Positions 1 through 64,000 of a stretch of DNA of 64,000 nt are shown piece after piece. The notes below the pieces were generated by a model. It was not told the origin of the DNA and searched no databases. It saw nothing but the letters and a program-made list of their open reading frames with translations. Made by a program: the position numbers and the translations under genes. The stretch comes from Streptomyces sp. CA-278952 (GTDB taxonomy: Bacteria; Actinomycetota; Actinomycetes; Streptomycetales; Streptomycetaceae). The stretch covers positions 3,286,001 to 3,350,000 of the forward strand of contig NZ_CP112880.1 of NCBI RefSeq assembly GCF_028747205.1. Direction: 5' to 3'. Numbering within the stretch: position 1 is the first letter of the stretch; each line of letters opens with the position of its first letter.

Positions 1-341
1 AGGACGGCCTCCGGCCAGCCGGGGTGCTCCAGATAGGCGGAGACGGGGGCGTCCGCACCGACCTGGTGCATGATCCGCAGCACGCGCAGGGCGGCGGCGT
101 CCACGGCGGCGGCCTCGGCGGAGTCCTTGAATATGGTGCCGACGTACTTCTCGGCGGACCAGTTGTCGAGCCAGGTGTCCTCGACCAGGCGGTACACGGC
201 GTCGGTGACGTCCCCGTACCCTTCCCGGCCGGCGAGCCAGCACTCGTGATGGAAGACGGGGTCGGAGAGCATGTGCAGCGCCGAGCGCACGTTGGTGCGC
301 CAGCGCCACCACGGCATGTCAGTGAGCGGCATGCCGCCCAT
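1..341 (-). CDS. SCO4402-family protein, C-terminus beyond the window
   Basis: Leftward gene cut by the window edge; about 113 residues from the N-terminus are visible. It starts ATG at 341 (MGGMPLTDMPWWRWR), and later in-frame ATGs at 332 and 317 are possible. The visible part is rich in Trp and acidic residues and contains WLAGREGYGDVTDAVYRLV and DTWLDNWSAEKYVGT, which I recognise as the conserved Streptomyces SCO4402 family. Function is unknown; there is no signal peptide, so it is probably cytoplasmic. It is divergent from the lipoprotein gene at 516 with a 174-bp gap. Confidence 0.8.
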   Translation of the reverse strand, partial: MGGMPLTDMPWWRWRTNVRSALHMLSDPVFHHECWLAGREGYGDVTDAVYRLVEDTWLDNWSAEKYVGTIFKDSAEAAAVDAAALRVLRIMHQVGADAPVSAYLEHPGWPEAV

Positions 342-515
342 GGTGGACGAGCGACGGCCGCGACGGGAAGAGTTCTCCGAACCTTGCTGCACGGTCGTCG
401 ATCGTACGTTCCTTCACCGCGTCTCCGCACGGGCCCCCGTAATTCACCTGGACGTCACCGTGCGTTGAGAACGGCACACCGCGCCGTTACCCGGGGCCCG
501 GAAGGGTCCAGTCCC

Positions 516-1787
516 ATGACCGGACGGCGACGCCCCACCTTTCCCCGCCCCTTCCCGGGCGTCATCAGCGCGGCGGCGGCGGGAGCGGTGCTGCTGTCCG
601 GCTGCGGCGTGCTCCCTGGGGCCTCGGGGGGGTCCAGGGGGCCCGTCACCGTGATGACGTGGGCGCCCGACCGGTCGGAGGACATCAACGCGGTGAAGAT
701 GTCCGGGGTGCCCGCCATGGCCCAGACGTACGCGCGCTGGGTCAACGACACCGGTGGCATCGACGGGCGCGAGCTGAAGGTGGTCGTCTGCGACGAGGGC
801 GACACCGCGATCGGCGCCGAGCGGTGTGCGCGGGAGGCCGTCGAGAAGAAGGTGGCCGCCGTCGTCGGCTCGTACAGCCGCCACGGCCAGAGCTTCATGC
901 CGGCGCTGGAGGCGGGCGGCGTCCCGTACATCGGCGGCTACGGCGCCTCCACGGAGGAGTTCAGCAGCTACCTCTCGTACCCCGTCAACGGTGGCCAGTC
1001 GGCGCTGCTGGCCGGTCACGGGCAGCAGTTGGGCCGCAGCTGCGAGCGGGTCTCGCTGGTGCGGCCCGACTCGATCGGCGGCGACGGCATGCCGCCGCTC
1101 CTGAACAACGGGCTGATGGCCGCCGGCCGGCCCGCCTCCACCGACATCCTGGCCCCGCTGGACGCCACGTCCTACGACGAGCAGGCCACGCAGGCGCTGG
1201 AACGGTCCGACGGCGGCTGTGTGACGGCGGTGCTCGGCGCCCGTACGGAGACGTTCTTCGACTCCTTCCGCCGTCTGGAGCCGGACGGCGAGCAGGTCAG
1301 GATCTCCTCCGTGCTGGGCAGCGTCAGCCAGCCGCTCGTCGACCGCACGGGCGGCCCGAACAGCCCCTTCGAGGGCGCCTACGTCACCGGTTGGTACCCG
1401 GACGCGAGGAACGCGCGCTGGAAGGAGATGCGCCAGGTGGTCGGTCAGTACGCCTTCGGGGACAACCGCATCGACCCGGACGACACCGCCGTGCAGACGA
1501 CCTGGATCGCGTACACGGCGCTGCGGGCGGCCGTCCGGGCGATCGACGACGAGAAGGTCACACCGGGCCGGGTCGTGGCCGCCCTCAACCGGGGCGTCGA
1601 GGTCGACACCGGCGGCCTGACCCCGACGCTCCGCTGGCGCTTCGAGGACCTGGTCGGCACGTTGAACTACCCGCGCATCGTCAACACGAAGGTGACGTTC
1701 CAAGTGGTGCGCGAGGGACGTCTCACCGCCCAGAAGAAGGGCTTCGTGGACGTATCCGACGCCCTCACGGACGCCCCGCGCAGCTGA
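516..1787 (+). CDS. Substrate-binding lipoprotein of branched-chain amino-acid ABC type
   Basis: 423 residues. It begins MTGRRRPTFPRPF, followed by a hydrophobic stretch ending in the lipobox LLSGC (Cys near residue 29), so it is a lipoprotein. The mature part is a type I periplasmic-binding fold: VNDTGGIDGRELKVVVCDEGD, VAAVVGSYSRHG and GGVPYIGG are typical of LivJ-like proteins. No permease or ATPase gene is adjacent, so the ligand and partner transporter are unknown; it could serve as an orphan sensor domain. The open frame continues far upstream, but the ATG at 516 is the only start giving a proper signal peptide. Confidence 0.85.
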   Translation: MTGRRRPTFPRPFPGVISAAAAGAVLLSGCGVLPGASGGSRGPVTVMTWAPDRSEDINAVKMSGVPAMAQTYARWVNDTGGIDGRELKVVVCDEGDTAIGAERCAREAVEKKVAAVVGSYSRHGQSFMPALEAGGVPYIGGYGASTEEFSSYLSYPVNGGQSALLAGHGQQLGRSCERVSLVRPDSIGGDGMPPLLNNGLMAAGRPASTDILAPLDATSYDEQATQALERSDGGCVTAVLGARTETFFDSFRRLEPDGEQVRISSVLGSVSQPLVDRTGGPNSPFEGAYVTGWYPDARNARWKEMRQVVGQYAFGDNRIDPDDTAVQTTWIAYTALRAAVRAIDDEKVTPGRVVAALNRGVEVDTGGLTPTLRWRFEDLVGTLNYPRIVNTKVTFQVVREGRLTAQKKGFVDVSDALTDAPRS

Positions 1788-1792
1788 GAGCT

Positions 1793-1804
1793 GCCCCGCG
1801 GGGC
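1793..1804. terminator. Short GC hairpin between convergent genes
   Basis: GCCCCGCGGGGC is a perfect palindrome just after the stop of the lipoprotein gene and before the convergent stop at 1851. It could act as a bidirectional terminator. There is no U-tract. Confidence 0.35.
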
Positions 1805-1850
1805 CTCCCGTGTGGATCAGGCCGGAACCGGACCGGACCGGGCCCAGGGC

Positions 1851-3533
1851 TCAGAGTTCGGTGAACCCGTGCTTGGTCAGGCCGTACTTCGCCGCGATCA
1901 CGTTCCAGAGCTTGGACGCCTCGCGCTTGGCCTGGGTGGCCACCCCGCTCTGCTGGTTGGCCTTGGCCGTCTCGCTCGTCGACCGGGCCTGGCCGCCCTT
2001 GCAGACGTGCTTCTGCTTCTTGGCCTGCCGCGCCCAGGTCGCGTAGTGGTCGTCGGCCGCCGCCGAGGCCTTCCACGCCCGGTTCAGCGAGGCGGTCAGC
2101 TCCGCGTTCTGCGGGAGCTTGTCCACGGTCAGCCCCTCGAGCCGGGTCACCAGGTCGCGGCGCTGCTGGGCGGCGCCCTTGAGGTCGTCGTTGGCCCGGT
2201 CGAGGTCCTTGCAGGACTTGATCTTCTCGACCGCGCTGATCACCGCGGCCCGGCTGTCGTTGCTGTCGGCGAGCAGCTTGTCCAACGCCTCGGCCTGCGG
2301 CTTCGCCGGGTCGGGTGCCGCCTCGGCGGTGGGCTCCGTGGCCGGTGAACTCTGCGAGGCGACCGGCTGCTTGTCGTCCTCACCGGGGTCGTCGCCGCCG
2401 CTCAGCAGCGCGCCCGCGCCGAGTCCGATGACGGCGCAGCCCACGACGACCGCAGCGATCAGCGGAACATGTGCGGACCGCCGGCGCGGGGCGTCGCCGC
2501 TCGGCTGCGGAACCGGTCCGTCCTGCTCCCCGCGGCCCTGGAAGCCCTGGAGGCCGGGCTGGTAGCCCCCGGGCGCCTGCGGGGGCAACTGGCCGCCCTG
2601 GGGCTGCCGCTGGGGCTGGTGGGGCTGCTGGGGCTGATAGCCCTGCTGCTGGTACGGGGGCGGGGGCTGCTGCCCCGCGTCGAACTGCGGTATCTGCTGT
2701 GTGGCGCCCGCGGGTTCCTCGGAACGGAACAGGTTGTCGAACTCCGCGGGCGGCTGCCGGTCCCCCGGCGCGCCCGGCCTGATCCCGTACGGGGCCCCTC
2801 CGGGCACCGGGGGTATGTACTGGGTCGCGTCGGCGTCACCGCCGCCCGGCGAGGGCCCCACAGGGCCGGGACCGCCCGGGACGGGCGCGATGTACTGCGT
2901 GGCGTCCGCGTCCCCGCCGCCCTGCGAGGGCCCCACGGGGCCGGGACCGCCCGGAACGGGCGCGATGTACTGCGTGGCGTCCGCGTCACCGCCGGGAACA
3001 CCCTGACCGCCCTGACCGCCCTGGGCGCCCGGCCCTGCCTCCGGCGGCAGCGGCTGCGCGTACGGCTGAGGCTGCTGGTTCTGCTGGTGCTGGGGGTACT
3101 GCTGCGGGTACGCGCCGGGCTGCTGGTGCGGCAGCTGCTGCGGCTGCTGGTAGGAGCCGGGCTGCTGCGGCTGCTGGTAGGAGCCGGGCTGCTGAGGCGG
3201 CTGGTACGCACCCGGCTGCTGGGGCTGCTGATACGCCCCGGGCTGCTGGTACGCCTCCGGGCCCGGCGACTGCTGCGCGGGCGGCGGCAGGGGTTGCGCG
3301 GGCGGGTAGCCGTAGCCCCCGGCCGGCTGCTGCTGCGGTCCCGGCGGCCCCCACTGCCCGCCCCACGGCTGACCGCCCGCGGGCGCCGCCTGCTCACCCT
3401 GCTGCCCGCCCTGCCCGGCCCCGGGCGCCCCGGCGGTCCAGGGGGCTCCGCCGTCGGCAGGCAGCACGACACCCTCGTGCGCGGGTCGTGCGGCGGGGAG
3501 CTCGTGCTCGCCGCCCTGTCCGCTCTGCGTCAC
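1851..3533 (-). CDS. Pro/Gln-rich single-pass membrane protein
   Basis: 560 residues, GTG start at 3533 preceded by TAGGAG. The N-terminal ~350 residues are low complexity: several copies of QQPGSYQQPQ-like units, then three copies of a block containing DADATQYIAPVPGG. One membrane span (HVPLIAAVVVGCAVIGLGAG, about residues 354-374) is followed by a ~180-residue outer domain with two Cys (SCKDL and HVCKGG) and helical character. The probable topology is a disordered cytoplasmic N-terminus and an exposed C-terminus. Such DATQYI tails are common in actinobacterial membrane proteins and may be phosphorylation targets, which is inference. No enzymatic motif was seen. Confidence 0.8.
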   Translation of the reverse strand: MTQSGQGGEHELPAARPAHEGVVLPADGGAPWTAGAPGAGQGGQQGEQAAPAGGQPWGGQWGPPGPQQQPAGGYGYPPAQPLPPPAQQSPGPEAYQQPGAYQQPQQPGAYQPPQQPGSYQQPQQPGSYQQPQQLPHQQPGAYPQQYPQHQQNQQPQPYAQPLPPEAGPGAQGGQGGQGVPGGDADATQYIAPVPGGPGPVGPSQGGGDADATQYIAPVPGGPGPVGPSPGGGDADATQYIPPVPGGAPYGIRPGAPGDRQPPAEFDNLFRSEEPAGATQQIPQFDAGQQPPPPYQQQGYQPQQPHQPQRQPQGGQLPPQAPGGYQPGLQGFQGRGEQDGPVPQPSGDAPRRRSAHVPLIAAVVVGCAVIGLGAGALLSGGDDPGEDDKQPVASQSSPATEPTAEAAPDPAKPQAEALDKLLADSNDSRAAVISAVEKIKSCKDLDRANDDLKGAAQQRRDLVTRLEGLTVDKLPQNAELTASLNRAWKASAAADDHYATWARQAKKQKHVCKGGQARSTSETAKANQQSGVATQAKREASKLWNVIAAKYGLTKHGFTEL

Positions 3534-3720
3534 CAGGACTCCTACGTGTGAACCTACGGAACCGTCGGCTCACGCTATCGGGTGGTCACCCGCCTCCGCC
3601 AAGCGCGTGGTACCCCTCACGCCCCCTTCACAGGGCCGGTAACACCCCGCTGCCCCGCGACGCTGTTAACGGCCGGACCGTCACGAACACGGCCCGGACC
3701 GCATCGGCGACCCCCTGCCC

Positions 3721-5103
3721 TCAAGCCGCCTGGAGCTCCAGCCGCTCGCCGAACTCCCGCACCGCGGGCTCCTCGCCGTAGGGCACGAGCCGCTGCTGGA
3801 GGTCGTCGAGATATTCGGCGCCCCGGCTGGAGCGCACCGTCGACAGCAGCTCCATCGCCCGGGTGCCCGTGTGGCACGCCCGCTCCACCTCCCGCTGCTG
3901 CACCTGGGCCGAGGCCAGCAGCACCAGCGCGATGCCCCGACGCCTGGCCCGGGTCTCCGGCAGCGCGGCCAGCGCCTCCTTCGCCCGCCGGGCCGCCTGC
4001 TCCGGCTGCCCCAGGTCGCGGTGGCAGTGGGCCAGTTCGTCCGCGAGGTAGCCCGCGTCGAAGTGCGCGATCCAGACCGGGTCGTCGCCGGACTCCGGGC
4101 CCGCCTGCTCCAGCGCGGCGACCGCCCGCCCCGACACCGCGTGGCAGGTCCTGGCGTCCCCGAGCAGCGCGTGGCCCCGGGCCTCCGCCGCGTAGAACAT
4201 CGCCTGGGCGCGGGGCGTGACGTGCCCCCTGGCCCCTTCCTGCGCGGCGCGGGCCAGTTGGGCGATCTCGCGGGGGTTGCCGAGCTGGGCGGCGAGATGG
4301 CTCATCGACGCGGCGAGCACATAGCCGCCGTACGCCCGGTCGCCCGCCGCCTGCGCGAGCCGCAGCGCCTGGATGTAGTAGCGCTGGGCGAGGCCGGGCT
4401 GGCCGGTGTCGACCGCCATGTAGCCGCCGAGCTCGGCGAGCCGGGCCACCGCGCCGAACAGCTGCCGCCCCACCTGTTCGCGGTACGCCCCCGAAAGCAG
4501 CCCGGAGACCACGCTGTTGAGGTAGTGCACGAGCACCGGCCGCACATGACCGCTGCCGAAGCGGTGGTCGAGGTCGGTCAGCGCGGCGGTCATCGCCCGC
4601 ACCGCCTCCACGTCGGACATGCCGACCCGGGCCCCCGCCGTCCGCTCGACCTGTGGGTCCGGGCCCGAGATCAGCCAGTCCCGGCTGGGCTCGACCAGCG
4701 CGGACGCGGCGACCGCCGACCCGGCGAGCAGATCGCGGCGGCCCACGTCGCTGCGCCACAGCTCGCAGACCTGCTCGACGGCCCCGGCGACGGTCGGCGC
4801 GTACTGGAGGCCGACGCCGGAGGCCAGGTTCTTGCCGTTGGCCATGCCGATCTCGTCGATCGTGACCGTACGGCCGAGCTTGCGGCCGAGCGCCTCGGCG
4901 ATGATCCCCGGGGCCCGGCCCCGGGGCTGCTGCCCCCGCAGCCAACGGGCCACGGAGGTCTTGTCGTAGCGCAGGTCGAGACCCCGCTCGGCCCCGACCA
5001 TGTTCACGCGGCGCGCGAGGCCCGCGTTGGAACAGGCGGCTTCCTGGATGAGCGTCTGGAGCCGTTCGTTGGGCTGGCGGGCTACGAGAGGCCTTGCAGC
5101 CAT
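3721..5103 (-). CDS. NsdA/NsdB-like TPR transcriptional regulator
   Basis: 460 residues from ATG 5103 (MAARPLVARQPNERLQ), with AGGGGG just upstream; the frame is open further upstream but that region has no ribosome site. An N-terminal HTH-like segment (residues ~8-75, NAGLARRVN and DKTSVARWLRGQQPRGR) is followed by TPR-like helices (GQPGLAQRYYIQALRLAQAAGD, AYLADELAHCHRDLGQ type). The family includes NsdA and NsdB, negative regulators of sporulation and antibiotic production in Streptomyces. Which paralogue this is cannot be settled here. A perfect inverted repeat at 5130-5156 lies right before the start and may be its own operator. Confidence 0.8.
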   Translation of the reverse strand: MAARPLVARQPNERLQTLIQEAACSNAGLARRVNMVGAERGLDLRYDKTSVARWLRGQQPRGRAPGIIAEALGRKLGRTVTIDEIGMANGKNLASGVGLQYAPTVAGAVEQVCELWRSDVGRRDLLAGSAVAASALVEPSRDWLISGPDPQVERTAGARVGMSDVEAVRAMTAALTDLDHRFGSGHVRPVLVHYLNSVVSGLLSGAYREQVGRQLFGAVARLAELGGYMAVDTGQPGLAQRYYIQALRLAQAAGDRAYGGYVLAASMSHLAAQLGNPREIAQLARAAQEGARGHVTPRAQAMFYAAEARGHALLGDARTCHAVSGRAVAALEQAGPESGDDPVWIAHFDAGYLADELAHCHRDLGQPEQAARRAKEALAALPETRARRRGIALVLLASAQVQQREVERACHTGTRAMELLSTVRSSRGAEYLDDLQQRLVPYGEEPAVREFGERLELQAA

Positions 5104-5129
5104 ATGTCCCCCTGAAACGTCGGTTATGT

Positions 5130-5156
5130 GCAGTGATCGGTGGAAGGGATCACTGC
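5130..5156. promoter_or_regulatory. Perfect inverted repeat upstream of the TPR regulator
   Basis: GCAGTGATC and GATCACTGC form 9-bp perfect arms around a 9-bp spacer, ending 27 bp before the ATG at 5103. The position suits an operator or a 5'-UTR hairpin. The remainder of the 290-bp gap to 5394 contains AT-rich patches near 5170-5200 but no clear consensus promoter. Confidence 0.5.
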
Positions 5157-5393
5157 CCGTCACATACTCAAGAAATGCGCATATTCCATCGGCATTCGGT
5201 ACGGCCATGGCGCGTTGCACCATCGCGGAGGTCCGGGAGCGGCCCTCGGCGGCGGTCCTGGAGGTGGCTACCCGCCCTTCGGCATGACGCCTCACGCGCG
5301 CCCCCGCTCGTGCTCCGATGCGCCCCGCGTGCGGGGTCGATGCGCCGGGTCCCTGTTCAGGGGAGGCCGTAACCCCAGGTGACGGCGGGAGTT

Positions 5394-6080
5394 GTGCTGG
5401 GCGTGGAAGAGCCCATCGGAGTCATGGAAGCCGCACAGGTCCCTCAGCAGCGGGGCGAGCATCTGCTCGACGCCGCGGTGCGGTATGCGGAAGAGCGTCA
5501 TTGGGACGTGTTCCCCGGCGCCTGGCTGGAGGCGGTGGGCGGCGGGGAGCGGTGTTCGTGCGGCGACGCCGGCTGCGCCCTGCCGGGAGCCCACGCGGAC
5601 CAGGCCGACTGGGCGGGCCGGGCGACCGGCAGCGGGGCCGCCGCCCGGCGCATGTGGAGCAGGCAGCCCCGCGCCTCGGTGCTGCTGCCGACCGGCCGGA
5701 CCTTCGACGCGCTGGAGGTCCCGGAGTCCGCGGGGTTCCTGGCGCTGGCCCGGATGGAGCGGATGGACCTGACGCTGGGCCCGGTGACCCGCACGCCCGA
5801 CCGCCGGATGCTGTTCTTCGTGCTGCCGGGTGCCGCCGCCAAGGCCTCCGAGCTGGTGCGCGGGCTCGGCTGGAGCGCCGAGGCGATCGATCTGACCGGT
5901 CTCGGCGAGGGCCACTACGTCGCCGCGCCGCCCACCCGGGTCGGCGCCCGGGGAGCCGTGCAGTGGGCCCGGAAGCCCACCCATGCCAACCGCTGGCTGC
6001 CCGATGTGGACGAGCTGATCAGCCCGCTGGCGTACGCCTGCGCACGCGAGGCGGCCGACGCCCGTACGCGCGTTCCGTAA
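5394..6080 (+). CDS. Bifunctional DNA primase/polymerase (prim-pol) domain protein
   Basis: 228 residues from GTG 5394 (VLGVEEPIGVMEAAQ), preceded by GGGAG; a GTG at 5379 in the same frame is the alternative. The sequence AVRYAEERHWDVFPGAW, the Cys-containing CSCGDAGCALPGAH, the region ASVLLPTGRTFDALEVP and GEGHYVAAPPTR follow the layout of actinobacterial prim-pol (AEP-type) proteins. The replicative helicase half is absent, so it is a small stand-alone protein of uncertain role. It is a core Streptomyces gene, not clearly part of a mobile element. Confidence 0.8.
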   Translation: MLGVEEPIGVMEAAQVPQQRGEHLLDAAVRYAEERHWDVFPGAWLEAVGGGERCSCGDAGCALPGAHADQADWAGRATGSGAAARRMWSRQPRASVLLPTGRTFDALEVPESAGFLALARMERMDLTLGPVTRTPDRRMLFFVLPGAAAKASELVRGLGWSAEAIDLTGLGEGHYVAAPPTRVGARGAVQWARKPTHANRWLPDVDELISPLAYACAREAADARTRVP

Positions 6081-6164
6081 GGAGCCCGGACGGCGTCTTC
6101 CCGGGCCCCGGTCAGGCCTTTCGTAGGGTGGTCCCCATCTATGGGGATATCGAAAGGCTGTGCC

Positions 6165-7004
6165 ATGCCGGACCGGGCAGATGCACGTACGAGGACAGGC
6201 GCGGAGACAGCCGCGACGGCGGGCGGTGCCCAGGAGGCGCGGCCCGCCGTCCGCGTGCAGGGGCTGTGGAAGCGGTTCGGGGATCAGGTCGCCGTCGCGG
6301 GGATCGATCTGGAGCTGCCCGCGGGGAAGTTCGTCGGCCTGGTGGGGCCCAACGGGGCGGGCAAGACGACGACGCTCTCGATGGTCACCGGGCTGCTGCG
6401 GCCCGACATGGGGAAGATCGAGGTCGCGGGCCACGACGTGTGGACGGACCCGGTCGAGGTGAAGTCCCGGATCGGGGTGCTGCCGGAGGGGCTGCGGCTG
6501 TTCGAGCGGCTCTCGGGTCGTGAACTGCTCGCCTACAACGGGCGGTTGCGCGGCCTGCCGGGGGACGAGGTGGACAAGCGGGCCACCCAGCTGCTGGACG
6601 TACTGGATCTCGCGGGCTCGCAGCACAAGCTGGTCGTGGACTACTCGACCGGCATGCGGAAGAAGATCGGGCTCGCGGCGGCCCTGCTCCACAACCCCGA
6701 AGTGCTCTTCCTGGACGAACCGTTCGAGGGCGTCGACCCGGTCTCGGCGCAGACCATCCGGGGGGTGCTGGAGCGCTACACCCGGTCCGGGGCGACCGTG
6801 GTCTTCTCCAGCCATGTGATGGAGCTGGTCGAGTCGCTGTGCGACTGGGTCGCCGTGATGGCGGCGGGCCGGATCAAGGCGCAGGGCACCCTGGCCGAGG
6901 TGCGCGGCGACGCCCCCTCGCTCCAGAGCGCCTTCCTCGAACTGGTCGGAGCGGGCGGCCGGGACGCCGGCGACTCCCTCGACTGGCTGGGCGGCTCCCG
7001 ATGA
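6165..7004 (+). CDS. ABC transporter ATP-binding protein
   Basis: 279 residues from ATG 6165 (MPDRADARTR); an in-frame ATG at 6141 is less likely. It has Walker A GPNGAGKTT, a Q-loop replaced by GVLPEGLRLF, the family-variant signature YSTGMRKKIG, Walker B VLFLDEPFEG and H-loop FSSHVMELV. It is an exporter-type NBD (CcmA/BcrA-like). Its stop overlaps the start of the permease at 7001 by ATGA, so the two are translated together and form one transporter. The substrate is unknown. Confidence 0.9.
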   Translation: MPDRADARTRTGAETAATAGGAQEARPAVRVQGLWKRFGDQVAVAGIDLELPAGKFVGLVGPNGAGKTTTLSMVTGLLRPDMGKIEVAGHDVWTDPVEVKSRIGVLPEGLRLFERLSGRELLAYNGRLRGLPGDEVDKRATQLLDVLDLAGSQHKLVVDYSTGMRKKIGLAAALLHNPEVLFLDEPFEGVDPVSAQTIRGVLERYTRSGATVVFSSHVMELVESLCDWVAVMAAGRIKAQGTLAEVRGDAPSLQSAFLELVGAGGRDAGDSLDWLGGSR

Positions 7005-8638
7005 GCGTGCTGGACGCCCCGGTCACCTCGGCCGCCCCCGCGGCGCCGACGACGGGCCTGACCCCGATCTTCGTCCGGCTCAAGCTGACGCTGCTGCGCA
7101 ACGGACTGCGGCAGTCCTCCGGGCGCAAGGCGGTGTTCATCACCTCCCTGGTCTTCACGCTGCTGCTCGCCGCGGGTCAGGTGCTCGGCCTGGTGCTGCT
7201 GCGCGGCAACGAGCACGCGGGCACCGTCGTGGTGCTGTTGACCGGTGTCGTGGCGCTCGGCTGGGCGGTGCTGCCGCTGTTCTTCCCCAGCGGTGACGAC
7301 ACCCTCGACCCGACCCGGCTGGTGATGTTGCCGCTGCGGCCGGAGCCGCTGATCCGGGCCCTGCTGGTCTCCTCGGTGATCGGCATCGGCCCGCTGTTCA
7401 CCCTCTGCCTGGTGGTCGGTTCGGTCATCGCGCTGGCGCACGGGGCGGCGGGCGTGGTGTTCGCGGTGCTCGCGGTCCCGCTGACGATGCTGCTCTGCGT
7501 GGCGCTGTCCCGGGCGGTGGCCACGGCCAACGTCCGGCTGCTGAACTCCCGCAAGGGCCGCGACCTCGCGGTGCTCAGCGGGCTGGTGATCGCGGTGGGC
7601 ATCCAGTTCGTCAACTTCGGCGCGCAGCGGCTCGGTCAGGCCGGCGGGCTGTCCGCGCTGGAACCCGCGGGCGACGTGGTCCGCTGGCTGCCCGGCGCCT
7701 CCGCCGTGGCGTCGGTGGACGCGGCCTCGGACGGCGCGTACGGGGTCGCCCTCGCCCAGCTCCTGATCACGGTGGCGGCCCTGGCGGCGCTGATGTGGAT
7801 GTGGCGGCGGACCCTGGTGACGCTGATGACCTCACCGGACGGTTCGACCCTGGCGGCGGCGGAGCCGGCCCGCAAGGAGTCCGGCCGGGGCGGTCTGTCG
7901 GCGCTGCTGCCGGAGGGCCGCACCGCGACGGTGATGCAGCGCAGCCTGCGGTACGTGGCCCGGGACCCGAAGACCAAGGCGGCCTGGGTGACGGCGCTGG
8001 CGGTCGGGGCGATCGTGCCGCTGCTCAACGCGGTCCAGGGCACCGGCTCGGTCTACTTCGCGTGCTTCGCGGCCGGGATGCTCGGCATGCAGATGTACAA
8101 CCAGTTCGGCCAGGACACCTCGGCCTTCTGGATGGTGGCGCTGACGATCTCCTCGCCCCGGGACGCGTACGTCGAACTGCGGGCGCGGGCGCTGGTCCTG
8201 CTGCTGCTCACCCTGCCGTTCACGCTGCTCGTCTGTGCGGTGACGGCGGCGGTGATCGGTGACTGGCAGGCGCTGCCGGGGGCGCTCGGCCTGTCGTTCG
8301 CGCTGCTGGGCTCGATGCTGGCGACGGGCGCGGTGGCCTCGGCGCTGTTCCCGTACTCGATTCCGCAGGAGGGCGCGTTCAAGAACGTGGTGCCGGGCCA
8401 GGCCGGCCTGGCCTGGATCTCGATCCTCGGCGGCATGGTGGCCGCCGCGCTGCTGGCCGCGCCGGTGATCGTGCCGACCATCTGGATGCACGTCGCGGAC
8501 CACCACGGGGCTCTGTGGCTCCTGGTGCCGGGCGGGGTCGTGTACGGGGCGCTCGTCGGGTGGGCGGGGCTGCGGATCGCCGCGCGGCGCACGGCGGCCC
8601 GGCTGCCGGAGATCCTGGCGGCGGTCAGCAAGGGCTGA
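7001..8638 (+). CDS. ABC transporter permease, multi-pass
   Basis: 545 residues from the ATG in the ATGA overlap. There are about 12 hydrophobic segments in two groups (residues ~45-285 and ~370-525), separated by a basic cytoplasmic loop with RKESGRGGLSALLPEG. The arrangement resembles the large exporter permeases fused as a pseudo-dimer that pair with CcmA-type ATPases. It is the membrane partner of the upstream NBD. The stop lies 14 bp from the convergent stop at 8653. Confidence 0.85.
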   Translation: MSVLDAPVTSAAPAAPTTGLTPIFVRLKLTLLRNGLRQSSGRKAVFITSLVFTLLLAAGQVLGLVLLRGNEHAGTVVVLLTGVVALGWAVLPLFFPSGDDTLDPTRLVMLPLRPEPLIRALLVSSVIGIGPLFTLCLVVGSVIALAHGAAGVVFAVLAVPLTMLLCVALSRAVATANVRLLNSRKGRDLAVLSGLVIAVGIQFVNFGAQRLGQAGGLSALEPAGDVVRWLPGASAVASVDAASDGAYGVALAQLLITVAALAALMWMWRRTLVTLMTSPDGSTLAAAEPARKESGRGGLSALLPEGRTATVMQRSLRYVARDPKTKAAWVTALAVGAIVPLLNAVQGTGSVYFACFAAGMLGMQMYNQFGQDTSAFWMVALTISSPRDAYVELRARALVLLLLTLPFTLLVCAVTAAVIGDWQALPGALGLSFALLGSMLATGAVASALFPYSIPQEGAFKNVVPGQAGLAWISILGGMVAAALLAAPVIVPTIWMHVADHHGALWLLVPGGVVYGALVGWAGLRIAARRTAARLPEILAAVSKG

Positions 8639-8652
8639 GCCGCCGACAGGCC

Positions 8653-9519
8653 CTACGGGACAGCCCTCAGCTGTTCCAGGAAAGGTTCGACCGCGGCCCG
8701 CCAGCCCTCCGGCTGGTCGTAGTGGACGAGGTGGCCCGCGTCCGCCACTTCCGCGTACTGGCCGCGGGGCAGGACCCGGACCATCTCCTGGGCCTCGGCG
8801 CGGCCCAGCTCCCCGTCGAGGCCGCGCAGCACCAGCGCGGGGCACTGGACCTGGGCCAGCTCCTCCCAGTGGGCGTCGAAGACCCAGGTGGCGCGGGTGC
8901 GGAGCATCTGGTGGCGGGAGAAGACGGGGCGCCAGCCGTCTTCCCGCTCGGCCATCACCTCCGCGTAGAACTCGCCGCGCGAGGGGTTCGGCCGCTCCAC
9001 CCAGGGGTCGTCCTCGCCGAACCACTTCCGTACGTCGGCGAGGGTGGCGAAGGGCAGCGGCCAGGAGTCGAACCAGTCGCTCCACTCGCGCTGGGAGGCC
9101 GCCCCGAGGGCGGAGGCCCGCATGTCGCAGACGACGAGAGCGCGGACGAGGTCGGGGCGCTTGGCGGCGAGCTGCCAGCCCGTGAGCGCTCCCATGGCGT
9201 GGCCGACGACGGTGACGGGGCCGAGGCCGAGCTGTTCGATCGCGGCCTCGGCGTCGGAGACGTAGGCGTCGCGGCTGTAGGGCCCGTCGGCGGGCTTGTC
9301 GCTGCGGCCGTGGCCCCGCTGGTCGAGGCCGACCGCGCGGTGCCGTTCGGCCAGCCAGCGGGCGGTCGGGGCCCAGTGCGAGGCCCGGCCCATCAGCCCG
9401 TGCAGCAGTAAGACCCCGGGAGCGCTGTCCGCTTCCGCGCGCTCCTTGGGCGGATCGGCGAACTCCCATGCCGCGAGGCGTACGCCGTCGGTTCCGGTCA
9501 CATCGATGCGCCGCACCAT
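8653..9519 (-). CDS. Alpha/beta-hydrolase-fold protein with Ala at the nucleophile position
   Basis: 288 residues from ATG 9519 (MVRRIDVTGTDGVRLA); an upstream ATG at 9564 gives an Arg-rich extension and is less likely. The fold is clear: oxyanion strand LLHGLMGRASHW, DQRGHGRSDKP, acid region ALVLRGLDGELG and ADAGHLVHYDQP with the catalytic His. The nucleophile elbow reads VVGHAMGALTG, so the normal Ser of GHSMG is Ala (GCC in the DNA). Either it is not a hydrolase or it is an inactive homologue. See the separate finding. Confidence 0.85.
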   Translation of the reverse strand: MVRRIDVTGTDGVRLAAWEFADPPKERAEADSAPGVLLLHGLMGRASHWAPTARWLAERHRAVGLDQRGHGRSDKPADGPYSRDAYVSDAEAAIEQLGLGPVTVVGHAMGALTGWQLAAKRPDLVRALVVCDMRASALGAASQREWSDWFDSWPLPFATLADVRKWFGEDDPWVERPNPSRGEFYAEVMAEREDGWRPVFSRHQMLRTRATWVFDAHWEELAQVQCPALVLRGLDGELGRAEAQEMVRVLPRGQYAEVADAGHLVHYDQPEGWRAAVEPFLEQLRAVP

Positions 9520-9758
9520 AGTCCTGGCACCCCCTTCTGGTCCTCGATCACCGTGTGGTCGCACCCCGCCAGGCTATCGAACTCTTATTCGAAAATGAGG
9601 TTCTGCCACCCAAGACCCCACGTTCGAGTGACACCGGTCAAGGATTGATGCCGACCGGCCTGGGGAGATCTTCAGCGGGAGGCGGGCCGCTCGGGGACAG
9701 GGGCCCGCGGGAGCTGACCTTGAGAGCTCGGGGCTCCAGGTCAGCACAGGGGAGGAAC

Positions 9759-9786
9759 GGCCCCGGCGCCTTCGGACGCCGGGGCC
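9759..9786. terminator. 10-bp GC hairpin with CUUCGG loop
   Basis: GGCCCCGGCG and CGCCGGGGCC are perfect arms around an 8-nt loop containing CTTCGG, a very stable tetraloop. No T-run follows, which is usual for Streptomyces terminators. It lies between the DtxR gene and the hydrolase gene. Confidence 0.5.
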
Positions 9787-9874
9787 GCCCCCTGTCCGGG
9801 CACCGCGCCCGAGACCCTCGACAACGATGGCAGGCCGCGGCACGAACCGCCCCTCACCTGCCGGGATCGGGGCG

Positions 9875-9920
9875 TTCCTCAGGCCATTCCTCAGGCCATT
9901 CCTCAGGCCATTCCTCAGGG
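9875..9920. repeat. 12-bp tandem repeat, nearly four units
   Basis: TTCCTCAGGCCA is repeated three times without mismatch at 9875, 9887 and 9899, with a partial fourth unit to 9920. It sits in non-coding DNA, and copy number is likely to vary between strains. Confidence 0.8.
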
Positions 9921-10188
9921 CGTGGAGAAGCGCGCCGGGCACCGTGCGGTGCGCGCGTTGGTACGACGGGCGCATTCCCTGCTCCCTCCCCGACCGTGCC
10001 GGCCGGAGCCGGCCGACACCCCTCAGGTCCTCTGCCTGGCCTCAGCCTGGCATGTGACGCGTCCGGCCGCTGGCGTTCCGGACGGAAATCGGCGAGCGCA
10101 CATCACGGTTGTGTTGCCGCGGCCGACGCACGGCCGGCCACCGGGCCGACCCGGGCGCCGAACGCGCCGGCACCGGGCGGCAGCGGGG

Positions 10189-10881
10189 TCAGCGCTTGGC
10201 GACGAAGACGTGCGAGGCGACCTCGGAGTCGAGCTCGGCCGCCTCCCCGCTGGAGCCGACCAGCACCCCGCCGGGCGACTCGGTCACGCTGACGACGGAC
10301 CCGGGCTGCACCCCGGCCCTGCGCAGCGTGTACATCAGCTGGGCGTCGGTCTGGATCGGCTCCCCGATCCGCCGCACCACCACGGTCTTGCCCTCGACGC
10401 CCGGGTCCAGCTCGGCCAGGCTCACCATGGAGGCGTCCAGGAACGGGTCGGCCCCGGCCTTCTCGCCCAGCTCCTCCAGGCCCGGGATGGGATTCCCGTA
10501 CGGCGACTCCGTCGGGTGACGCAGCAGCTCCAGCACCCGCCGCTCCACCGCCTCGCTCATCACGTGCTCCCAGCGGCAGGCCTCGGCGTGGACCTGTTCC
10601 CACTCCAGGCCGATGACGTCCACGAGCAGACACTCGGCGAGCCGGTGCTTGCGCATGACGCGGGTGGCGAGGCGGCGGCCCTCCTCGGTCAGCTCCAGAT
10701 GGCGGTCCCCCGCGACCTGGACCAGTCCGTCGCGCTCCATGCGGGCCACCGTCTGGCTGACGGTCGGACCACTCTGGTCCAGCCGTTCGGCGATGCGGGC
10801 GCGCATGGGGACCACGCCTTCCTCTTCCAGTTCGAGGATGGTGCGGAGATACATCTCCGTGGTGTCGATCAGTCCGGACAT
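10189..10881 (-). CDS. dmdR1: DtxR/IdeR-type iron-dependent repressor
   Basis: 230 residues, ATG at 10881. The N-terminal winged helix (MSGLIDTTEMYLRTILELEE, DQSGPTVSQTVARMERDGL), the dimerisation/metal domain with HRLAECLLVDVIGLEWEQVH, HAEACRWEHVMSEAVERR and the C-terminal SH3-like domain match DmdR1/DesR, the main ferrous-iron repressor of siderophore and iron-uptake genes in Streptomyces. Metal ligands are present (Met, Cys, Glu and His in the C-E-x2-H-type cluster). In S. coelicolor an antiparallel gene, adm, overlaps this gene. Rightward frames across it exist here (for example 10109-10519) but I do not call one as proven. Confidence 0.9.
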   Translation of the reverse strand: MSGLIDTTEMYLRTILELEEEGVVPMRARIAERLDQSGPTVSQTVARMERDGLVQVAGDRHLELTEEGRRLATRVMRKHRLAECLLVDVIGLEWEQVHAEACRWEHVMSEAVERRVLELLRHPTESPYGNPIPGLEELGEKAGADPFLDASMVSLAELDPGVEGKTVVVRRIGEPIQTDAQLMYTLRRAGVQPGSVVSVTESPGGVLVGSSGEAAELDSEVASHVFVAKR

Positions 10882-11015
10882 ACGTGCCCCTCGATGCTGT
10901 GACTAGAAAACGTCGTGCGATGGCCCTGCACCAATTCTGACGCATAGCGCCGACAACCGTGCCGTCCCGGTGGAAGACCGGTGGAAGTGCGTGCGGCCGG
11001 GGTCACAAGGCGCTA

Positions 11016-11045
11016 TTGACAGTCCACTGGTCCAGACCGCAACGT
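11016..11045 (+). promoter_or_regulatory. TTGACA promoter with DasR-type operator (dre) in the spacer
   Basis: A perfect -35 TTGACA at 11016-11021 is followed 18 bp later by CAACGT (11040-11045). Between them, ACTGGTCCAGACCGCA (11026-11041) matches the DasR consensus, roughly ACTGGTCTAGACCACT, at most positions. DasR is the GntR repressor of GlcNAc metabolism and a control point for antibiotics. A site between -35 and -10 would block RNA polymerase and fits control of the downstream sugar-phosphate gene. Confidence 0.7.
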
Positions 11046-11147
11046 GATCGGCGGCACCGGCATTCCCGCATGCGTTCCCGCACCGCGGGACGCCTGCCGC
11101 ACCACCCGTCCCACCCCGTCCCCGTCCCCGTCGAAAGGGCTCTCCCG

Positions 11148-11903
11148 ATGAGCGACAGCAAGCTGGCCGGTCAGTTCTTCGATGCGGCGATCGGCCTGCT
11201 GACGCGGGTGCGGGACGAGGAGGCGGACAGCATCGCCGCCGCCGGCGCGGCCGTCGCGGACACCGTCGAGTCCGGCGGCAGGCTCTTCGCCTTCGGCGCG
11301 GGCCACTCCTCGCTGGCCGCCCAGGACGTCGTCTACCGCGCGGGCGGCCTGGCGCTGATGAACCTGCTCACCGTGCCCGGCGTGGTCGGCGTGGACGTCA
11401 TGCCCGCCACGCTCGGGTCGGCGCTGGAGCGGGTGGACGGGCTCGCCTCGGCCGTCCTGGACTCCAGCCCCGCCACCGCCGGGGACCTCCTGGTGATCGT
11501 CTCGCTGTCCGGGCGCAACGCCCTGCCCGTCGAGATGGCGCAGAACGCCCGTGCCCTCGGGCTGAAGGTCATCGGCCTCACCTCGGTCGCGTACGCGGAG
11601 AGCACCCGCTCCCGGCACGCCTCGGGCGGCTTCCTGCGCGACCACTGCGACATCGTCCTGGACAGCAAGATCGCGATCGGCGACGCGGAGCTGACGGCCC
11701 CCGGCGTCGACGCCCCCTTCGCCCCCGCCTCGACCGTGGTGACCAGCGCGATCATGCAGGCGATGCTGGCCGCCGCCGTCGAACAGCTGGTGGCCCGGGG
11801 CATCGAGCCGCCGATGCTGCGCTCGGGCAACGTCGACGGCGGCCACGAGTGGAACGGCCGGGTCATGACGGAGTACCGGGACCGGATCTTCTACCGCCAC
11901 TGA
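11148..11903 (+). CDS. nagS: SIS-domain amino-sugar phosphate enzyme (NagS-like)
   Basis: 251 residues from ATG 11148 (MSDSKLAGQFFDAAIGLL). One SIS domain: GGRLFAFGAGHSSLAAQDVV and VIVSLSGRNALPVEMAQNA form the phosphosugar-binding loops, and the C-terminus has PPMLRSGNVDGGHEWN. It sits next to the iron repressor as SCO4393 does in S. coelicolor. SCO4393 has been described as NagS, a GlcNAc-6-phosphate dehydratase linked to amino-sugar toxicity; I cite this from memory. The dre-like site in its promoter supports an amino-sugar role. Without that work, one would call it a generic SIS sugar isomerase. Confidence 0.75.
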   Translation: MSDSKLAGQFFDAAIGLLTRVRDEEADSIAAAGAAVADTVESGGRLFAFGAGHSSLAAQDVVYRAGGLALMNLLTVPGVVGVDVMPATLGSALERVDGLASAVLDSSPATAGDLLVIVSLSGRNALPVEMAQNARALGLKVIGLTSVAYAESTRSRHASGGFLRDHCDIVLDSKIAIGDAELTAPGVDAPFAPASTVVTSAIMQAMLAAAVEQLVARGIEPPMLRSGNVDGGHEWNGRVMTEYRDRIFYRH

Positions 11904-11939
11904 GCGCCGGCGCGCGGCGTCGCACCACCCGGCGTTCCG

Positions 11940-11996
11940 CCGTCGAGCCCCGCCGTCGAGCCCCGCCGTTGAGCCCCCGCCGCTGAGCCGGGGCTC
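11940..11996 (+). terminator. 13-bp repeats ending in a hairpin after nagS
   Basis: A unit like GCCGTCGAGCCCC is repeated three times, and the last copy runs into GAGCCCC (11971-11977) with GGGGCTC (11990-11996), a 7-bp perfect stem. It probably terminates the rightward transcript. The remaining ~125 bp to 12123 show nothing else. Confidence 0.45.
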
Positions 11997-12123
11997 CGGG
12001 GCGGGTTGCCGGAAGCAGACAGCCAGCGGGCTCCCACCGCTGCCTGTTCCCGTGCCGGGTTCGCCGGTGGTCGAGCGGGACCGGCGGTGAAGCGCCTGCC
12101 GGAAGCGCGCGGCGAGAGCCCGC

Positions 12124-13542
12124 TTACGTTCCCGCCGTCACCTGGGCGAGGTCGACCGCTCCCGCGACCCGGGCCGCGACCGTCTCCGCGTACGCCGCGT
12201 CGGCACGTTCAAAGGCCGACCGGTTCGCCGCACGGAGGAACGTCAGCACGCCCAGCGTCCGGCCCCGGCTCCGGAGCACCGTGCAGAGCGCGTGCGCCGC
12301 GTCGCGGGGCCAGCGGCGTTCCGCGGCCCAGGCCTGCGCCGCGTCCCCGGCGCCCGCGCTCGTACGGACCGAGCCGGTGCGCTCGACCGACCGCAGGGCC
12401 GGGTGGCCGGGGCCGTAGCGGGCCGGGACGGAGCCGCCGGACACCGGGAGGCAGGGGCCGGGAGCGTCGTAGGGCGTGGCGGCCGTGCGCACCAGGCGCT
12501 CGCCCGCCACCAGGTCGACCAGGACATGGTCGGCGAACCCGGCGAGCGCGAAGTCCAGCAGGGCGGTCGCCGCCTCCATCGGGTCCTCGCACTCGGAGGC
12601 CGTACGGGCGGCGCGGTGCAGCTGGCTCGTCCGGAACCGCAGCCGGTCGGCCTCCTGCTCGGCGAGCTTCGCGGCGGTGACGTCCCGGAACAGCCACCCC
12701 ACCCCGAGCGGGACCGGTGCCTCCGTCAGCGGCGAGGCCAGCCGCAGGAACCCGCTGCGCCAGCACCGGCGTCGTTCGCCCTCCGCGGCCCGCAGGGTCA
12801 CCCACAGCTCGGCCGGGGCGGTCGGGGCGCCTTCGGCGAGCACATGGTGCAGGGCCGCCTCCAGCTCCTCGACGCCCTGGACCACCAGTTCGCCGAGCGG
12901 ACGGCCGAGGAGAGCGGTGCGGCCCCCGCCGAGCGCGCGGGCCGCGTACGCGTTGACGACCGTCGGACGCAGGTCGACGTCGACGAGGACGACACCCCAG
13001 GACGCGTCCTCCAGCAGGGCCTCGCTCAGCGCGATGGCCCGCTCCAGGTCGATCTGGGCGTGCACCTCGCTGAACGCGCAGTAGACCCCGGCCGGCTTCC
13101 CGTCCGCGCCGCGCACCCCGGCGGACTGGGTCCGCACCAGCACCCGGCCGCCGTCCTTGCGCAGCAGCGCGAACTCGTGCACCTGCCGCCCCGGCGCGTC
13201 CATGGCCGACATCAGCCGCGCCCGCACCTCGTCCGCGTCGGCCCTGCGCACCGCCCAGCCCGCGAAGCCGGCACGTCCCACGGCCTCGGCCGCCGTCCAG
13301 CCGAGGACGCGTTCGGCCTCGCGGTTCCAGTGGGTGACCGTGCCGGCCGCGTCGAACGCGCAGAGCGCGGCGTCCATGCCGTCGAGCAACGCCGCCAGCA
13401 GTTCGGACCCGGGAGGCTCACCGGGGGTCCCGCCCTCGCCGTCCGGGGACCCGGGGTCGGCGGAGCCCCCGGGGGGCCCGCCGCCCGGATCCTCGTCCGG
13501 CCCGAGCTCGTCGGTGGCCCCTCTGCTGCTGAAAGCACCCAC
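12124..13542 (-). CDS. PAS-PAS-GAF sensory protein without output domain
   Basis: 472 residues if started at GTG 13542, which has GGGGG six bases upstream. An ATG at 13692 in the same frame would add 50 residues but covers lower-GC DNA with no ribosome site. There are two PAS domains (GMDAALCAFDAAGTVTHWNR and ASWGVVLVDVDLRPTVVNAY regions), each followed by a PAC-like strand, then a GAF-like C-terminal domain (LRSRGRTLGVLTFLRAA). A Gly/Pro linker precedes the first PAS. There is no kinase, GGDEF, phosphatase or HTH part, so it is a sensor without a visible output. In related proteins a PP2C phosphatase follows; here the protein ends after GAF. Confidence 0.75.
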   Translation of the reverse strand: MGAFSSRGATDELGPDEDPGGGPPGGSADPGSPDGEGGTPGEPPGSELLAALLDGMDAALCAFDAAGTVTHWNREAERVLGWTAAEAVGRAGFAGWAVRRADADEVRARLMSAMDAPGRQVHEFALLRKDGGRVLVRTQSAGVRGADGKPAGVYCAFSEVHAQIDLERAIALSEALLEDASWGVVLVDVDLRPTVVNAYAARALGGGRTALLGRPLGELVVQGVEELEAALHHVLAEGAPTAPAELWVTLRAAEGERRRCWRSGFLRLASPLTEAPVPLGVGWLFRDVTAAKLAEQEADRLRFRTSQLHRAARTASECEDPMEAATALLDFALAGFADHVLVDLVAGERLVRTAATPYDAPGPCLPVSGGSVPARYGPGHPALRSVERTGSVRTSAGAGDAAQAWAAERRWPRDAAHALCTVLRSRGRTLGVLTFLRAANRSAFERADAAYAETVAARVAGAVDLAQVTAGT

Positions 13543-14091
13543 TCCGCACCCCCGCGACACGTGTCGGCCGTTCTCCCACGCGTCGCCGCGTGTATTGCTG
13601 CACGTCAGATCATTCAACTCGAACGTGACCCAGCACACATCAACTTCGCCGAAATCATTTCCCCCAGCGGTGGATTCCCGATCGCTTCTCATCGCTTTCG
13701 CGCCACACCGCGAACGCGGCCGGACCCCGTCGAGCCCGCCGGCGTGGGGAGTTCACCGGCGGCACGGCGGTGCGTGGTGACGACGTCACACGGAGTCCAC
13801 CGGCCCCGCCCATCCTTGGGTCGCCTTCGCACACGCCTTCGCACACGTCTTCGTACACGTCGTCTTACACGTCTTCGCAGACCCCGGGTCGTCCTCGCAT
13901 CGCCCCGGGTCGCCCCGGGCGTCGCGGGCGTCGCGGGTCGCCCCGGGCATCTCGGCACGCTGCGGCCCCGACCGCTCCCGGGCCGCAGCCCCACCCGCCC
14001 GCGCCACCCCGTCCGCACAGCCCGCCGGCTCAGCCTCTCCCGGCCGCTCCCGGCCCCGCTCCGCCGACCCTCGACCGCAAGGAGCTCCTCC
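13543..14091. other. 549-bp divergent intergenic region
   Basis: Lies between the leftward PAS gene and the rightward phytase gene. It includes a lower-GC segment (13560-13690) that probably holds the PAS-gene promoter and leader, a 12-bp tandem repeat (13825-13882), and GC-rich CCGGG repeats up to ~13960. No supported gene. Confidence 0.5.
13825..13882. repeat. 12-bp degenerate tandem repeat, five units
   Basis: Units CTTCGCACACGC, CTTCGCACACGT, CTTCGTACACGT, CGTCTTACACGT and a partial CTTCGCAGAC follow each other without gaps. It is upstream of the phytase gene and could be a strain-variable spacer or a protein-binding array. Confidence 0.75.
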
Positions 14092-15582
14092 GTGACGCCT
14101 TACCGCACCGCACGCCCGACGGCGACGGCGACGACGGCCCTCGCCGTCTGCGCCGCCCTCGCGACACTCGTCGCCGCCGCGCCCGCACCCGCCGCGCCCC
14201 TGGTGCCCACCACGCCCCTGGTGCCCACCACGCCCGTGGCGGGCACCACGCCCTTGGTCCCGGCCGCCCGGCAGGACGGCCCCGGGCCGCTCCCCGCCGT
14301 CACCCCGCGCGCCGAGACCGCCACGCTGTACGACGACGAGCAGGGCGGCAACGCCAACGCGGACGACCCCGCGATCTGGCGCAATCCCGTCGCCCCGGAC
14401 GACAGCCTGGTGATCGCCACCGCCAAGGAGGGCGGGCTGCGGGTCTACGGTCTGGACGCCCGGCTGGTGCAGTCGCTCCCCGCGCCGGCCGCGCCCGGCC
14501 CCGACGACGCCCCGGGCCGCTTCAACAACGTCGACCTGGTGCACGGACTGCGCCTGTCCCCGGGCGGGGCGACGGACCTGGCCGTCACCTCGGACCGCGG
14601 CCACGACCGGCTCCGCATCCACCGCATCGACCCGTCCAGGCCGGGAGGCCCGCTGACCGACGTCACCGACCCGGCCGCGCCCCGGGTGTTCTCCGCCGAC
14701 CAGGACGAGGTCAACGAGCAGGCGACGGCGTACGGCCTGGCCACCTGGACGGACCGCCGCAGCGGCCGTTCGTACGCCCTGGCCAGCCGGCGCAACCGCA
14801 CCTCGGTCGCGCTGCTGGAACTGCTCCCGACCCGGTCCGGCACCGTGACGTACCGCAAGGTCCGGAGCCTCGACCTGCCCTCCGCATTCCGGCTGCCCGA
14901 CGGCACGTCCTGGACGCCGTGCGGGGAACCGGGCGAGCTGCCCCAGGTCGAGGGGATGGTGGTCGACCCGGCCGACGGCACGCTCTACGCCGGCCAGGAG
15001 GACGTGGGTATCTGGCGGATGCCCGCCGACCTGCGGGGGAAGCCGGTGCTGGTCGACAAGGTCCGCGAGTACGGCGTGCCGGGGACGTACGACGAGGAGA
15101 GCGAGGAGTGCGCCCCCGGTGAGGACCCGGGCTTCGGCGGCAGCCGGATCTCGGCCGACGTGGAAGGGCTGACCCTGCTCCCCGAGCGCAACGGCGACCG
15201 GTATCTGCTGGCCTCCAGCCAGGGCGACGACACCTTCGCCGCGTACGCCCGTCGGACCGACCACGAGAAGGAGGCCGGTAGCGAGAACCGGACCGGGCGC
15301 GGGCACGGGGCCCTCCCCCGGTACGCGGGCGGCTTCCGCGTGACGGCGGCCTCGGCGACGCTCGACGGGTCCGAGGTCTGCGACGGCGCGGCGGTGCTGA
15401 ACGCACCGCTCGGCAGCCGGTACCCCGGCGGCCTGCTCGTCGTCCAGGACGGCAGCGCCACCCCGGCGCAGGACGGACGGGAGGCCACCGGCTTCAAGTT
15501 CGTCGATCTGCGGAAGGTCCGGGGCGCTCTGGGCCTCACGGGCGCCGGGGGAAAGACCGGCTCGGAGAGAGTCACCGAATAA
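14092..15582 (+). CDS. Secreted beta-propeller phytase
   Basis: 496 residues from GTG 14092, seven bases after AAGGAG. It has a Sec signal peptide (TALAVCAALATLVAAAPAPAAP), then a repeat-coded linker of TTPLVP units. The catalytic body has the phytase hallmarks DEQGGNANADDPAIW, IATAKEGGLRVYGLDARLVQ, RFNNVDLVHGL, TSDRGHDRLRIHRID and QVEGMVVDPADGTLYAGQED, giving the acidic Ca2+ sites of a six-bladed propeller. It releases phosphate from phytate outside the cell. Some linker repeats differ in number between strains in such proteins. Confidence 0.9.
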   Translation: MTPYRTARPTATATTALAVCAALATLVAAAPAPAAPLVPTTPLVPTTPVAGTTPLVPAARQDGPGPLPAVTPRAETATLYDDEQGGNANADDPAIWRNPVAPDDSLVIATAKEGGLRVYGLDARLVQSLPAPAAPGPDDAPGRFNNVDLVHGLRLSPGGATDLAVTSDRGHDRLRIHRIDPSRPGGPLTDVTDPAAPRVFSADQDEVNEQATAYGLATWTDRRSGRSYALASRRNRTSVALLELLPTRSGTVTYRKVRSLDLPSAFRLPDGTSWTPCGEPGELPQVEGMVVDPADGTLYAGQEDVGIWRMPADLRGKPVLVDKVREYGVPGTYDEESEECAPGEDPGFGGSRISADVEGLTLLPERNGDRYLLASSQGDDTFAAYARRTDHEKEAGSENRTGRGHGALPRYAGGFRVTAASATLDGSEVCDGAAVLNAPLGSRYPGGLLVVQDGSATPAQDGREATGFKFVDLRKVRGALGLTGAGGKTGSERVTE

Positions 15583-15587
15583 ATCGG

Positions 15588-15617
15588 TTGAACCGCGAGC
15601 CGGGACGCTTTTAGGCT
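15588..15617 (+). promoter_or_regulatory. Sigma-HrdB-like promoter of the small RNA
   Basis: TTGAAC (15588-15593) and TAGGCT (15612-15617) are separated by 18 bp, a good match to the Streptomyces vegetative consensus. Start of transcription is expected near 15624, just before the Shine-Dalgarno sequence. Confidence 0.6.
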
Positions 15618-15648
15618 GTGGGCAGCGAAGAAAGGAGGTGTTCCGGAA

Positions 15649-15687
15649 GTGATTTCTTCTCGGACTCGTGAGGTGACTGCGGGCTGA
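15649..15687 (+). CDS. 12-codon micro-ORF behind a perfect Shine-Dalgarno
   Basis: GTG start, product (M)ISSRTREVTAG, stop TGA at 15685. The upstream AAAGGAGGTG (15631-15640) is fully complementary to the end of 16S rRNA, with 10 bases between GGAGG and the GTG. The stop codon sits in the loop of a GC hairpin. It could be a regulatory leader peptide or simply a ribosome-loading site that shapes the RNA. Too short to test by homology here. Confidence 0.45.
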   Translation: MISSRTREVTAG

Positions 15688-15750
15688 CGCCCGTCGTCGC
15701 GCTCTTTGCAGTGCATGGCCGGACGCCGGCCAATCCCTAGCAGTCACCGA

Positions 15751-15817
15751 CCCGCAGGCTCGCCGGTAAGTCCGGCCGGCTCCTCTGTGCACGGAGGAAC
15801 CAGAGCCTGCGGGTTTC
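15751..15817 (+). terminator. 11-bp stem with internal branch, then U-rich tail
   Basis: The arms CCCGCAGGCTC and GAGCCTGCGGG are perfectly complementary and enclose a smaller hairpin; TTTCT follows. It is well placed to end the small RNA and may also stop read-through towards pdxH. Confidence 0.6.
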
Positions 15818-15864
15818 TGCGTTCACCGGCCCCCGCTCACGGCTCACGGCTCACGGCGGCAGGG

Positions 15865-16569
15865 TCACGGGCAGAGCCGCTCCACGCGCCACTTTCCGGC
15901 GCCCGGCTCGTCGCCCTCCCTCACGTACCGCAGCCGGTCGTGCAGCCGGTTCTCGTGCCCCTGCCAGAACTCGATCGTCTCGGGCGCCACCCGGAAGCCG
16001 CCCCAGTGCGGCGGGACCGGGACCTTCTCGCCCTCCGGGTAGCGGGCGGCCAGCTCCTCGTACCGGCGGATCAGCTCCTCGCGGGAGCCGACGACGGTGG
16101 ACTGGGCGCTGGCCCACGCGCCGAGCTGGGAGCCGTGCGGGCGGGTACGGAAGTAGCCCACGGTCTCCTCGCGGGAGGTGCGCAGGGCGGTGCCGGTGAC
16201 GATGACCTGGCGGGCCATCGGGTGCCAGGGGAACAGCAGCGAGACGTACGGGTTGGCGGCCAGCTCGCGGCCCTTGCGGGAGTCGTAGTTCGTGAAGAAG
16301 ACGAAGCCCCGCTCGTCGTACTGCTTGAGGAGCACCGTGCGCGAGGACGGGCGGCCGTCCGGGGCGGCGGTGGAGACGATCATCGCGTTGGGCTCGTGCA
16401 GCACGCCGCCGACGGCGACCTGACGGAACCAGCGGGCGAACTGGTCCATCGGATCGGGGCTGAGGTCGCGCTCGGTGAAGTCCTCCGAGCGGTACTGCTC
16501 GCGCATCGCCGCCGGATCGGTGGTGCAATCGTCGGGGAGGGGTCCCGAGGAATCTTCTCGTATGGGCAC
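15865..16569 (-). CDS. pdxH: Pyridoxamine 5'-phosphate oxidase
   Basis: 234 residues from GTG 16569 ([14 protein letters not shown]); a later ATG ([10 protein letters not shown]) is the other plausible start. FMN- and PLP-binding segments are present: [35 protein letters not shown] (first part), [29 protein letters not shown] [14 protein letters not shown] and the C-terminal [15 protein letters not shown] with WRVERLCP. It oxidises pyridoxamine/pyridoxine 5'-phosphate to PLP in the cytoplasm. It is divergent from the citrate-synthase-like gene. Confidence 0.95.
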
Positions 16570-16837
16570 AGGCCCATCCTGCCGCAGCGGCAGAGTGTGC
16601 CCGGCGGGGAGGGCCCGTAACCACGCACCGCCGAAATGGGGTCCTGTGCCGGATGTCACGCTTCCCCGCTCCGTGGGAACCCGCCAATATCTTGGGGCAG
16701 GCCCCTGTGGTCTTCGCACAGCGGCGGCCTCCCGGGTACACGCACGCGCCTTCGGGTACATGCACACTCCGTACGCCACGGCCGCCGAACCGGGTCTGCC
16801 GCCCGCCCGCCGTCCGCCGAACTGAGGGAGCCGCCTG

Positions 16838-17938
16838 ATGTCCGACTTCGTACCCGGTCTTGAGGGAGTCGTCGCATTCGAAACGGAGATCGCCGAACCG
16901 GACAAGGAAGGCGGTTCGCTCCGTTATCGCGGGGTCGACATCGAGGATCTCGTCGGCCATGTCTCGTTCGGAAACGTGTGGGGCCTGCTGGTGGACGGGG
17001 CGTTCGACCCCGGGCTGCCGCCCGCGGAGCCGTTCCCGCTCCCCGTGCACTCCGGTGACATCCGGGTCGACGTGCAGTCGGCGCTGGCGATGCTGGCCCC
17101 CGTCTGGGGTCTGAAGCCGCTGCTGGACATCGACGAGGCGACCGCCCGCGACGACCTGGCGCGGGCGGCCGTGATGGCGCTGTCCTACGTCGCCCAGTCG
17201 GCGCGCGGCCAGGGGCGGCCGATGGTGCCGCAGAGCGAGATCGACAAGGCGCAGTCGGTGGTGGAGCGGTTCATGATCCGCTGGCGCGGCGAGCCGGACC
17301 CGAAGCACGTGAAGGCGGTCGACGCGTACTGGACGTCGGCGGCCGAGCACGGCATGAACGCCTCGACGTTCACGGCCCGGGTCATCGCCTCGACGGGCGC
17401 GGACGTCGCAGCCGCCCTGTCCGGTGCGGTGGGCGCGATGTCGGGCCCGCTGCACGGCGGCGCCCCGTCCCGGGTCCTCGGCATGATCGAGGAGATCGAG
17501 CGTACGGGTGACGCGAGCGCGTACGTGAAGCAGGCCCTGGACCGGGGCGAACGCCTGATGGGCTTCGGCCACCGCGTCTACCGCGCCGAGGACCCCCGCG
17601 CCCGCGTCCTGCGCCGCACGGCCCGCGAGCTGGCCGCCCCGCGCTTCGAGGTGGCGGAGGCGCTGGAGAAGGCGGCGCTGGAGGAGCTGCACGCGCGGCG
17701 TCCGGACCGCGTCCTGGCGACGAACGTGGAGTTCTGGGCGGCGATCGTGCTGGACTTCGCGGAGGTCCCGGCGCCCATGTTCACGTCGATGTTCACCTGT
17801 GCCCGTACGGCGGGCTGGTCGGCGCACATCCTGGAGCAGAAGCGCACGGGCCGCCTGGTGCGCCCGTCGGCGACGTACATCGGCCCGGGAACGCGGGACC
17901 CGCGCGAGATCGAGGGGTACGACGACATCACGGGGTGA
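16838..17938 (+). CDS. Citrate synthase family protein (citrate synthase 2 type)
   Basis: 366 residues from ATG 16838. Short actinobacterial type. The catalytic His segments [13 protein letters not shown] and [14 protein letters not shown], with the Asp/Glu-bearing region [15 protein letters not shown] and active loop GPLHGGAP, are in order. It condenses acetyl-CoA (or another acyl-CoA) with an oxoacid. Streptomyces have several paralogues, so citrate versus methylcitrate activity is not decided by sequence. Divergent from pdxH with a 268-bp gap that shows no clear operator. Confidence 0.9.
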
Positions 17939-17980
17939 GAGGGGCGGGGGCGGACGCGGGGCTCGCGGCTGGTGAACGCG

Positions 17981-18040
17981 CGGGTACGGGGTAGACGTAC
18001 CGGCGCACCCCGGGTACGGGGTACGCGTACCGGCACACCC
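17981..18040. repeat. 30-bp direct repeat, two copies
   Basis: Two adjacent 30-bp units starting CGGGTACGGGGTA differ at only a few positions. Each contains a GGTACG/CGTACC-type palindrome, so the pair can fold into two hairpins. It lies between the citrate-synthase-like gene and the VOC gene and may serve as terminator. Confidence 0.7.
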
Positions 18041-18093
18041 CCGCACCCCCCGCGCATCTCGACCTCACCATCTCCCGAGCGAGGAGGCTCACC

Positions 18094-18603
18094 ATGACCA
18101 CCCCCCGACCGTCTCTGACCCTCTCCAGCACAGTGCTCGACGCCCCGGACGCGGCGGAGCTGGCGGACTTCTACCGCCGCCTCCTGGGGTGGGAGCCGGT
18201 GCAGGAGGAGCCGGGCTGGGTGAAGCTCCTCCCGCCCGGCGGCGGCTCCGGCCTGGGCTTCCAGACGGAGAAGGCGTACGTGCCTCCGGTCTGGCCCGCG
18301 TCCCCCGGCGACCAGCTGATGATGCTGCACCTGGACTTCGAGGTGACGGACCTGGAGGCAGGCGTGGCCCACGCGGTGGCGGAGGGCGCGACACCTGCGG
18401 AGTTCCAGCCGCAGCACGACGTACGGGTGCTGTTCGACCCGGTGGGCCATCCGTTCTGCCTGTTCGTCAACGACCCGGCCCCGGGCCAGACTCCGGCGAT
18501 CAGCCCCGAGTGGGTGGCGGAACAGGCCCGGAACATCGGGGCGGAGGACCGGGTGGCGGAGCTTCCGGCGGCCACCCCTAAGCAGGTGCCGGAGGCAGGG
18601 TGA
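18094..18603 (+). CDS. VOC (glyoxalase/bleomycin-resistance) family protein
   Basis: 169 residues, ATG 18094 with GAGGAGG upstream. Two beta-alpha-beta-beta-beta modules: SSTVLDAPDAAELADFYRRLL at the N-terminus and MLHLDFEVTDLEAGVAHAVAEG in the second, ending with DPVGHPFCLFVND. His and Glu ligands are only partly present. Substrate unknown. Its last 26 bp overlap the 3' end of the convergent histidine-kinase gene. Confidence 0.85.
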   Translation: MTTPRPSLTLSSTVLDAPDAAELADFYRRLLGWEPVQEEPGWVKLLPPGGGSGLGFQTEKAYVPPVWPASPGDQLMMLHLDFEVTDLEAGVAHAVAEGATPAEFQPQHDVRVLFDPVGHPFCLFVNDPAPGQTPAISPEWVAEQARNIGAEDRVAELPAATPKQVPEAG

Positions 18604-19702
18604 GAGGCAGGGTGACCTCGAAGCGGCAGCCGCCCATCACGTTGCGGACGGCGGCCCGGCCCTGGTGGGCTTCGACGATGCCCGCCACGATGGCCAGGCC
18701 GAGTCCCGCTCCCGCCGGCGGCGTACGGGCGTGGTTGCCGCGCCAGCCGGTGTCGAAGACGCGTGGCAGGTCCTCCTCGGGGATACCGCCGCAGCTGTCG
18801 GTGACGGACAGGACGACACCGTCGTCGGTGCGCCGCGCGGCCACCGCGACCGTGCCGTCGGAGGGCGTGCGGTGGATCGCGTTCACCAGGAGGTTGCCCA
18901 GAACGCGGCTCATCTCCTTGCTGTCGACCTCCACCGGCACACAGTCGACCGCCTCGCCGACCAGGCGCACTCCGTGCTCCCGGGCGAGCGGGTCGGCCCC
19001 GGCCATGGCGTCGGCGACCAGGTCGTAGACGGAGATCCGGGCGCGGCTCAGAGCGAGGGCGCCCGCGTGGATGCGGGACAGCTCGAAGAGGTCGCCGACC
19101 AGGGTGTCCAGGCGTTCGACCTCGGAGCGGATCTGGCGCAGATAGCGGTCGGGGTCGGCGGCCACACCGTCCTCCAGGGCCTCGGACATGGCGCGCAGAC
19201 CCGCGAGCGGCGTACGCAGGTCGTGCGAGATCCAGGCCACCAGCTCTCGCCGTGATGCCTCCAGGGCGCGTTCACGGTCCCTCGACTCCGCCAGCTTGGC
19301 GCTGCTGGACTCCAACTCCGCGCTGAGCGCCATCAGTTCCGCGGTCGCCGCCCGTGCGGGCGCGGCGAAGCTGCCGCCGTCGCCGAACGAGCGGGCCGCC
19401 TCGGTCAGGGCCAGGCTGCGGGCGACCACCCAGCGGCCGAGCAGCAGCGCGGTGGCCAGGGAGACCACGGCGGCCATCGCCACGACGATCACGATCACGT
19501 TCAGGTCGTGCGGCGACAGGAACATCTCCCAGGCCACGGCCAGGGTTCCGAGCAGCATCGCGAGGACCGCGACGGCGGTGACGACCGTGAGTATGACCAC
19601 GAGGGAACGGTGCCGCAGGAGCCGCAGCGCCAGGGCGCCCAGCAGACCGGCGACCGCGGCGCCCAAGAAGGCCAGCAGGGCGATGATGAGGATGTCCAGC
19701 AT
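18578..19702 (-). CDS. Sensor histidine kinase with damaged partner gene
   Basis: 374 residues from ATG 19702. There are three hydrophobic segments near the N-terminus (residues ~1-30, 33-60 and 68-92). The helical linker leads into an H-box LVAWISHDLRTPLAGLRAM, N-box VLGNLLVNAIHRTPSDG, G1 DSCGGIPEEDLPRVFD and G2 GAGLGLAIVAGI. All catalytic boxes are intact. The small upstream ORF (19710-19907) looks like a collapsed response-regulator gene, so this kinase may be an orphan. Confidence 0.9.
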   Translation of the reverse strand: MLDILIIALLAFLGAAVAGLLGALALRLLRHRSLVVILTVVTAVAVLAMLLGTLAVAWEMFLSPHDLNVIVIVVAMAAVVSLATALLLGRWVVARSLALTEAARSFGDGGSFAAPARAATAELMALSAELESSSAKLAESRDRERALEASRRELVAWISHDLRTPLAGLRAMSEALEDGVAADPDRYLRQIRSEVERLDTLVGDLFELSRIHAGALALSRARISVYDLVADAMAGADPLAREHGVRLVGEAVDCVPVEVDSKEMSRVLGNLLVNAIHRTPSDGTVAVAARRTDDGVVLSVTDSCGGIPEEDLPRVFDTGWRGNHARTPPAGAGLGLAIVAGIVEAHQGRAAVRNVMGGCRFEVTLPLTLPPAPA

Positions 19703-19709
19703 GGGTCCG

Positions 19710-19907
19710 TCAGCCTTCGGTCGTCGTGGAGTGACCCGGCCGGCCGGACCTGTGCCGCGCGGCGCACGCCGGGGCCGCCGGTCCGCCGTCGGCGCGGGGG
19801 ACCTCGTCCACGGTGCGGCCCGGGTGCCCCGCGACGGCCCCGGCCACGGTCGGGCCGTCATCCACGAGGAGCACGCGAAGCCCTGCGTCCGGCGGTGGTG
19901 TCTGCAT
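19710..19907 (-). pseudogene. Response-regulator remnant with internal deletion
   Basis: 65-codon open frame just before the kinase gene. It begins MQTPPPDAGLRVLLVDDGPT, which is the first beta strand and acidic pair of a receiver domain, then loses similarity. No phosphorylated Asp, no Lys and no winged-helix domain remain. Its stop is 7 bp before the kinase ATG, as expected for the end of a complete regulator gene, so most of the gene (about 600 bp) seems to have been deleted. Confidence 0.6.
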
Positions 19908-20030
19908 GGCCCCAGCCTCGCACCGCTCGGCGACGGCCGGGGCGTCCGGCCCTGCTCCAGCCGTCGACGTCCCGCTTCCGTAAGAACTTGAAGTCCCTTA
20001 TGCCCGCTTCGCGTTCATAGAGTGGTGGCC

Positions 20031-20369
20031 ATGCCCTTCACGGTGTCCAGCGACGCCGGCGCCCCCTGCCGCAGCGCCTCCCAGCAGTCCCCGCCCCCGC
20101 TCTCTTCCTCATCCCCGCCCTCTTCCTCGTCCGCGACTCCGCTGTCGGGGACGCCCGCCCCCGTCGCGTTACGGGCCGGGGACGAGGTGTTCCACTACCG
20201 CGAGGGCGACAACCCGGGAATCGTCGTCGGCGTACGCAGACCCTGGTGGGCCCTGTTCGGGCGCGTCTACTGGGTCCAGTGGCGCGCGGGCGTCCTTCCC
20301 GTACCGATGCACACCGGGTTACGGCTCGCACCCGACGACCGGCAGAGCCGAAGAGAGGCAACATCATGA
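20031..20369 (+). CDS. Small hypothetical protein with Ser/Pro-rich N-terminus
   Basis: 112 residues from ATG 20031. A low-complexity Ser/Pro region (~residues 20-50) is followed by a compact C-terminal part with GDEVFHYREGDNPGIVVGV and RVYWVQWRAGVLPVPMHTGL, which looks like a small beta-barrel domain. A -10 like TAGAGT ends seven bases before the ATG, suggesting a leaderless mRNA. The stop overlaps the DM13 gene by ATGA, so the two are cotranslated. Function unknown. Confidence 0.65.
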   Translation: MPFTVSSDAGAPCRSASQQSPPPLSSSSPPSSSSATPLSGTPAPVALRAGDEVFHYREGDNPGIVVGVRRPWWALFGRVYWVQWRAGVLPVPMHTGLRLAPDDRQSRREATS

Positions 20370-20962
20370 CTACGCACGATCAGCAGCACGCGGACGCTCC
20401 GAAGCGACGGCGATCGCGATCGCGCGGGCCGGTGCTCGCCGCCGCGCTGATCGCCGCCACGCTGGCCGTGAGCGTGGGTCTGTACTGGTTCCAGCCGTGG
20501 AAGCTGTGGCAGGACGAGACCGTACGCGAGGAACTGGCCGTCCCCACCGCCCCGTCGGAGACCGCGCCGCCTTCCCCCGGCGCCTCCCGGTCCACGGCGC
20601 CACCGGGACCGGAGACGCTGGCGACGGGTGAGCTGATCAGCCACGAACACCGCACGAGGGGCACGGTCAAGGTGGTCCGCCTGCCCGACGGCTCGCGCAC
20701 GCTGCGCCTGGAGGGCCTGGACACCAGCAACGGCCCCGATCTGCACGTCTGGATCACCGACGCTCCGGTCAAGGAAGGCAGGGAGGGCTGGGGCGTGTTC
20801 GACGACGGAGCTTACGAGAGCCTCGGCAAGCTCAAGGGCAACAAGGGCGACCAGAACTACGCCCTGCCGGCCGGCATCGACCTCGACGAGTTCACCGGCG
20901 TGAGCATCTGGTGCGCCCGGTTCAGCGTCTCCTTCGGAGCGGCCGAACTCGCCCCTGCCTGA
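20366..20962 (+). CDS. Membrane-anchored DM13-domain protein
   Basis: 198 residues. After a basic start there is one membrane span (VLAAALIAATLAVSVGLYW), a Pro/Ser linker, then an extracytoplasmic DM13 domain: GELISHEHRTRGTVKVVRL, LRLEGLDTSNGPDLHVWITD, KGNKGDQNYALPAGIDLDEF and VSIWCARFSVSFGAAEL. DM13 (electron-transfer DM13) domains carry a conserved Cys, here in IWCARF. The likely role is redox-linked and outside the membrane; the partner is unknown. Confidence 0.85.
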   Translation: MTTHDQQHADAPKRRRSRSRGPVLAAALIAATLAVSVGLYWFQPWKLWQDETVREELAVPTAPSETAPPSPGASRSTAPPGPETLATGELISHEHRTRGTVKVVRLPDGSRTLRLEGLDTSNGPDLHVWITDAPVKEGREGWGVFDDGAYESLGKLKGNKGDQNYALPAGIDLDEFTGVSIWCARFSVSFGAAELAPA

Positions 20963-21004
20963 CCCCGCTCCGGCGGACGTCCGCCTGCCACGCCCGAGGG
21001 CGGC

Positions 21005-21670
21005 TCAGTCCCGGGTATCGGCGCGTCGGACGGCGATGACGTTGTCGGTCACGGTCGCGGTCTCACCGCCGGGGCCGGTGGCGGTCCGCCGGGGCGCGTG
21101 GCACAGCTCGGTCCGCCATCCGTCGCCGAGCCGCAGCGACGCGAGTACGTCGTCGGGGGCGGGGAAGCGTACGTCCTGGTGGCCGTCCCGCCAGGACCAG
21201 GGGGCGAGCGAGGCGTGCTCGACCAGCACGAGCAGGCCGCCGGGGGCGACGGCCTCGGTGGCGCGCCGGAGCACCTGCTCGCGGGGGATCTCCACAGGGG
21301 TGTGGAAATAACTGGCGGTCACCAGGCCGAAGGTCCCGTCGGGGAAGGTCCGGGCCAGGTCGTGCCGGCTCGGGCGGACGCGGTCGGTCAGCCCGGCCGC
21401 GGCGGCTCCGGCGGCGACCCGGCCCAGGGCGGTGGACGAGACGTCGACGGCGGTGACGTCCCAGCCGAGCGAGGCGAGCCAGAGCGCGTCGCCGCCGTGC
21501 CCGCAGCCCAGGTCCAGCGCCCGTCCGCCGTCGCCCGGCGCGAGGGCCAGGGCGGTGACGGCCTCGGCGAGGACGGCGTTGGGGCGGGTGCCCCACTCCG
21601 CGTCGACGCCGGCGTAGTGGTTCTCCCAGAAGGCGGCGGAGTCGGTGACGCCGGTGGTGTCGCTGCCCAT
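21005..21670 (-). CDS. Class I SAM-dependent methyltransferase
   Basis: 221 residues from ATG 21670 (MGSDTTGVTDSAAFW), with AAGGGA upstream. Motif I ALDLGCGHGGDALWLA, motif II WDVTAVDVSSTALG and the acidic motif LVTASYFHTPVEIP are present; overall close to TehB/thiopurine-type methyltransferases. The divergent XRE-cupin gene starts 119 bp away and is the likely regulator. Substrate unknown. Confidence 0.85.
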   Translation of the reverse strand: MGSDTTGVTDSAAFWENHYAGVDAEWGTRPNAVLAEAVTALALAPGDGGRALDLGCGHGGDALWLASLGWDVTAVDVSSTALGRVAAGAAAAGLTDRVRPSRHDLARTFPDGTFGLVTASYFHTPVEIPREQVLRRATEAVAPGGLLVLVEHASLAPWSWRDGHQDVRFPAPDDVLASLRLGDGWRTELCHAPRRTATGPGGETATVTDNVIAVRRADTRD

Positions 21671-21788
21671 GGCTGTTCCCTTCATGCCCGTCGGGGCCGC
21701 TCCGGACGAGCCGCCCCGCTGGACAGAAAGGTGCGCCGCGGTCCGCCACGCTTGCAAGTTCCCATGCTGTTTCGGCAACCTGGCGGAC

Positions 21789-22433
21789 ATGGCAGCCGAA
21801 GAAGACGCGGTACGACAGACGCCCAAGGACACCGGCAACGCCAAGGACGGCGTCCTGGCGGCGGTAGGCCCCCGCCTCCGCGACCTGCGGCGCAGGCACG
21901 GGATGACCCTCGCCGAGCTGGCCGAGCGCACCGGGATCAACGAGAGCACCCTGTCCCGCCTGGAGGGCGGCACACGCAAGCCGACGCTGGAGTTGCTGCT
22001 GCCGCTGGCGGAGGTCCACGCGGTGCCGCTGGACGAACTGGTGGGCGCACCCCGCACGGGCGACCCGCGCATCCACCTCCGCCCGGTCACCCGCGACGGC
22101 CTCACCTACGTACCGCTCAGCCGCCCCGGCGGCGTCCAGGCCCACAAGCTGCTGATCCCGCCGGGCCCGGACACCGAGCCGACCCTGCGGACCCACGAGG
22201 GCTTCGAGTGGCTGTACGTGCTGGCCGGGCGGCTGCGGCTGATCCTGGGCGAACGGACGCTGGTCCTGAAGCCGGGCGAGGCCGCCGAGTTCGACACCCA
22301 CGTGCCGCACTGGCTCGGCCCCGACGATGACCGGACCGTGGAACTCCTCGTCCTCTTCGGCCACCAGGGCGAGCGGGCCCACTTGAGGGCCCGCCAGGGG
22401 CCGGAGCGGGGGCCGGCCGAGGGCAGGGCTTGA
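21789..22433 (+). CDS. XRE-family regulator with C-terminal cupin
   Basis: 214 residues from ATG 21789. HTH at ~residues 28-80 (GMTLAELAERTGINESTLSR), then a cupin barrel (THEGFEWLYVLAGRLRLILG, FDTHVPHWLGP) that probably senses a small molecule. Divergent from the methyltransferase gene, whose promoter shares the 118-bp gap. Confidence 0.85.
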   Translation: MAAEEDAVRQTPKDTGNAKDGVLAAVGPRLRDLRRRHGMTLAELAERTGINESTLSRLEGGTRKPTLELLLPLAEVHAVPLDELVGAPRTGDPRIHLRPVTRDGLTYVPLSRPGGVQAHKLLIPPGPDTEPTLRTHEGFEWLYVLAGRLRLILGERTLVLKPGEAAEFDTHVPHWLGPDDDRTVELLVLFGHQGERAHLRARQGPERGPAEGRA

Positions 22434-22569
22434 GCCCCGCCGCCCGCCAACGTCAAGGGCACCGGCACGGGCACCGGCAGCCACCCGGCGCGGGCACCGG
22501 CACCGGCCCACCCGTCGGCAGCCACCCGCCGCCCCGCTGAATTCACGTGCCCCGGTGGCCGGGGCGAGC

Positions 22570-22776
22570 TAGGCTCGGCCGCATGAACGTCACCGGCCTC
22601 AACACCACCGCGACCGCGCGAGCGACCAGCTCGCCGGTTGCCGCCGCCTGACCTTCACTCCCCCCGGCGACCGGAAACGGTCCGTCGGCAGTGCCGTGGC
22701 GCCTCTGGCCCCGGCCGGGTGACCGAACGGTCCCGTTCTCCGGCGCCTTCCCGCTGCACGCGAAGGAGCCACCCCC
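22570..22776 (+). promoter_or_regulatory. Leader region with competing hairpins before the AlaRS-like gene
   Basis: A TAGGCT -10 (22570-22575) is followed seven bases later by the ATG of a 22-codon leader ORF. Past its stop come two stem-loops with the same arms: GACCG (22669-22673)/CGGTC (22678-22682) around GAAA, and GACCG (22721-22725)/CGGTC (22728-22732). The arms can also pair crosswise, so two exclusive folds are possible, as in attenuators. AAGGAG for the synthetase gene follows at 22761. Confidence 0.5.
22583..22651 (+). CDS. Ala/Thr-rich leader peptide, 22 codons
   Basis: ATG at 22583, stop TGA at 22649. The peptide begins MNVTGLNTTATARAT and ends in three consecutive GCC Ala codons before the stop; 6 Ala and 6 Thr of 22. 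It appears leaderless because the -10 is seven bases upstream. An Ala run in front of an alanyl-tRNA synthetase homologue is what one would expect of a translation-sensing leader. Confidence 0.5.
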   Translation: MNVTGLNTTATARATSSPVAAA

Positions 22777-23943
22777 ATGCGTACGGACCAGCTGGTCAGC
22801 ACGTTCGTCGAGTACTACGAAGAGCGCGGCCACCGCCGCATCACCGGCTCGACCCTGCTGCCGCCCGACGGCGACCCCGTGCTCTTCACCACCTCCGGCA
22901 TGCACCCGCTCACGCCCTACCTGGAGGGCCGCCCCCACCCGCTGGGCCGGCGACTGGTGAACGTACAGCGCTGCCTGCGCACCACGGACCTGGACGAGGT
23001 CGGGGACGCCACACATCTGACGGTCTTCGAGATGCTCGGCACCTGGTCGCTGGGCGACTACGGGGGCCCGCTCAGTCTCGACTGGGGGTACGGGCTGCTC
23101 ACCGAGGGCCTGGGCGTCGATCCCGGTCTGCTGCACGCCACCGCCTTCGCCGGTGACGACCGGACCGGTCCGGACACCGCCTCCGTCGACCTGTGGCAGG
23201 GCCTCGGCGTCCCCGTGGAACTCACCGTGGAGGACAACTGGTGGCCCAACGGATCGGCCGGCCCCTGCGGCCCCGACTCGGAGATCTTCCTGTGGACCGG
23301 CGAAGGCCCGCCGCAGTCGACGCCCACCCGCGACGACCGCTGGGTCGAGGTGTGGAACCACGTCACGATGACCCACCGCCGCCTCGGCGACGGCTCCCTC
23401 GTCCCGCTCCCCCAGCGCAACGTCGACACCGGCCTCGGCCTGGAACGGCTGGCCTCCCTGCTCCAGGGCGAGTCGTCCGTCTTCGCCTGCGACGTCTTCG
23501 CCCCCTGGCGCCACCTGGTGCCCGCCCTGTGGCCGCTGGACGAACCGTCACTGCGCCTGGTCGGCGACCACCTTCGCTCGGCCGTCGTGGTGCTCGGCGA
23601 CGGTGTACGCCCGGCCAACTCGGGGCGTGGCTACGTGCTGCGTCGCTTGGTACGACGGGTACTCACCGTGCTGTGGCGCGACGATCCCTCGCGCAGCGTC
23701 GGGGACCTGCCGGAGGAACTGGTCGAGCACACCCTGGACCACTTCCGGCAGGACCTGCGCCCGGGCGACGTGCTCCGGATGCTGCTCGAGGAGGAGCACC
23801 GGTTCCGCGGGCTCCTGGAGCGCGGCCGAAGGGTGCTCGCCAGGCCCCGGTTCCAAGGCCCGCTGACCGAGGAGGACTTCCACTACCTCCACGACACCCA
23901 TGGACTGCCCCGCGAGCTGGTCCTGAGCCTGCGCGAGGAGTGA
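22777..23943 (+). CDS. Alanyl-tRNA synthetase homologue limited to catalytic and tRNA-recognition part
   Basis: 388 residues, ATG 22777 after AAGGAG. It follows AlaRS from start to about the end of the tRNA-recognition domain: VSTFVEYYEERGHRRI, LLPPDGDPVLFTTSGMHP, motif 2 (RCLRTTDLDEVGD ... FEMLGTWSLGDY), motif 3 (DTGLGLERLASLLQG), NSGRGYVLRRLVRRV and YLHDTHGLPRELVLSL. The editing domain and C-Ala (about 450-500 residues) are missing. E. coli AlaRS fragments of similar extent still aminoacylate, so activity is possible. Roles to consider: back-up synthetase, resistance, or supply of Ala-tRNA for a peptide transferase. Confidence 0.8.
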   Translation: MRTDQLVSTFVEYYEERGHRRITGSTLLPPDGDPVLFTTSGMHPLTPYLEGRPHPLGRRLVNVQRCLRTTDLDEVGDATHLTVFEMLGTWSLGDYGGPLSLDWGYGLLTEGLGVDPGLLHATAFAGDDRTGPDTASVDLWQGLGVPVELTVEDNWWPNGSAGPCGPDSEIFLWTGEGPPQSTPTRDDRWVEVWNHVTMTHRRLGDGSLVPLPQRNVDTGLGLERLASLLQGESSVFACDVFAPWRHLVPALWPLDEPSLRLVGDHLRSAVVVLGDGVRPANSGRGYVLRRLVRRVLTVLWRDDPSRSVGDLPEELVEHTLDHFRQDLRPGDVLRMLLEEEHRFRGLLERGRRVLARPRFQGPLTEEDFHYLHDTHGLPRELVLSLREE

Positions 23944-24016
23944 GGACGTCAAGCGGATCGCCCGACCCCGGCGACGAGCGGCCCGGCTTTGCGCACGGCT
24001 GGGCCCGACGCACAGG

Positions 24017-25120
24017 TCACGCCCTGCTGGGCCGGACAACTTCGCCGGGGTCCCGGAGCCATACCTGCTGGCCCCGGTCGGTCACGGTCAGCCCGAACTG
24101 TTCGGCGTCGGGTCGCCCTGCCGACTCGTACTCCCACCAGACCTGCTCGATCTCCTCCCACAGGAACCCGGGCCCGTACTGCCACACCTCCTCCCCCGAG
24201 GCGGCCGTCGCAGCGCCTCCGTCCTCCCGGGTCACCCAGACCCGCGCCCCGTCGACGGTCTCCTGGTGGATGAGCCGCACGCCGGGCAGCCGGGCCCCCG
24301 CATACAGGGCGAATCCGAGATCGAGGAGCCGGGCGGGGTCCAGACCAGCGGCACGGGCCCGACCCTTGCCCCGCACCTCGTGGAGGTCAGGCACGCGATG
24401 GGCTCGCATCGGCATGTACGTGGCCCCGCCGCAGAACGGCCCCACCGCCGTGCCGTCGCCCTGAACGCGAAGTTGGACCAGCGCCCCGGACCAGAACTCC
24501 CGGGCGAGCGGAACCACGAGGACCCCACCGGGCCGGACCTGGCGGAGCAGCGCGTACGGGACATACCGCAACGCGCAGGTAGCGATCAGCCGATCCACGG
24601 GTCCCAAACCGGGCCACGGCTCCTCACCATCGCCGACCCGCAGGTGCGGACGATACCCGGCCTGCGCCAAGGCGTCGGCCGCCTGCCGGGCCACCACCGG
24701 GTCCAGCTCGACACTGTGGACCAGATCGTCACCGAGCCGCTCGCACAGCAACGCCGCGACATACCCGGTGCCAGTGCCGATCTCCAGCACACGCTGCCCG
24801 TCGACGACTTCGAGGAGCGTGAGCATCCGGGCGACCATCGAGGGCATCGAGTTAGACGACGTAGCGAGGCCGGGTCCGCCCTCGCCCCCGTCGTCGAGCT
24901 GGGTAATGACCGGCTCGTCGCTGTTCACCAACGCCAGCCACGCATCCGCCCCCACGACCGGCTCACACCGATCGGGCAACTGCCGCCACACAACCTCCGG
25001 AACGAACCGGCTACGCGGAACAGCCTCGAACACCCGCCGCCACCGGCCGGTCAGCAACCCACGATCGGCCAACTCCTGCACCAGAGACGGGTAGGTGGGT
25101 GCCTGGTGTGCGGCGCTCAC
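24017..25120 (-). CDS. Protein-isoaspartate methyltransferase-like enzyme of RiPP type
   Basis: 367 residues from GTG 25120, which overlaps the stop of the upstream peptide gene (GTGA); the frame is open further upstream but that DNA encodes the peptide. PCMT hallmarks: SMPSMVARMLTLLEV, motif I VLEIGTGTGYVAALLCERL, VHSVELDPVVARQAADAL, RLIATCALRYVPYALLRQVR and PGGVLVVPL. It has a long Trp-rich C-terminal extension (EEVWQYGPGFLWEEIEQVWW, GLTVTDRGQQVWL) as in methyltransferases of ATP-grasp and imiditide peptide systems. No ATP-grasp gene is near. It probably methylates an Asp of the adjacent peptide, leading to aspartimide. Confidence 0.8.
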   Translation of the reverse strand: MSAAHQAPTYPSLVQELADRGLLTGRWRRVFEAVPRSRFVPEVVWRQLPDRCEPVVGADAWLALVNSDEPVITQLDDGGEGGPGLATSSNSMPSMVARMLTLLEVVDGQRVLEIGTGTGYVAALLCERLGDDLVHSVELDPVVARQAADALAQAGYRPHLRVGDGEEPWPGLGPVDRLIATCALRYVPYALLRQVRPGGVLVVPLAREFWSGALVQLRVQGDGTAVGPFCGGATYMPMRAHRVPDLHEVRGKGRARAAGLDPARLLDLGFALYAGARLPGVRLIHQETVDGARVWVTREDGGAATAASGEEVWQYGPGFLWEEIEQVWWEYESAGRPDAEQFGLTVTDRGQQVWLRDPGEVVRPSRA

Positions 25121-25248
25121 CACTGCGGGAAGCACTGAGGGCGACTGCCGTCCGGAGTCGGCTTCGGCTCCTGGGGCGGCGTCCACGGCTTGTCCGAGGG
25201 CGGCCCACCGTGTTTACCGGCATCGGCCGATACGGGGGTAGTGATCAT
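25117..25248 (-). CDS. 43-aa candidate RiPP precursor
   Basis: ATG 25248 with GAGGAG upstream. The upstream gene's stop overlaps this ATG (ATGA), and its own stop overlaps the methyltransferase GTG. It begins MITTPVSADAGKHGG and ends TPDGSRPQCFPQW. Pro-rich, with Asp at 9, 19 and 33. Asp33 is followed by Gly, the sequence most prone to aspartimide formation, so it is the best candidate for modification. No signal peptide or membrane segment. Its size and position match imiditide precursors next to their methyltransferase. Confidence 0.65.
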   Translation of the reverse strand: MITTPVSADAGKHGGPPSDKPWTPPQEPKPTPDGSRPQCFPQW

Positions 25249-25472
25249 TGTCCATCTCCTCTGTTCTTCGGAACACTTCTATTGGCGGGGCGGTGGTGCA
25301 GCCGGTAGATGCCGTACGGCGGGAAGACGTCGACGCGGCGCGGACAGCCACTCTCCGCGCACGCCCGGCACAGCAGCTCCCGGCCGTGAGCGGTGTGCCG
25401 GGCGGCGGTCACCGAGGAACGCCAACACGCCTCACACGTACGCGCATCCGCAGCCGACAGGCTGACGCTCAT
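25245..25472 (-). CDS. Small zinc-ribbon-like protein
   Basis: 75 residues, ATG 25472 (MSVSLSAADARTCEACW). It has two CxxC pairs (CEAC and CRAC) and a further Cys (GCPRR), suggesting one zinc site, followed by a basic aromatic tail (VFPPYGIYRLHHRP). Both ends overlap neighbours by ATGA. Function unknown; in this operon it could be an accessory or DNA/peptide-binding factor. Confidence 0.6.
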   Translation of the reverse strand: MSVSLSAADARTCEACWRSSVTAARHTAHGRELLCRACAESGCPRRVDVFPPYGIYRLHHRPANRSVPKNRGDGQ

Positions 25473-25768
25473 CCGGCCTCCCGGAGAGCGGTGGCCGCCG
25501 CATGGCACGGACAGACACAATCAGGCCGCAGGCAGAGGGCGTGCACGTCGGCCAGACCCGTCACCAAGGCACTGCGGCAAGCAACGCCGTACGGACCATC
25601 CGCGCCCGCCGACAACCCGTCCAGGTCAACACCCGCCCCCTGAGGTACATCAGCGGCCGTGATCGGGTCCCCCCGCCACAACAGCGTCACCTCATGCTCC
25701 GGGCAGTAAGCACCCGACTCGTCCTCGATCGACGACCCGTGCGCCTCCCCCTTCACGTAGCACCTCAT
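25469..25768 (-). CDS. Small Cys-rich hypothetical protein
   Basis: 99 residues, ATG 25768 (MRCYVKGEAHGSSIEDE), overlapping the upstream stop by ATGA. Cys and His residues are spread along the chain (YCPEHE, VACRS, CLRPDCVCPCH), so a metal site or disulfides are possible. I do not recognise the family. Confidence 0.55.
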   Translation of the reverse strand: MRCYVKGEAHGSSIEDESGAYCPEHEVTLLWRGDPITAADVPQGAGVDLDGLSAGADGPYGVACRSALVTGLADVHALCLRPDCVCPCHAAATALREAG

Positions 25769-25917
25769 GCGCTTCGCGCCTCCCGCCAGGCACGGGCAAG
25801 GTCGACAGCGGTGGTGCAGGCGGTTCCGGCAAGGCAAGCGATGCAGGTCGTGGTGTGGTCAAGAAGTATCCGGTATGCAGCTTGGGGCTTGGGGGAGGGC
25901 ATGGTCAGCGCGCTCAT
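25765..25917 (-). CDS. 50-aa hypothetical protein, first gene of the peptide operon
   Basis: ATG 25917 with AAGGAAG upstream. The chain has RILLDHTTTCIACLAGTACT, a short Cys motif, and ends in a charged helix (VDLARAWREARSA). It is the first of five consecutively overlapping genes (25917 to 24017). Function unknown. Confidence 0.55.
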   Translation of the reverse strand: MSALTMPSPKPQAAYRILLDHTTTCIACLAGTACTTAVDLARAWREARSA

Positions 25918-26057
25918 GGCACTTCCTTCGGGCCGGTGTGGACAGGAGCTGCACGCATCCGCGTGGCCATGACCGGCACGTTAGAGAGCTGAGGACAAGA
26001 TGCGCTGGGTGATTGCGTCTGGTTGCGAATTCCCCTGTGCGCATTGGACACGGTTGG

Positions 26058-26900
26058 CTAATCGGGCTCCAACGACGCCCGTGCACGACCGATCAAACGG
26101 CGTGCCTGCGGCCCCTGGACCGCGGCTTCGGCCATAAGATCCCACGCCCGCTCATACAGGCCGACGTTCTCCTCGTCGTCGAGCCACATCTCGGTGTTGA
26201 TCGTCTCGACGATCACACGACGGCGGTCATAGATCCAAAACCCGTGGCCCGGCGCACGTTTCAGTTGCACTCCGAGTGGAAGCACGCGGATCTCGACGGT
26301 GTCCAGACCAATCAGCCCGATGAGCCGGTCCAGTTGTGCGGCCATAACTTCGCGGGGGCACGTCAGTACGTACAGTGCCGCCTCCCACACCACGAACCGG
26401 AAGTGTTTGCCGGCCTCGTACAACGCCTCCTGGCGGCGCATGCGCGCCCGGACTGCTGCCTCGACGTCTCTGGGGATTCTGCGGAATTCGGCGTTCGCCT
26501 CGAACGCGTGCCGGGCGTAGTCCGCAGTTTGGAACAGTCCCGGAATGCGGGACACCTCCATACCCCGGATGAGCTGCGTAGCCATCGTCTCGGTGACAGC
26601 CAGCTCCTGGCGCGCCCGATGACCACCGGCGAGTTGCCGTCGCCACGACCGGTACTGCGATTCCAGTCCGACGAGCCGCGCCCGCAACTCGGTCGCGACA
26701 CCAGGCCGCCCCACCGCCCGGGCCCACTCCAAGAGGTCACTCGCGGTGGGGGTCTGCTTTCCTGTCTCCAGGCGCGACACCTTCGAGCGTTGCCAGCCGA
26801 GCGCCTCGGCCACGCCCTTGCCGTTGAGGCCGGCCTCGCTGCGTAGCTCGCGGAGTCGCGCTCCGAGGGCGACGCGGGCGGTTTGGAAGTCGGTGCTCAC
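26058..26900 (-). CDS. XRE-family regulator with DUF5753 domain
   Basis: 280 residues from GTG 26900, which overlaps the stop of the DUF6879 gene (GTGA). N-terminal HTH (LRELRSEAGLNGKGVAEALG, SKVSRLETGKQTPT), then a DUF5753 domain (IPGLFQTADYARHAFEA, RQEALYEAGKHFRFVVWEAAL, VEIRVLPLG). Such proteins are abundant in Streptomyces, often paired with small DUF397-type or other genes, and often control development or nearby clusters. It is 140 bp upstream of the five-gene peptide operon on the same strand. Confidence 0.85.
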   Translation of the reverse strand: MSTDFQTARVALGARLRELRSEAGLNGKGVAEALGWQRSKVSRLETGKQTPTASDLLEWARAVGRPGVATELRARLVGLESQYRSWRRQLAGGHRARQELAVTETMATQLIRGMEVSRIPGLFQTADYARHAFEANAEFRRIPRDVEAAVRARMRRQEALYEAGKHFRFVVWEAALYVLTCPREVMAAQLDRLIGLIGLDTVEIRVLPLGVQLKRAPGHGFWIYDRRRVIVETINTEMWLDDEENVGLYERAWDLMAEAAVQGPQARRLIGRARASLEPD

Positions 26901-27640
26901 CCGGTCGAAGCTACTGCCTTCGCGAAGTCCGCAGTGCGCGTCGCGTGGTGCCAGGCCGCGTCTCGCGCCTGGCACGCGAGAGCGACTTCGGCTGGGTCCT
27001 CGCTGAGTACGACGCCGAGGGTGGTGTCGTCCTCAGCGAAGACGAACCGGGCGATCAGGCGGGAGTCGAACAGCCAGAAGTCGTGGCCGGGCAGGCCAAG
27101 TCGGGCTGCCTGGGTGCGTGGCAGGTTGCGGATGTCCTCACCAGCTGCCACGTTGCCCTGGCCACTGGCAAGAAGAAACTGCTGCCCTTCGGTCAGAGGC
27201 TGGTCAACGAGCCGGACCCGCTCGAACCTCTTCCCCTGAGTCGTCTGCGCCCGGACGTTCTCGCGCCATGCGTTGTCCGGCTCAGCGGAGATGTCCTCGC
27301 CGCTCTTCCACTGTCCCCACTTCGGACTGTTGCGGTCGGAGGCGTATCCGTGTCGGGTTTCCAGTCGGAACGCGGTGTGCCTGAATTCGCGGAACAGCGG
27401 GGCGACCTCGGAGAACGGCACCATCTCAGGATCGGTAGTGCGTGGGGCGAAGCGGACCAGGAGGTCACGTGGCACGAGTACGACTGTCTCGCTGTCTTTC
27501 ACATCGCGGAGCTGCGCCAGGTGTTCGGGGTCGGTAACCCGGTCACCCTGGACAAGGATGTCGGTGGTGCCCTCGACCTCGTACAGAGTGGGGCAGTCTC
27601 CCTCGTCGCTGGTGGTACCGAGAAACCTGAGAAGCGTCAT
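26897..27640 (-). CDS. DUF6879-family protein
   Basis: 247 residues, ATG 27640 with GGAGG upstream. The first ~75 residues (MTLLRFLGTTSDEGDCPTLY) look like a small domain of their own, and the rest fits DUF6879: FSEVAPLFREFRHTAFRLET, LPGHDFWLFDSRLIARFVFA, and a C-terminal charged helix. DUF6879 genes usually sit beside XRE-DUF5753 regulators; this pair is translationally coupled. Role unknown, perhaps in modulating the regulator. Confidence 0.75.
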   Translation of the reverse strand: MTLLRFLGTTSDEGDCPTLYEVEGTTDILVQGDRVTDPEHLAQLRDVKDSETVVLVPRDLLVRFAPRTTDPEMVPFSEVAPLFREFRHTAFRLETRHGYASDRNSPKWGQWKSGEDISAEPDNAWRENVRAQTTQGKRFERVRLVDQPLTEGQQFLLASGQGNVAAGEDIRNLPRTQAARLGLPGHDFWLFDSRLIARFVFAEDDTTLGVVLSEDPAEVALACQARDAAWHHATRTADFAKAVASTG

Positions 27641-28220
27641 AGTGGCCTCCGTCTACGCTGGGTGGGAATCCAGGATGCAGCGGATGGCGCGAGACCGAGG
27701 ACAGATTGCGCGGAATTGCAGATTCTTATCAAGGCAGCGCAGTCGCGTACAACTGGCCATAGGTGAGCACTCGATGAGCCTGTAGAGGGACTCACGTACG
27801 TCACGGTGCGGATCCGACTCGTCATAGCGCTGGGGCTGTCTGGCGGTGATCGGACGAGCGCGTCCCGAAGCTCGGGTCCCGAGCCCTGAGCTTCGGGCTT
27901 CGAGCTTCGGGACGGTCGGGTCACTCTTCCGGGGGTACGTGAGCGGGGCCCCGGCCCGACGCTCGGGTGCCAAGACTCGGGCTTCGGGATGCGGGACCCG
28001 GGATTCGAGCGCCTTCTTTAACCGGTAGGTAGAAGAAGGAGGTTGGGAAATCCTCCCCTACCTCCCTACCCCGTCACGGTCAGCAAGTATGACTAATCGT
28101 GACAGCTTGCGGCACAGCGTCACGACTGCTTACGGTGCGAGAACCAAACGACCCCGACCGGTGTAGCAAGCACCAGGCCGGGGTCTCACCACAAGATCGA
28201 TAACCCAGAAAGCCGATCCC
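27641..28220. other. 580-bp divergent region rich in inverted repeats
   Basis: Separates the leftward DUF6879 operon from the rightward winged-helix gene. It contains a 14-bp perfect inverted repeat (27861-27914), GGAGG/CCTCC and GGTAGG/CCTACC dyads around 28025-28072, three GTCACG/CGTGAC half-sites (28073-28124), and a hairpin at 28151-28184. No supported gene; short frames here are compositionally odd. Confidence 0.55.
27861..27914. repeat. 14-bp perfect inverted repeat
   Basis: CGTCCCGAAGCTCG (27861-27874) and CGAGCTTCGGGACG (27901-27914) are exact complements with a 26-bp loop that contains further CTTCGGGCTT copies. Possible terminator, operator or plasmid-type structure. Confidence 0.7.
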
Positions 28221-29399
28221 ATGGCTACCCAGCACACTAGCTCCGCCCTGCCCGCCCCCGCACTCTCCGCCGCGTACCCGATGGCCAAGCCCGGCTACGG
28301 CAAACGCTCCGCGCCGGACCAACACCCGCGTACGCGCAATGACTTCGCTCACCTGCCGACCCGCGAGCGCTACGTCGCCGGGTTCATCGACCACCTCCCC
28401 GAGGGCGCGGCGATGAGCGTGAAGACCCTGGCCAAACAGCTCCCGCTCTACGGCCAACAGGCCGTCTCCACCTCCCTGACCGACCTCTCCGTCACCGGCC
28501 ACCTGCGGCGCGTCCGATGCCCCGTCGGCGCGGGCGACGAGACCCGCTGGGTCTTCCGCACCTTCTGGTCCCGCACCGCACGCGACAACGAGTGGTGGAA
28601 CACCTACCTCGCCACCGAGCAGGCCGCCCTGGCCGCACGCCCCGCGCCCGGAGTGACGGCCTCATCCACCGCCGCCTCTCCGCCTCCCTGGGTCCCGGCC
28701 GAGGACCCGCCCCCGCCCGCGCTGCCGGACAGGCCCCAAGGAGAAGCCACCCAGGAATCGCCGGAGCCATCTCACGCGGACGCCGCCCAGGGGCCCGCAG
28801 AGCCTGCGGAGACCCCGGCCCCCACCTCCGTACCGCACCAGCGCACACCGGCCGACCCCCCGGACACGGCACCCGCGCCGGGCCCGGCCCGGAGCCCGGC
28901 TCCGGCGACGGGCCCGACGGCTCCGACCGCCGCACCCCACTCCCCTGCCTACCTCGCCCTGGCCCGACTCGGCCGCACGGACCAACGCCTGGCGTTGTCC
29001 GCCGACGACTGCGCCGCCTTGGAGGCGGGGGCTGCGGCCTGGTTCGCCCGGGGTGTGGACGCGGACTACCTGACCGCCGCCCTCGCCGCAGGGCTTCCCG
29101 AGCGCGTCGACTCCCCGGTCGGCTTCGTCCGCCGCCGACTCGCCGACAAGATCCCGCCCCGGCTGCCTGACGAGCGGGCCCTGCCCGACGCGCCCGCCCA
29201 CCGCGTCCTGGTGGAGTGCACCGACTGCGGCGCCCCCGGCCGCCCCGAGGCCCTCCCCGACGGGCTCTGCCGCCCCTGCCGCGCCGCCCACCGCCCCGGG
29301 GCGGGCGCTTCCCCGGTAGGGACCGCCGAGGCAGCGGCCGGCGCCCGCGACATCGGGGCATACGTCGCCGTCCTCCGTGACATGCTCAGAGCCCCTTGA
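28221..29399 (+). CDS. Winged-helix DNA-binding protein with Pro-rich linker and C-terminal CxxC pairs
   Basis: 392 residues, ATG 28221. The N-terminal ~110 residues resemble a MarR-like winged helix (RTRNDFAHLPTRERYVAGFI, EGAAMSVKTLAKQLPLYGQQ, HLRRVRCPVGAGDETRWVF). A long Pro/Ala linker follows, then a helical segment (YLALARLGRTDQRLALSADD) and a zinc-ribbon-like end (CTDCGAPGRPEALPDGLCRP with CRAAH). Streptomyces genomes carry many such proteins, usually annotated as HTH regulators. The hairpins upstream may be its targets. Confidence 0.7.
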   Translation: MATQHTSSALPAPALSAAYPMAKPGYGKRSAPDQHPRTRNDFAHLPTRERYVAGFIDHLPEGAAMSVKTLAKQLPLYGQQAVSTSLTDLSVTGHLRRVRCPVGAGDETRWVFRTFWSRTARDNEWWNTYLATEQAALAARPAPGVTASSTAASPPPWVPAEDPPPPALPDRPQGEATQESPEPSHADAAQGPAEPAETPAPTSVPHQRTPADPPDTAPAPGPARSPAPATGPTAPTAAPHSPAYLALARLGRTDQRLALSADDCAALEAGAAAWFARGVDADYLTAALAAGLPERVDSPVGFVRRRLADKIPPRLPDERALPDAPAHRVLVECTDCGAPGRPEALPDGLCRPCRAAHRPGAGASPVGTAEAAAGARDIGAYVAVLRDMLRAP

Positions 29400-29437
29400 C
29401 CTTGAGCATGTCCCAGAGAGGGAAAGGAACTTCCTGG

Positions 29438-29743
29438 ATGGTAACCAAAGACGAAGCAGTGCGAAGTGCCCAAACATTCCTCCAGCAGGTCGTATACCCG
29501 GACCGAGCGGACTCCATCGTGATGCGCCCGGATACTGCTATTGAATTCACCTACGGCTGGACCGTCCGCTTCGATTTCAAGGAGCACCTGGAAACAAGCG
29601 ATCCCTCGTACGCGCCGTTCACTTCCGTGGTCGTTGTTCCGCACGACGGGTCCGCAGCCGACTTCGCTCCCACCTCCATGCCGGCCGCGGAGTACATGGC
29701 CCTCCATGCCTCGGGCAACTGGCCGTCCAGGAAGGGGCAGTAG
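29438..29743 (+). CDS. Imm35/YrhB-like small protein
   Basis: 101 residues from ATG 29438 (MVTKDEAVRSAQTFLQQVVY). The pattern EFTYGWTVRFDFKEHLE and VVVPHDGSAADFAPT matches the YrhB/Imm35 family, proposed immunity proteins for polymorphic toxins. No toxin gene is next to it, so it may be an orphan immunity gene or have another role. Confidence 0.65.
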   Translation: MVTKDEAVRSAQTFLQQVVYPDRADSIVMRPDTAIEFTYGWTVRFDFKEHLETSDPSYAPFTSVVVVPHDGSAADFAPTSMPAAEYMALHASGNWPSRKGQ

Positions 29744-30018
29744 CCTGCTCCGCCCCGACCAACAGGCCGCAGCCTGGCTCGCCCGCACCTACCGCGGGCT
29801 CGCTGGCTGGTCAACGGGGTCACCACAGCGACCGGAGTACTGCTCCTCGACGGCTCGTCCGAGGAACCCGTGTCGTTCGACCCGACCGTCGTCCACGCGT
29901 TGCACGTGACCCGGTACCGCTGAGGCCGTAGCCGCTCCAGGTGGAGCCGGCCCGCTCCACCTGCCGCTGTCCGAGGCCCTCCCCGACAAGCTCTGCCGCC
30001 CTGCGTCGAGCAGTGCCG
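29744..30018. other. Gene remnants with a copy of the winged-helix gene end
   Basis: Short peptides without starts can be read, for example DPTVVHALHVTRYR to a stop near 29923. The segment 29971-30000 repeats with few changes the stretch 29249-29278 inside the winged-helix gene (GAGGCCCTCCCCGAC). This suggests a partial duplication followed by decay. Confidence 0.4.
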
Positions 30019-30234
30019 TCAGTGGCCTTTGCGGCGCTCTGCGTCGAAGCGACACAGAATCCCTACCAGACGCCACACGCCGACCGCCCCTCCGACCAGG
30101 GCTCCCCCCGTCCGTACACCTGTGGACGCCGCATCGGAGAGGTCAAAGACGAGAGTGAGGGTCAGCGCGACGGCGAAGACCGCCGCGGCAAGGGCAGCGG
30201 CGGTCACCAGGGCAAAGGCGATCTCCACCGTCAT
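30019..30234 (-). CDS. Small two-span membrane protein
   Basis: 71 residues from ATG 30234 with AAGGA upstream. Two hydrophobic helices: FALVTAAALAAAVFAVALTL and TGGALVGGAVGVWRLVGIL, ending in a basic tail (CRFDAERRKGH). Function unknown. Confidence 0.55.
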   Translation of the reverse strand: MTVEIAFALVTAAALAAAVFAVALTLTLVFDLSDAASTGVRTGGALVGGAVGVWRLVGILCRFDAERRKGH

Positions 30235-30362
30235 CGCATCCTTCTCCCACCGCGACTCGCGCCCCCTGTCCATGCCGGAAGTCTCGCAGCACGGTCAAGC
30301 CCCGGCACCCGGTTCATACGGCGTTTGGCCCCCACCGGCCGGGGCGCCGCTTCCCAGGGGGA

Positions 30363-30953
30363 TCACATCTCAGCCTTGAGCAGTGCCGCCGTCCTGGCGG
30401 TCCGCTCGATCTTCGCGCAGTAGGCCGCCCGGGCTGCCTCGTCGATCTGCTGCTCGTGCTCGGCACGTAGGCCGGTCCGGCCGTCGATGCGCTCGCGCAG
30501 GATGTCGGCGTGCCCGGCATGCCGGTTGGTCTCGCCGAGGACATGGACCATGACGGCGAAGAGGTTCGTGTTGGTGTGAGGCTGCGGCCACCACGGCACG
30601 TGGCCGGGGGCGTCGAGGGGAAGCTCGTTGATCGTCGCGTCCGAGTGTTCCCACGTACGCCGGCAGAACCCGACGATCTGATCGCGGGTCTCGTCCTCGG
30701 CCGCCCACTGATCGCTGCCGTCGGAGTCCTGCCACCGGGGCAACGGTTCCGGGGAAGGGCGGCCGAAGACCTCGCCGAAGTACCTGGCCTCGACGGTAGC
30801 CACGTGTTTGACCAGGCCGAGGAGGTTGGTCCCGGTCGCTGTCAGAGGTCGGCGGGCGTCGTATGCGGACAGGCCGTCGAGCTTCCAGAGCAGCGCCTCG
30901 CGGTCCCGCCGCAGTCTCCTGTGCAGGTTGTCCTTCGCGAATCCATCGATCAT
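30363..30953 (-). CDS. DinB/DUF664 mycothiol-type transferase
   Basis: 196 residues from ATG 30953 (MIDGFAKDNLHRRL). Four-helix DinB fold with metal ligands His in LVKHVATVEARYFGEVFG and His-x3-His in GETNRHAGHADILRERIDG. DUF664 proteins in actinobacteria are often mycothiol-dependent S-transferases. Cytoplasmic, monocistronic, substrate unknown. Confidence 0.85.
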   Translation of the reverse strand: MIDGFAKDNLHRRLRRDREALLWKLDGLSAYDARRPLTATGTNLLGLVKHVATVEARYFGEVFGRPSPEPLPRWQDSDGSDQWAAEDETRDQIVGFCRRTWEHSDATINELPLDAPGHVPWWPQPHTNTNLFAVMVHVLGETNRHAGHADILRERIDGRTGLRAEHEQQIDEAARAAYCAKIERTARTAALLKAEM

Positions 30954-31098
30954 GGGGCGCGAGCCTGCCACCGGCTGCTCGCGGTTTCAAGATTCCGTAC
31001 GTGGCCCGCAGACGACTGGCAGAGCCGAGGCCGGGCCATAGCCACCGCCCTGACCTGCTTCGAGAAGCTCGCCCGAAAGGCGGTGTCTGTCTGAGCCC

Positions 31099-32082
31099 TC
31101 AGCCCGATCCGGCGACCAGTGCCTCGCCGAGTGGGGTACGCCGGTAGAGCACCGACCGGCCGGACCGCGCGCGGACCAGCAGCCCCGCGTTCCGCAGGAC
31201 GGCGAGGTGGTCGCCAACCGCGCCGGGTGCCATGGCGAGGCTTCGGGCGAGGTGGCTGGTACTGGCCGGGGCGTCCAGCGCCGACAGCAGCCGGGCTCGG
31301 GCCCGGCCGACCAGGGCGGTCAGGGCGTCCGGTCGGGGGGCGGCCTCCTGTTCGCCCCACAGGGCGGCGGTGCCGCGGGCGCGATAGATCAAGGTCCGGG
31401 GCCAGGGGTCTTCCGTGTGGGCGGCGATATTCCTGACGAAGACCGAAGGGATCAGCAGGAGTCCGTCGCCGACGAGGCGGACCACTCCGACTCGGGGGAA
31501 GTGGCCGACCTCCATGCCGCCGGCTTGCCAGGTGATGCTCGCATGCAGGCTCTCGATGGTCGTGGCCCATCCGTGATCGCCGATCACCCCCACCCGGTGC
31601 ACGACGTCGCGCTCACAGATCGCGCGCAGTTGCGGCCAGTCCGGGGCGAGCAGTTCGTGCCACGCCCGGTCCATCGCCTCGGCAATCCTGGAGACGGCGT
31701 CCGGTGAGTCCAGCACCGCACGTACGCGGGGATCACGGGCGGAGGGGCCGGTCGCGTTGGCGGCGCATTCGCGGCGGGCCGCTTCCGGCGGTGTGGCCCG
31801 GATCCTGGCCAGGTCGTCCGCCCAGGTCTGGTTGAGGCCGCGCGGGGGCGGAGCGACGAAGTTCGGTCCGCCTTGCGGGGTGAACAGGGTAAGGGCGGCG
31901 TCCAGTTCGCTCTCTCGGCGAAGCCGTTCAAAGGCCGGCAGGAGCCGGGCGGCCCAGGCTCGCGGCAGCGGCCCGCCCCGGCCGCCCGCGAGCGAGCCCA
32001 GCAGGAAGCACAGATCCATCGCGGGCGACAGTGCGAAGCGGCTGCGCAGCAGGTCCTCGACGGAGACTTCGAAGCGCAGCAC
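31099..32082 (-). CDS. DUF5937/ArsR-type HTH regulator
   Basis: 327 residues, ATG 32082. A long N-terminal domain (MLRFEVSVEDLLRSRFALSP) of DUF5937 type is followed at the C-terminus by an ArsR-like winged helix (STSHLARSLAMAPGAVGDHL, VLRNAGLLVRARSGRSVLYRR). Divergent from the MFS transporter; a perfect dyad between them (32112-32131) is the likely operator. Confidence 0.85.
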   Translation of the reverse strand: MLRFEVSVEDLLRSRFALSPAMDLCFLLGSLAGGRGGPLPRAWAARLLPAFERLRRESELDAALTLFTPQGGPNFVAPPPRGLNQTWADDLARIRATPPEAARRECAANATGPSARDPRVRAVLDSPDAVSRIAEAMDRAWHELLAPDWPQLRAICERDVVHRVGVIGDHGWATTIESLHASITWQAGGMEVGHFPRVGVVRLVGDGLLLIPSVFVRNIAAHTEDPWPRTLIYRARGTAALWGEQEAAPRPDALTALVGRARARLLSALDAPASTSHLARSLAMAPGAVGDHLAVLRNAGLLVRARSGRSVLYRRTPLGEALVAGSG

Positions 32083-32111
32083 CCTGCCACGCTACCGCGG
32101 GACGTGGCTCC

Positions 32112-32131
32112 GATTCGTCCAGCGACGAATC
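32112..32131. promoter_or_regulatory. Operator between DUF5937 regulator and MFS gene
   Basis: GATTCGTC, spacer CAGC, GACGAATC: a perfect 8-bp inverted repeat midway in the 88-bp divergent gap. Best candidate binding site of the regulator for itself and the transporter. Confidence 0.65.
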
Positions 32132-32170
32132 ATTGGTGAGTGACGTGGGCACAGGGTGAGGCTGCGCGTC

Positions 32171-33460
32171 ATGACCCCAACCGCCGAGCCCGCGCAGGGC
32201 AACCACCGTGCCACCTACCGGGAGGTACTGGCCGAGCCGCGATTCCGACTGCTCTTCTCCACCCGCGCCGTCGCGATCACGGCGGACGCGCTGCGGATCA
32301 CCACGTTCTCGGTTCTGGTCTTCTCGTCCACCGGCTCCGCGCTGCTCAGCGCAGTGGCCTTCGGCATCGGCTTCATCCCGCAGCTGTTCGGTTCACTGTT
32401 GCTGGGCTCACTGGCCGACCGGCTGCCGCCCCGCGCGCTCATCACCGGCGGCTACGCCTTGACGTGCGCCACCGCCCTGCTGCTCGCCCTGGTGCGGATG
32501 CCGGTCGCGGCAAGCCTCGGTGTGGTGGCGCTGGTCTCACTCGCCACACCGGTGTTTCACGGCGCGTCGAGTCGGCTGGTCGCTCAGTCGCTGGAGGGTG
32601 ACGCCTACGTGCTGGGCCGTTCGCTGAACAACATCGCCGGCGCCGGCGCGCAGTTGTTCGGCCTGGCGCTGGGAGGTGCGGCCGTCGCGGTACTCGGGCC
32701 ACGCGGGGCGCTCGCGGTCAGTGCCGTCCTCTACCTCGGCTGCGCGCTCGCTGTCCGCATCCGGCTCCCTCGGCTGCTGCCGGGGGAGTTCGGCGGCACA
32801 CCCGGCAGCGGCGGGGACGATGGCGGGGCGGATGGCCGGGCCGATGGCGGGGCGGATGGCGGGGCCGTCCGTGCAAGCTTCCATGGTGCGGGCCTACTGC
32901 TGCGCGGACGCACGGTGCGACGACTGATGCTGGCCCAGTGGCTGCCCGTCGCGCTCGTGGCGGGCGCGGAAGGCCTCATCGTCGCCTACGCGGGCGAACG
33001 CCGCTTCGCGCCCGGCTGGTACGCGGTGCTGATGGGCTGTCTACCGGTCGGCATGCTCGTCGGGGACCTGCTGGTGGGTCGGCTGCTGCGGCCCCGCGCC
33101 CGGGAGCGACTGGTAGTCCCGTTGGTCGCGCTGGCCGGGCTGCCTCTGATCGGCTTCGCCGCCGAGCCCGGGGTGGGCGTCTCGTCCTGTCTGCTGCTGC
33201 TCAGCGGCCTCGGATACGCCTACGGTCTCGGCCTGCAACGCCCGTTCCTGGACGCCCTGCCTCAGGACGGTCAGGGCCAGGCCTTCGGGTTGCTCGGCTC
33301 CGGCAGCATGACGTTGCAGGGCGTCGGACCGGTCTGCTTGGGCGCGGTGGCCGCGGGCATGGGGACAGGCGGCGCCATCGCCCTGGCGGGCGGCGCGGTG
33401 ATGCTTACCGCCGGCTGGATCCTCACCTGGCAACCGCCCACCTCGACGACGTGGCGCTGA
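32171..33460 (+). CDS. MFS transporter
   Basis: 429 residues from ATG 32171 (MTPTAEPAQGN). About 12 membrane helices; the loop after TM2 has GSLADRLPPRALITGG, the MFS signature. The central cytoplasmic loop holds a GADGRADGGADGG tract from short tandem repeats, unusual for the family. Probably a drug or metabolite exporter controlled by the divergent regulator. Confidence 0.85.
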   Translation: MTPTAEPAQGNHRATYREVLAEPRFRLLFSTRAVAITADALRITTFSVLVFSSTGSALLSAVAFGIGFIPQLFGSLLLGSLADRLPPRALITGGYALTCATALLLALVRMPVAASLGVVALVSLATPVFHGASSRLVAQSLEGDAYVLGRSLNNIAGAGAQLFGLALGGAAVAVLGPRGALAVSAVLYLGCALAVRIRLPRLLPGEFGGTPGSGGDDGGADGRADGGADGGAVRASFHGAGLLLRGRTVRRLMLAQWLPVALVAGAEGLIVAYAGERRFAPGWYAVLMGCLPVGMLVGDLLVGRLLRPRARERLVVPLVALAGLPLIGFAAEPGVGVSSCLLLLSGLGYAYGLGLQRPFLDALPQDGQGQAFGLLGSGSMTLQGVGPVCLGAVAAGMGTGGAIALAGGAVMLTAGWILTWQPPTSTTWR

Positions 33461-33575
33461 CGTGGTCGGCGGGTGTTCCCGGCACCGGGGCCCGGTGCGT
33501 TCCCCGTGGCTCCCCCGGACCCGACCCGCGTCCCCCGGATCCGACCCGGGGCTCCCCGGACCGATCCGGACGGGC

Positions 33576-33998
33576 TCACAGCCGCTTGAGCCCGACGTAC
33601 TGGAGGGCTGCGAAGCCGCCGACGGTCAGGCTCTGGAGCACGATCCAGACCGTGCCGACGCCGGTCGGGGACAGCACACCGGAGACCGCGACCACCAGGC
33701 TGAGGACGACCCACAGCAGGTTCGCCACGATGACCGCCGTCAGTCCCGTGCGGTTGATCTCCTTCCGCGTCCCGATGGCGAGCACTCCCAGCGCGTAGAG
33801 GAGCAGGAAGACCCCCACCGGGTACTGGACTGCCGTCGTGACACCGAAGAAGGAGTCGAGGACCGTGGCGAGTGCCAGGTACGCGATCCCGTTGAGGCCG
33901 GTGACCACCGCGTCCAGCTTGAGCGCCAGCCTCGCGAAACCGTCGGATCCCGTCGCCCTCGCGTATGCGGTAACCCCGTCGTACGGCGTCGAAGTCAT
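33576..33998 (-). CDS. Four-span hypothetical membrane protein
   Basis: 140 residues from ATG 33998 (MTSTPYDGVTAYARATG) with AGGAAG upstream. Four hydrophobic helices, e.g. GLNGIAYLALATVLDSFFGV and GLTAVIVANLLWVVLSLVVA. Conserved in actinobacteria next to MarR genes. The upstream palindromes at 34047-34119 suggest MarR control, but the nearby MarR gene is broken. Confidence 0.75.
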   Translation of the reverse strand: MTSTPYDGVTAYARATGSDGFARLALKLDAVVTGLNGIAYLALATVLDSFFGVTTAVQYPVGVFLLLYALGVLAIGTRKEINRTGLTAVIVANLLWVVLSLVVAVSGVLSPTGVGTVWIVLQSLTVGGFAALQYVGLKRL

Positions 33999-34046
33999 GG
34001 TCGTCTTCCTCTCGTGCAGCAGGGAGTTGCCCGGATGGAAGCGGCC

Positions 34047-34097
34047 CCCTCCGTGGGGCCTCCGAACACTGCTGAAGGTAGGCGGCCCCACGGAGGG
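34047..34097. repeat. 14-bp perfect inverted repeat
   Basis: CCCTCCGTGGGGCC (34047-34060) and GGCCCCACGGAGGG (34084-34097) with a 23-bp loop, in the upstream region of the membrane-protein gene. May form a 5'-UTR hairpin. Confidence 0.7.
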
Positions 34098-34102
34098 CCT
34101 CA

Positions 34103-34119
34103 ATTACCTCCGAGGTAAT
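34103..34119. promoter_or_regulatory. MarR-type palindromic operator
   Basis: ATTACCTCCGAGGTAAT is a perfect 17-bp palindrome (8-bp arms, 1-bp centre) of the TACCTC-GAGGTA type bound by MarR/HxlR regulators. It lies between the membrane-protein gene and the MarR remnant. Confidence 0.65.
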
Positions 34120-34147
34120 CAGCCCATCGCATCCAGCGTCCCCCGCT

Positions 34148-34185
34148 CACGGTCACGGCCACGGCCACGGCCACGGCCACGGCCG
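34148..34185. repeat. CGGCCA hexamer tandem tract
   Basis: Five to six copies of the hexamer CGGCCA run in a row with slight decay at the ends. Non-coding. Confidence 0.6.
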
Positions 34186-34258
34186 ACGACCCCCGTCCCG
34201 CGCTGCCCCGAAGCCCTGCCCCCGGGCCGGAGCCCCGTAGCCCAGCGAGGCCCGACCA

Positions 34259-34459
34259 TCATGAAGTTCGAGGCGTCGCCCCCGAATGCGCGTCGCCCTC
34301 GACGTTGGCGATCATCTTGCGCAGTACCTGGAGCGCGGCCACGTACTCCTCGTCGCTGATGCCCTTGTGGACTTCGGCGCGTACCTCGGTCGCCAGCTCA
34401 CGCAGCCGCACTCTGGCGGCCTCGTTCATGCGGGACGCCGCGCGAAGACGAACGATCAC
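34259..34459 (-). pseudogene. MarR-family C-terminal remnant
   Basis: 66-codon frame whose main part, NEAARVRLRELATEVRAEV and DEEYVAALQVLRKMIANVEG, looks like the last helices of a MarR protein. The winged helix and N-terminus are absent, and DNA upstream does not continue the fold in any frame. Likely a 5'-truncated relic of the regulator of the nearby palindrome. Confidence 0.5.
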
Positions 34460-34545
34460 TCGGACGCCGCTGGGGGCGCAGGATGCCCCGCCCTGTGTGG
34501 TGCCGCCCTGGCCCCCGTGCGGTGCCGCCCTGCGACGGCGGAGCG

Positions 34546-34782
34546 TCAGCCCTGGTCGGTGTCGTCGCCCGACTGTGCGGTGTCGTCGCCCGTCTGGCCG
34601 GTGCCCTCGGCCGTGCCGGTCTTCTCGCGCATCTTGCGCACCAGCTCCGCCTTCTGGTCGGCGGCACTCCGGCGGTCGAGATTGCGGTGCGGGCCGTTGT
34701 TCTGCCGTTCGGCGCGGGACAGCTTCTTGCGCTGGCCGCCACCCTGGCCCACAGGGTTGTTGATGTTCTTGCTCACGGTCAC
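34546..34782 (-). CDS. DUF6243-family small protein
   Basis: 78 residues from GTG 34782 (second GTG at 34776 is used in many homologues: VSKNINNPVG). Basic, with KKLSRAERQNNGPHRNLDRR and an acidic tail with DDT repeats. Widely conserved in Streptomyces, no known function; likely cytoplasmic and disordered. Confidence 0.75.
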   Translation of the reverse strand: MTVSKNINNPVGQGGGQRKKLSRAERQNNGPHRNLDRRSAADQKAELVRKMREKTGTAEGTGQTGDDTAQSGDDTDQG

Positions 34783-35059
34783 GGGTTCTCCCGGTTGTGA
34801 TGTGAAATGATCTACGGATTCACCGGTGGGGGACGGGCGGCGACGTCGGCAGGACGTCAGCGGCGGCCCATCACACGCTCACTCGTAAATCGGCGTCTGG
34901 AATGACAAAGACGTTACCCGGTTCCGTCGCCCCCCGCACACCACCCGTTTCGGTGGGTCCGGCATCGGCCGAGCCTGCGGCGAGAACCCGGGGTCAGCCG
35001 TTATGGCCGCTTCAGGTGAGTAGCCGTACTCAGGCGGGTGGCTGCCCGTCCGCCGCACC

Positions 35060-35476
35060 ATGGTGTACATGCCGAAGTGGGTCCTGGATCTTGGACTGGC
35101 CGTCCTGTTGTCGGGGGTCGTGGCGGGGGCGCTGATTGTCTTCTGGTTCGTCGAAGGCCTGAAACTGTGGGCCACCAAGGGAGGGACGGTTCCGGGCCGC
35201 ACGCGCCGGCTCATCCTCGCACTGAGCCTGGGGGCGACTTCCTCGGCCCTGATCAGCTATGGCCTGTCCGAGGCCGAGGCTGATCTGCCGGTGGCCCACG
35301 CGTCCCAGGCGGTCCTGGCAGTGCTCTGCGCGGTGCTTGTGATCCTGGTCGCGGGTGACGAGGGCTACGAGCGGATCGCCACGTACCGGCGTCGGCGTCG
35401 CCTTCGCCGTGAACGTCTTCGGCGGCACGTCACGCAGCCCCCGGGGGGCTCCTTCAGGTGCCGCCGCGACCGATGA
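35060..35476 (+). CDS. Hypothetical membrane protein, three spans
   Basis: 138 residues, ATG 35060. Hydrophobic helices LGLAVLLSGVVAGALIVFW, LILALSLGATSSALISYGL and AVLAVLCAVLVILVA, followed by an Arg-rich cytoplasmic tail (TYRRRRRLRRERLRRH). No family recognised. Confidence 0.5.
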   Translation: MVYMPKWVLDLGLAVLLSGVVAGALIVFWFVEGLKLWATKGGTVPGRTRRLILALSLGATSSALISYGLSEAEADLPVAHASQAVLAVLCAVLVILVAGDEGYERIATYRRRRRLRRERLRRHVTQPPGGSFRCRRDR

Positions 35477-35511
35477 GTTCCGCTCCCCCATGCGGTCAGC
35501 ATCGGTGAGAG

Positions 35512-35548
35512 CAACCGCACGAAGACAACCGCACGAAGGCAACCGCAC
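35512..35548. repeat. 14-bp tandem repeat upstream of the reductase gene
   Basis: CAACCGCACGAAGA/G is present as two full units and a third partial unit, ending 18 bp before the ATG at 35567. Confidence 0.65.
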
Positions 35549-35566
35549 CGACAGGAGCAGCAGCAC

Positions 35567-36157
35567 ATGGGTCAGCTGGTCGTGGTCAACTTCGTCTCCT
35601 TGGACGGCGTCATGCAGTCGGTCCTCTCGGCCGACGAGGACCGGGGCGGTGGGTTCGATCAGGGCGGCTGGGTGATGCCGTACGTCGACGACGTGGTCGA
35701 GCGGTTCATGAGCGAGGCCACGGCCGGTGCCGGCGCTCTGCTCCTGGGGCGCAGGACCTACGAGATCTTCGCCGCCACCTGGCCGTACGCCGACCCGAAC
35801 GACCCCGCTGTGGCAGCCATGAACGCGATGCCCAAGTACGTCGCGTCCCGCACGCTCAAGGAGCTGGACTGGGCGAACTCCATCCTCCTCGGGGCCGATC
35901 CGGTGGCGGAGATCAGCCGGATCACGGCCGCGTCCGGGAGCGAGACGGTGGTGCTGGGCAGCGGAGAGCTGCTCGCGACCCTGATCGAGCACGACCTCGT
36001 CGACGAGTACCGGCTGCTCGTCTTCCCTCTCCTCCTGGGCGGTGGGAAGCGGCTCTTCGCCGATGGCGGGGGCCCTCGTCACCTGAAGCTCACCGCAACG
36101 GAGCCGACACCGTCCGGCGTCCTGATCAACACCTACCGCCGCCCCGCCGAAGAGTGA
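35567..36157 (+). CDS. Dihydrofolate-reductase/RibD-C family protein
   Basis: 196 residues, ATG 35567 with AGGAG upstream. Fold markers: LVVVNFVSLDGVMQS, AGALLLGRRTYEIFAATWP, KYVASRTLKELDW, VLGSGELLATLIEHDLVDEY and PLLLGGGKRLF. NADPH-dependent reductase of unknown substrate. Cytoplasmic. Confidence 0.85.
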   Translation: MGQLVVVNFVSLDGVMQSVLSADEDRGGGFDQGGWVMPYVDDVVERFMSEATAGAGALLLGRRTYEIFAATWPYADPNDPAVAAMNAMPKYVASRTLKELDWANSILLGADPVAEISRITAASGSETVVLGSGELLATLIEHDLVDEYRLLVFPLLLGGGKRLFADGGGPRHLKLTATEPTPSGVLINTYRRPAEE

Positions 36158-36254
36158 GAGCCTCATCGGCGGCAGCGAACGCACTGCTGCTCGCGCACAA
36201 GGAACAGGCGCGGCTCTGTGACGTTCGGCGGGGAGATCGGGAAGGCTGGGGCGC

Positions 36255-36638
36255 ATGGTTTCGGTAGTACAGAACGTGGCGATCGACTGTGCGGACGCCT
36301 ACGGGCTCGCACGGTTCTGGAGCGGTGTGACAGGCCGTCCCCTGCACCCGGAGGACAGGCCGGGCGTCCGGGAGGCCCAGGTGCTGTTGGCGGAGGGCCC
36401 GGTGCTGCACTTCAATCAGGTGCCCGAGGCCAAGACGATCAAGAACCGGCTCCATCTGTGCCTGCGCCCGGAGACCTCGCGCGATCAGGAGGTGGACCGG
36501 CTGCTGGAGCTCGGCGCCACGTTCGTCGGCGATCATCGGAATCCCGATGGTTCGGGCTGGGCGATCCTCGCCGATCCCGAAGGCAACGAGTTCTGCGTCC
36601 TGCGGAGTGAGTCCGACCGAGCCGCCATGCTCTCCTGA
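36255..36638 (+). CDS. Glyoxalase-like VOC protein
   Basis: 127 residues, ATG 36255. VVQNVAIDCADAYGLARFWS and HLCLRPETSRDQEVDRLLEL with DPEGNEFCVLRS are typical of the Glyoxalase_6 group. Single domain that would dimerise. Substrate unknown. Confidence 0.8.
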   Translation: MVSVVQNVAIDCADAYGLARFWSGVTGRPLHPEDRPGVREAQVLLAEGPVLHFNQVPEAKTIKNRLHLCLRPETSRDQEVDRLLELGATFVGDHRNPDGSGWAILADPEGNEFCVLRSESDRAAMLS

Positions 36639-36700
36639 CGCTCACGGCGTCCGGGACGGATGACGCCCGCCCGGGCCTCCTCGTCGGCGACGATGGCCGA

Positions 36701-37117
36701 ATGAGTCAGGAACACGAAGACGTGAGTGCGGCGATCGACGGCGAGTTGCGGCTGATGGACCCCGCCGTCCGTCTCTCCCGGTCCATCGCCGAGACACTGC
36801 TCGACCCGGAGTTCGTCGAGATCGGGGCTTCCGGAAGGCGGTGGACGTACGAGGAGGTGCTCATCGCCCTCCCCGACCTGGACGGCGGAGGCGCGGACAG
36901 CCCGCGCTACGAGCCCTCCGGTATGACCGGAGTGGTGCTGGGGCCCGGGCTGGTGCACCTCACGTACGAGACCGTCATCGGCGGCGACCGGGCCCGCCGG
37001 AGTTCGCTGTGGCGCCGGCGGGCCGGGGAGACGTCGTGGCGGATGTACTACCACCAGGCGACGCCGGTTCCGGCCGGGGAGGAGCCCCGGGACCGCGCCC
37101 CGTCCGACTCCGGCTGA
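36701..37117 (+). CDS. DUF4440/NTF2-like small protein
   Basis: 138 residues, ATG 36701. The cone-shaped NTF2-like fold is suggested by AIDGELRLMDPAVRLS, DPEFVEIGASGRRWTYEEVL, LTYETVIGG and WRMYYHQATPV. Function unknown. The 216-bp gap to the next gene carries CGACGCCG/CCCGACGG short repeats only. Confidence 0.7.
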   Translation: MSQEHEDVSAAIDGELRLMDPAVRLSRSIAETLLDPEFVEIGASGRRWTYEEVLIALPDLDGGGADSPRYEPSGMTGVVLGPGLVHLTYETVIGGDRARRSSLWRRRAGETSWRMYYHQATPVPAGEEPRDRAPSDSG

Positions 37118-37333
37118 CGCCGGCCCAACGCCGCCCGACGCCGCCCGACGCCGGTCCCGACGGCCCCGACGCCGCCCGTCCCGACGGCCCCGAGGGCTCC
37201 GTGCCGCGCGGCGCCGAACGAGTGGACTTCGCAGGGCGCGGCCGGCATGCGGTACGGAGGCCGGGGGCAGGGTGGTGTCGTTGCCGTCGCTCCGCTCCCC
37301 TCCCTCCCCCTCCCGGTCCGGAAGAGGCCCCCT

Positions 37334-38608
37334 GTGCGACGCTCCCCCACCCGACGCCTGTACGCCGCGATGCTGCTCGCGGCGTCCGTACTGGTCCCGA
37401 TGGCCGTGACTCCCGCCCCGGCGGTCCACGCCGCTGGGCTCGACCGGCACCATCAGCACCATCAGCACACCGGGAACGACCGACCCGGCGGACACGACCG
37501 GCACGGTCAGGACGACTGTCCGCCCGGCGGTCTCGGTCCCGAGCTGACCGCCAAGCTGGACCAGGCCATCGCGGACGTCCGCGAGCAGGCCGGTATTCCC
37601 GGCGTCGTCGTCGGACTGTGGATGCCGGGGAAGGGCAGCTACGTCCACGCCGACGGCGTCGCCGACACGGCCACCGGTGAGCCGATGTCGGCCGACACCC
37701 GGATCCGGATCGGCAGTGAGACCAAGACGTTCACGGTCACCGCGCTGCTCCAGCTCGTCGACGACAAGCTCGTCAAGCTGGACGACCCGATCTCCCGTTA
37801 CGTCTCCGGCGTGCGCAACGGCGACCGGATCACGCTGCGCCAGCTCGCCGGGATGCGCAGCGGCCTGTTCCCGTACACCGCCGACGCGGACTTCGTGCAC
37901 GACCTGCTGAGCGATCCGTACCGCTCGTTCACCCCGCGGGGCGTGCTCGCGTACGGCATGAAGCACAAGAACACCTTCGAGCCGGGTGCGGAGTTCCAGT
38001 ACTCCAACTCCAACCTCGTCCTCCTCGGCCTGGTGATCGAGAAGGTCACCGGCCAGAAGCTCCGCGAGGTCATCCACGAGCGGGTGCTCCGCCCCGCCCA
38101 CCTGCACAACACGCTCTTCCCGACCGGGGCCGAGTTCCCCGAGCCGCACGCCCGCGGCTACACCGACCAGACGCTGAGCGGCGAGACCGAGGACGCCACG
38201 GAGTGGAACCCCTCGTGGGCGTGGGCGGCCGGCGCGATGATCTCCGATCTGCACGACCTGCGCCGCTGGGCCAAGGTCGTCGCCACCGGGGAGCTGCTGA
38301 GCCCCGCTACCCAGGCGCAGCGGCTCAGGACGCAGCCGACCGGCTTCCCGGGGCTCAGCTACGGCCTCGGCATCTTCGACGCCGACGGGTGGATCGGGCA
38401 CAACGGTTCCCTGCCGGGGTACGAGACCGTGACCGTCTACCTGCCCTCGCAGAAGGCCACTCTGGTCATCATGATCAACACGGACTCCCTGAGCGATGGC
38501 CAGGAGCCGTCCACCCTGCTCGCCCGCGCGGTCACGCGGATCGCCACCCCGGACCACGTCTACGACGGCAGCGCCTCCCGGGAGCCGGCCGCCCCGGCCA
38601 CTTCCTGA
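37334..38608 (+). CDS. Secreted serine hydrolase of beta-lactamase/DD-peptidase fold
   Basis: 424 residues from GTG 37334 with AAGAGG upstream. Signal peptide (RLYAAMLLAASVLVPMAVTP) then a His/Asp-rich linker (HHQHHQHTG, GGHDRHGQDD). Catalytic boxes of class C beta-lactamase/DD-carboxypeptidase: SETK (Ser-x-x-Lys) in RIGSETKTFTVTA, YSNSN (Tyr-Ser-Asn) and HNGSLPGY in place of KTG. Acts outside the cell on peptidoglycan stems or esters. The His-rich segment could bind metal. Confidence 0.85.
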   Translation: MRRSPTRRLYAAMLLAASVLVPMAVTPAPAVHAAGLDRHHQHHQHTGNDRPGGHDRHGQDDCPPGGLGPELTAKLDQAIADVREQAGIPGVVVGLWMPGKGSYVHADGVADTATGEPMSADTRIRIGSETKTFTVTALLQLVDDKLVKLDDPISRYVSGVRNGDRITLRQLAGMRSGLFPYTADADFVHDLLSDPYRSFTPRGVLAYGMKHKNTFEPGAEFQYSNSNLVLLGLVIEKVTGQKLREVIHERVLRPAHLHNTLFPTGAEFPEPHARGYTDQTLSGETEDATEWNPSWAWAAGAMISDLHDLRRWAKVVATGELLSPATQAQRLRTQPTGFPGLSYGLGIFDADGWIGHNGSLPGYETVTVYLPSQKATLVIMINTDSLSDGQEPSTLLARAVTRIATPDHVYDGSASREPAAPATS

Positions 38609-38632
38609 GGCCACCCCCGGACCCCGTCCGGG

Positions 38633-39244
38633 CTATCGCCCCAGCCCCTCCTCCACCAGCGCCGCCCACTGCGCCACCACCCGGGCCCGCCGGGCGGCGT
38701 CGTCGGTGAGGAGGTTGGCGAGGCCGAGGCCGCGGGCCATGTCGAGGAGGCCCTGGACCGTTTCGCGCGCCCCGGGGCGGGATTCGTCCGCGCCCAGCAG
38801 CTCGACGGCGATCCGGTGCGTCTCCCGGCCCACCCGCGCCTCCAGTTCCGTCACGCGCGGCCGGAGCTGGGCCTCGTTGGAGGCGGCGACCCAGAGGTGG
38901 AGCGCGGCCCGGAACAGGGGGCCGGTGTAGAGGTCGACCAGGGCCGCGACCACCTCGGCGCGGCCCTGGACGGGGAGCGTGCGCAGCGCGGCGGAGCGTT
39001 CCTCGGCGACGTACTCCACCGCCCCCGTGAACAGGTCCTCGCGGGTCGGGAAGTGGTGCTGGGCCGCGCCGCGCGAGACGCCGGCCCGCTCGGCGACGAC
39101 GGAGACGGTGGAGCCCGCCCAGCCGTGTTCGGCCAGGCAGGCCACCGCCGCCTCCAGGAGCCGCTGCCGGGTCGCCCGGCTGCGGTCCTGCTTCGGCGCG
39201 TGGGCGGATTTCAGAGGGCTGGAAGGTGGTGTCACCGCACCCAT
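38633..39244 (-). CDS. TetR-family regulator, last gene of the acyl-CoA operon
   Basis: 203 residues, GTG/ATG start at 39244; it overlaps the enoyl-CoA hydratase gene by 13 bp. HTH: TRQRLLEAAVACLAEHGWAG, VVAERAGVSRGAAQHHFPTR. Its position at the end of the catabolic operon makes it the likely regulator of the operon, possibly through the palindrome at 49118-49139. The ligand is probably an acyl-CoA. Confidence 0.85.
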   Translation of the reverse strand: MGAVTPPSSPLKSAHAPKQDRSRATRQRLLEAAVACLAEHGWAGSTVSVVAERAGVSRGAAQHHFPTREDLFTGAVEYVAEERSAALRTLPVQGRAEVVAALVDLYTGPLFRAALHLWVAASNEAQLRPRVTELEARVGRETHRIAVELLGADESRPGARETVQGLLDMARGLGLANLLTDDAARRARVVAQWAALVEEGLGR

Positions 39245-39966
39245 GCCGGGTCCCGTCGTTCGATGAAGGCCGTCATCCCCTCCCTCGCCTCGTCGGAGGC
39301 GAACAACGCGGCGGATCGGGCGACGAGGTCTTCGGCGTACTGGTCGAAGCTCCTCAGCACGGTAGCCGTGACCAGCTCCTTCGATGCGGCCAGCCCCTGC
39401 GGCGAAGCCCGGCGCAGGCCGTCCAGGATGGGGACGAGTGCCTGGTCGACGTCCTCGGCGGCCACCGTGACCAGGGCGATCCTGGCCGCCTCCGCCGCGT
39501 CGAAGCGCTCACCGGTGAGGTAGTAGCGGTTCGCCGCCGTGCGGTCCAGGCGCGGCAGCAGGGTGAGGGAGATGACCGCCGGGGCCAGGCCGAGGCGGGA
39601 CTCCGTGAGGGCGAAGGTCGAGGCCGGGCCCGCCACCGCGATGTCGCACGCCGCCAGCAGGCCCAGGCCGCCCGCCCGGACATGGCCCGTCACCCGGGCG
39701 ACGACCGGTTTGGGCAGCGCGACGATCTCCCGCATCAGGCCCACGAACGCCTCCGGGTCCGGCGGCTCCTTGAGGTCCGCCCCGGCGCAGAACGTCGTGC
39801 CGGTGTGGGTGAGCAGCACCGCCCGTACGGTGTCGTCCGCCGCGCACGCCGCCAGTGCCGCGCGCGCTTCGCCCACCAGGGAGGCGGAGAGCGCGTTGCG
39901 GTTCGCCGGGGAGTCCAGGGTCAGCGTCGCCACTCCCCGGTCCGCCGTCCGTCCGATCAGGGTCAC
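39232..39966 (-). CDS. Enoyl-CoA hydratase/isomerase family protein
   Basis: 244 residues from GTG 39966. Crotonase fold: TLTLDSPANRNALSASLVGE, GTTFCAGADLKEPPDP, oxyanion GHVRAGGLGLLAACDIAVAG and ESRLGLAPAVISLTLLPRL. Hydrates an unsaturated acyl-CoA from the preceding dehydrogenase/carboxylase steps. Its first ~40 bp are part of a 41-bp tandem duplication with the end of the ligase gene. Confidence 0.9.
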   Translation of the reverse strand: MTLIGRTADRGVATLTLDSPANRNALSASLVGEARAALAACAADDTVRAVLLTHTGTTFCAGADLKEPPDPEAFVGLMREIVALPKPVVARVTGHVRAGGLGLLAACDIAVAGPASTFALTESRLGLAPAVISLTLLPRLDRTAANRYYLTGERFDAAEAARIALVTVAAEDVDQALVPILDGLRRASPQGLAASKELVTATVLRSFDQYAEDLVARSAALFASDEAREGMTAFIERRDPAWVR

Positions 39967-40022
39967 TTCTCCTCCGTCCGGTCTGCCGTCCGTCCGATCA
40001 AGGTCACTTCTCCTCCGTCTTC
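39941..40022. repeat. 41-bp tandem duplication at the ligase/hydratase junction
   Basis: The segment around GGTCACTTCTCCTCCGTC occurs at 39961 and again at 40002 with few changes, period 41 bp. Because 41 is not a multiple of 3, the first copy makes a separate 14-codon ORF (40007-39963, VTLIGRTADRTEEK) whose start overlaps the ligase stop and whose stop overlaps the hydratase GTG. Confidence 0.75.
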
Positions 40023-41587
40023 TCCCGGTCGCGCAGCTCGCGCCGGAGGATCTTGCCGGACGCCGCCCGGGGCACCGCCTCGACGAACTCGGCCTGCCGC
40101 ACCTTCTTGTACGGGGAGACGCGTTCGGCGACGTACGCCAGGACGTCCTCCACCGTCAGGCCGTCCGCCGCCGGGCCCCGGACCAGGAACGCCTTCGGGA
40201 CCTCGTTGCCGTCCGCGTCGTACACCCCGATCACCGCCGCGTCCGCGAGGTGCTCGTGGGTGAGGAGCAGGGCCTCCAACTCGGCGGGGGCCACCTGGTA
40301 GCCCTTGTACTTGATCAGCTCCTTGACCCGGTCGACGACGAAGAGCCAGCCGTCCGCGTCGACCCGCCCGACGTCGCCGGTGTGCACCCAGCCGTCCGCG
40401 TCGATCATGTCGGCGGTGGCGTCGGGGCGGCCCAGGTAGCCCTTCATCACCTGGGGGCCGCGGATGAGGATCTCGCCGTCGGCCCCCTCCTCCGCGTCCG
40501 TCGCCGGGTCCTCCAGCGACACGATCCGCATCTCGGTGCCCGGCAGCAGCTTGCCGACCGTCCCCGGCGGCGGCTGCTCGACGGAGAGCGGCACCACGTG
40601 CGTCCCCGGCGACAGCTCCGTCATCCCGTACGCCTGCCGCACCGGCGGCAGTCCCAGGCGGGCCGAACAGGCGGCGGCCAGGTCGGCGTCGAGCGGGGCG
40701 GCGGCGCTGACGATGTACTGGAGCGAGGAGAGGTCGTACTCCCCCACCAGCGGGTGCTTCGCCAGGGCCAGCACGATCGGCGGGGCCACGTACAGGCCGG
40801 TGATCCGGTGCGTCTGGATGGCCTCCAGAAACTGCGCCAGATCGAAGCGGGGCAGGACGACGACCGTCGCCCCGCAGCGGAGCGGGGCGTTCATGAGCGC
40901 CGTCAGACCGTAGATGTGGAAGAAGGGCAGCACCGCCAGGATGCGGTCGCCCTCGCCCATCGGGATGAACGGTCTCAGCTGCTCCAGGTTGGTCGCGATC
41001 GAGCGGTGCGTGAGCATCACGCCCTTGGGCGTGCCCGTCGTGCCGGAGCTGTACGGGAGCGCCGCGATGTCCTCGCCGGGGTCGATGGCGATCTCCGGAA
41101 CGGGGGCGGTGGAGGAGAGCATGTCCAGGATGGAGGTGTGTTCCTCCGCCTGGTCGCAGACGTAGATCTGCCGTATGCCGCCGGTGAGTTCGGCCGCCCG
41201 GCGGGCGGTCGTCAGGAGCGGGGAGACGGTGACGATCCACTTCGCGCCGCTGTCGGCGAGCTGTTTGGCGAGCTCCTCGGGTGTGGCCAGCGGGTGGACG
41301 GTGGTGACGGAGGCCCCGGCGCGGGTGGCCCCGTAGAAGACCGCCGGGTAGGCGATGGTGTTGGGGCTGTGGAGGGCGAGGACGTCGCCCTTGCGGAGAC
41401 CGGCCTCGGCGAGCGCGGCGGCGATGCGCCGGTGGAAGCCGTCGAGTTGGGCGTACGTGAGGGTGGCGCCGTTCGTCCCGTCGATCAGGGCGACGGTGTC
41501 ACCGAACCCGGCGGCCTCGCCGAGGACCGCGTCGTGGATGGGCGTGTCGAGGGCCGGTACGTCTGCGTACTCGCTGCGGAACACCAT
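40004..41587 (-). CDS. Acyl-CoA synthetase (4-coumarate-CoA ligase family)
   Basis: 527 residues, ATG 41587. ANL-superfamily motifs: P-loop ALPYSSGTTGTPKGVMLTH, YGMTELSPGTHVVP, the hinge-and-Asp segment WVHTGDVGRVDADGWLFVVD, KELIKYKGYQVAPAELEALL and the catalytic Lys in ASGKILRREL. Activates a carboxylic acid to its CoA ester, feeding the operon. No targeting signal; cytoplasmic. Confidence 0.92.
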   Translation of the reverse strand: MVFRSEYADVPALDTPIHDAVLGEAAGFGDTVALIDGTNGATLTYAQLDGFHRRIAAALAEAGLRKGDVLALHSPNTIAYPAVFYGATRAGASVTTVHPLATPEELAKQLADSGAKWIVTVSPLLTTARRAAELTGGIRQIYVCDQAEEHTSILDMLSSTAPVPEIAIDPGEDIAALPYSSGTTGTPKGVMLTHRSIATNLEQLRPFIPMGEGDRILAVLPFFHIYGLTALMNAPLRCGATVVVLPRFDLAQFLEAIQTHRITGLYVAPPIVLALAKHPLVGEYDLSSLQYIVSAAAPLDADLAAACSARLGLPPVRQAYGMTELSPGTHVVPLSVEQPPPGTVGKLLPGTEMRIVSLEDPATDAEEGADGEILIRGPQVMKGYLGRPDATADMIDADGWVHTGDVGRVDADGWLFVVDRVKELIKYKGYQVAPAELEALLLTHEHLADAAVIGVYDADGNEVPKAFLVRGPAADGLTVEDVLAYVAERVSPYKKVRQAEFVEAVPRAASGKILRRELRDREKTEEK

Positions 41588-41750
41588 GGCGGTCCCCTGT
41601 CGTCGCGGATGCCCGCGCCGCCCGGGTGGCGGCGCGGGTCGCCGTGCGGGTGTGGAGGGTCAGAATCGCCCCTGTGGGGAGGGATGGGGAGAGGTCGGAC
41701 GGAAGCGGATCGGGAAGGGCCATGGGCCAAGGGCCAAGGGCCCGGGAAGC
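41588..41750 (-). promoter_or_regulatory. Operon-internal gap with strong hairpin
   Basis: The 163-bp gap between ligase and dehydrogenase genes contains CCCGCGCCGCC (41612-41622) and GGCGGCGCGGG (41628-41638), an 11-bp perfect stem with 5-nt loop. It may terminate part of the transcripts or stabilise an mRNA end, so the ligase, hydratase and TetR genes could be expressed at a lower or separate level. Confidence 0.5.
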
Positions 41751-42944
41751 TCAGTACGACTTCGGCAGGCCCAGCGTCTGGTGCGAGACGTAGTTGAGGA
41801 TCATCTCGCGGCTGACCGGGGCGATCCGGGCGACCCGGGACGCGGTGATCAGGGAGGCAAGGCCGTACTCGCGGGTCAGGCCGTTGCCGCCGAGGGTGTG
41901 CACGGCCTGGTCGACCGCCTTCACGCACGCTTCCCCGGCCGCGTACTTCGCCATGTTCGCCGCCTCGCCCGCCCCGACGTCGTCGCCCTCGTCGTACAGC
42001 CGGGCCGCCTTCTGCATCATCAGGCGCGACAGCTCCAGGTCGATGTGCGCGGTGGCCAGCGGGTGCGCGATGGCCTGGTGGGAGCCGATCGGGGCCTTCC
42101 ACACCTGCCGGGTACGGGCATACTCGACGGCCTTGCCGAGCGCGAAGCGGCCCATGCCGATGCCGAACGCGGCCGTCATGATCCGTTCGGGGTTGAGTCC
42201 CGCGAAGAGCTGGAGGAGGCCCGCGTCCTCGTCGCCGACCAGGGCGTCGGCCGGCAGGCGTACGTCGTCCAGGACCAGCTCGAACTGCTTCTCGGGGGCG
42301 TGGAGTTCCATGTCGATCTGGTGCCGGCCGAAGCCCTCGGCGTCGCGCGGGACGATGAACAGGCAGGGTTTCAGCTTCCCCGAGCGGGCGTCCTCGGTGC
42401 GGCCGACGATCAGCGTGGCGTCGGCTATGTCGACGCCGGACACGAAGACCTTGCGGCCGGTGAGCAGCCAGTCGGCGTCCGGGCCCGTGCCGTCGCGGCG
42501 GGCGGTGGTGGTGATGCGATGGGAGTTGGAGCCGGCGTCGGGCTCGGTGATGCCGAAGGCCATGGTGAGGCTTCCGTCGGCGAGGCCCCGCAGCCACGTC
42601 CGCTTCTGTTCGTCCGTGCCGAAGCGGGCGATGACCGTGCCGCAGATCGCGGGCGACACGATCATCATGAGGAGGGGCGAGCCGGCCGCACCCAACTCCT
42701 CCAGGACGATCGAGAGTTCGGCCATCCCGCCGCCTCCGCCGCCGTACTCCTCGGGGAGGTTCACCCCGAGGTAGCCGAGCTTGGCGGCCTCCGCCCACAG
42801 CTCGTCGGTGTGGGCGCCCTCGCGGAGGACGGTGGTCATGTAGTCGCGCCCGTACCGCTTGCCGAGGGCGGCGACGGCGGCGCGCAGGGCCTGGTGCTCT
42901 TCGGTCTCGAGGGTGGTGCCGGCGGCGGTGCGGGCGGTGCTCAT
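41751..42944 (-). CDS. Acyl-CoA dehydrogenase
   Basis: 397 residues, ATG 42944 overlapping the carboxylase-alpha stop (ATGA). FAD-enzyme signatures: FGITEPDAGSNSHRITTTA, WLLTGRKVFVSGVDIADATL, ANMAKYAAGEACVKAVDQAV and LGGNGLTREYGLASLITASR. Introduces the alpha-beta double bond. In this operon it likely acts on a branched-chain or terpenoid acyl-CoA. Confidence 0.92.
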   Translation of the reverse strand: MSTARTAAGTTLETEEHQALRAAVAALGKRYGRDYMTTVLREGAHTDELWAEAAKLGYLGVNLPEEYGGGGGGMAELSIVLEELGAAGSPLLMMIVSPAICGTVIARFGTDEQKRTWLRGLADGSLTMAFGITEPDAGSNSHRITTTARRDGTGPDADWLLTGRKVFVSGVDIADATLIVGRTEDARSGKLKPCLFIVPRDAEGFGRHQIDMELHAPEKQFELVLDDVRLPADALVGDEDAGLLQLFAGLNPERIMTAAFGIGMGRFALGKAVEYARTRQVWKAPIGSHQAIAHPLATAHIDLELSRLMMQKAARLYDEGDDVGAGEAANMAKYAAGEACVKAVDQAVHTLGGNGLTREYGLASLITASRVARIAPVSREMILNYVSHQTLGLPKSY

Positions 42945-44920
42945 GCGGTCTCCTCCGGTACGGGGATGGCGGCCGGGTCCTCCTGGACCACGGCGAGCAG
43001 CGCGCCGACCTCGACCTGGAGTCCGGGGGCGGCGTGCAGGGCGGTGAGGGTGCCGGAGGCGGGGGCGAGGATGCGGTGCTCCATCTTCATCGCCTCCAGC
43101 CAGATCAGCGGCTGCCCGGCCTCGACGGGGGCCCCGGCGGCCAGGCCCTCCGCGAGGCGGACGACGGTCCCGGGCATCGGGGCGAGCAGGGAGCCCGGTT
43201 CGGTGTGCGTGGCGGGGTCGGTGAAGCGGGGCAGGGCGGTGAAGGCGTACGAGGTGTCGGCGGTGTCCACGTACACCCGGTCGCCGTCACGGTCGGCGGT
43301 GACCGTGAAGGGCCGTGCCACGCCGCCCACTTCGAGGGTGACCCGGTCCGGGGTGACGGTGAGGACCCGGACGCCCGGGGCGTCGTGCGGTTCCGGGACG
43401 CCGGTGCGCGGGGTGCGGTAGGCGGCCTCGTACTCGGTCCCGTCGGGCTCGCTCCGGTAGCGCTTGACCTGCGGCCCGGATGCCACGTTGCGCCAGGCCC
43501 CGAAGCGGGTGGGGGCGGGGCCGCCGGAGGCGGTGGTGCGGACGGCTGCCGCCAGGGCCGCGGCGAGGGCGGCCGTCGCCGGGTCCCGGCCGGGGGCCGG
43601 GGCGGTCAGGGCCGCCAGGTGCCGGTCGTAGAACCCGGTGTCCAGGCGCGGCGCCGCGAAGTCCGGGTGGCGCAACGACCGTACGAGCAGGTCGCGGTTG
43701 GTGACCGGGCCGTGGACCCGGGCCCGCTCCAGCGCGCGGGCCAGCAGCCGGACGGCCCCGGCGCGGGTCGGGGCGTGGGCGATCACCTTGGCCAGCATCG
43801 GGTCGTAGTGCACGCCGATGGTGTCGCCGCCGGTGTACCCGGTGTCCAGGCGCAGGCCCGGCGCTTGCGGGACGTCCAGGGCGAGGAGCGCGCCGGTCTG
43901 CGGCTGCCAGTCCCGGGCGGGGTCCTCGGCGTAGAGCCGGGCCTCGACCGCGTGGCCCGACGGCGACGGGGGCGCCGGCTCCAGCGGCTCGCCCTCCGCC
44001 ACCCGCAGTTGCAGGGCGACCAGGTCGATCCCGAACACGGCCTCCGTGACCGGGTGTTCGACCTGGAGGCGGGTGTTCATCTCCAGGAAGTAGGGGTGGC
44101 CTTCGGCGGAGACCAGGAACTCCACGGTCCCCGCGCCCCGGTAGCCGACCGCCCGGGCAGCCGCCACCGCCGCCTCGTGGAGCCGGGTGCGCAGGGCGTC
44201 GTCCAGGCCCGGGGCGGGGGCCTCCTCGATGACCTTCTGGTGGCGGCGCTGGAGCGAGCAGTCCCGGGTGCCGAGCGCCCACACGGTGTCGTGCTCGTCC
44301 GCCATCACCTGGACCTCGACGTGCCGGCCGCGCTCCACGTACGGCTCGGCAAAGACCTCTCCGTCCCCGAAGGCGGCCGCGGCCTCGGCGGCGGCCGCGA
44401 GCAGTTCGCCGGGGAGCGCGTCGAGTTCGCGGACGATCCGCATGCCGCGTCCGCCGCCGCCGGACGCCGCCTTCAGCAGCAGCGGCAGATCGTCGGGGTC
44501 CGCCGTCGCCGGGTCCACGGGGGCCAGCAACGGGACCCCGGCCCCGCCCATCAGCTCCTTGGCCCGGGTCTTGGACGCCATCAGCTCGATGGCCTTCACC
44601 GGCGGGCCCACCCACACCAGGCCCGCGTCCCGCACGGCGGCGGCGAAGGCGGCGTTCTCGGAGAGGAAGCCGTAGCCGGGGTGCACGGCGTCCGCCCCGG
44701 CGGCCAGCGCGGCGGCCACGAGGAGGTCGCCGCGCAGATACGTGTCGGCGGGGGCCGCGCCCGGCAGGCGTACGGCGAGGTCGGCCTCCCGTACGTGCAG
44801 GGCGCCGGCGTCCGCGTCGGAGTGCACGGCGACCGTGGTGATGCCCAGGTCGCGGCAGGTGCGGAAGATCCGGCAGGCGATCTCGCCCCGGTTGGCGACG
44901 AGCAGGGTGTCGATGGTCAT
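42941..44920 (-). CDS. Acyl-CoA carboxylase alpha subunit (biotin carboxylase + BCCP)
   Basis: 659 residues from ATG 44920 (MTIDTLLVANRGEIACRIF). Biotin-carboxylase domain with ATP-grasp loop LLLKAASGGGGRGMRIV, HVEVQVMADEH, LQRRHQKVIEEAPAP and FLEMNTRLQVEHPVTE; then a linker and a C-terminal biotinyl domain with the target Lys in EAMKMEH. Carboxylates biotin, then the beta subunit transfers CO2 to an acyl-CoA, probably methylcrotonyl- or geranyl-type. Confidence 0.93.
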   Translation of the reverse strand: MTIDTLLVANRGEIACRIFRTCRDLGITTVAVHSDADAGALHVREADLAVRLPGAAPADTYLRGDLLVAAALAAGADAVHPGYGFLSENAAFAAAVRDAGLVWVGPPVKAIELMASKTRAKELMGGAGVPLLAPVDPATADPDDLPLLLKAASGGGGRGMRIVRELDALPGELLAAAAEAAAAFGDGEVFAEPYVERGRHVEVQVMADEHDTVWALGTRDCSLQRRHQKVIEEAPAPGLDDALRTRLHEAAVAAARAVGYRGAGTVEFLVSAEGHPYFLEMNTRLQVEHPVTEAVFGIDLVALQLRVAEGEPLEPAPPSPSGHAVEARLYAEDPARDWQPQTGALLALDVPQAPGLRLDTGYTGGDTIGVHYDPMLAKVIAHAPTRAGAVRLLARALERARVHGPVTNRDLLVRSLRHPDFAAPRLDTGFYDRHLAALTAPAPGRDPATAALAAALAAAVRTTASGGPAPTRFGAWRNVASGPQVKRYRSEPDGTEYEAAYRTPRTGVPEPHDAPGVRVLTVTPDRVTLEVGGVARPFTVTADRDGDRVYVDTADTSYAFTALPRFTDPATHTEPGSLLAPMPGTVVRLAEGLAAGAPVEAGQPLIWLEAMKMEHRILAPASGTLTALHAAPGLQVEVGALLAVVQEDPAAIPVPEETA

Positions 44921-44927
44921 CTGGGCC

Positions 44928-46526
44928 TCACATCCGGAAGACGCCGAAGCCGCCGCGGGCGCCCTCGACCGGTGCGGTGTGGATCGCGGACAGGCACATG
45001 CCGAGGACGGTCCGGGTGTCGCGCGGGTCGATGACCCCGTCGTCGTACAGCCGCCCGGACAGGAACACCGGCAGCGACTCCGCCTCGATCTGCTGCTCCA
45101 CCATCGCCCGCAGCCCGGCGTCGGCCTCGTCGTCGTACGGCTGCCCCTTGGCGGCGGCGGAGGCGCGGGCGACGATGGACAGGACCCCGGCGAGCTGCTG
45201 CGGTCCCATGACGGCGGACTTGCTGCTCGGCCAGGCGAAGAGGAAGCGCGGATCGTAGGCACGGCCGCACATGCCGTAGTGGCCGGCCCCGTAGGACGCG
45301 CCCATCAGGACCGACAGGTGCGGGACCTTCGAGTTGGCGACCGCGTTGATCATCATCGCGCCGTGCTTGATGATGCCGCCCTGCTCGTACTCCTTGCCGA
45401 CCATGTAGCCGGTGGTGTTGTGGAGGAAGAGGAGCGGGATGTCGCGCTGGTTCGCCAACTGGATGAACTGGGCGGCCTTCTGGGACTCCTCGCTGAACAG
45501 CACCCCCTGGGCGTTGGCGAGGATCCCGACCGGGTAGCCGTGCAGCCGAGCCCAGCCGGTGACCAGGCTCGTCCCGTACAGCGGTTTGAACGTGTCGAAG
45601 TCCGAGCCGTCGACGAGCCGGGCGATGACCTCGCGCGGGTCGAAGGGCGCTTTCAGATCGCCCGGCACGATGCCGAGCAGCTCGTCCTCGTCGTACTTCG
45701 GCGGTTCGGCGGGGCCCGGATCGGGGTGTGCCTTGCGCCAGTTGAGGCGGGCGACGATCCGCCGGGCCTGCCGGATCGCGTCGTGCTCGTCGACGGCGAA
45801 GTGGTCGGCGAGCCCGGAGATGCGGGCGTGCATCTCGGCGCCGCCGAGGGACTCGTCGTCGCTCTCCTCGCCGGTCGCCATCTTCACCAGGGGCGGTCCG
45901 CCGAGGAAGACCTTGGACCGGTCCTTGATCATCACGGTGTGGTCGGACATGCCGGGGACGTACGCGCCTCCGGCCGTGGAGTTGCCGAACACGACGGCCA
46001 CGGTGGGGATTCCGGCGGCGGAGAGCCGGGTGATATCGCGGAAGAGGGCACCGCCCGGGATGAAGATCTCCTTCTGGGACGGCAGGTCGGCCCCGCCGGA
46101 CTCCACCAGGCTGATGGCAGGGAGCCGGTTGGCGAAGGCGATCTCGTTGGCGCGCAGGGCCTTCTTCAGCGTCCACGGGTTCGAGGCCCCGCCGCGTACC
46201 GTCGGGTCGTTGGCGGTGATCAGGCACTCGACGCCCTCCACCACCCCGATCCCCGTGACGAGCGAGGCGCCGACCGCGTAATCGCTGCCCCACGCGGCCA
46301 GCGGCGACAGTTCCAGGAACGGGGTGTCGGGGTCGACGAGCAGCTCGATCCGCTCGCGGGCCGGGAGCTTGCCGCGCTTCCGGTGCCGGGCGACGTACTT
46401 CTCGCCGCCGCCCGCGAGCGCCTTGGCGTGCTCGGTCTCCAGCTCGGCGAGTTTGGCCACCATGGTGGCCCGGTTGGCCGCGTACTCGGGGCCGTCGGTG
46501 TCGAGCCCGGTGGGCAGGCCGGTCAT
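44928..46526 (-). CDS. Acyl-CoA carboxylase beta subunit (carboxyltransferase)
   Basis: 532 residues, ATG 46526 overlapping the AtuA stop. Both crotonase-like halves are present: RGKLPARERIELLVD, SGGADLPSQKEIFIPGG, GNSTAGGAYVPGMSDH, FLHNTTGYMVGKEYEQGG and GAGHYGMCGRAYDPRFLFAW. The sequence is of the MccB/AtuC type (methylcrotonyl- or geranyl-CoA carboxylase). Forms the holoenzyme with the next gene, 7 bp downstream. Confidence 0.93.
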   Translation of the reverse strand: MTGLPTGLDTDGPEYAANRATMVAKLAELETEHAKALAGGGEKYVARHRKRGKLPARERIELLVDPDTPFLELSPLAAWGSDYAVGASLVTGIGVVEGVECLITANDPTVRGGASNPWTLKKALRANEIAFANRLPAISLVESGGADLPSQKEIFIPGGALFRDITRLSAAGIPTVAVVFGNSTAGGAYVPGMSDHTVMIKDRSKVFLGGPPLVKMATGEESDDESLGGAEMHARISGLADHFAVDEHDAIRQARRIVARLNWRKAHPDPGPAEPPKYDEDELLGIVPGDLKAPFDPREVIARLVDGSDFDTFKPLYGTSLVTGWARLHGYPVGILANAQGVLFSEESQKAAQFIQLANQRDIPLLFLHNTTGYMVGKEYEQGGIIKHGAMMINAVANSKVPHLSVLMGASYGAGHYGMCGRAYDPRFLFAWPSSKSAVMGPQQLAGVLSIVARASAAAKGQPYDDEADAGLRAMVEQQIEAESLPVFLSGRLYDDGVIDPRDTRTVLGMCLSAIHTAPVEGARGGFGVFRM

Positions 46527-48256
46527 GCGGTCACCTCCGGGAGGGGGACGCCTTCCAGCAGCGGTACGGGGACGGGCAGCGACCGGGACCGCAGCCACTC
46601 CCCCAGCGCCTTGGCCTGCGGGTCGAAGCGGGCCTGCGCGGCGACGCCCTCGCCCAGCAGGCCGTGGACGGTGAAGTTCAGGGCGCGGAGGCCCGGCAGC
46701 ACATGGCGCACGACGGTCAGGGCGGCGGTCTCCGGCAGGAGTTCCTTCAGCCGCTCGACGGTCAACTCGTGCGCCAACCAGCGCCAGGCGTCGTCGTCGC
46801 GCACCCAGACGCCCACGTTGGCGTCGCCGCCCTTGTCGCCGCTGCGGGCGCCCGCGATCAGACCGAGGGGTGCGCGCCGGGTGGGGGTGGAGGCGGGATA
46901 CGGCTCGGTGAGCGGCGGCGCGTCGGGTTCGGCCAACTCCTGGGTGCGGGAGGGAGGTTCCTGTACTTCTCTGCGGCCGTCCGGCAGTACGGCGGTGTGC
47001 TCGACGTCCGCCGCCGGCACGGCCCTGGCCTCGAACACCCCGTAGGGCGCGCCCCTTCCGGGTGGGGCGGTGACGTGGAAGCCCGGGTAGCTGCCGAGGG
47101 CCAGCTCCACGGCGGCCCCGGAGACGGCCCGGCCGACCGCGTCGGCGTCCCTGTCGCGGACGACGAGCCGCAGCAGGGCGCTGGCCCGCTCCTCGGTGTC
47201 GGCGTCGGCGTGGTCGGTCCGGGCCAGCTCCCAGCGCACCTCGGCCGGCGGGCGCCCGCCGACCCGTGCCAGGGCATCGGCGAACTGGGCTTGCACCAGG
47301 CCCGCTTTGGCCTCGATGTCCAGGCCGGTGAGGACGAAGGCGACCTCGTTGCGCCAGCCGCCGAGCCGGGTGAGCCCCGCCTTGAGGCTGGGCGGCGGGG
47401 CCTCGCCTCGTACGCCGTCGATACGGACCCGGTCCGGGCCGTCCGGGGTCAGCGTCACGGTGTCGAGGCGGGCGGTGACGTCGGGGCCCGCGTACCGGGC
47501 TCCGCCGGTCTCGTAGAGGAGTTGGGCGGTGACGGTGCCGACGTCGACGACCCCGCCCGTACCGTCGTGCTTGGTGATGACCGAGGAGCCGTCGGCGTGG
47601 ATCTCGGCGAGCGGGAAGCCGGGGCGGCGCAGGAGGCGGGCGTCGTGCTCGCGGAAGAACGCGTAGTTCCCGCCGGTCACCTGCGTGCCGCACTCCAGGA
47701 CGTGCCCGGCGACGACGGCTCCGGCGAGCGCGTCCAGGTCGTCCGGGCCCCAGCCGAAGTGGGCGGCGGCGGGCCCGGTGACCAGGGCCGCGTCGGTGAC
47801 CCGGCCGGTGACGACGACATCCGCCCCGGCCCGCAGACAGGCGGCGATCCCGGAGCCGCCGAGGTAGGCGTTGGCGGTGAGGAACCCGTCCGGGACGGGC
47901 AGGCTGTCGCCCTCGACGTGGGCGACGGTGACGGGCACGCCGACCTTTGCAGCCAACTGCCTCACCGCGTCGGCCAGTCCGGCCGGGTTGAGGCCGCCCG
48001 CGTTGGCGACGATCCGCACCCCGCGCTCGTGGGCGAGGCCGAGCCCTTCCTCCAACTGGCGCAGGAAGGTGGTGGCGTAGCCCTTGTCCGGGTCCTTGAG
48101 GCGGCTCCGGCCGAGGATGAGCATGGTCAGCTCGGCGAGGTAGTCCCCGGTGACGACGTCGAGGGGGCCGCCGATCAGCATCTCGCGCAGCGCGTCGAAC
48201 CGGTCGCCGTAGAAGCCGGAGGCGTTGCCGATCCGGAGGGGCGCGGGGGCGCTCAC
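46523..48256 (-). CDS. AtuA-family protein (acyclic terpene utilisation, DUF1446)
   Basis: 577 residues from GTG 48256, overlapping the upstream stop (GTGA). N-terminal DUF1446 part: RIGNASGFYGDRFDALREML, GDYLAELTMLIL, RIVANAGGLNPAGLADAV, GSGIAACLRAGADVVVTGRV and TQVTGGNYAFF; the C-terminal ~110 residues form the second domain (GARSGDKGGDANVGVWVRDD). In Pseudomonas AtuA belongs to the citronellol/geraniol degradation cluster. Its exact reaction is unclear; the context points to terpenoid or leucine-like acyl-CoA catabolism. Confidence 0.88.
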   Translation of the reverse strand: MSAPAPLRIGNASGFYGDRFDALREMLIGGPLDVVTGDYLAELTMLILGRSRLKDPDKGYATTFLRQLEEGLGLAHERGVRIVANAGGLNPAGLADAVRQLAAKVGVPVTVAHVEGDSLPVPDGFLTANAYLGGSGIAACLRAGADVVVTGRVTDAALVTGPAAAHFGWGPDDLDALAGAVVAGHVLECGTQVTGGNYAFFREHDARLLRRPGFPLAEIHADGSSVITKHDGTGGVVDVGTVTAQLLYETGGARYAGPDVTARLDTVTLTPDGPDRVRIDGVRGEAPPPSLKAGLTRLGGWRNEVAFVLTGLDIEAKAGLVQAQFADALARVGGRPPAEVRWELARTDHADADTEERASALLRLVVRDRDADAVGRAVSGAAVELALGSYPGFHVTAPPGRGAPYGVFEARAVPAADVEHTAVLPDGRREVQEPPSRTQELAEPDAPPLTEPYPASTPTRRAPLGLIAGARSGDKGGDANVGVWVRDDDAWRWLAHELTVERLKELLPETAALTVVRHVLPGLRALNFTVHGLLGEGVAAQARFDPQAKALGEWLRSRSLPVPVPLLEGVPLPEVTA

Positions 48257-49059
48257 TGGGGGTCGCCCTGCTCCGCGCGGGGCGGGCGGCCCGGCCCGGG
48301 AGGCCCCGCGAAGGCCTGGGCGATCCCGAGCCACTGGTCGGCGTCGCGCCCCTCGGCGGTGACCGCGAGGTCGGAGCGGTGGGCGCGCTGGGTGACCAGG
48401 AGGCAGAAGTCGAGGAGCGGTCCGGTGATCCGCTGGACGGCCTCCTCCGGCCCGTACGTGATCAACTCGCCGCCCGGGGTGTGCAGTTCGACGCGGAACT
48501 CCTCCTCGGGCGCGGCGATCCCGCGCACCCCGTAGGCGTAGTTCCGGGCCCGGACGCCGATCCGCGCCACATGCCGGAGCCGGGTGGTGGGGGTCCGGGT
48601 CACCCCGAGGGCGTCGGCGATGTCCTGGCCGTGCGCCCAGGTCTCCATGAGCCGGGCGGTCGCCATGGACGCGATGCTCATCGGCGGCCCGTACCAGGGG
48701 ATCCGGGTGCCGGCCGGGGCGTCCCTCAGGGCCTTGTCGAGCCGGTGCCGCCCCTGCCGCCACCGGGCGAGCAGGGCGTCCGGGTCATGGGCGGCGACCA
48801 GCGCCTCGGCCGCCTCGTCGACGAAGGTCTCGGGCGCGGCGAGGGCCTTGACCACCTCGTCCCCGAACCGGTCCGGCTCGGTGGCCGCCAGCAGCGCGAC
48901 CTCGTCGGTCCAGCTGAGGTGGGCGATCTGGTGGGCCACGGTCCACCGCTCGGCCGGGGTCGGCCCGCGCCAGCCGGGCACGTCCAACTCGCGTACGAGT
49001 GCGTCGAGTTCGTCGCTCTCTGCGCGCAGATCGTCGATCACGGCTATGACAGCGGACAC
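48253..49059 (-). CDS. TIGR03084-type DinB-like metal-binding protein
   Basis: 268 residues from GTG 49059 (VSAVIAVIDDLRAESDELD), five bases after GGGAG. Metal-site segments: WTVAHQIAHLSWTDE, and METWAHGQDIADALG with His-x3-Asp. It is the first gene of the acyl-CoA operon. Members are mycothiol-dependent-enzyme-like; the role in the pathway is not known. The operator-like palindrome starts 59 bp upstream of this start. Confidence 0.85.
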   Translation of the reverse strand: MSAVIAVIDDLRAESDELDALVRELDVPGWRGPTPAERWTVAHQIAHLSWTDEVALLAATEPDRFGDEVVKALAAPETFVDEAAEALVAAHDPDALLARWRQGRHRLDKALRDAPAGTRIPWYGPPMSIASMATARLMETWAHGQDIADALGVTRTPTTRLRHVARIGVRARNYAYGVRGIAAPEEEFRVELHTPGGELITYGPEEAVQRITGPLLDFCLLVTQRAHRSDLAVTAEGRDADQWLGIAQAFAGPPGPGRPPRAEQGDPQ

Positions 49060-49117
49060 GTGCGCTCCCCTCGGGACCGGGTGTGGTGCCCAGGAGCATG
49101 GCAGCGCACCAGGAAAC

Positions 49118-49139
49118 AATCAAGCACGCTTGCATGATT
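49118..49139. promoter_or_regulatory. 22-bp near-palindrome upstream of the acyl-CoA operon
   Basis: The half-sites AATCAAGCACG (49118-49128) and CTTGCATGATT (49129-49139) are complementary at 9 of 11 positions. It is the only strong dyad before the first operon gene and is in the right place for the TetR repressor encoded at 38633-39244. Confidence 0.6.
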
Positions 49140-49195
49140 TTCTGACCGGGGTGTGCGGGGTGCGGGTGTGCGGGTGTGCGGGGTGACGCGCAGGT

Positions 49196-49978
49196 GGGCT
49201 GTCCGTCCTTCTCGGCGCGAGGACGTAATCCGCCACGGGCGTCGAGGAGGAAGTTCTGCACGACGATCTGTCGCAACGCTTCCGCGCGAGGCCCCGCCCG
49301 TGGTACGGAAGGCGATCTAGGAGCCGGCGGGCGTCCGCTCCCGCCTGCTTGAGCCGGGTGACAGGGTGACTCGGCTGACTGGGGAGTCGGACTGGACGCC
49401 CGTGGCGGGTGGCCCACTCGGCATCCACCAGGCCATCGAGGATGTCCGGTGCCCGCTGGGCGGCTTCTTCCAAGGCCGCGCGCACCGCTTCGAGTACGAG
49501 CTCCAGGCGGGTGAGGTCTCGCGCGGCGGCCGGGACTCGGGTGGAGTCGGTGCGCTGCCTCCCGCGTCCGGGGACCATGCCGGCTTCCCGCATCCGTGTC
49601 AGCGACAGGAGGAGCAGCTGGTCCGCGCGGTCGTCCTCGCACAGGCGATCACGGAAGTCCGTCAGCACGCTGTGGTGGAATCCCGGGTCGTCCAGGTCCA
49701 GGGCGTGTGCGTACGTGAAGTCGATGCGGCACGGTTTCGGCCGCCTGCCGGTCGGAGAGATTGAGCAGAAACTGCAGGACACAGACCGTGGCCAGCTGGG
49801 CCGGCGAGAGTCCGGGGCGGCCATCGCGCGGGTACCAAAAAGCGAAGTCCCTGTCGTCCCAGAGACCATCGAGGTGATCACGTACCCACATCGCCGTGGT
49901 GCCGCTGGGGTTACTGGCCCGCGCCATCTGGGCTGTGAGCTCGGGAGCCACCGCACCGGACCGCGGACGAACGGACAC
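49196..49978 (-). pseudogene. IS1182-family transposase relic, frameshifted and 3'-truncated
   Basis: Starts like an intact transposase at ATG 49978 (MSVRPRSGAVAPELTAQMAR, WVRDHLDGLWDDRDFAFWYP, LSPAQLATVCVLQFLLNLSD). Near 49720-49735 the frame shifts and continues as CRIDFTYAHALDLDDPGF and DRLCEDDRADQLLLLSLTRM. A second shift near 49285 leads to EALRQIVVQNFLLDARGGL, and similarity stops at about 49196. The DDE core is incomplete. No terminal inverted repeats could be assigned. The catalytic C-terminus is gone, so it is inactive. Confidence 0.8.
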
Positions 49979-50077
49979 TGATCACCCCAGGAGGACGGAA
50001 CTACGGAGGACCATCCGAAAGGTTCCAAGCGCCAACAGCCCCCGTACCGAGAACTCCAAGATCCCCGAAAGAGTCGC

Positions 50078-50581
50078 TCAGTAGTAGATGACTGAATCGA
50101 TGTAGATCTTCGGGTCATCCGGCAAGACACCCTCGTAGGCATCTCCCATAAGTACGGACTCTCTGCCAATTTGGCCTGGCGCTATTTGCTTGAATTCAAA
50201 CTTTGTGGTTTGCACCCAGTCCGTTCCGTTGCCTATGCTGACAGTGACCCTAATATTGTGATTCAAGTCAGTCTTATTGGTGGCGTTGCAGGCAACTCTG
50301 ATGCCGATCGCATCGCGAGTGGCTCGCACCTCAGTGTCGCCGAGCGTCACGACCTTCGTCTTCCCCAGGTAGCTGATGACCGGCGACGGCTCCTGACTGA
50401 CTTCAGCTGCCGTCGGAGCACTTGGGGCACTACTCGGCGCGGTAGAGACAGAGGCAGGGGCAGTAACCGATGAATCAGGAAGAGGGCTCTCGCCGTTCGA
50501 GCACCCGGTGACTACCAGCGCGGTAGTGACCAGTGCTGCGCCCCAGAAGATGGGGCGCAGCAGCAAGTTGAAGTCTGGCAC
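50078..50581 (-). CDS. Small lipoprotein of unusually low GC
   Basis: 167 residues from GTG 50581, overlapping the stop of the broken upstream gene by one base. Signal peptide with lipobox VVTGC (residue ~27), a Ser/Ala/Pro linker, then a beta-rich domain (YLGKTKVVTLGDTEVRA, RVACNATNKTDLNHNIRV, IDSVIYY). The DNA is roughly 50-55 percent GC in long stretches, well below its surroundings, which points to recent acquisition. Function unknown. Confidence 0.7.
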   Translation of the reverse strand: MPDFNLLLRPIFWGAALVTTALVVTGCSNGESPLPDSSVTAPASVSTAPSSAPSAPTAAEVSQEPSPVISYLGKTKVVTLGDTEVRATRDAIGIRVACNATNKTDLNHNIRVTVSIGNGTDWVQTTKFEFKQIAPGQIGRESVLMGDAYEGVLPDDPKIYIDSVIYY

Positions 50582-50846
50582 TAGTTGCAGGCTCCTACAC
50601 CGAGGGTGTTGTCGACGACCACCTTGCTGCCGACCTTCATGTAGGAGTACACCACGCCGCAGTAGCCCTTGTTCTGGTATACCGGCCCGGCGTAGGTGCT
50701 GTACGTACCGAAGTCCTGAACATCGGGCGTGGAAGTGTAGTTGTCCTTTAGCGGGCAGCCCCGACAGAGATGGTGTAGCCGGATCCGCAAACGTTGGCAG
50801 CAGCTGCAGCTACCGTCGGTTCAGCCCTGTCACCATGGGGCGTTAC
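50581..50846 (-). pseudogene. Spore-associated-protein-A-like gene, truncated and frameshifted
   Basis: The 3' part in one frame reads KDNYTSTPDVQDFGTYSTY, AGPVYQNKGYCGVVYSY, ending GVGACN. The 5' part in another frame reads AAAANVCGSGYTISVGAA, then hits a stop. Together they resemble SapA-like secreted proteins (VCGSGY near the N-terminus, YAGPVY later). The signal peptide is missing, as an in-frame stop lies just upstream. So it is broken at least twice. Confidence 0.5.
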
Positions 50847-50959
50847 TCAACCGCCCTCCCCCGGTTCACCCGCCGCTGAAGGCGACGTCGTGGCGCCCGT
50901 CGCCGCGGAAGGCCATGCCCGGCAGGGGCATGGCCTTCCATGATCCGGTAGGCGCAGGC

Positions 50960-51703
50960 TCAGGCCTGCCGGGCCGCGAGGCGCTCGGCGGCCCGGCGCC
51001 GCTGCGACTGTGCCGGGTCCACCTGAGCCCCGGCGCCGAGCCCCGGAGTGTGGTTCCAGCCGCGGATCTTCGCTGCGGTCTTCTTCAGGCGCTCGTCACC
51101 CGGCGGCACGTCGATGGAGAAGAGCGACTCGTCCGGCTTGCGGTCGTCACCGCCCCAGCGCACCACGCCCTCGCACTCGGCGAGGATGTCGCGGACGACC
51201 AGCTCCTGCAAGGGGAAGAATCCCCCACGGGCCCCGGAGGGGTAGGACCGGGGCCGGATCTGCACCGCCGTGCCGGAAGCCAGATTGGACTCCGGGAGTC
51301 CCTTCCGCACGGAACCCGGTGCCCGCCAGCCGGTCACCTCCCCGGCGCGCAGGGCGTCGATCTCGTAGTGGAACCGGGTGACCACATGGACGAGAACCGT
51401 CTCGACGTCCCCCATGCGCATCCGCACGCCTTCGAGAGGGGTCCCCGGGACGGGTCTGGTGTAGACGCTGCCGCGGTCGTCGGCGAGTTTCTCCATCTCC
51501 CAGCCGTTCTCGGACGGGATACCGCTCAGGACCCGCTTGTTGCGTTCCTGTGCCGCCGCGATCTCCTTGCGCAGCGTTTCCGGGTCGGGGGCGCGGTCCG
51601 CGGCGCGGGCGGGAGCGGACAGCACCTGCGATCCGACGGCGGCGGCGGCCACCACGAGCGCCGCACGCGTCAGCGCGGTCCGGCGGGATATGTTCACGGT
51701 CAC
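50960..51703 (-). CDS. Exported M15-like protein lacking the usual zinc ligands
   Basis: 247 residues from GTG 51703, overlapping the upstream stop (GTGA). Twin-arginine-like signal (NISRRTALTRAALVVAAAAV). The mature domain is reminiscent of the M15 VanY-type fold: VTRFHYEIDALRAGEVTGW, ASGTAVQIRPRSYPSGARGG, FFPLQELVVRDILAECEGVV and SLFSIDVPPGDERL. In active enzymes the first and second ligands come from a HxxGxAxD-type motif; here the positions carry Leu and Gln. It may be a non-catalytic peptidoglycan-binding protein. Paired with the membrane protein upstream. Confidence 0.6.
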   Translation of the reverse strand: MTVNISRRTALTRAALVVAAAAVGSQVLSAPARAADRAPDPETLRKEIAAAQERNKRVLSGIPSENGWEMEKLADDRGSVYTRPVPGTPLEGVRMRMGDVETVLVHVVTRFHYEIDALRAGEVTGWRAPGSVRKGLPESNLASGTAVQIRPRSYPSGARGGFFPLQELVVRDILAECEGVVRWGGDDRKPDESLFSIDVPPGDERLKKTAAKIRGWNHTPGLGAGAQVDPAQSQRRRAAERLAARQA

Positions 51704-52167
51704 TTCTTCGTCTCCTCGAGCCAGTTCTTCGGGCGAGCGGCGTAGGTCAGTGCGGCGGCGGTCACGCCGAACAGCCCCGCCGCGGGATTCACATATCCGG
51801 GCACGACGGCGTCGTACGTCTGCCCGCCGGTGAGGTGGCACCTGAACTTCACAGGGAGGAAGGCGTATTCGTATCCGTCGACGGACCGTGCCCGCTCGGC
51901 TCCCAGCCGCTCTTCACAGGCCTGGGCCTGGCGGCTCTCGTCCAGGGTCACGAAATGCAGCAGCCCCCAGGTGTAGAAACCGAACGCGCAGGCCCACGCG
52001 ACGGCTGCGGCGCCCCGGACGAGGGTGCGGGCGTCGCGCCCGCCGCGTCTCCCGAGCAGCAGCCGCAGACCGCGGACGGTCATCCACAGCGTCAGACCGA
52101 TACCCAGCGGCGTCAGCAGGAACACGAGACCGATGTAGAGGTCGTCCGAGGTGTCTGTCACCAGCAT
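51700..52167 (-). CDS. Hypothetical membrane protein
   Basis: 155 residues, ATG 52167. Hydrophobic helices near IGLVFLLTPLGIGLTLWMTV, AAAVAWACAFGFYTWGLLHF and the C-terminal AAGLFGVTAAALTYAA, with an outer loop holding two Cys (ACEER and RCHLTG). Translationally coupled to the exported M15-like gene, so they likely form a membrane-wall unit. Function unknown. Confidence 0.65.
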   Translation of the reverse strand: MLVTDTSDDLYIGLVFLLTPLGIGLTLWMTVRGLRLLLGRRGGRDARTLVRGAAAVAWACAFGFYTWGLLHFVTLDESRQAQACEERLGAERARSVDGYEYAFLPVKFRCHLTGGQTYDAVVPGYVNPAAGLFGVTAAALTYAARPKNWLEETKK

Positions 52168-52180
52168 GCGGCGGGCCCTG

Positions 52181-54403
52181 TCAGTTGTGCCGGGAGATGG
52201 AGTTGTACTTCTCCATGATCTGGTAGAGAGCCATCCGCTGTCTGGCGTGTTCCACGGCCTCGGCGTTGGTGCCCTGGTACCGCCGGAGGATCTGGAAGAC
52301 CTCCGAATCGGTGTAGTTCAGGCGCATCGAGCGCAGCGGCGTCTCCTCGGGGTCCGCGCCCGGTGCCCCGTCTGCGTTCCACAGATGGATCAGCGGCACT
52401 GTCGACATGGAGAACTGGTCGTCGTGTCGGCAGTCGGCCCAGATGTTGTACTTGGCCTCGTCGTTGGTGACATCGCGGATGGTGCCCTCCGCGTAGCCTT
52501 TCCTGACGGCGTTGTTCCAGGCCAGCACCGCTGTCTTGCCGAAGATCTGCGCGAGGCCCGTGGAACTGTCCCGGAAGCTCCTGGTCGTCAGGAACTCGAG
52601 GGCGATCTCCGCGTCCCAGGACAGGTCGACCGGGTCGATGTGCCGCATCTCCCAGTACGCGGTCGTCTGGATCAGCGCCTTGCGCATGTTGTAGCGGTAG
52701 GCGAGGAGGGTGGTGACGCTGTCGTATTCGAGGACCACCCTGCGGAAGCACTCCTCGTGAGTGTGGGACCGCAGGCCCCCGTCGTTGGGGAAGCCGATCG
52801 ACTCCATGTACTTGCCGACGTCGGTCCGCATGGCAGTGATGAGGTCGGAGTCCAGCGAGGTGTCGGGGAGCTGGCCCCGGGGGGCGTCGAACGAGCCCTG
52901 GCCAGTGTCCCGGCCCGAGGCGATGTTGATGTCGATGTTGATCGATCCGGCCCCGCTGCCCACGGTGCGGGTGACGATCTGGTCGTAGGCCCAGTTCGTC
53001 GGCAGGGGGTAGCCGAAGTTGCCGGAGAAGCCCGAGGACATGTCGGAGACGAACGACGCGGTGGCGTGGCCCGCCTCCCCGACACGGGTGCAGACGTTGC
53101 GCGGCCCGTACACGCCGACGCCGAAGCGATTGCCGTCGTCGGCTATGGCGTCCCGGATGCCCTTGAAGTGCGGCAGGACGTTCCTGGTGACGTCCTCGTC
53201 CAGGGCGTCGAAGTCGACGGCGAAGAAGATCCGGCTGCCCGGCTTGAAACCGTGATCCAGCGCCGCGTTGATCGCTGCCTGTCCCGCCGCGCGCCCCTGC
53301 GGATAGCTGAAGTTCGCTGCGGCCCGCCCGAAGGTCTGGTAGATCGGGAAACAGCGCAACCCGTTCTCGGCGATCGTCTGCAGTTCTCCGGGCTGGATCT
53401 CCTTCTCCGGGAGCTCGGGGTCGTCCGGGATCGGGTTCGTGAGATAGCGGCCTATGTAGGTGATGCCTTGGGCCTTCAGGGTGGCAGCGCGCGCTGCGGT
53501 GATCTTGGTTACTCCGTCGCAGGCCTCACCGTTGCGGGACTGGTCCCCGTAGGACACCAGGAGCGAAGCCCATGTGGAGAAGTTGCCGGTGCCCGTCACG
53601 GCCAGCTTCACGAAGGACTGGAAGGTGGAGACAGCCGAGGCCAGGGAGCTGGTGAAGGTCCCGGAGAAGGTCACTCCCGGACGCTGGTTGAGCACCATGC
53701 CGGCGGAGAAGAGCTGTACCCAGGGGCCGGAGTCACCCGTGGACACGGTGTGGCTCTTGAGCCCGCTCTGGGTGCCGGGGCCGAAGACGCCATTGGCCGT
53801 GCCGTCGGCCATTCCGAGCTCGTACTGCACCGCGAAGAGCATCGACTTGGCGACATCGCGCGAGTGGTTGCCGTCGGCCGGGATGATGTAGAAGTCCCTG
53901 CGGGACACGTACGAGCCGTTGAGCCACCGCTGCACCGCCCGCACGGTTTCCGTGCCGCCGTTGACGGTCACGTAGGCGTCCATGTTGAGGAGGCCCTTAA
54001 AGACCTTCGGCACCAGGTTGCCGCCGGGGTAGACGAAGTCCACTCCCATGTTCTGCTTCAGACGGGCCATCGACGAGGCCACTCGCGAGTTGTAGGTGCC
54101 GTCGATGTCACCGCCGTCGTAGCCCTTGCAATAAAGAGCCGACTGAATGATTTTGGTGAAGTTCTGCGACGGGACCGTGTCCCCGTTGAGCACCGGGTAC
54201 TTGGAGGTGAGGGTCGTCAGCGTGGTGGGCCCGAACGCGTCGGACAGACTGGTGATGCCCAGTTCGTACTGGAGGGCGCGAGTCAGGGCGAACATGGTCG
54301 ACCATCCGGTCTCCCCGGTCTCCGGCAGACGGCCGATGCCTAGCTTTCCTCCATATACGCCATTGATGAACTGCTGCGCCGTGCGCACCATCTCGTCGGC
54401 CAC
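52181..54403 (-). CDS. Large peptidoglycan-binding/DUF1906 glycoside-hydrolase-like protein without signal peptide
   Basis: 740 residues from GTG 54403, five bases after AAGGAG (VADEMVRTAQQFINGVYGG). Two N-terminal peptidoglycan-binding-type repeats (ALQYELGITSLSDAFGPTTL and AVQYELGMADGTANGVFGPG) are followed by a DUF1906 TIM-barrel (ITYIGRYLTNPIPDDPELPE, RIFFAVDFDALDEDV, FGVGVYGPRNVCTRVGEAGH, YDQIVTRTVGS) and a ~200-residue C-terminal helical domain. No Sec or Tat signal is seen at any plausible start. Probably cleaves cell-wall glycans, with export by an unusual route or on lysis. Confidence 0.75.
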   Translation of the reverse strand: MADEMVRTAQQFINGVYGGKLGIGRLPETGETGWSTMFALTRALQYELGITSLSDAFGPTTLTTLTSKYPVLNGDTVPSQNFTKIIQSALYCKGYDGGDIDGTYNSRVASSMARLKQNMGVDFVYPGGNLVPKVFKGLLNMDAYVTVNGGTETVRAVQRWLNGSYVSRRDFYIIPADGNHSRDVAKSMLFAVQYELGMADGTANGVFGPGTQSGLKSHTVSTGDSGPWVQLFSAGMVLNQRPGVTFSGTFTSSLASAVSTFQSFVKLAVTGTGNFSTWASLLVSYGDQSRNGEACDGVTKITAARAATLKAQGITYIGRYLTNPIPDDPELPEKEIQPGELQTIAENGLRCFPIYQTFGRAAANFSYPQGRAAGQAAINAALDHGFKPGSRIFFAVDFDALDEDVTRNVLPHFKGIRDAIADDGNRFGVGVYGPRNVCTRVGEAGHATASFVSDMSSGFSGNFGYPLPTNWAYDQIVTRTVGSGAGSINIDINIASGRDTGQGSFDAPRGQLPDTSLDSDLITAMRTDVGKYMESIGFPNDGGLRSHTHEECFRRVVLEYDSVTTLLAYRYNMRKALIQTTAYWEMRHIDPVDLSWDAEIALEFLTTRSFRDSSTGLAQIFGKTAVLAWNNAVRKGYAEGTIRDVTNDEAKYNIWADCRHDDQFSMSTVPLIHLWNADGAPGADPEETPLRSMRLNYTDSEVFQILRRYQGTNAEAVEHARQRMALYQIMEKYNSISRHN

Positions 54404-54862
54404 GGGGGCTCCTTCGGTCACGCTGGGAGAGACGTTGCAGGCGGCCGAGAGAGGAGGCACAGAGGTGTGGAGTGCGTGGCCGGCCTTTTCCGGCCCGGCC
54501 GACTCACCCCGTGACGCTCGCCCCCGCTCGTACGTCGCCGCGCGCCGAGGCTCTGCGGAGGCTGCGGCGTGCCCGGTCAACCTAGTTGTTTGACCGAACC
54601 CATGGGGGAGTGCGAAATCTGAATGACTTCCTCCATGTCCCGAAAAAATCCATTGACGTGAAGACGTGAGTGTGAGGCGCCTTCGATGGCGCCGTCGTCG
54701 AGATTCGCGGGTGGGGGCCTTTCATTTCCGGGCGCGGGGAATGGCTGATTCCCGACGTCGTGAGGGCCCTGTCGGCGGATCGAGCCACTCCGCCAGCACT
54801 CCAGTGTGGTTTCGTGATCACGTGCGGGTCAACTGCGCCCGGGCCGGGCCGAAGTTCGTTGA
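54404..54862. other. 459-bp stretch without a supported gene
   Basis: Upstream region of the large wall-hydrolase-like gene, with an AT-richer section at 54600-54665. Short frames exist but lack start signals and known features. It ends where the methyltransferase remnant begins. Confidence 0.5.
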
Positions 54863-55113
54863 GTCGCCGAGTGCGACTACGTCGACACCGCCAACTGGAC
54901 CGTAGAGTGGAGCATGGGCGGCCAGACCACCCTGGTGAGTCGCTGGAACCGGCCGCTGCACGCGATGATCGAGGCTTTCACCGGGGCCGGTTTCCGGATT
55001 ACGGTCATCAGCGAGCCGGAGCCTGATCCCGCCGCCCGCGAGCTGTTCCCCGAGGCCATCGCGGCCGAGCCGCGCCCTGTGCTTCCTGTTCTTCGTACTG
55101 CAAGCGGATTAGT
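54863..55113 (+). pseudogene. C-terminal fragment of a SAM methyltransferase, frameshifted
   Basis: One frame reads ECDYVDTANWTVEWSMGG, LHAMIEAFTGAGFRITVISE and PDPAARELFPEAIA; shifting one base gives the natural end FLFFVLQAD and a stop at 55111-55113. This is the last third of a class I methyltransferase. The SAM-binding motif is absent. Confidence 0.55.
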
Positions 55114-55134
55114 GCTCCGGTGTGCAGTCTCGCC

Positions 55135-55470
55135 ATGGCCCAGGCGACGACGGCGGCCGTCCTGCGTGAGCTCGACGAGGAGACCGGACTGGCGGGGACC
55201 GTGGGGCCCGAGGTGGCGCGCGTCTGGAAGGGCGGACGCCGCGAGCACTACTTCACCGTGTCCACGACGGGCGAGATCGGCCCACCGGAGACGCTGGACA
55301 ACTACGGCGGCGCCCCGGTCTGGATACCGGTGGAGCACCTGCCCGGCACCCCGCTCTGGCCCCGGCGGCTGTCCTGGCGCATCGAGCACTGGCACCGGAC
55401 GGGGTGGCCAGGGCGCCCCGCCGAACTGGCCGACTCCATCACCGAACTGCACCGGCCGTGCAGTTGGTGA
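55135..55470 (+). pseudogene. NUDIX hydrolase fragment lacking its N-terminus
   Basis: 111 codons from ATG 55135. The sequence enters in the middle of a NUDIX box: AAVLRELDEETGLAG has the RELxEExG core but the Gly-x5-Glu part before it is gone. The rest (YFTVSTTGEIGPPETLDNYG, WRIEHWHRTGWPGRPAEL) looks like an intact C-terminus. Likely 5'-truncated; a small working protein is less probable. Confidence 0.5.
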
Positions 55471-55494
55471 GCGGCCCGCGGAAACGCTCCTGGC

Positions 55495-55660
55495 TAAGGG
55501 CTGTCCCGCAATTCCCGGTGGATCAGCGCGCGGCGTCAGATGCGGTGCATCGCAAGGCGGAGGGACGTCCGCATACTGGATGTATGCGGACGTTCCGACA
55601 ACGCGGCGAGGTGCCGTAGCTGCCGTCGTGCGCCCGCCGGGAATTGCGGGACAGCCCTTA
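55495..55660. mobile_element. 166-bp MITE-like element with 24-bp perfect terminal inverted repeats
   Basis: Ends are TAAGGGCTGTCCCGC... (55495-55518) and its exact complement (55637-55660, finishing GCGGGACAGCCCTTA). An internal stem GTCCGCATAC/GTATGCGGAC makes the transcript fold strongly. I recall this type as a repeated intergenic element in Streptomyces genomes, though copy number is unchecked here. No coding capacity. It ends exactly at the stop codon of the leftward TetR gene. Confidence 0.75.
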
Positions 55661-56287
55661 GGGGCTGTCGCTGTCCAGCGCCGGGGCGAGGAAGGCGAAG
55701 GCCCGGTCGGTGAGCGCGGCGGGGTCCTCGACCCCGTCGCTGTCGCTCCAGCGCCGCAGCACGGTGTCGAACGCCGCCAGCGCGGCCCCGGCGGCGAGGC
55801 GCGGGGAGAGGTCCGTCTCCGGGTCGAGCCCGAGGCGGCGGGCCGTCTCCACGGCGAGGTCGTCGCGCCACTGGGCCTGGTGCTCCAGGAAGCGGGCGCG
55901 CAGGGCAGGTGTGCGCAGGATCAGCTGGACGACCCGCAGGGCCCGGCCGGAGTGCTCGGCACCGTCGGCGCAGGCCGCCATGGCGACCCAGACGGCGTGC
56001 CGCAGGGCCGCGGAGAGGGGTTCGGCCTCGGGGCGGGCGGCCAGCTCGGCGCGCATGCCCGTTCCCATGTCGGCCAGGAACTGGACCACCACGTCCTCCT
56101 TGGACGCGAAGTACCGGAAGAACGTCCGCTTGGACACGCCGGCGTCGGCGGCGATCGCGTCGACCGTGACCGCGTCGAACCCTTCGCGCGCCATCAACTG
56201 GAGCGCCGATTCGGTCAGTTCGTCGGTGACGAGCTGCCGTTTGCGCTGGGCCATGGTCACTGCGGGGCGGGTGCTCACGCCCACCAT
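55658..56287 (-). CDS. TetR-family regulator ending in a MITE-like element
   Basis: 209 residues if started at ATG 56287; GTG 56278 or ATG 56254 (MAQRKRQLVTDEL) are alternatives and no start has a good ribosome site. HTH: TESALQLMAREGFDAVTVDA, AADAGVSKRTFFRYFASKED. The C-terminal helices look complete up to PALDSDSP, after which the TAA is contributed by the end of the repeat element, so the original C-terminus may have been longer. Divergent from the SDR gene, which it probably controls. Confidence 0.8.
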   Translation of the reverse strand: MVGVSTRPAVTMAQRKRQLVTDELTESALQLMAREGFDAVTVDAIAADAGVSKRTFFRYFASKEDVVVQFLADMGTGMRAELAARPEAEPLSAALRHAVWVAMAACADGAEHSGRALRVVQLILRTPALRARFLEHQAQWRDDLAVETARRLGLDPETDLSPRLAAGAALAAFDTVLRRWSDSDGVEDPAALTDRAFAFLAPALDSDSP

Positions 56288-56341
56288 CGTAGCGCCATGC
56301 CACGCTCGACACCCGGTACCTTTTTGACGCCTGGTATCGCC

Positions 56342-56377
56342 TTGACACCGAGTGACACTCACGACAACGTGTGCCAC
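56342..56377 (+). promoter_or_regulatory. Leaderless promoter of the SDR gene
   Basis: TTGACA (56342-56347), 17 bp, CAACGT (56365-56370), then seven bases to the ATG at 56378. The spacer carries the palindrome GAGTGACACTC, a likely TetR-regulator site. The mRNA would start at or next to the ATG. Confidence 0.55.
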
Positions 56378-57334
56378 ATGACAGAACAGGACGGGAAGCA
56401 GAAGAAACCGCGCTGGACCGCCGAGCGGATCCCCGACCAGGCCGGCCGGGTATCCGTGGTCACCGGGGCCAACAGCGGCCTGGGCCTGGCGACCGCCCAG
56501 GCCCTCGCCCGCCGGGGCGGGCACGTGATCCTCGCCGTGCGCGACGAGGAGAAGGGGCGCCGGGCCGTCGCCGACATCACCGCCGACCGGCCGGGGGCCT
56601 CGCTGGAGGTGCGCCGCCTGGACCTGGCCGACCTCGACTCCGTACGGGCGTTCTCCGACGCCCTGCACACCGACCACGCGCGACTGGACACGCTCGTCAA
56701 CAACGCGGGGATCATGGCACCGCCCCGCACGGCCAGCGCGCAGGGGCACGAGCTCCAGTTCGCCTGCAACCACCTCGGCCACTTCGCGCTCACCGGGCTG
56801 CTGCTCGACCTGCTGGCGGCCGGGCGGCGGGACCCGCGCGTCGTCACGGTGACCTCGGTCAACCACCGTAAGGCGCACCTGCGCTTCGACGACCTGAACA
56901 GCGAACGCGACTACGGGCCGATGGCCTGCTACGACCGGTCGAAGCTCGCCAACGCCGTCTTCGGGCATGAGCTGCACCGGCGGCTGACCGCGTCCGGCAG
57001 CCCGGTCCGGAGCCTGCTGGCACACCCGGGCTACACCGCGACGAACCTCCAGACGAGCGGGCCGACCGGTCTGGTGAAGCTGCTGTTCGGCCGCGTACTG
57101 CGGCCCCTCGCCCAGCACCCCGCTGCGGGCGCCCTCCCGCAGCTGTACGCGGCGACCGCCCCGGACGCGCGGGGCGGCGACCTCATCGGCCCGGACGGCC
57201 CCGGCGAGCTGCGCGGCGGACCGACCCGGGTGGCCCTCGCCCCGGCGGCCGTCGACGCCGCGACCGGGCAACGGCTGTGGGAGGTTTCGGGGCGGCTGAC
57301 CGACGTCCGCTTCCCCTTCCCGGCGGCCGAGTGA
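56378..57334 (+). CDS. Short-chain dehydrogenase/reductase
   Basis: 318 residues, ATG 56378. Rossmann motif TGANSGLGLATAQAL, NNAGIMAPPR, catalytic Ser in VTVTSVNHRK and YDRSK for Tyr-x3-Lys. It resembles the WWOX/retinol-dehydrogenase-like SDR group common in actinobacteria. Substrate unknown. Divergent TetR gene is the likely regulator. Confidence 0.9.
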   Translation: MTEQDGKQKKPRWTAERIPDQAGRVSVVTGANSGLGLATAQALARRGGHVILAVRDEEKGRRAVADITADRPGASLEVRRLDLADLDSVRAFSDALHTDHARLDTLVNNAGIMAPPRTASAQGHELQFACNHLGHFALTGLLLDLLAAGRRDPRVVTVTSVNHRKAHLRFDDLNSERDYGPMACYDRSKLANAVFGHELHRRLTASGSPVRSLLAHPGYTATNLQTSGPTGLVKLLFGRVLRPLAQHPAAGALPQLYAATAPDARGGDLIGPDGPGELRGGPTRVALAPAAVDAATGQRLWEVSGRLTDVRFPFPAAE

Positions 57335-57372
57335 CGGGGCCGGGGGCCCCGGTGCCCCAGGACCCGCGGCGT

Positions 57373-57405
57373 CACCCTGCCCTACGTAGGGCAGGGTGGT
57401 AAAAT
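57373..57405 (+). promoter_or_regulatory. 26-bp perfect palindrome plus -10 before vapB
   Basis: CACCCTGCCCTAC and its exact complement GTAGGGCAGGGTG form a 26-bp palindrome (57373-57398). TAAAAT (57400-57405) follows and the vapB ATG begins seven bases later, so the transcript is predicted to be leaderless. The palindrome covers the -35/spacer region and should be the VapBC autorepression operator. Confidence 0.8.
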
Positions 57406-57412
57406 CAGCGGC

Positions 57413-57655
57413 ATGAGAAAGACGACCGTGTACCTTCCGGAAGAACTGGAAGTGCGACTGGATGCCGAATCCTCCGCGACCGGCGTCAGCAAGGCCGAGC
57501 TCATCCGGCGGAGCATCGCCCTGCTGCTGGACAGCGCGGAGCGGCCGAAACGCACCCGGGAACTGCCCGTCTTCGACAGCGGACGCTCCCGCACGCCTGA
57601 CGAGATGGACGAATCGGTGTACGAACACATCAAGGACCGGACGGCACGTCGTTGA
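57413..57655 (+). CDS. vapB: Ribbon-helix-helix antitoxin
   Basis: 80 residues, ATG 57413. RHH fold: MRKTTVYLPEELEVRLDA, SKAELIRRSIALLLDSAER. The flexible acidic C-terminus (TPDEMDESVYEHIKDRTARR) would bind the toxin. The TGA overlaps the toxin's TTG start. Confidence 0.85.
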   Translation: MRKTTVYLPEELEVRLDAESSATGVSKAELIRRSIALLLDSAERPKRTRELPVFDSGRSRTPDEMDESVYEHIKDRTARR

Positions 57656-58086
57656 TCATCGTTGCCGATACCTCAGCTCTCTACGCCGCTTTCGACGCCG
57701 CACAGGCAGAGCACTCGGAGGCGGCCCGGATCCTGGAGAACGAGAGGCTCGCCATCTCCCCCCTGGTCGTCACCGAGCTGGACCACCTGGTCCACCGGGA
57801 CCTGGGGTTCCCTGCGGCCATGCAAGTGATGGAGGCGTTGAATTCCCGTATGGACGACGGGCAGTACCGCCTCGCCGAACTGAGGCTCGCGGACCTGCGT
57901 ACCGCCCAGGAAGTCCGTCAGAAGTACGAAGGCCTCCGGCTCGACCTGGCCGACGCGGTCGGAGTGGTCCTCGCCGACCGGTACCGAACGGACCGCATCT
58001 TCACCTTGGACCAGCGCGACTTCCGCGCCATGTCACCGCTGACTCCCGGACTGGAAGCCTTCCGTATCCTGCCCGCCGACGGCTGA
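57652..58086 (+). CDS. vapC: PIN-domain toxin (VapC)
   Basis: 144 residues from TTG 57652, which overlaps the antitoxin stop (TTGA). PIN acidic residues: Asp in IIVADTSALYAAFD, Glu in VVTELDHLVHRDL, Asp in LDLADAVGVVLADR and Asp in FTLDQRDFRAM. Metal-dependent RNase, neutralised by the RHH protein. All four active-site acids appear to be intact. Confidence 0.88.
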   Translation: MIIVADTSALYAAFDAAQAEHSEAARILENERLAISPLVVTELDHLVHRDLGFPAAMQVMEALNSRMDDGQYRLAELRLADLRTAQEVRQKYEGLRLDLADAVGVVLADRYRTDRIFTLDQRDFRAMSPLTPGLEAFRILPADG

Positions 58087-58101
58087 GGGCCCCGCCGCGG
58101 C

Positions 58102-59061
58102 TCACCCCTCGCGGCGTGGGCCCGTCCGGCTGCGCACCGCGCCGACGCTGGCCCCGATGACCAGGGCGATGGCGAGGGCGTCCGTGGTGGAAAGGGCCTG
58201 GTCCAGGATCAGGAAGCCCGCGCCGGCGGCGATGGCCGGCTCCAGGCTCATCATCACGGCGAACGTGGGCGCGGGCAGCCGGCGCAGCGCCATCAGCTCC
58301 AGGGTGTACGGGAGGACCGAGCTGAGGAGGGCCACCGCCGCGCCGAGCGCCACGGTGGACGGGACCGTGAGCTTCGCGCCGGACTCGATGATGCCCAGGG
58401 GCAGCGAGAGGACCGCGGCGACCACCATCGCCAGCGCCAGCCCGTCCGCCTGCGGGAAGCGGCGGCCGGTGCGGGCGCTGAAGACGATGTACGCCGCCCA
58501 CATCGCCCCGGCCCCCAGGGCGTACGCCGCGCCGACCGGGTCGAGGCGGTCGAAGCCCCCGCCGCCCAGCAGGACGACGCCGACGAGGGCGAGGCCCGCC
58601 CACACGAGGTTGATCAGGCGGCGCGAGGCGAACACCGAGAGGGCCAGCGGGCCGAGCACCTCCAGCGTGACGGCGATGCCGAGCGGGATCCGGTCCAACG
58701 CCTGGTAGAAGAGCGTGTTCATGCCGCCCATCGCGACGCCGAAGGCGAGCACCGTGCCCCAGTCGGCACGCGAGTGGCCACGCAGCTTCGGGCGGCAGAT
58801 CACCAGCAGGATCAGCGCGGCGGCCGCCAGCCGCAGGGTGACGACGCCCAGCGCGCCCGCCTTCGGCATCAGGAGCGCCGCGACGGCCGAGCCGAACTGG
58901 ACGGACAGGCCGCCGGCGACCACCAGCACGATCGGCGTCAGCGCCGCCCGGCGCTCGGCCCCGGTCCGCCCGGCGGGCGCGGCGCCTTCGAGTGCCGTCA
59001 CCGATTCGGGTACGGCGACGGCTGCGGCGGCCGGTTCGGCGGCGCTGCGCTGGTCGTTCAC
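58102..59061 (-). CDS. EamA/RhtA-type metabolite exporter
   Basis: 319 residues from GTG 59061 (VNDQRSAAEPAAAAV) with GGAAGG upstream. About ten membrane helices in two EamA repeats, e.g. VTLRLAAAALILLVICRPKL and LDRIPLGIAVTLEVLGPLAL. Likely exports an amino acid or small metabolite. Divergent from the LysR gene, 159 bp away. Confidence 0.85.
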   Translation of the reverse strand: MNDQRSAAEPAAAAVAVPESVTALEGAAPAGRTGAERRAALTPIVLVVAGGLSVQFGSAVAALLMPKAGALGVVTLRLAAAALILLVICRPKLRGHSRADWGTVLAFGVAMGGMNTLFYQALDRIPLGIAVTLEVLGPLALSVFASRRLINLVWAGLALVGVVLLGGGGFDRLDPVGAAYALGAGAMWAAYIVFSARTGRRFPQADGLALAMVVAAVLSLPLGIIESGAKLTVPSTVALGAAVALLSSVLPYTLELMALRRLPAPTFAVMMSLEPAIAAGAGFLILDQALSTTDALAIALVIGASVGAVRSRTGPRREG

Positions 59062-59220
59062 GGGGGACCTTCCGAGGGAACGGGGACGAGACGGCTCAGT
59101 ACACTGTAATGGACTAGCGGTACGGCAAGGCATACTGCTCCGCCGTCGGCTTCCCTTCACCGTAAGGACGCCCGCGCGTTCCGTGAAATACCGATCACGC
59201 TCCCGTTATGCTCCCCACGC

Positions 59221-60111
59221 ATGAACGAAGCGCCCCCCACCGGCCGCCCCGTGGAACTCCGGCACCTACGGGCCTTCCTCGCGGTCGCCGAAGAGTTGAA
59301 CATCACGCGTGCCGCCGCCCGCCTCCGGCTCACCCAGCCCGCCGTGTCCCGCACCCTCGCGGCGCTGGAGCGGCACCTGGGGGTCCGGCTCGTCGACCGT
59401 TCCACCCACCATCTCGCCCTGACCCCCGACGGCGTCGCCTTCCGTGACAAGGCCGCCGCCGCGGTCGCCGCCTTCGACGAGGCCCTCGACCCCGGCCGGC
59501 TGCGCACCTGGCCGCTGCGGCTCGGGCACGCCTGGTCCGCGTTCGGGCCGTACACCACGCCGCTGCTGCGGGCCTGGCAGGAGCGCCACCCGGGGACCCC
59601 CCTGGAGCTGCTCCGGATCGACGACCGCACCGCCGGCCTGACCCGGGGCGAAGTCGACGCGGCGTTGCTGCGGGGGCCCGTGGACGCGCCGGGACTCGTC
59701 GCCGAGGTGCTGTTCACCGAGGTCCGGGTGGCGGCGGTGACCGCGGACGGGCCGCTCGCGGGACGGGCCTCGCTCGCCCTCGCCGACCTCGCGGAAGGTC
59801 CTGTCGTCCTGAACACCGTCTCCGGCACCACCACCGCCGGCCTGTGGCCGCCGCACGCCCGGCCGGCCACCACCGTCACCGTCGGGAACACCGACGACTG
59901 GCTCACCGCGATCGCCGCCGGCCGCGGCAGCGGGGTGTCCACGGCCTCGACCGCGTCCCTGCACCCGCACGCGGGGGTCGTCTACGTCCCGCTCGACGAC
60001 GCCCCGGGCGTCCCGGTCCTCCTCGCCCGCCGCGACGCCCCCGGCCACCCCGCCCTGCCGGAGCTGGCCGCGCTGGCCCGCGAGATCGTCACCCGGGGCA
60101 CGACGCGCTGA
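59221..60111 (+). CDS. LysR-family regulator
   Basis: 296 residues, ATG 59221. HTH: ELRHLRAFLAVAEELNITRA, LTQPAVSRTLAALERHLGVR; substrate-binding domain with LRTWPLRLGHAWSAFGPY. Divergent EamA exporter is the likely target. Near 59100-59130 the gap carries AT-rich, partly symmetric sequence but no certain operator. Confidence 0.88.
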   Translation: MNEAPPTGRPVELRHLRAFLAVAEELNITRAAARLRLTQPAVSRTLAALERHLGVRLVDRSTHHLALTPDGVAFRDKAAAAVAAFDEALDPGRLRTWPLRLGHAWSAFGPYTTPLLRAWQERHPGTPLELLRIDDRTAGLTRGEVDAALLRGPVDAPGLVAEVLFTEVRVAAVTADGPLAGRASLALADLAEGPVVLNTVSGTTTAGLWPPHARPATTVTVGNTDDWLTAIAAGRGSGVSTASTASLHPHAGVVYVPLDDAPGVPVLLARRDAPGHPALPELAALAREIVTRGTTR

Positions 60112-60126
60112 GCCCCGGGCCGGGCC

Positions 60127-63015
60127 CTACCCGCCGCCCCCCGGCCCCTCGTCGACGGCCGTCGCAGCCACCTCCTCGATGGCCTCCGCGACGACCTCCG
60201 CCAGGTGCCGGGCCCGCCGCCCGGCCAGCTGGTCGAGCTGCGTACGGCAGGAGAAGCCGTCCGCGAGGAGTTCCGTACCGGGTTCCGCGTTCCGTACGGC
60301 GGGGAGCAGCCGCTCCTCCGCGCAGGCGACGGACACCTCCCAGTGGCCCTTCTCGAAGCCGAAGTTCCCGGCGAGCCCGCAGCAGCCGCCGCTGAGTTCG
60401 CCGGTGAGGCCCATCCGTTCGCGCAGCCCGCGTTCCGCCGCGTCGCCGAGGACCGCGTGCTGGTGACAGTGCGTCTGGCCGGCGGCCGGCCGGTCCAGGC
60501 GGGGCGGGGTCCAGTCAGGGGCGTACTCCTCCAGGTACTGGGCGAACGTCCGTACCGAAGCGGCCAGTTCGGCGGCGCGCGGGTCGTCGGGGAGGAGTTC
60601 GGGCAGGTCGGTGCGGAGCGTGGCGGCGCAGCTCGGTTCGAGGACGACGAGCGGGTGGCCGGGCGGGAGGTGGAGGCGGTCCAGGGTGCGGCGCATCACG
60701 CGGCGGGCCGCGTCGAGCTGTCCCGTCGACACGTAGGTGAGGCCGCAGCACAGCCCGCTCGGGGGCGGCAGCACCGTACGCCCGGTCGCCTCCTCCAGGA
60801 CCCGGACCGCGGCCCGGCCCACCTGCGGGGAGAGGTGCTCGGTGAAGGTGTCCGCCCAGAGCGCCACCACCCGGTCGGTGGAGAGGACGTACGTCCCCTT
60901 GCCCTGCCTGCGGCGCAGCCACCGGCTGTACGTCTCCGTCGCCAGCACCGGAATCGTGCGCTCGGGCGCGATCCCGGCCAGCCGCTTCGCGAGCGCGGCG
61001 AGGGGGCGCAGCCGGGCCAGCGCGTTGAGGGGGCGGGCGAAGGGCCGCGCCAGGCGCAGCCACTGCGGCAGGCGGCCCATGGCGTAGTGGGCGGCGGGGC
61101 GGAGCCGGCCCCGGTAGTGGTGGTGCAGGAACTCCGCCTTGTACGTGGCCATGTCGACGCCCACCGGGCAGTCGCTGCGGCAGCCCTTGCAGGAGAGGCA
61201 CAGGTCGAGCGCGTCCCGGACCTCCTCGCTGCGCCAGCCGTCCGTGATGACCTCGCCCGCGAGCATCTCGTGGAGCAGCCGGGCCCGGCCCCGGGTCGAG
61301 TGCGCCTCCTCGCCGGTCGCCCGGAAGGACGGGCACATGACGCCCGCGCCGCTCGCCTCCGCCGTACGGCACTTGGCGACGCCGACGCAGCGGCGGACCG
61401 CGCCCGCGAAGTCCCCGCCGTCCTGCGGGTAGCCGAACTCCACGTCCACCGGGCGTTTCGGGAGGACGGCGAAACGGAGATTGGCGTCCAGGGGGGCGGG
61501 GCGGGCGAGGATGCCGGGGTTCAGGCCGCCGTCCGGGTCCCACAGGTCCTTGAAACGGTGGAAGAGGGCGACGAGCTCGTCCCCGTACATCCGGGGCAGC
61601 AGTTCCGCGCGGGCCTGGCCGTCGCCGTGCTCGCCGCTGAGGGAGCCGCCGTGCGCGACGACGAGAGAGGCCGTCTCCTCGGAGAACCGGCGGAAGCGGG
61701 CCACCCCGGCGTCGGTCATCAGGTCGAAGTCGATACGGACGTGGACGCAGCCGTCGCCGAAGTGGCCGTACGGGGTGCCGCGCAGGCCGTGTTCGGCGAG
61801 GAGGGCCCGGAAGTCGCGGAGGTACGCGCCGAGCCGGGCGGGCGGCACCGCGCAGTCCTCCCACCCGGGCCAGGCCTCGGATCCGTCGGGCATCCGGGTC
61901 GCGGTTCCGGCGGCGTCCTCGCGGATCCGCCACAGGGCCCGCTGCCCGGCCGGGTCCGTGACGACCGCCCCGTCCACCGCGTCGGCCCCCCGCAGGACGC
62001 GTTCGGCGTGCGCCCTCGCCTCGGCCGGGGTGTCGCCGCCGGTCTCGACGAACAGCCAGGCGGCCCCGCGCGGCAGCCCGGCGGACGCCGTGACGAGGTC
62101 GGCGGCCATGCCCTCGACGGTGAGCGGGCGGTACGGGAGGAGGCCCGGGGCGGCGTCGGCGGCGGCGGACTCGTCGGCGTACCCGAGGACCGCCAGGGCG
62201 CGGGCGCGCGGGGCCTCGACCAGGCGGACGGTGGCCTCGGTGACGATGCCGAGGGTGCCCTCGCTGCCGCAGAACGCCCGGACCGGGTCGGGGCCGCCGG
62301 GGTGTTCGGGGAGCAGGGCGTCGAGCGCGTACCCGGAGATGCGGCGCGGGAGGCCGGGGTAGCCGGTGCGCAGCAGGGCGAGGTGGGCGGCGACCAGTGC
62401 GCCGACGCCTTCGGGCCCCTCGCCGCTCCCCTGCTCCAGGTGCAGGGCCTCGCCCCCGTAACGGACGACCGACAGCTTCCGCACGTTGTCCGCCGTCGTG
62501 CCCCAGGCCACCGAGTGGGCGCCGCAGGAGTTGTTGCCGATCATTCCGCCGAGAGTGCAGCGGCTGTGGGTGGAGGGGTCGGGGCCGAAGGTCAGGCCGT
62601 GGGGTGCGGCGGCGGCCCGCAGGTCGTCCAGGATCACTCCGGGCTGGACGACGGCGGTGCGGGCGGCGGGGTCCAGGTCGAGGATCGTGCGCAGATGGCG
62701 GGTGAGGTCGAGGACCAGTCCGGTGCCGGTGGCCTGTCCGGCGATGGAGGTGCCGCCGCCACGCGCCACCACCGGCACCCCGTGGTCCCGGCAGACGGCC
62801 AGGGCGGCGGCGATGTCGTCGGCGTCACGCGGGGCGAGCACACCGAGCGGCACCCGGCGGTAGTTGGAGGCGTCCATCGTCGTCAGCGCCCGTGCGGCGG
62901 CCCCGAAGTCGCTCGTGCCGCGTACGGCGGAGCGGAGGGCAGCGACGAAAGCCGGGGAAGCCGCCCGGGGAGTCGCCGGTCGGGTGTCGGTACGCGGTCG
63001 ATGCTGTTCGGCCAT
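60127..63015 (-). CDS. FAD- and Fe-S-binding dehydrogenase (D-2-hydroxyacid/glycolate oxidase type)
   Basis: 962 residues from ATG 63015 (MAEQHRPRTDTRP). FAD_binding_4 domain (VVARGGGTSIAGQATGTGLV, CTLGGMIGNNSCGAHSVAWG), FAD-oxidase C domain (GHFGDGCVHVRIDFDLM, LSGEHGDGQARAELLPRMYG), then two 4Fe-4S clusters (CRTAEASGAGVMCPSF and CLSCKGCRSDCPVGVDMAT) and CCG domains (LCCGLTYVSTG, GGCCGLAGNFGFEKGHW). It oxidises a D-2-hydroxyacid (lactate, glycolate or hydroxyglutarate type) and passes electrons to the chain. Confidence 0.9.
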   Translation of the reverse strand: MAEQHRPRTDTRPATPRAASPAFVAALRSAVRGTSDFGAAARALTTMDASNYRRVPLGVLAPRDADDIAAALAVCRDHGVPVVARGGGTSIAGQATGTGLVLDLTRHLRTILDLDPAARTAVVQPGVILDDLRAAAAPHGLTFGPDPSTHSRCTLGGMIGNNSCGAHSVAWGTTADNVRKLSVVRYGGEALHLEQGSGEGPEGVGALVAAHLALLRTGYPGLPRRISGYALDALLPEHPGGPDPVRAFCGSEGTLGIVTEATVRLVEAPRARALAVLGYADESAAADAAPGLLPYRPLTVEGMAADLVTASAGLPRGAAWLFVETGGDTPAEARAHAERVLRGADAVDGAVVTDPAGQRALWRIREDAAGTATRMPDGSEAWPGWEDCAVPPARLGAYLRDFRALLAEHGLRGTPYGHFGDGCVHVRIDFDLMTDAGVARFRRFSEETASLVVAHGGSLSGEHGDGQARAELLPRMYGDELVALFHRFKDLWDPDGGLNPGILARPAPLDANLRFAVLPKRPVDVEFGYPQDGGDFAGAVRRCVGVAKCRTAEASGAGVMCPSFRATGEEAHSTRGRARLLHEMLAGEVITDGWRSEEVRDALDLCLSCKGCRSDCPVGVDMATYKAEFLHHHYRGRLRPAAHYAMGRLPQWLRLARPFARPLNALARLRPLAALAKRLAGIAPERTIPVLATETYSRWLRRRQGKGTYVLSTDRVVALWADTFTEHLSPQVGRAAVRVLEEATGRTVLPPPSGLCCGLTYVSTGQLDAARRVMRRTLDRLHLPPGHPLVVLEPSCAATLRTDLPELLPDDPRAAELAASVRTFAQYLEEYAPDWTPPRLDRPAAGQTHCHQHAVLGDAAERGLRERMGLTGELSGGCCGLAGNFGFEKGHWEVSVACAEERLLPAVRNAEPGTELLADGFSCRTQLDQLAGRRARHLAEVVAEAIEEVAATAVDEGPGGGG

Positions 63016-63356
63016 GGTCCCAGCATGCCGTCGGGACAGGTGAACTCTTGGGATACGGGCGGACCAAAGCACGTAAGCAGTACAAAAAAGCCCACAAGAT
63101 CTTCCCAAACAGACCGTCAAGTCTCCTATAGTGACCAAGACTTGCGCAGGAATTGGCAGCTCCAGTTGCGCAGGATCGCCCACACCCGTGCCGAACTGTC
63201 CTGAATTCGACTGGTCGATTTCACCCGGTTCACACCACTCCGAGCTGTCTCGCATGACGCCGCACCGCCCCGCATGACGCCGCACCGCCCCGCAGACTCC
63301 GCACCGCCTCGCACCGCCTCATACCGTCCCGCACCGTCCGCCACCGAGGACTCCGA
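63016..63356. other. 341-bp divergent region with direct repeats
   Basis: AT-richer part at 63060-63150 with TATAGT around 63127. CGCATGACGCCGCACCGCCC occurs twice in tandem (63251-63290), followed by decaying CGCACCG repeats to 63345. No gene supported. Confidence 0.55.
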
Positions 63357-64000
63357 TTGCGCCCCTCACACCGGCCCACCGCACTCGCCCTGCTGATCTC
63401 GGCAGCCGCAACCGGCACGCTGACCCTGTGGGGCGTTGCCGCGGCCCCCGACGCGGTACGGACCCCGCTGGCCTGGGGCGCGGGCGCAGCCGCCGTGCTG
63501 CTGAGCGTCTGCGTGGCCGTCACCGTCCACACCCTGGGGACCGCGCGGACCCTGCGCGCCCTGCGGGCCGCCGACGCACAGCGGTTCACCTCCGAGACCT
63601 CGCGCCTGGTCTCCGCCTCCGCCGTCGAGGCCCAGCGCTTCACCGCGGAGACCGCCCGGATCAAGGGCGCCGCCTCCGCCGAGACCGCCCGGGTCGTCGC
63701 CGACGCCCGCGCCGAGAACGAGCGGATCGCCGCGGCCGCCGCCGCCGAGCAGGGCCGGCTCGCCGTCTCCGTCGACCGGCTGACCGCCCGTGCCACCCGC
63801 GCCGAGACCGAGCGCTCCGCGGCCGTCGCCGCCTGCGCCAACGCGGCGGGCCGGATGCAGGCCCTGGCCACCAGCATGCTGGCCGACCTCCGCGAGATGG
63901 AGCACCGGCACTCCGACGAGTCCGTCCTCGGGGACCTGCTCCACCTGGACCACCGCACCGCCCAGGCGGGCCGCCTCGCCGACTCCATCGCCGTGCTGAC
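63357..64000 (+). CDS. Membrane sensor-type protein, 3' end beyond the window
   Basis: TTG start at 63357 after GAGGA; 214 codons are visible. Two membrane helices (ALALLISAAATGTLTLWGVA and AWGAGAAAVLLSVCVAVTV) with a very short outer loop, then a long Ala/Glu-rich coiled coil (residues ~65-140, AQRF-TAETARI and ARVVADARAENERIAAA). The last visible part, LGDLLHLDHRTAQAGRLADS, resembles the start of the kinase-like region in Streptomyces ATP-binding sensor proteins. A HATPase domain probably follows. Confidence 0.7.
   Translation, partial: MRPSHRPTALALLISAAATGTLTLWGVAAAPDAVRTPLAWGAGAAAVLLSVCVAVTVHTLGTARTLRALRAADAQRFTSETSRLVSASAVEAQRFTAETARIKGAASAETARVVADARAENERIAAAAAAEQGRLAVSVDRLTARATRAETERSAAVAACANAAGRMQALATSMLADLREMEHRHSDESVLGDLLHLDHRTAQAGRLADSIAVL

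Follow-up and report, generated by a model that had tools for sequence, protein, structure and literature searches.

A probable imiditide-type RiPP operon in Streptomyces with a conserved Asp-Gly peptide, a PIMT-type methyltransferase and a putative zinc ribbon

Background

The closest described relatives of the locus reported here are the imiditides or type I pamtides, exemplified by the NmaA-NmaM and SpaA-SpaM pairs, for which we draw on the portions of PMC10787088 and PMC13001092 available to us. The published type I pamtides number 1414 and may include the KPWTPP group of peptides dealt with below. According to a figure legend in the excerpted review, most enzymes of the class carry a WXXXGXP motif near their C-terminus. 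The precursors of type II pamtides are zinc ribbons with a central Asp in the pattern CxxCxGxG-D-CxxCxGxG, the ribbon itself being the substrate (PMC10787088, available part), and regulators with a DUF5753 domain are reported near group 13 graspetide clusters in the accessible sections of PMC13097080 and PMC8939145. The biological function of aspartimide peptides is described, in the part of PMC13001092 at hand, as an open challenge.

An earlier note, made from sequence alone, had proposed an imiditide-type operon in a 64,000-nucleotide stretch (the window) of the genome of Streptomyces sp. CA-278952, and had named the conservation of its peptide and the co-occurrence of peptide and methyltransferase as checks.

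Results

Operon layout and surroundings

Five leftward open reading frames on the minus strand, encoding s50, c98, z73, the candidate precursor and the enzyme (Table 1), overlap end to start through ATGA, ATGA, ATGA and GTGA junctions, just as the earlier note had read them. In a mechanical ORF list the enzyme frame reaches 25186 and counts 389 aa; the length used here follows from the GTG at 25120, where the alignment with relatives starts. All five genes are under purifying selection, pN being lower than pS in every relative measured (s50 21/21, c98 22/22, z73 21/21, peptide 33/33, enzyme 40/40) with median pN/pS values of 0.50, 0.38, 0.47, 0.30 and 0.19, respectively, and on the strength of this and their conservation we rejected the reading of the five as chance ORFs. 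The z73 gene, which overlaps the start of the peptide gene, also holds the peptide's Shine-Dalgarno; the RGDG with which z73 proteins commonly end results from translating this site. Ahead of the peptide ATG the operon has a Shine-Dalgarno resembling agaggagatgg, as do most of the close relatives among the 17 examined, and a clear one is missing in some distant ones.

Table 1. Positions of the operon genes and their neighbours in the window.
Feature	Position	Strand	Basis
Alanyl-tRNA-synthetase-like protein, class II, stand-alone, 388 aa	22777..23943	+	PF01411, 268.8 bits
PAMT (PIMT-type O-methyltransferase with C-terminal domain), 367 aa	24017..25120	-	GTG start overlapping peptide stop; PCMT
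Candidate precursor peptide, 43 aa, GKHGG...KPWTPP...PTPDGSRP	25117..25248	-	conserved family directly 5' of enzyme
z73, putative zinc ribbon, 75 aa, two CxxC pairs (CEAC...CRAC)	25245..25472	-	Cys pattern
c98, Cys/His-rich protein, 99 aa (...CxxxxCxCPCH)	25469..25768	-	ORF; without NCBIfam/Pfam match
s50, Cys-containing protein, 50 aa	25765..25917	-	ORF; first of the overlapping set
XRE-type regulator with DUF5753 domain	26058..26903	-	PF19054, 131.3 bits; PF13560, 53.2 bits
DUF6879 protein, gene overlapping the XRE gene	26897..27640	-	PF21806, 182.1 bits

The XRE-DUF5753 gene lies about 140 bases upstream of s50. A Pfam scan of the seven operon and regulator proteins and of 20 proteins encoded around them in the 12.1-40.0 kb region (chosen by length and GC pattern, which may miss short or unusual genes) found no ATP-grasp, lanthipeptide or lasso enzyme, as the earlier note had claimed for the neighbourhood, and no primary enzyme of another RiPP class. 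The five-gene operon itself includes no exporter, importer or protease, and a plasmid location was rejected, there being no match in the plasmid collection. On the downstream side of the operon and convergent with it stands the alanyl-tRNA-synthetase-like gene, whose product is shorter than the profile PF01411 (the match reaches position 406 of 552); such a gene is also found near the operon in some relatives (L014, L017, L047).

The enzyme and its peptide

The product of the last gene had been described as a PIMT-like enzyme with a Trp-rich C-terminal extension, a description borne out by a PCMT score of 96.6 bits against a cut-off of 20.3 (Pfam, on the 389-aa frame), by an extension of more than 100 residues on the PIMT homologue and by its Trp-rich C-terminus. 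The best NCBIfam model is TIGR04188, at 310.9 bits and below its cut-off of 380. The predicted structure (pLDDT 87.6) has a C-terminal domain with the strand order described for PAMTs, and its first Foldseek match is the T. maritima PIMT 1dl5, with which both domains align. The fold predicted for the enzyme is that of a PIMT, extended by the additional C-terminal domain that PAMTs acting on peptides possess. At the position of the WXXXGXP motif the enzyme reads YESAGRP; most close relatives in the alignment likewise have Tyr as the first residue, one has Phe, and L044 has WEQLGRP. Since the review legend speaks of "most" members, we did not take this motif as defining.

Directly before the enzyme gene, and overlapping it by GTGA, lies the gene of the Pro-rich peptide with an Asp-Gly pair that the earlier note had singled out, of a length close to the roughly 45 aa of class precursors. 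Its C-terminal end is TPDGSRPQCFPQW, which contains Asp33-Gly34. With 11 Pro, 4 Gly and 3 Asp among its 43 residues, one Cys and a net charge of 0, the peptide is high in Pro and below the class average in Gly and Asp (class averages of 17, 17 and 10 percent for Gly, Pro and Asp). The family is conserved among relatives: the D-G after KPW is kept in 41 of 42 KPW-type precursors, in most with a Pro just ahead of it, as against 33 of 42 for the earlier Asp. The Asp of Asp33-Gly34 is thus the only one that nearly all relatives have retained; it lies near conserved Pro and Gly as in the class, and is the candidate modification site; judged by this pattern, Asp33, the residue proposed at the outset, is likely the modified one. 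With E <= 0.01 as threshold, a peptide profile built on 12 relatives found matches in 43 of 295 Streptomyces genomes; thirty of the genomes contribute the 37 matches that reached E <= 1.1e-7, and weaker ones were treated as doubtful.

Peptide and methyltransferase occur together. When the same 295 genomes were searched with the enzyme (E <= 1e-50), 38 among the matches listed were at least 49% identical, and 36 of these 38 have a KPW-type peptide frame directly upstream, an outcome of the co-occurrence check that favours the earlier note. Decay is seen at two of the 36 paired loci: in L111 an in-frame stop interrupts the enzyme and the peptide lacks its start block, and in L120 the frame of the peptide has changed. 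The two enzymes without a peptide (L123, L124) are truncated. Nineteen further loci, with enzymes at 33-45% identity, comprise seven with KPW-type peptides, all picked via the peptide search, six with other peptides of GKHG, NKHG or GSHGG type (L125, L127, L128, L130, L131, L133), two with odd putative precursors and four in which none was recognised. Precursor and enzyme distances correlate (n = 38, r = 0.58, 0 of 2000 permutations), as expected of linked genes.

In the odd pair, the putative precursor of the PAMT at L129 carries the GKHG block at its C-terminus (...KPGDGKHGK) and that at L132 lacks it (...PTPDGGPGVPNPPKAV). The frames directly upstream of the PAMT-like genes at L126, L134, L135 and L136 contained no recognisable or credible peptide. 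Precursors of L102, L107, L109, L129, L130, L132, L133 and L135 were assigned by eye.

The 8.2-Mb host genome holds six PCMT matches with large open frames. Three are peptide-enzyme copies: that of the window, a 3.85-Mb copy whose enzyme is 93% identical and whose peptide differs in two of its 43 residues, and a 4.88-Mb copy with an enzyme of 71-72% identity. The other three, PAMT-like paralogues at 5.45 (L135), 5.49 (L134) and 5.66 Mb (L136), have no credible precursor directly upstream. In all, 58 loci were collected from the 295 genomes, 37 via the peptide, 18 via the enzyme and three as further own-genome paralogues; L114 has a peptide-like match without an enzyme match, and the other 57 form the PAMT set for the neighbour counts below. 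Named relatives at the locus are Streptomyces. Methyltransferase remnants at L047 and L123 (the C-terminal 52 and about 125 residues) appear to be decayed locus copies, one of them in Streptomyces griseus NCTC13033.

The additional small genes

That the three extra Cys-containing proteins lie outside described imiditide loci agrees with the available portions of PMC10787088 and PMC13001092; the claim needs qualifying in that relatives of c98 and z73 also occur elsewhere, with no PAMT in those of their flanks that were fetched. Ten of the 11 c98 matches at E < 1e-36 (29 in total) stand at peptide loci, but 16 of the 18 weaker ones stand elsewhere, some of them in genomes that gave no peptide match, which led us to reject c98 as an imiditide-specific part. 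Upstream of PAMTs, a crude ORF filter found small Cys-motif ORFs at 20 of 57 loci versus 36 ORFs in 1047 control bins; by enzyme identity they are present at 12 of 15 loci at or above 72% and at 8 of 42 below.

One genome (G019) has several copies of a c98 homologue (L155, L156, L157, L158), followed by a 38-52-aa Cys peptide with the motif ANDEGGQGC.GCGTTKG.CH.PNRHGL; no PAMT was found near these four. A 48-aa family (MTIKVYEVxRxG...FPxCxCPxC) occurs upstream of or near the imiditide loci L082, L084, L086, L087, L091, L092, L096 and L106, and also elsewhere (L161, L164).

The z73 protein, which putatively binds zinc through its Cys pairs, gave 43 profile matches in 23 of 295 genomes, 10 at imiditide operons and 33 elsewhere, and was rejected as an imiditide-specific part on account of the latter. 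None of the ten at operons has a tail: seven end in RGDG, RGEG or similar, and three stop earlier. Outside the operons, where 31 of the 33 sites were fetched and the two weakest left out, the frame runs on at 29 of 31 into a [KR]H block (GKHG, GRHG, DKHR etc.), followed in 27 of these by a Pro-rich tail that mostly ends in PPV; in the other two, L151 and L174, the tail is cut short. The exceptions are L160, where the block is absent, and L179, which has masked bases and the tail in another frame. Flanks reaching about 4 kb at most, and less where a contig ends (e.g. L173), contained no PAMT at any of the 30 fetched loci of this kind, and eight of the 30 hold a DUF6879 gene together with an XRE gene. 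A protein search returned 59 members of this fusion family; the records that bear an organism are Streptomyces, mostly labelled "hypothetical protein". The full tail pattern is present in 41, and many of the other 18 appear to be fragments or to have frame-changed ends, a few being complete with another end.

Tails and precursors have the GKH block and Pro richness in common. The [KR]H motif exceeds what composition would give (11/11 tails versus 1.1% of shuffles), in a test for which the motif was picked after the tails had been seen and 11 of 12 aligned tails were used. Profile comparison of precursors with tails aligned eight columns, the GKH block, at a probability of 38%; this falls short of showing common descent, and we take the likeness as no more than a clue of the fusion type. 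The position corresponding to Asp reads DP in 18 of the 41 tail proteins, NP in 18, DQ in four and AP in one. Pro at n+1, as found in 37 of the 41, should block aspartimide formation, and since no PAMT was found near these genes either, the tails are unlikely to be PAMT substrates.

Regulators

Within about 3.4 kb of nine of the 57 PAMT loci (L079, L081, L088, L096, L104, L109, L113, L129, L133) lies a DUF6879 gene, where about 0.15 would be expected by chance, an expectation derived from 27 DUF6879 matches in nine same-genus genomes, weak ones included, for loci that are not fully independent. An XRE-DUF5753 gene is present at eight of the nine, in both orientations, and one more DUF6879 gene lies about 5 kb away, at L118. 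DUF6879 was rejected as imiditide-specific, there being a PAMT at none of 20 other DUF6879 loci. A full-text search of the accessible literature found no paper on DUF6879.

A second, different XRE family, defined as a single-linkage cluster, stands upstream at 18 of the 57 PAMT loci, one 45-aa fragment and one member on the other strand included. The near-identical 3.85-Mb copy has such a gene, its product 94% identical to the L017 protein, and three relatives of this gene occur in the same genome at E <= 1e-10. RRNPP-type proteins are peptide-sensing regulators with an XRE DNA-binding domain and a TPR-like domain, with a cognate peptide bound. The two domains are seen in the sister-locus protein, encoded outside the window: its predicted model (pLDDT 85.3, seven sequences) is all-helical and TPR-like, HTH_3/HTH_31 matched all six proteins of the family scanned, and no Pfam TPR match was obtained. 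Foldseek placed PlcR with PapR at rank 1 (E 3.1e-4) and ComR, Rgg2 and PrgX within the first 15, beside unrelated TPR proteins, and VIA-align gave eukaryotic TPR proteins first, with Rap and NprR lower. Given these matches it is plausible that the second-family XRE protein is a peptide-sensing regulator.

Discussion

The pairing of peptide and enzyme and the conservation of the peptide support the imiditide-type reading of the earlier note, and we consider it probable that the locus is an imiditide or type I pamtide-like RiPP operon, with a chemistry that we infer from characterised members. As in those members, peptide and enzyme would be translationally coupled, and the enzyme would transfer a methyl group from S-adenosylmethionine to the Asp33 side chain of the linear peptide, which it probably recognises by the conserved GKHGG and KPWTPP blocks. 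The amide nitrogen of Gly34 would then displace methanol to give an aspartimide, which may hydrolyse to isoaspartate or aspartate. From the anatomy of the locus, z73 might be a partner that acts on the GKHG peptide or together with it, and control of the operon might fall to the XRE-DUF5753/DUF6879 pair. Weighing against this overall reading are the YESAGRP motif, the neutral peptide, a TIGR04188 score under its cut-off, the lack of exporter and protease genes among the five, the eight-column match between precursors and z73 tails, and the PAMT-like genes with no credible peptide (L126 and the own-genome L134, L135 and L136).

But could the enzyme not simply be a protein-repair PIMT, co-translated with an unrelated conserved small protein? 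Its clear PCMT catalytic domain would suit that role, as would the three PCMT matches of the genome that have large open frames but no credible peptide. Yet the extra C-terminal domain, the near-constant adjoining peptide with its conserved D-G and the fact that one genome has three copies, every one paired with a peptide, fit general repair poorly, and we regard this explanation as highly improbable. We also think it very unlikely that the methyltransferase acts, in the manner of type II pamtides, on another partner such as z73, alone or in complex with the peptide. Like the zinc-ribbon precursors of that class, z73 has Cys pairs, two of the CxxC kind, and it is translated just ahead of the peptide; however, it lacks the CxxCxGxG-D-CxxCxGxG pattern, as does the peptide with its single Cys, the acidic residue between its Cys pairs may be D or E where the ribbon substrates have a central Asp, and no z73 match was found at the more distant peptide-enzyme pairs examined.

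A further alternative keeps the chemistry and differs in the purpose of the product, which would be a signal read by the adjoining XRE regulators and not an antibiotic-like peptide. The excess of DUF6879 genes at PAMT loci, nearly all with XRE-DUF5753, points this way, as do the second XRE family, found also at the near-identical copy in the same genome, and the resemblance of its model to PlcR with PapR, ComR, Rgg2, PrgX, Rap and NprR. Against it, a TPR solenoid finds structural matches of comparable or better score in many unrelated proteins, DUF6879 genes occur without a PAMT, and the operon encodes neither exporter nor importer; we treat a signal as a possibility on the unlikely side. Within the imiditide-type reading that we prefer, a bolder and rather doubtful proposal is that the GKHG Pro-rich segment of the precursor and the tail of the ribbon proteins are one module, here detached from the ribbon as an overlapping gene of its own, with an Asp-Gly that the PAMT makes into an aspartimide and with the free z73 as its binding partner, the whole being a regulatory device under exchangeable XRE regulators. 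If true, imiditides would serve as small signals or regulators in modified form, not as antibiotics. The [KR]H Pro-rich tail on ribbon-like proteins, together with the regulator pair at some loci of both kinds, suggests two concrete partners, the ribbon protein and the XRE regulators, and the 3.85-Mb copy, nearly identical but under a different regulator, forms with the operon of the window a natural pair for regulation tests. We offer as hypotheses, both read from sequence, that z73 acts as a partner and that the product serves as a signal.

Among known systems, group 13 graspetides (fuscimiditide, amycolimiditide, SsfA) share with this locus a homologous methyltransferase, TIGR04188 being the best NCBIfam model, but their ATP-grasp ligase is absent among the proteins scanned here. 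Type II pamtides or cysimiditides (FcaA, TceA, NalA) likewise combine a PAMT with a Cys-based, probably zinc-binding module; unlike in these, ribbon and Asp-bearing peptide are separate genes here. Streptomyces XRE/DUF397 pairs (PMC10364602, available part) resemble the upstream genes in joining an XRE-DUF5753 regulator to a linked partner gene, which here is DUF6879 instead. With imiditides or type I pamtides, as presented in the accessible text of PMC10787088 and PMC13001092, the locus has in common a short Pro/Gly/Asp-containing precursor beside a PIMT homologue that bears a C-terminal domain, and the lack of any other primary modifying enzyme. It differs from them in its five overlapping genes as opposed to two, in a peptide of net charge 0 where the portion of PMC13001092 at hand stresses charge-charge recognition, in YESAGRP for WXXXGXP, in a ribbon-like gene that contains the peptide's Shine-Dalgarno and in the XRE-DUF5753/DUF6879 pair upstream. 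On these grounds we read the locus as an imiditide variant.
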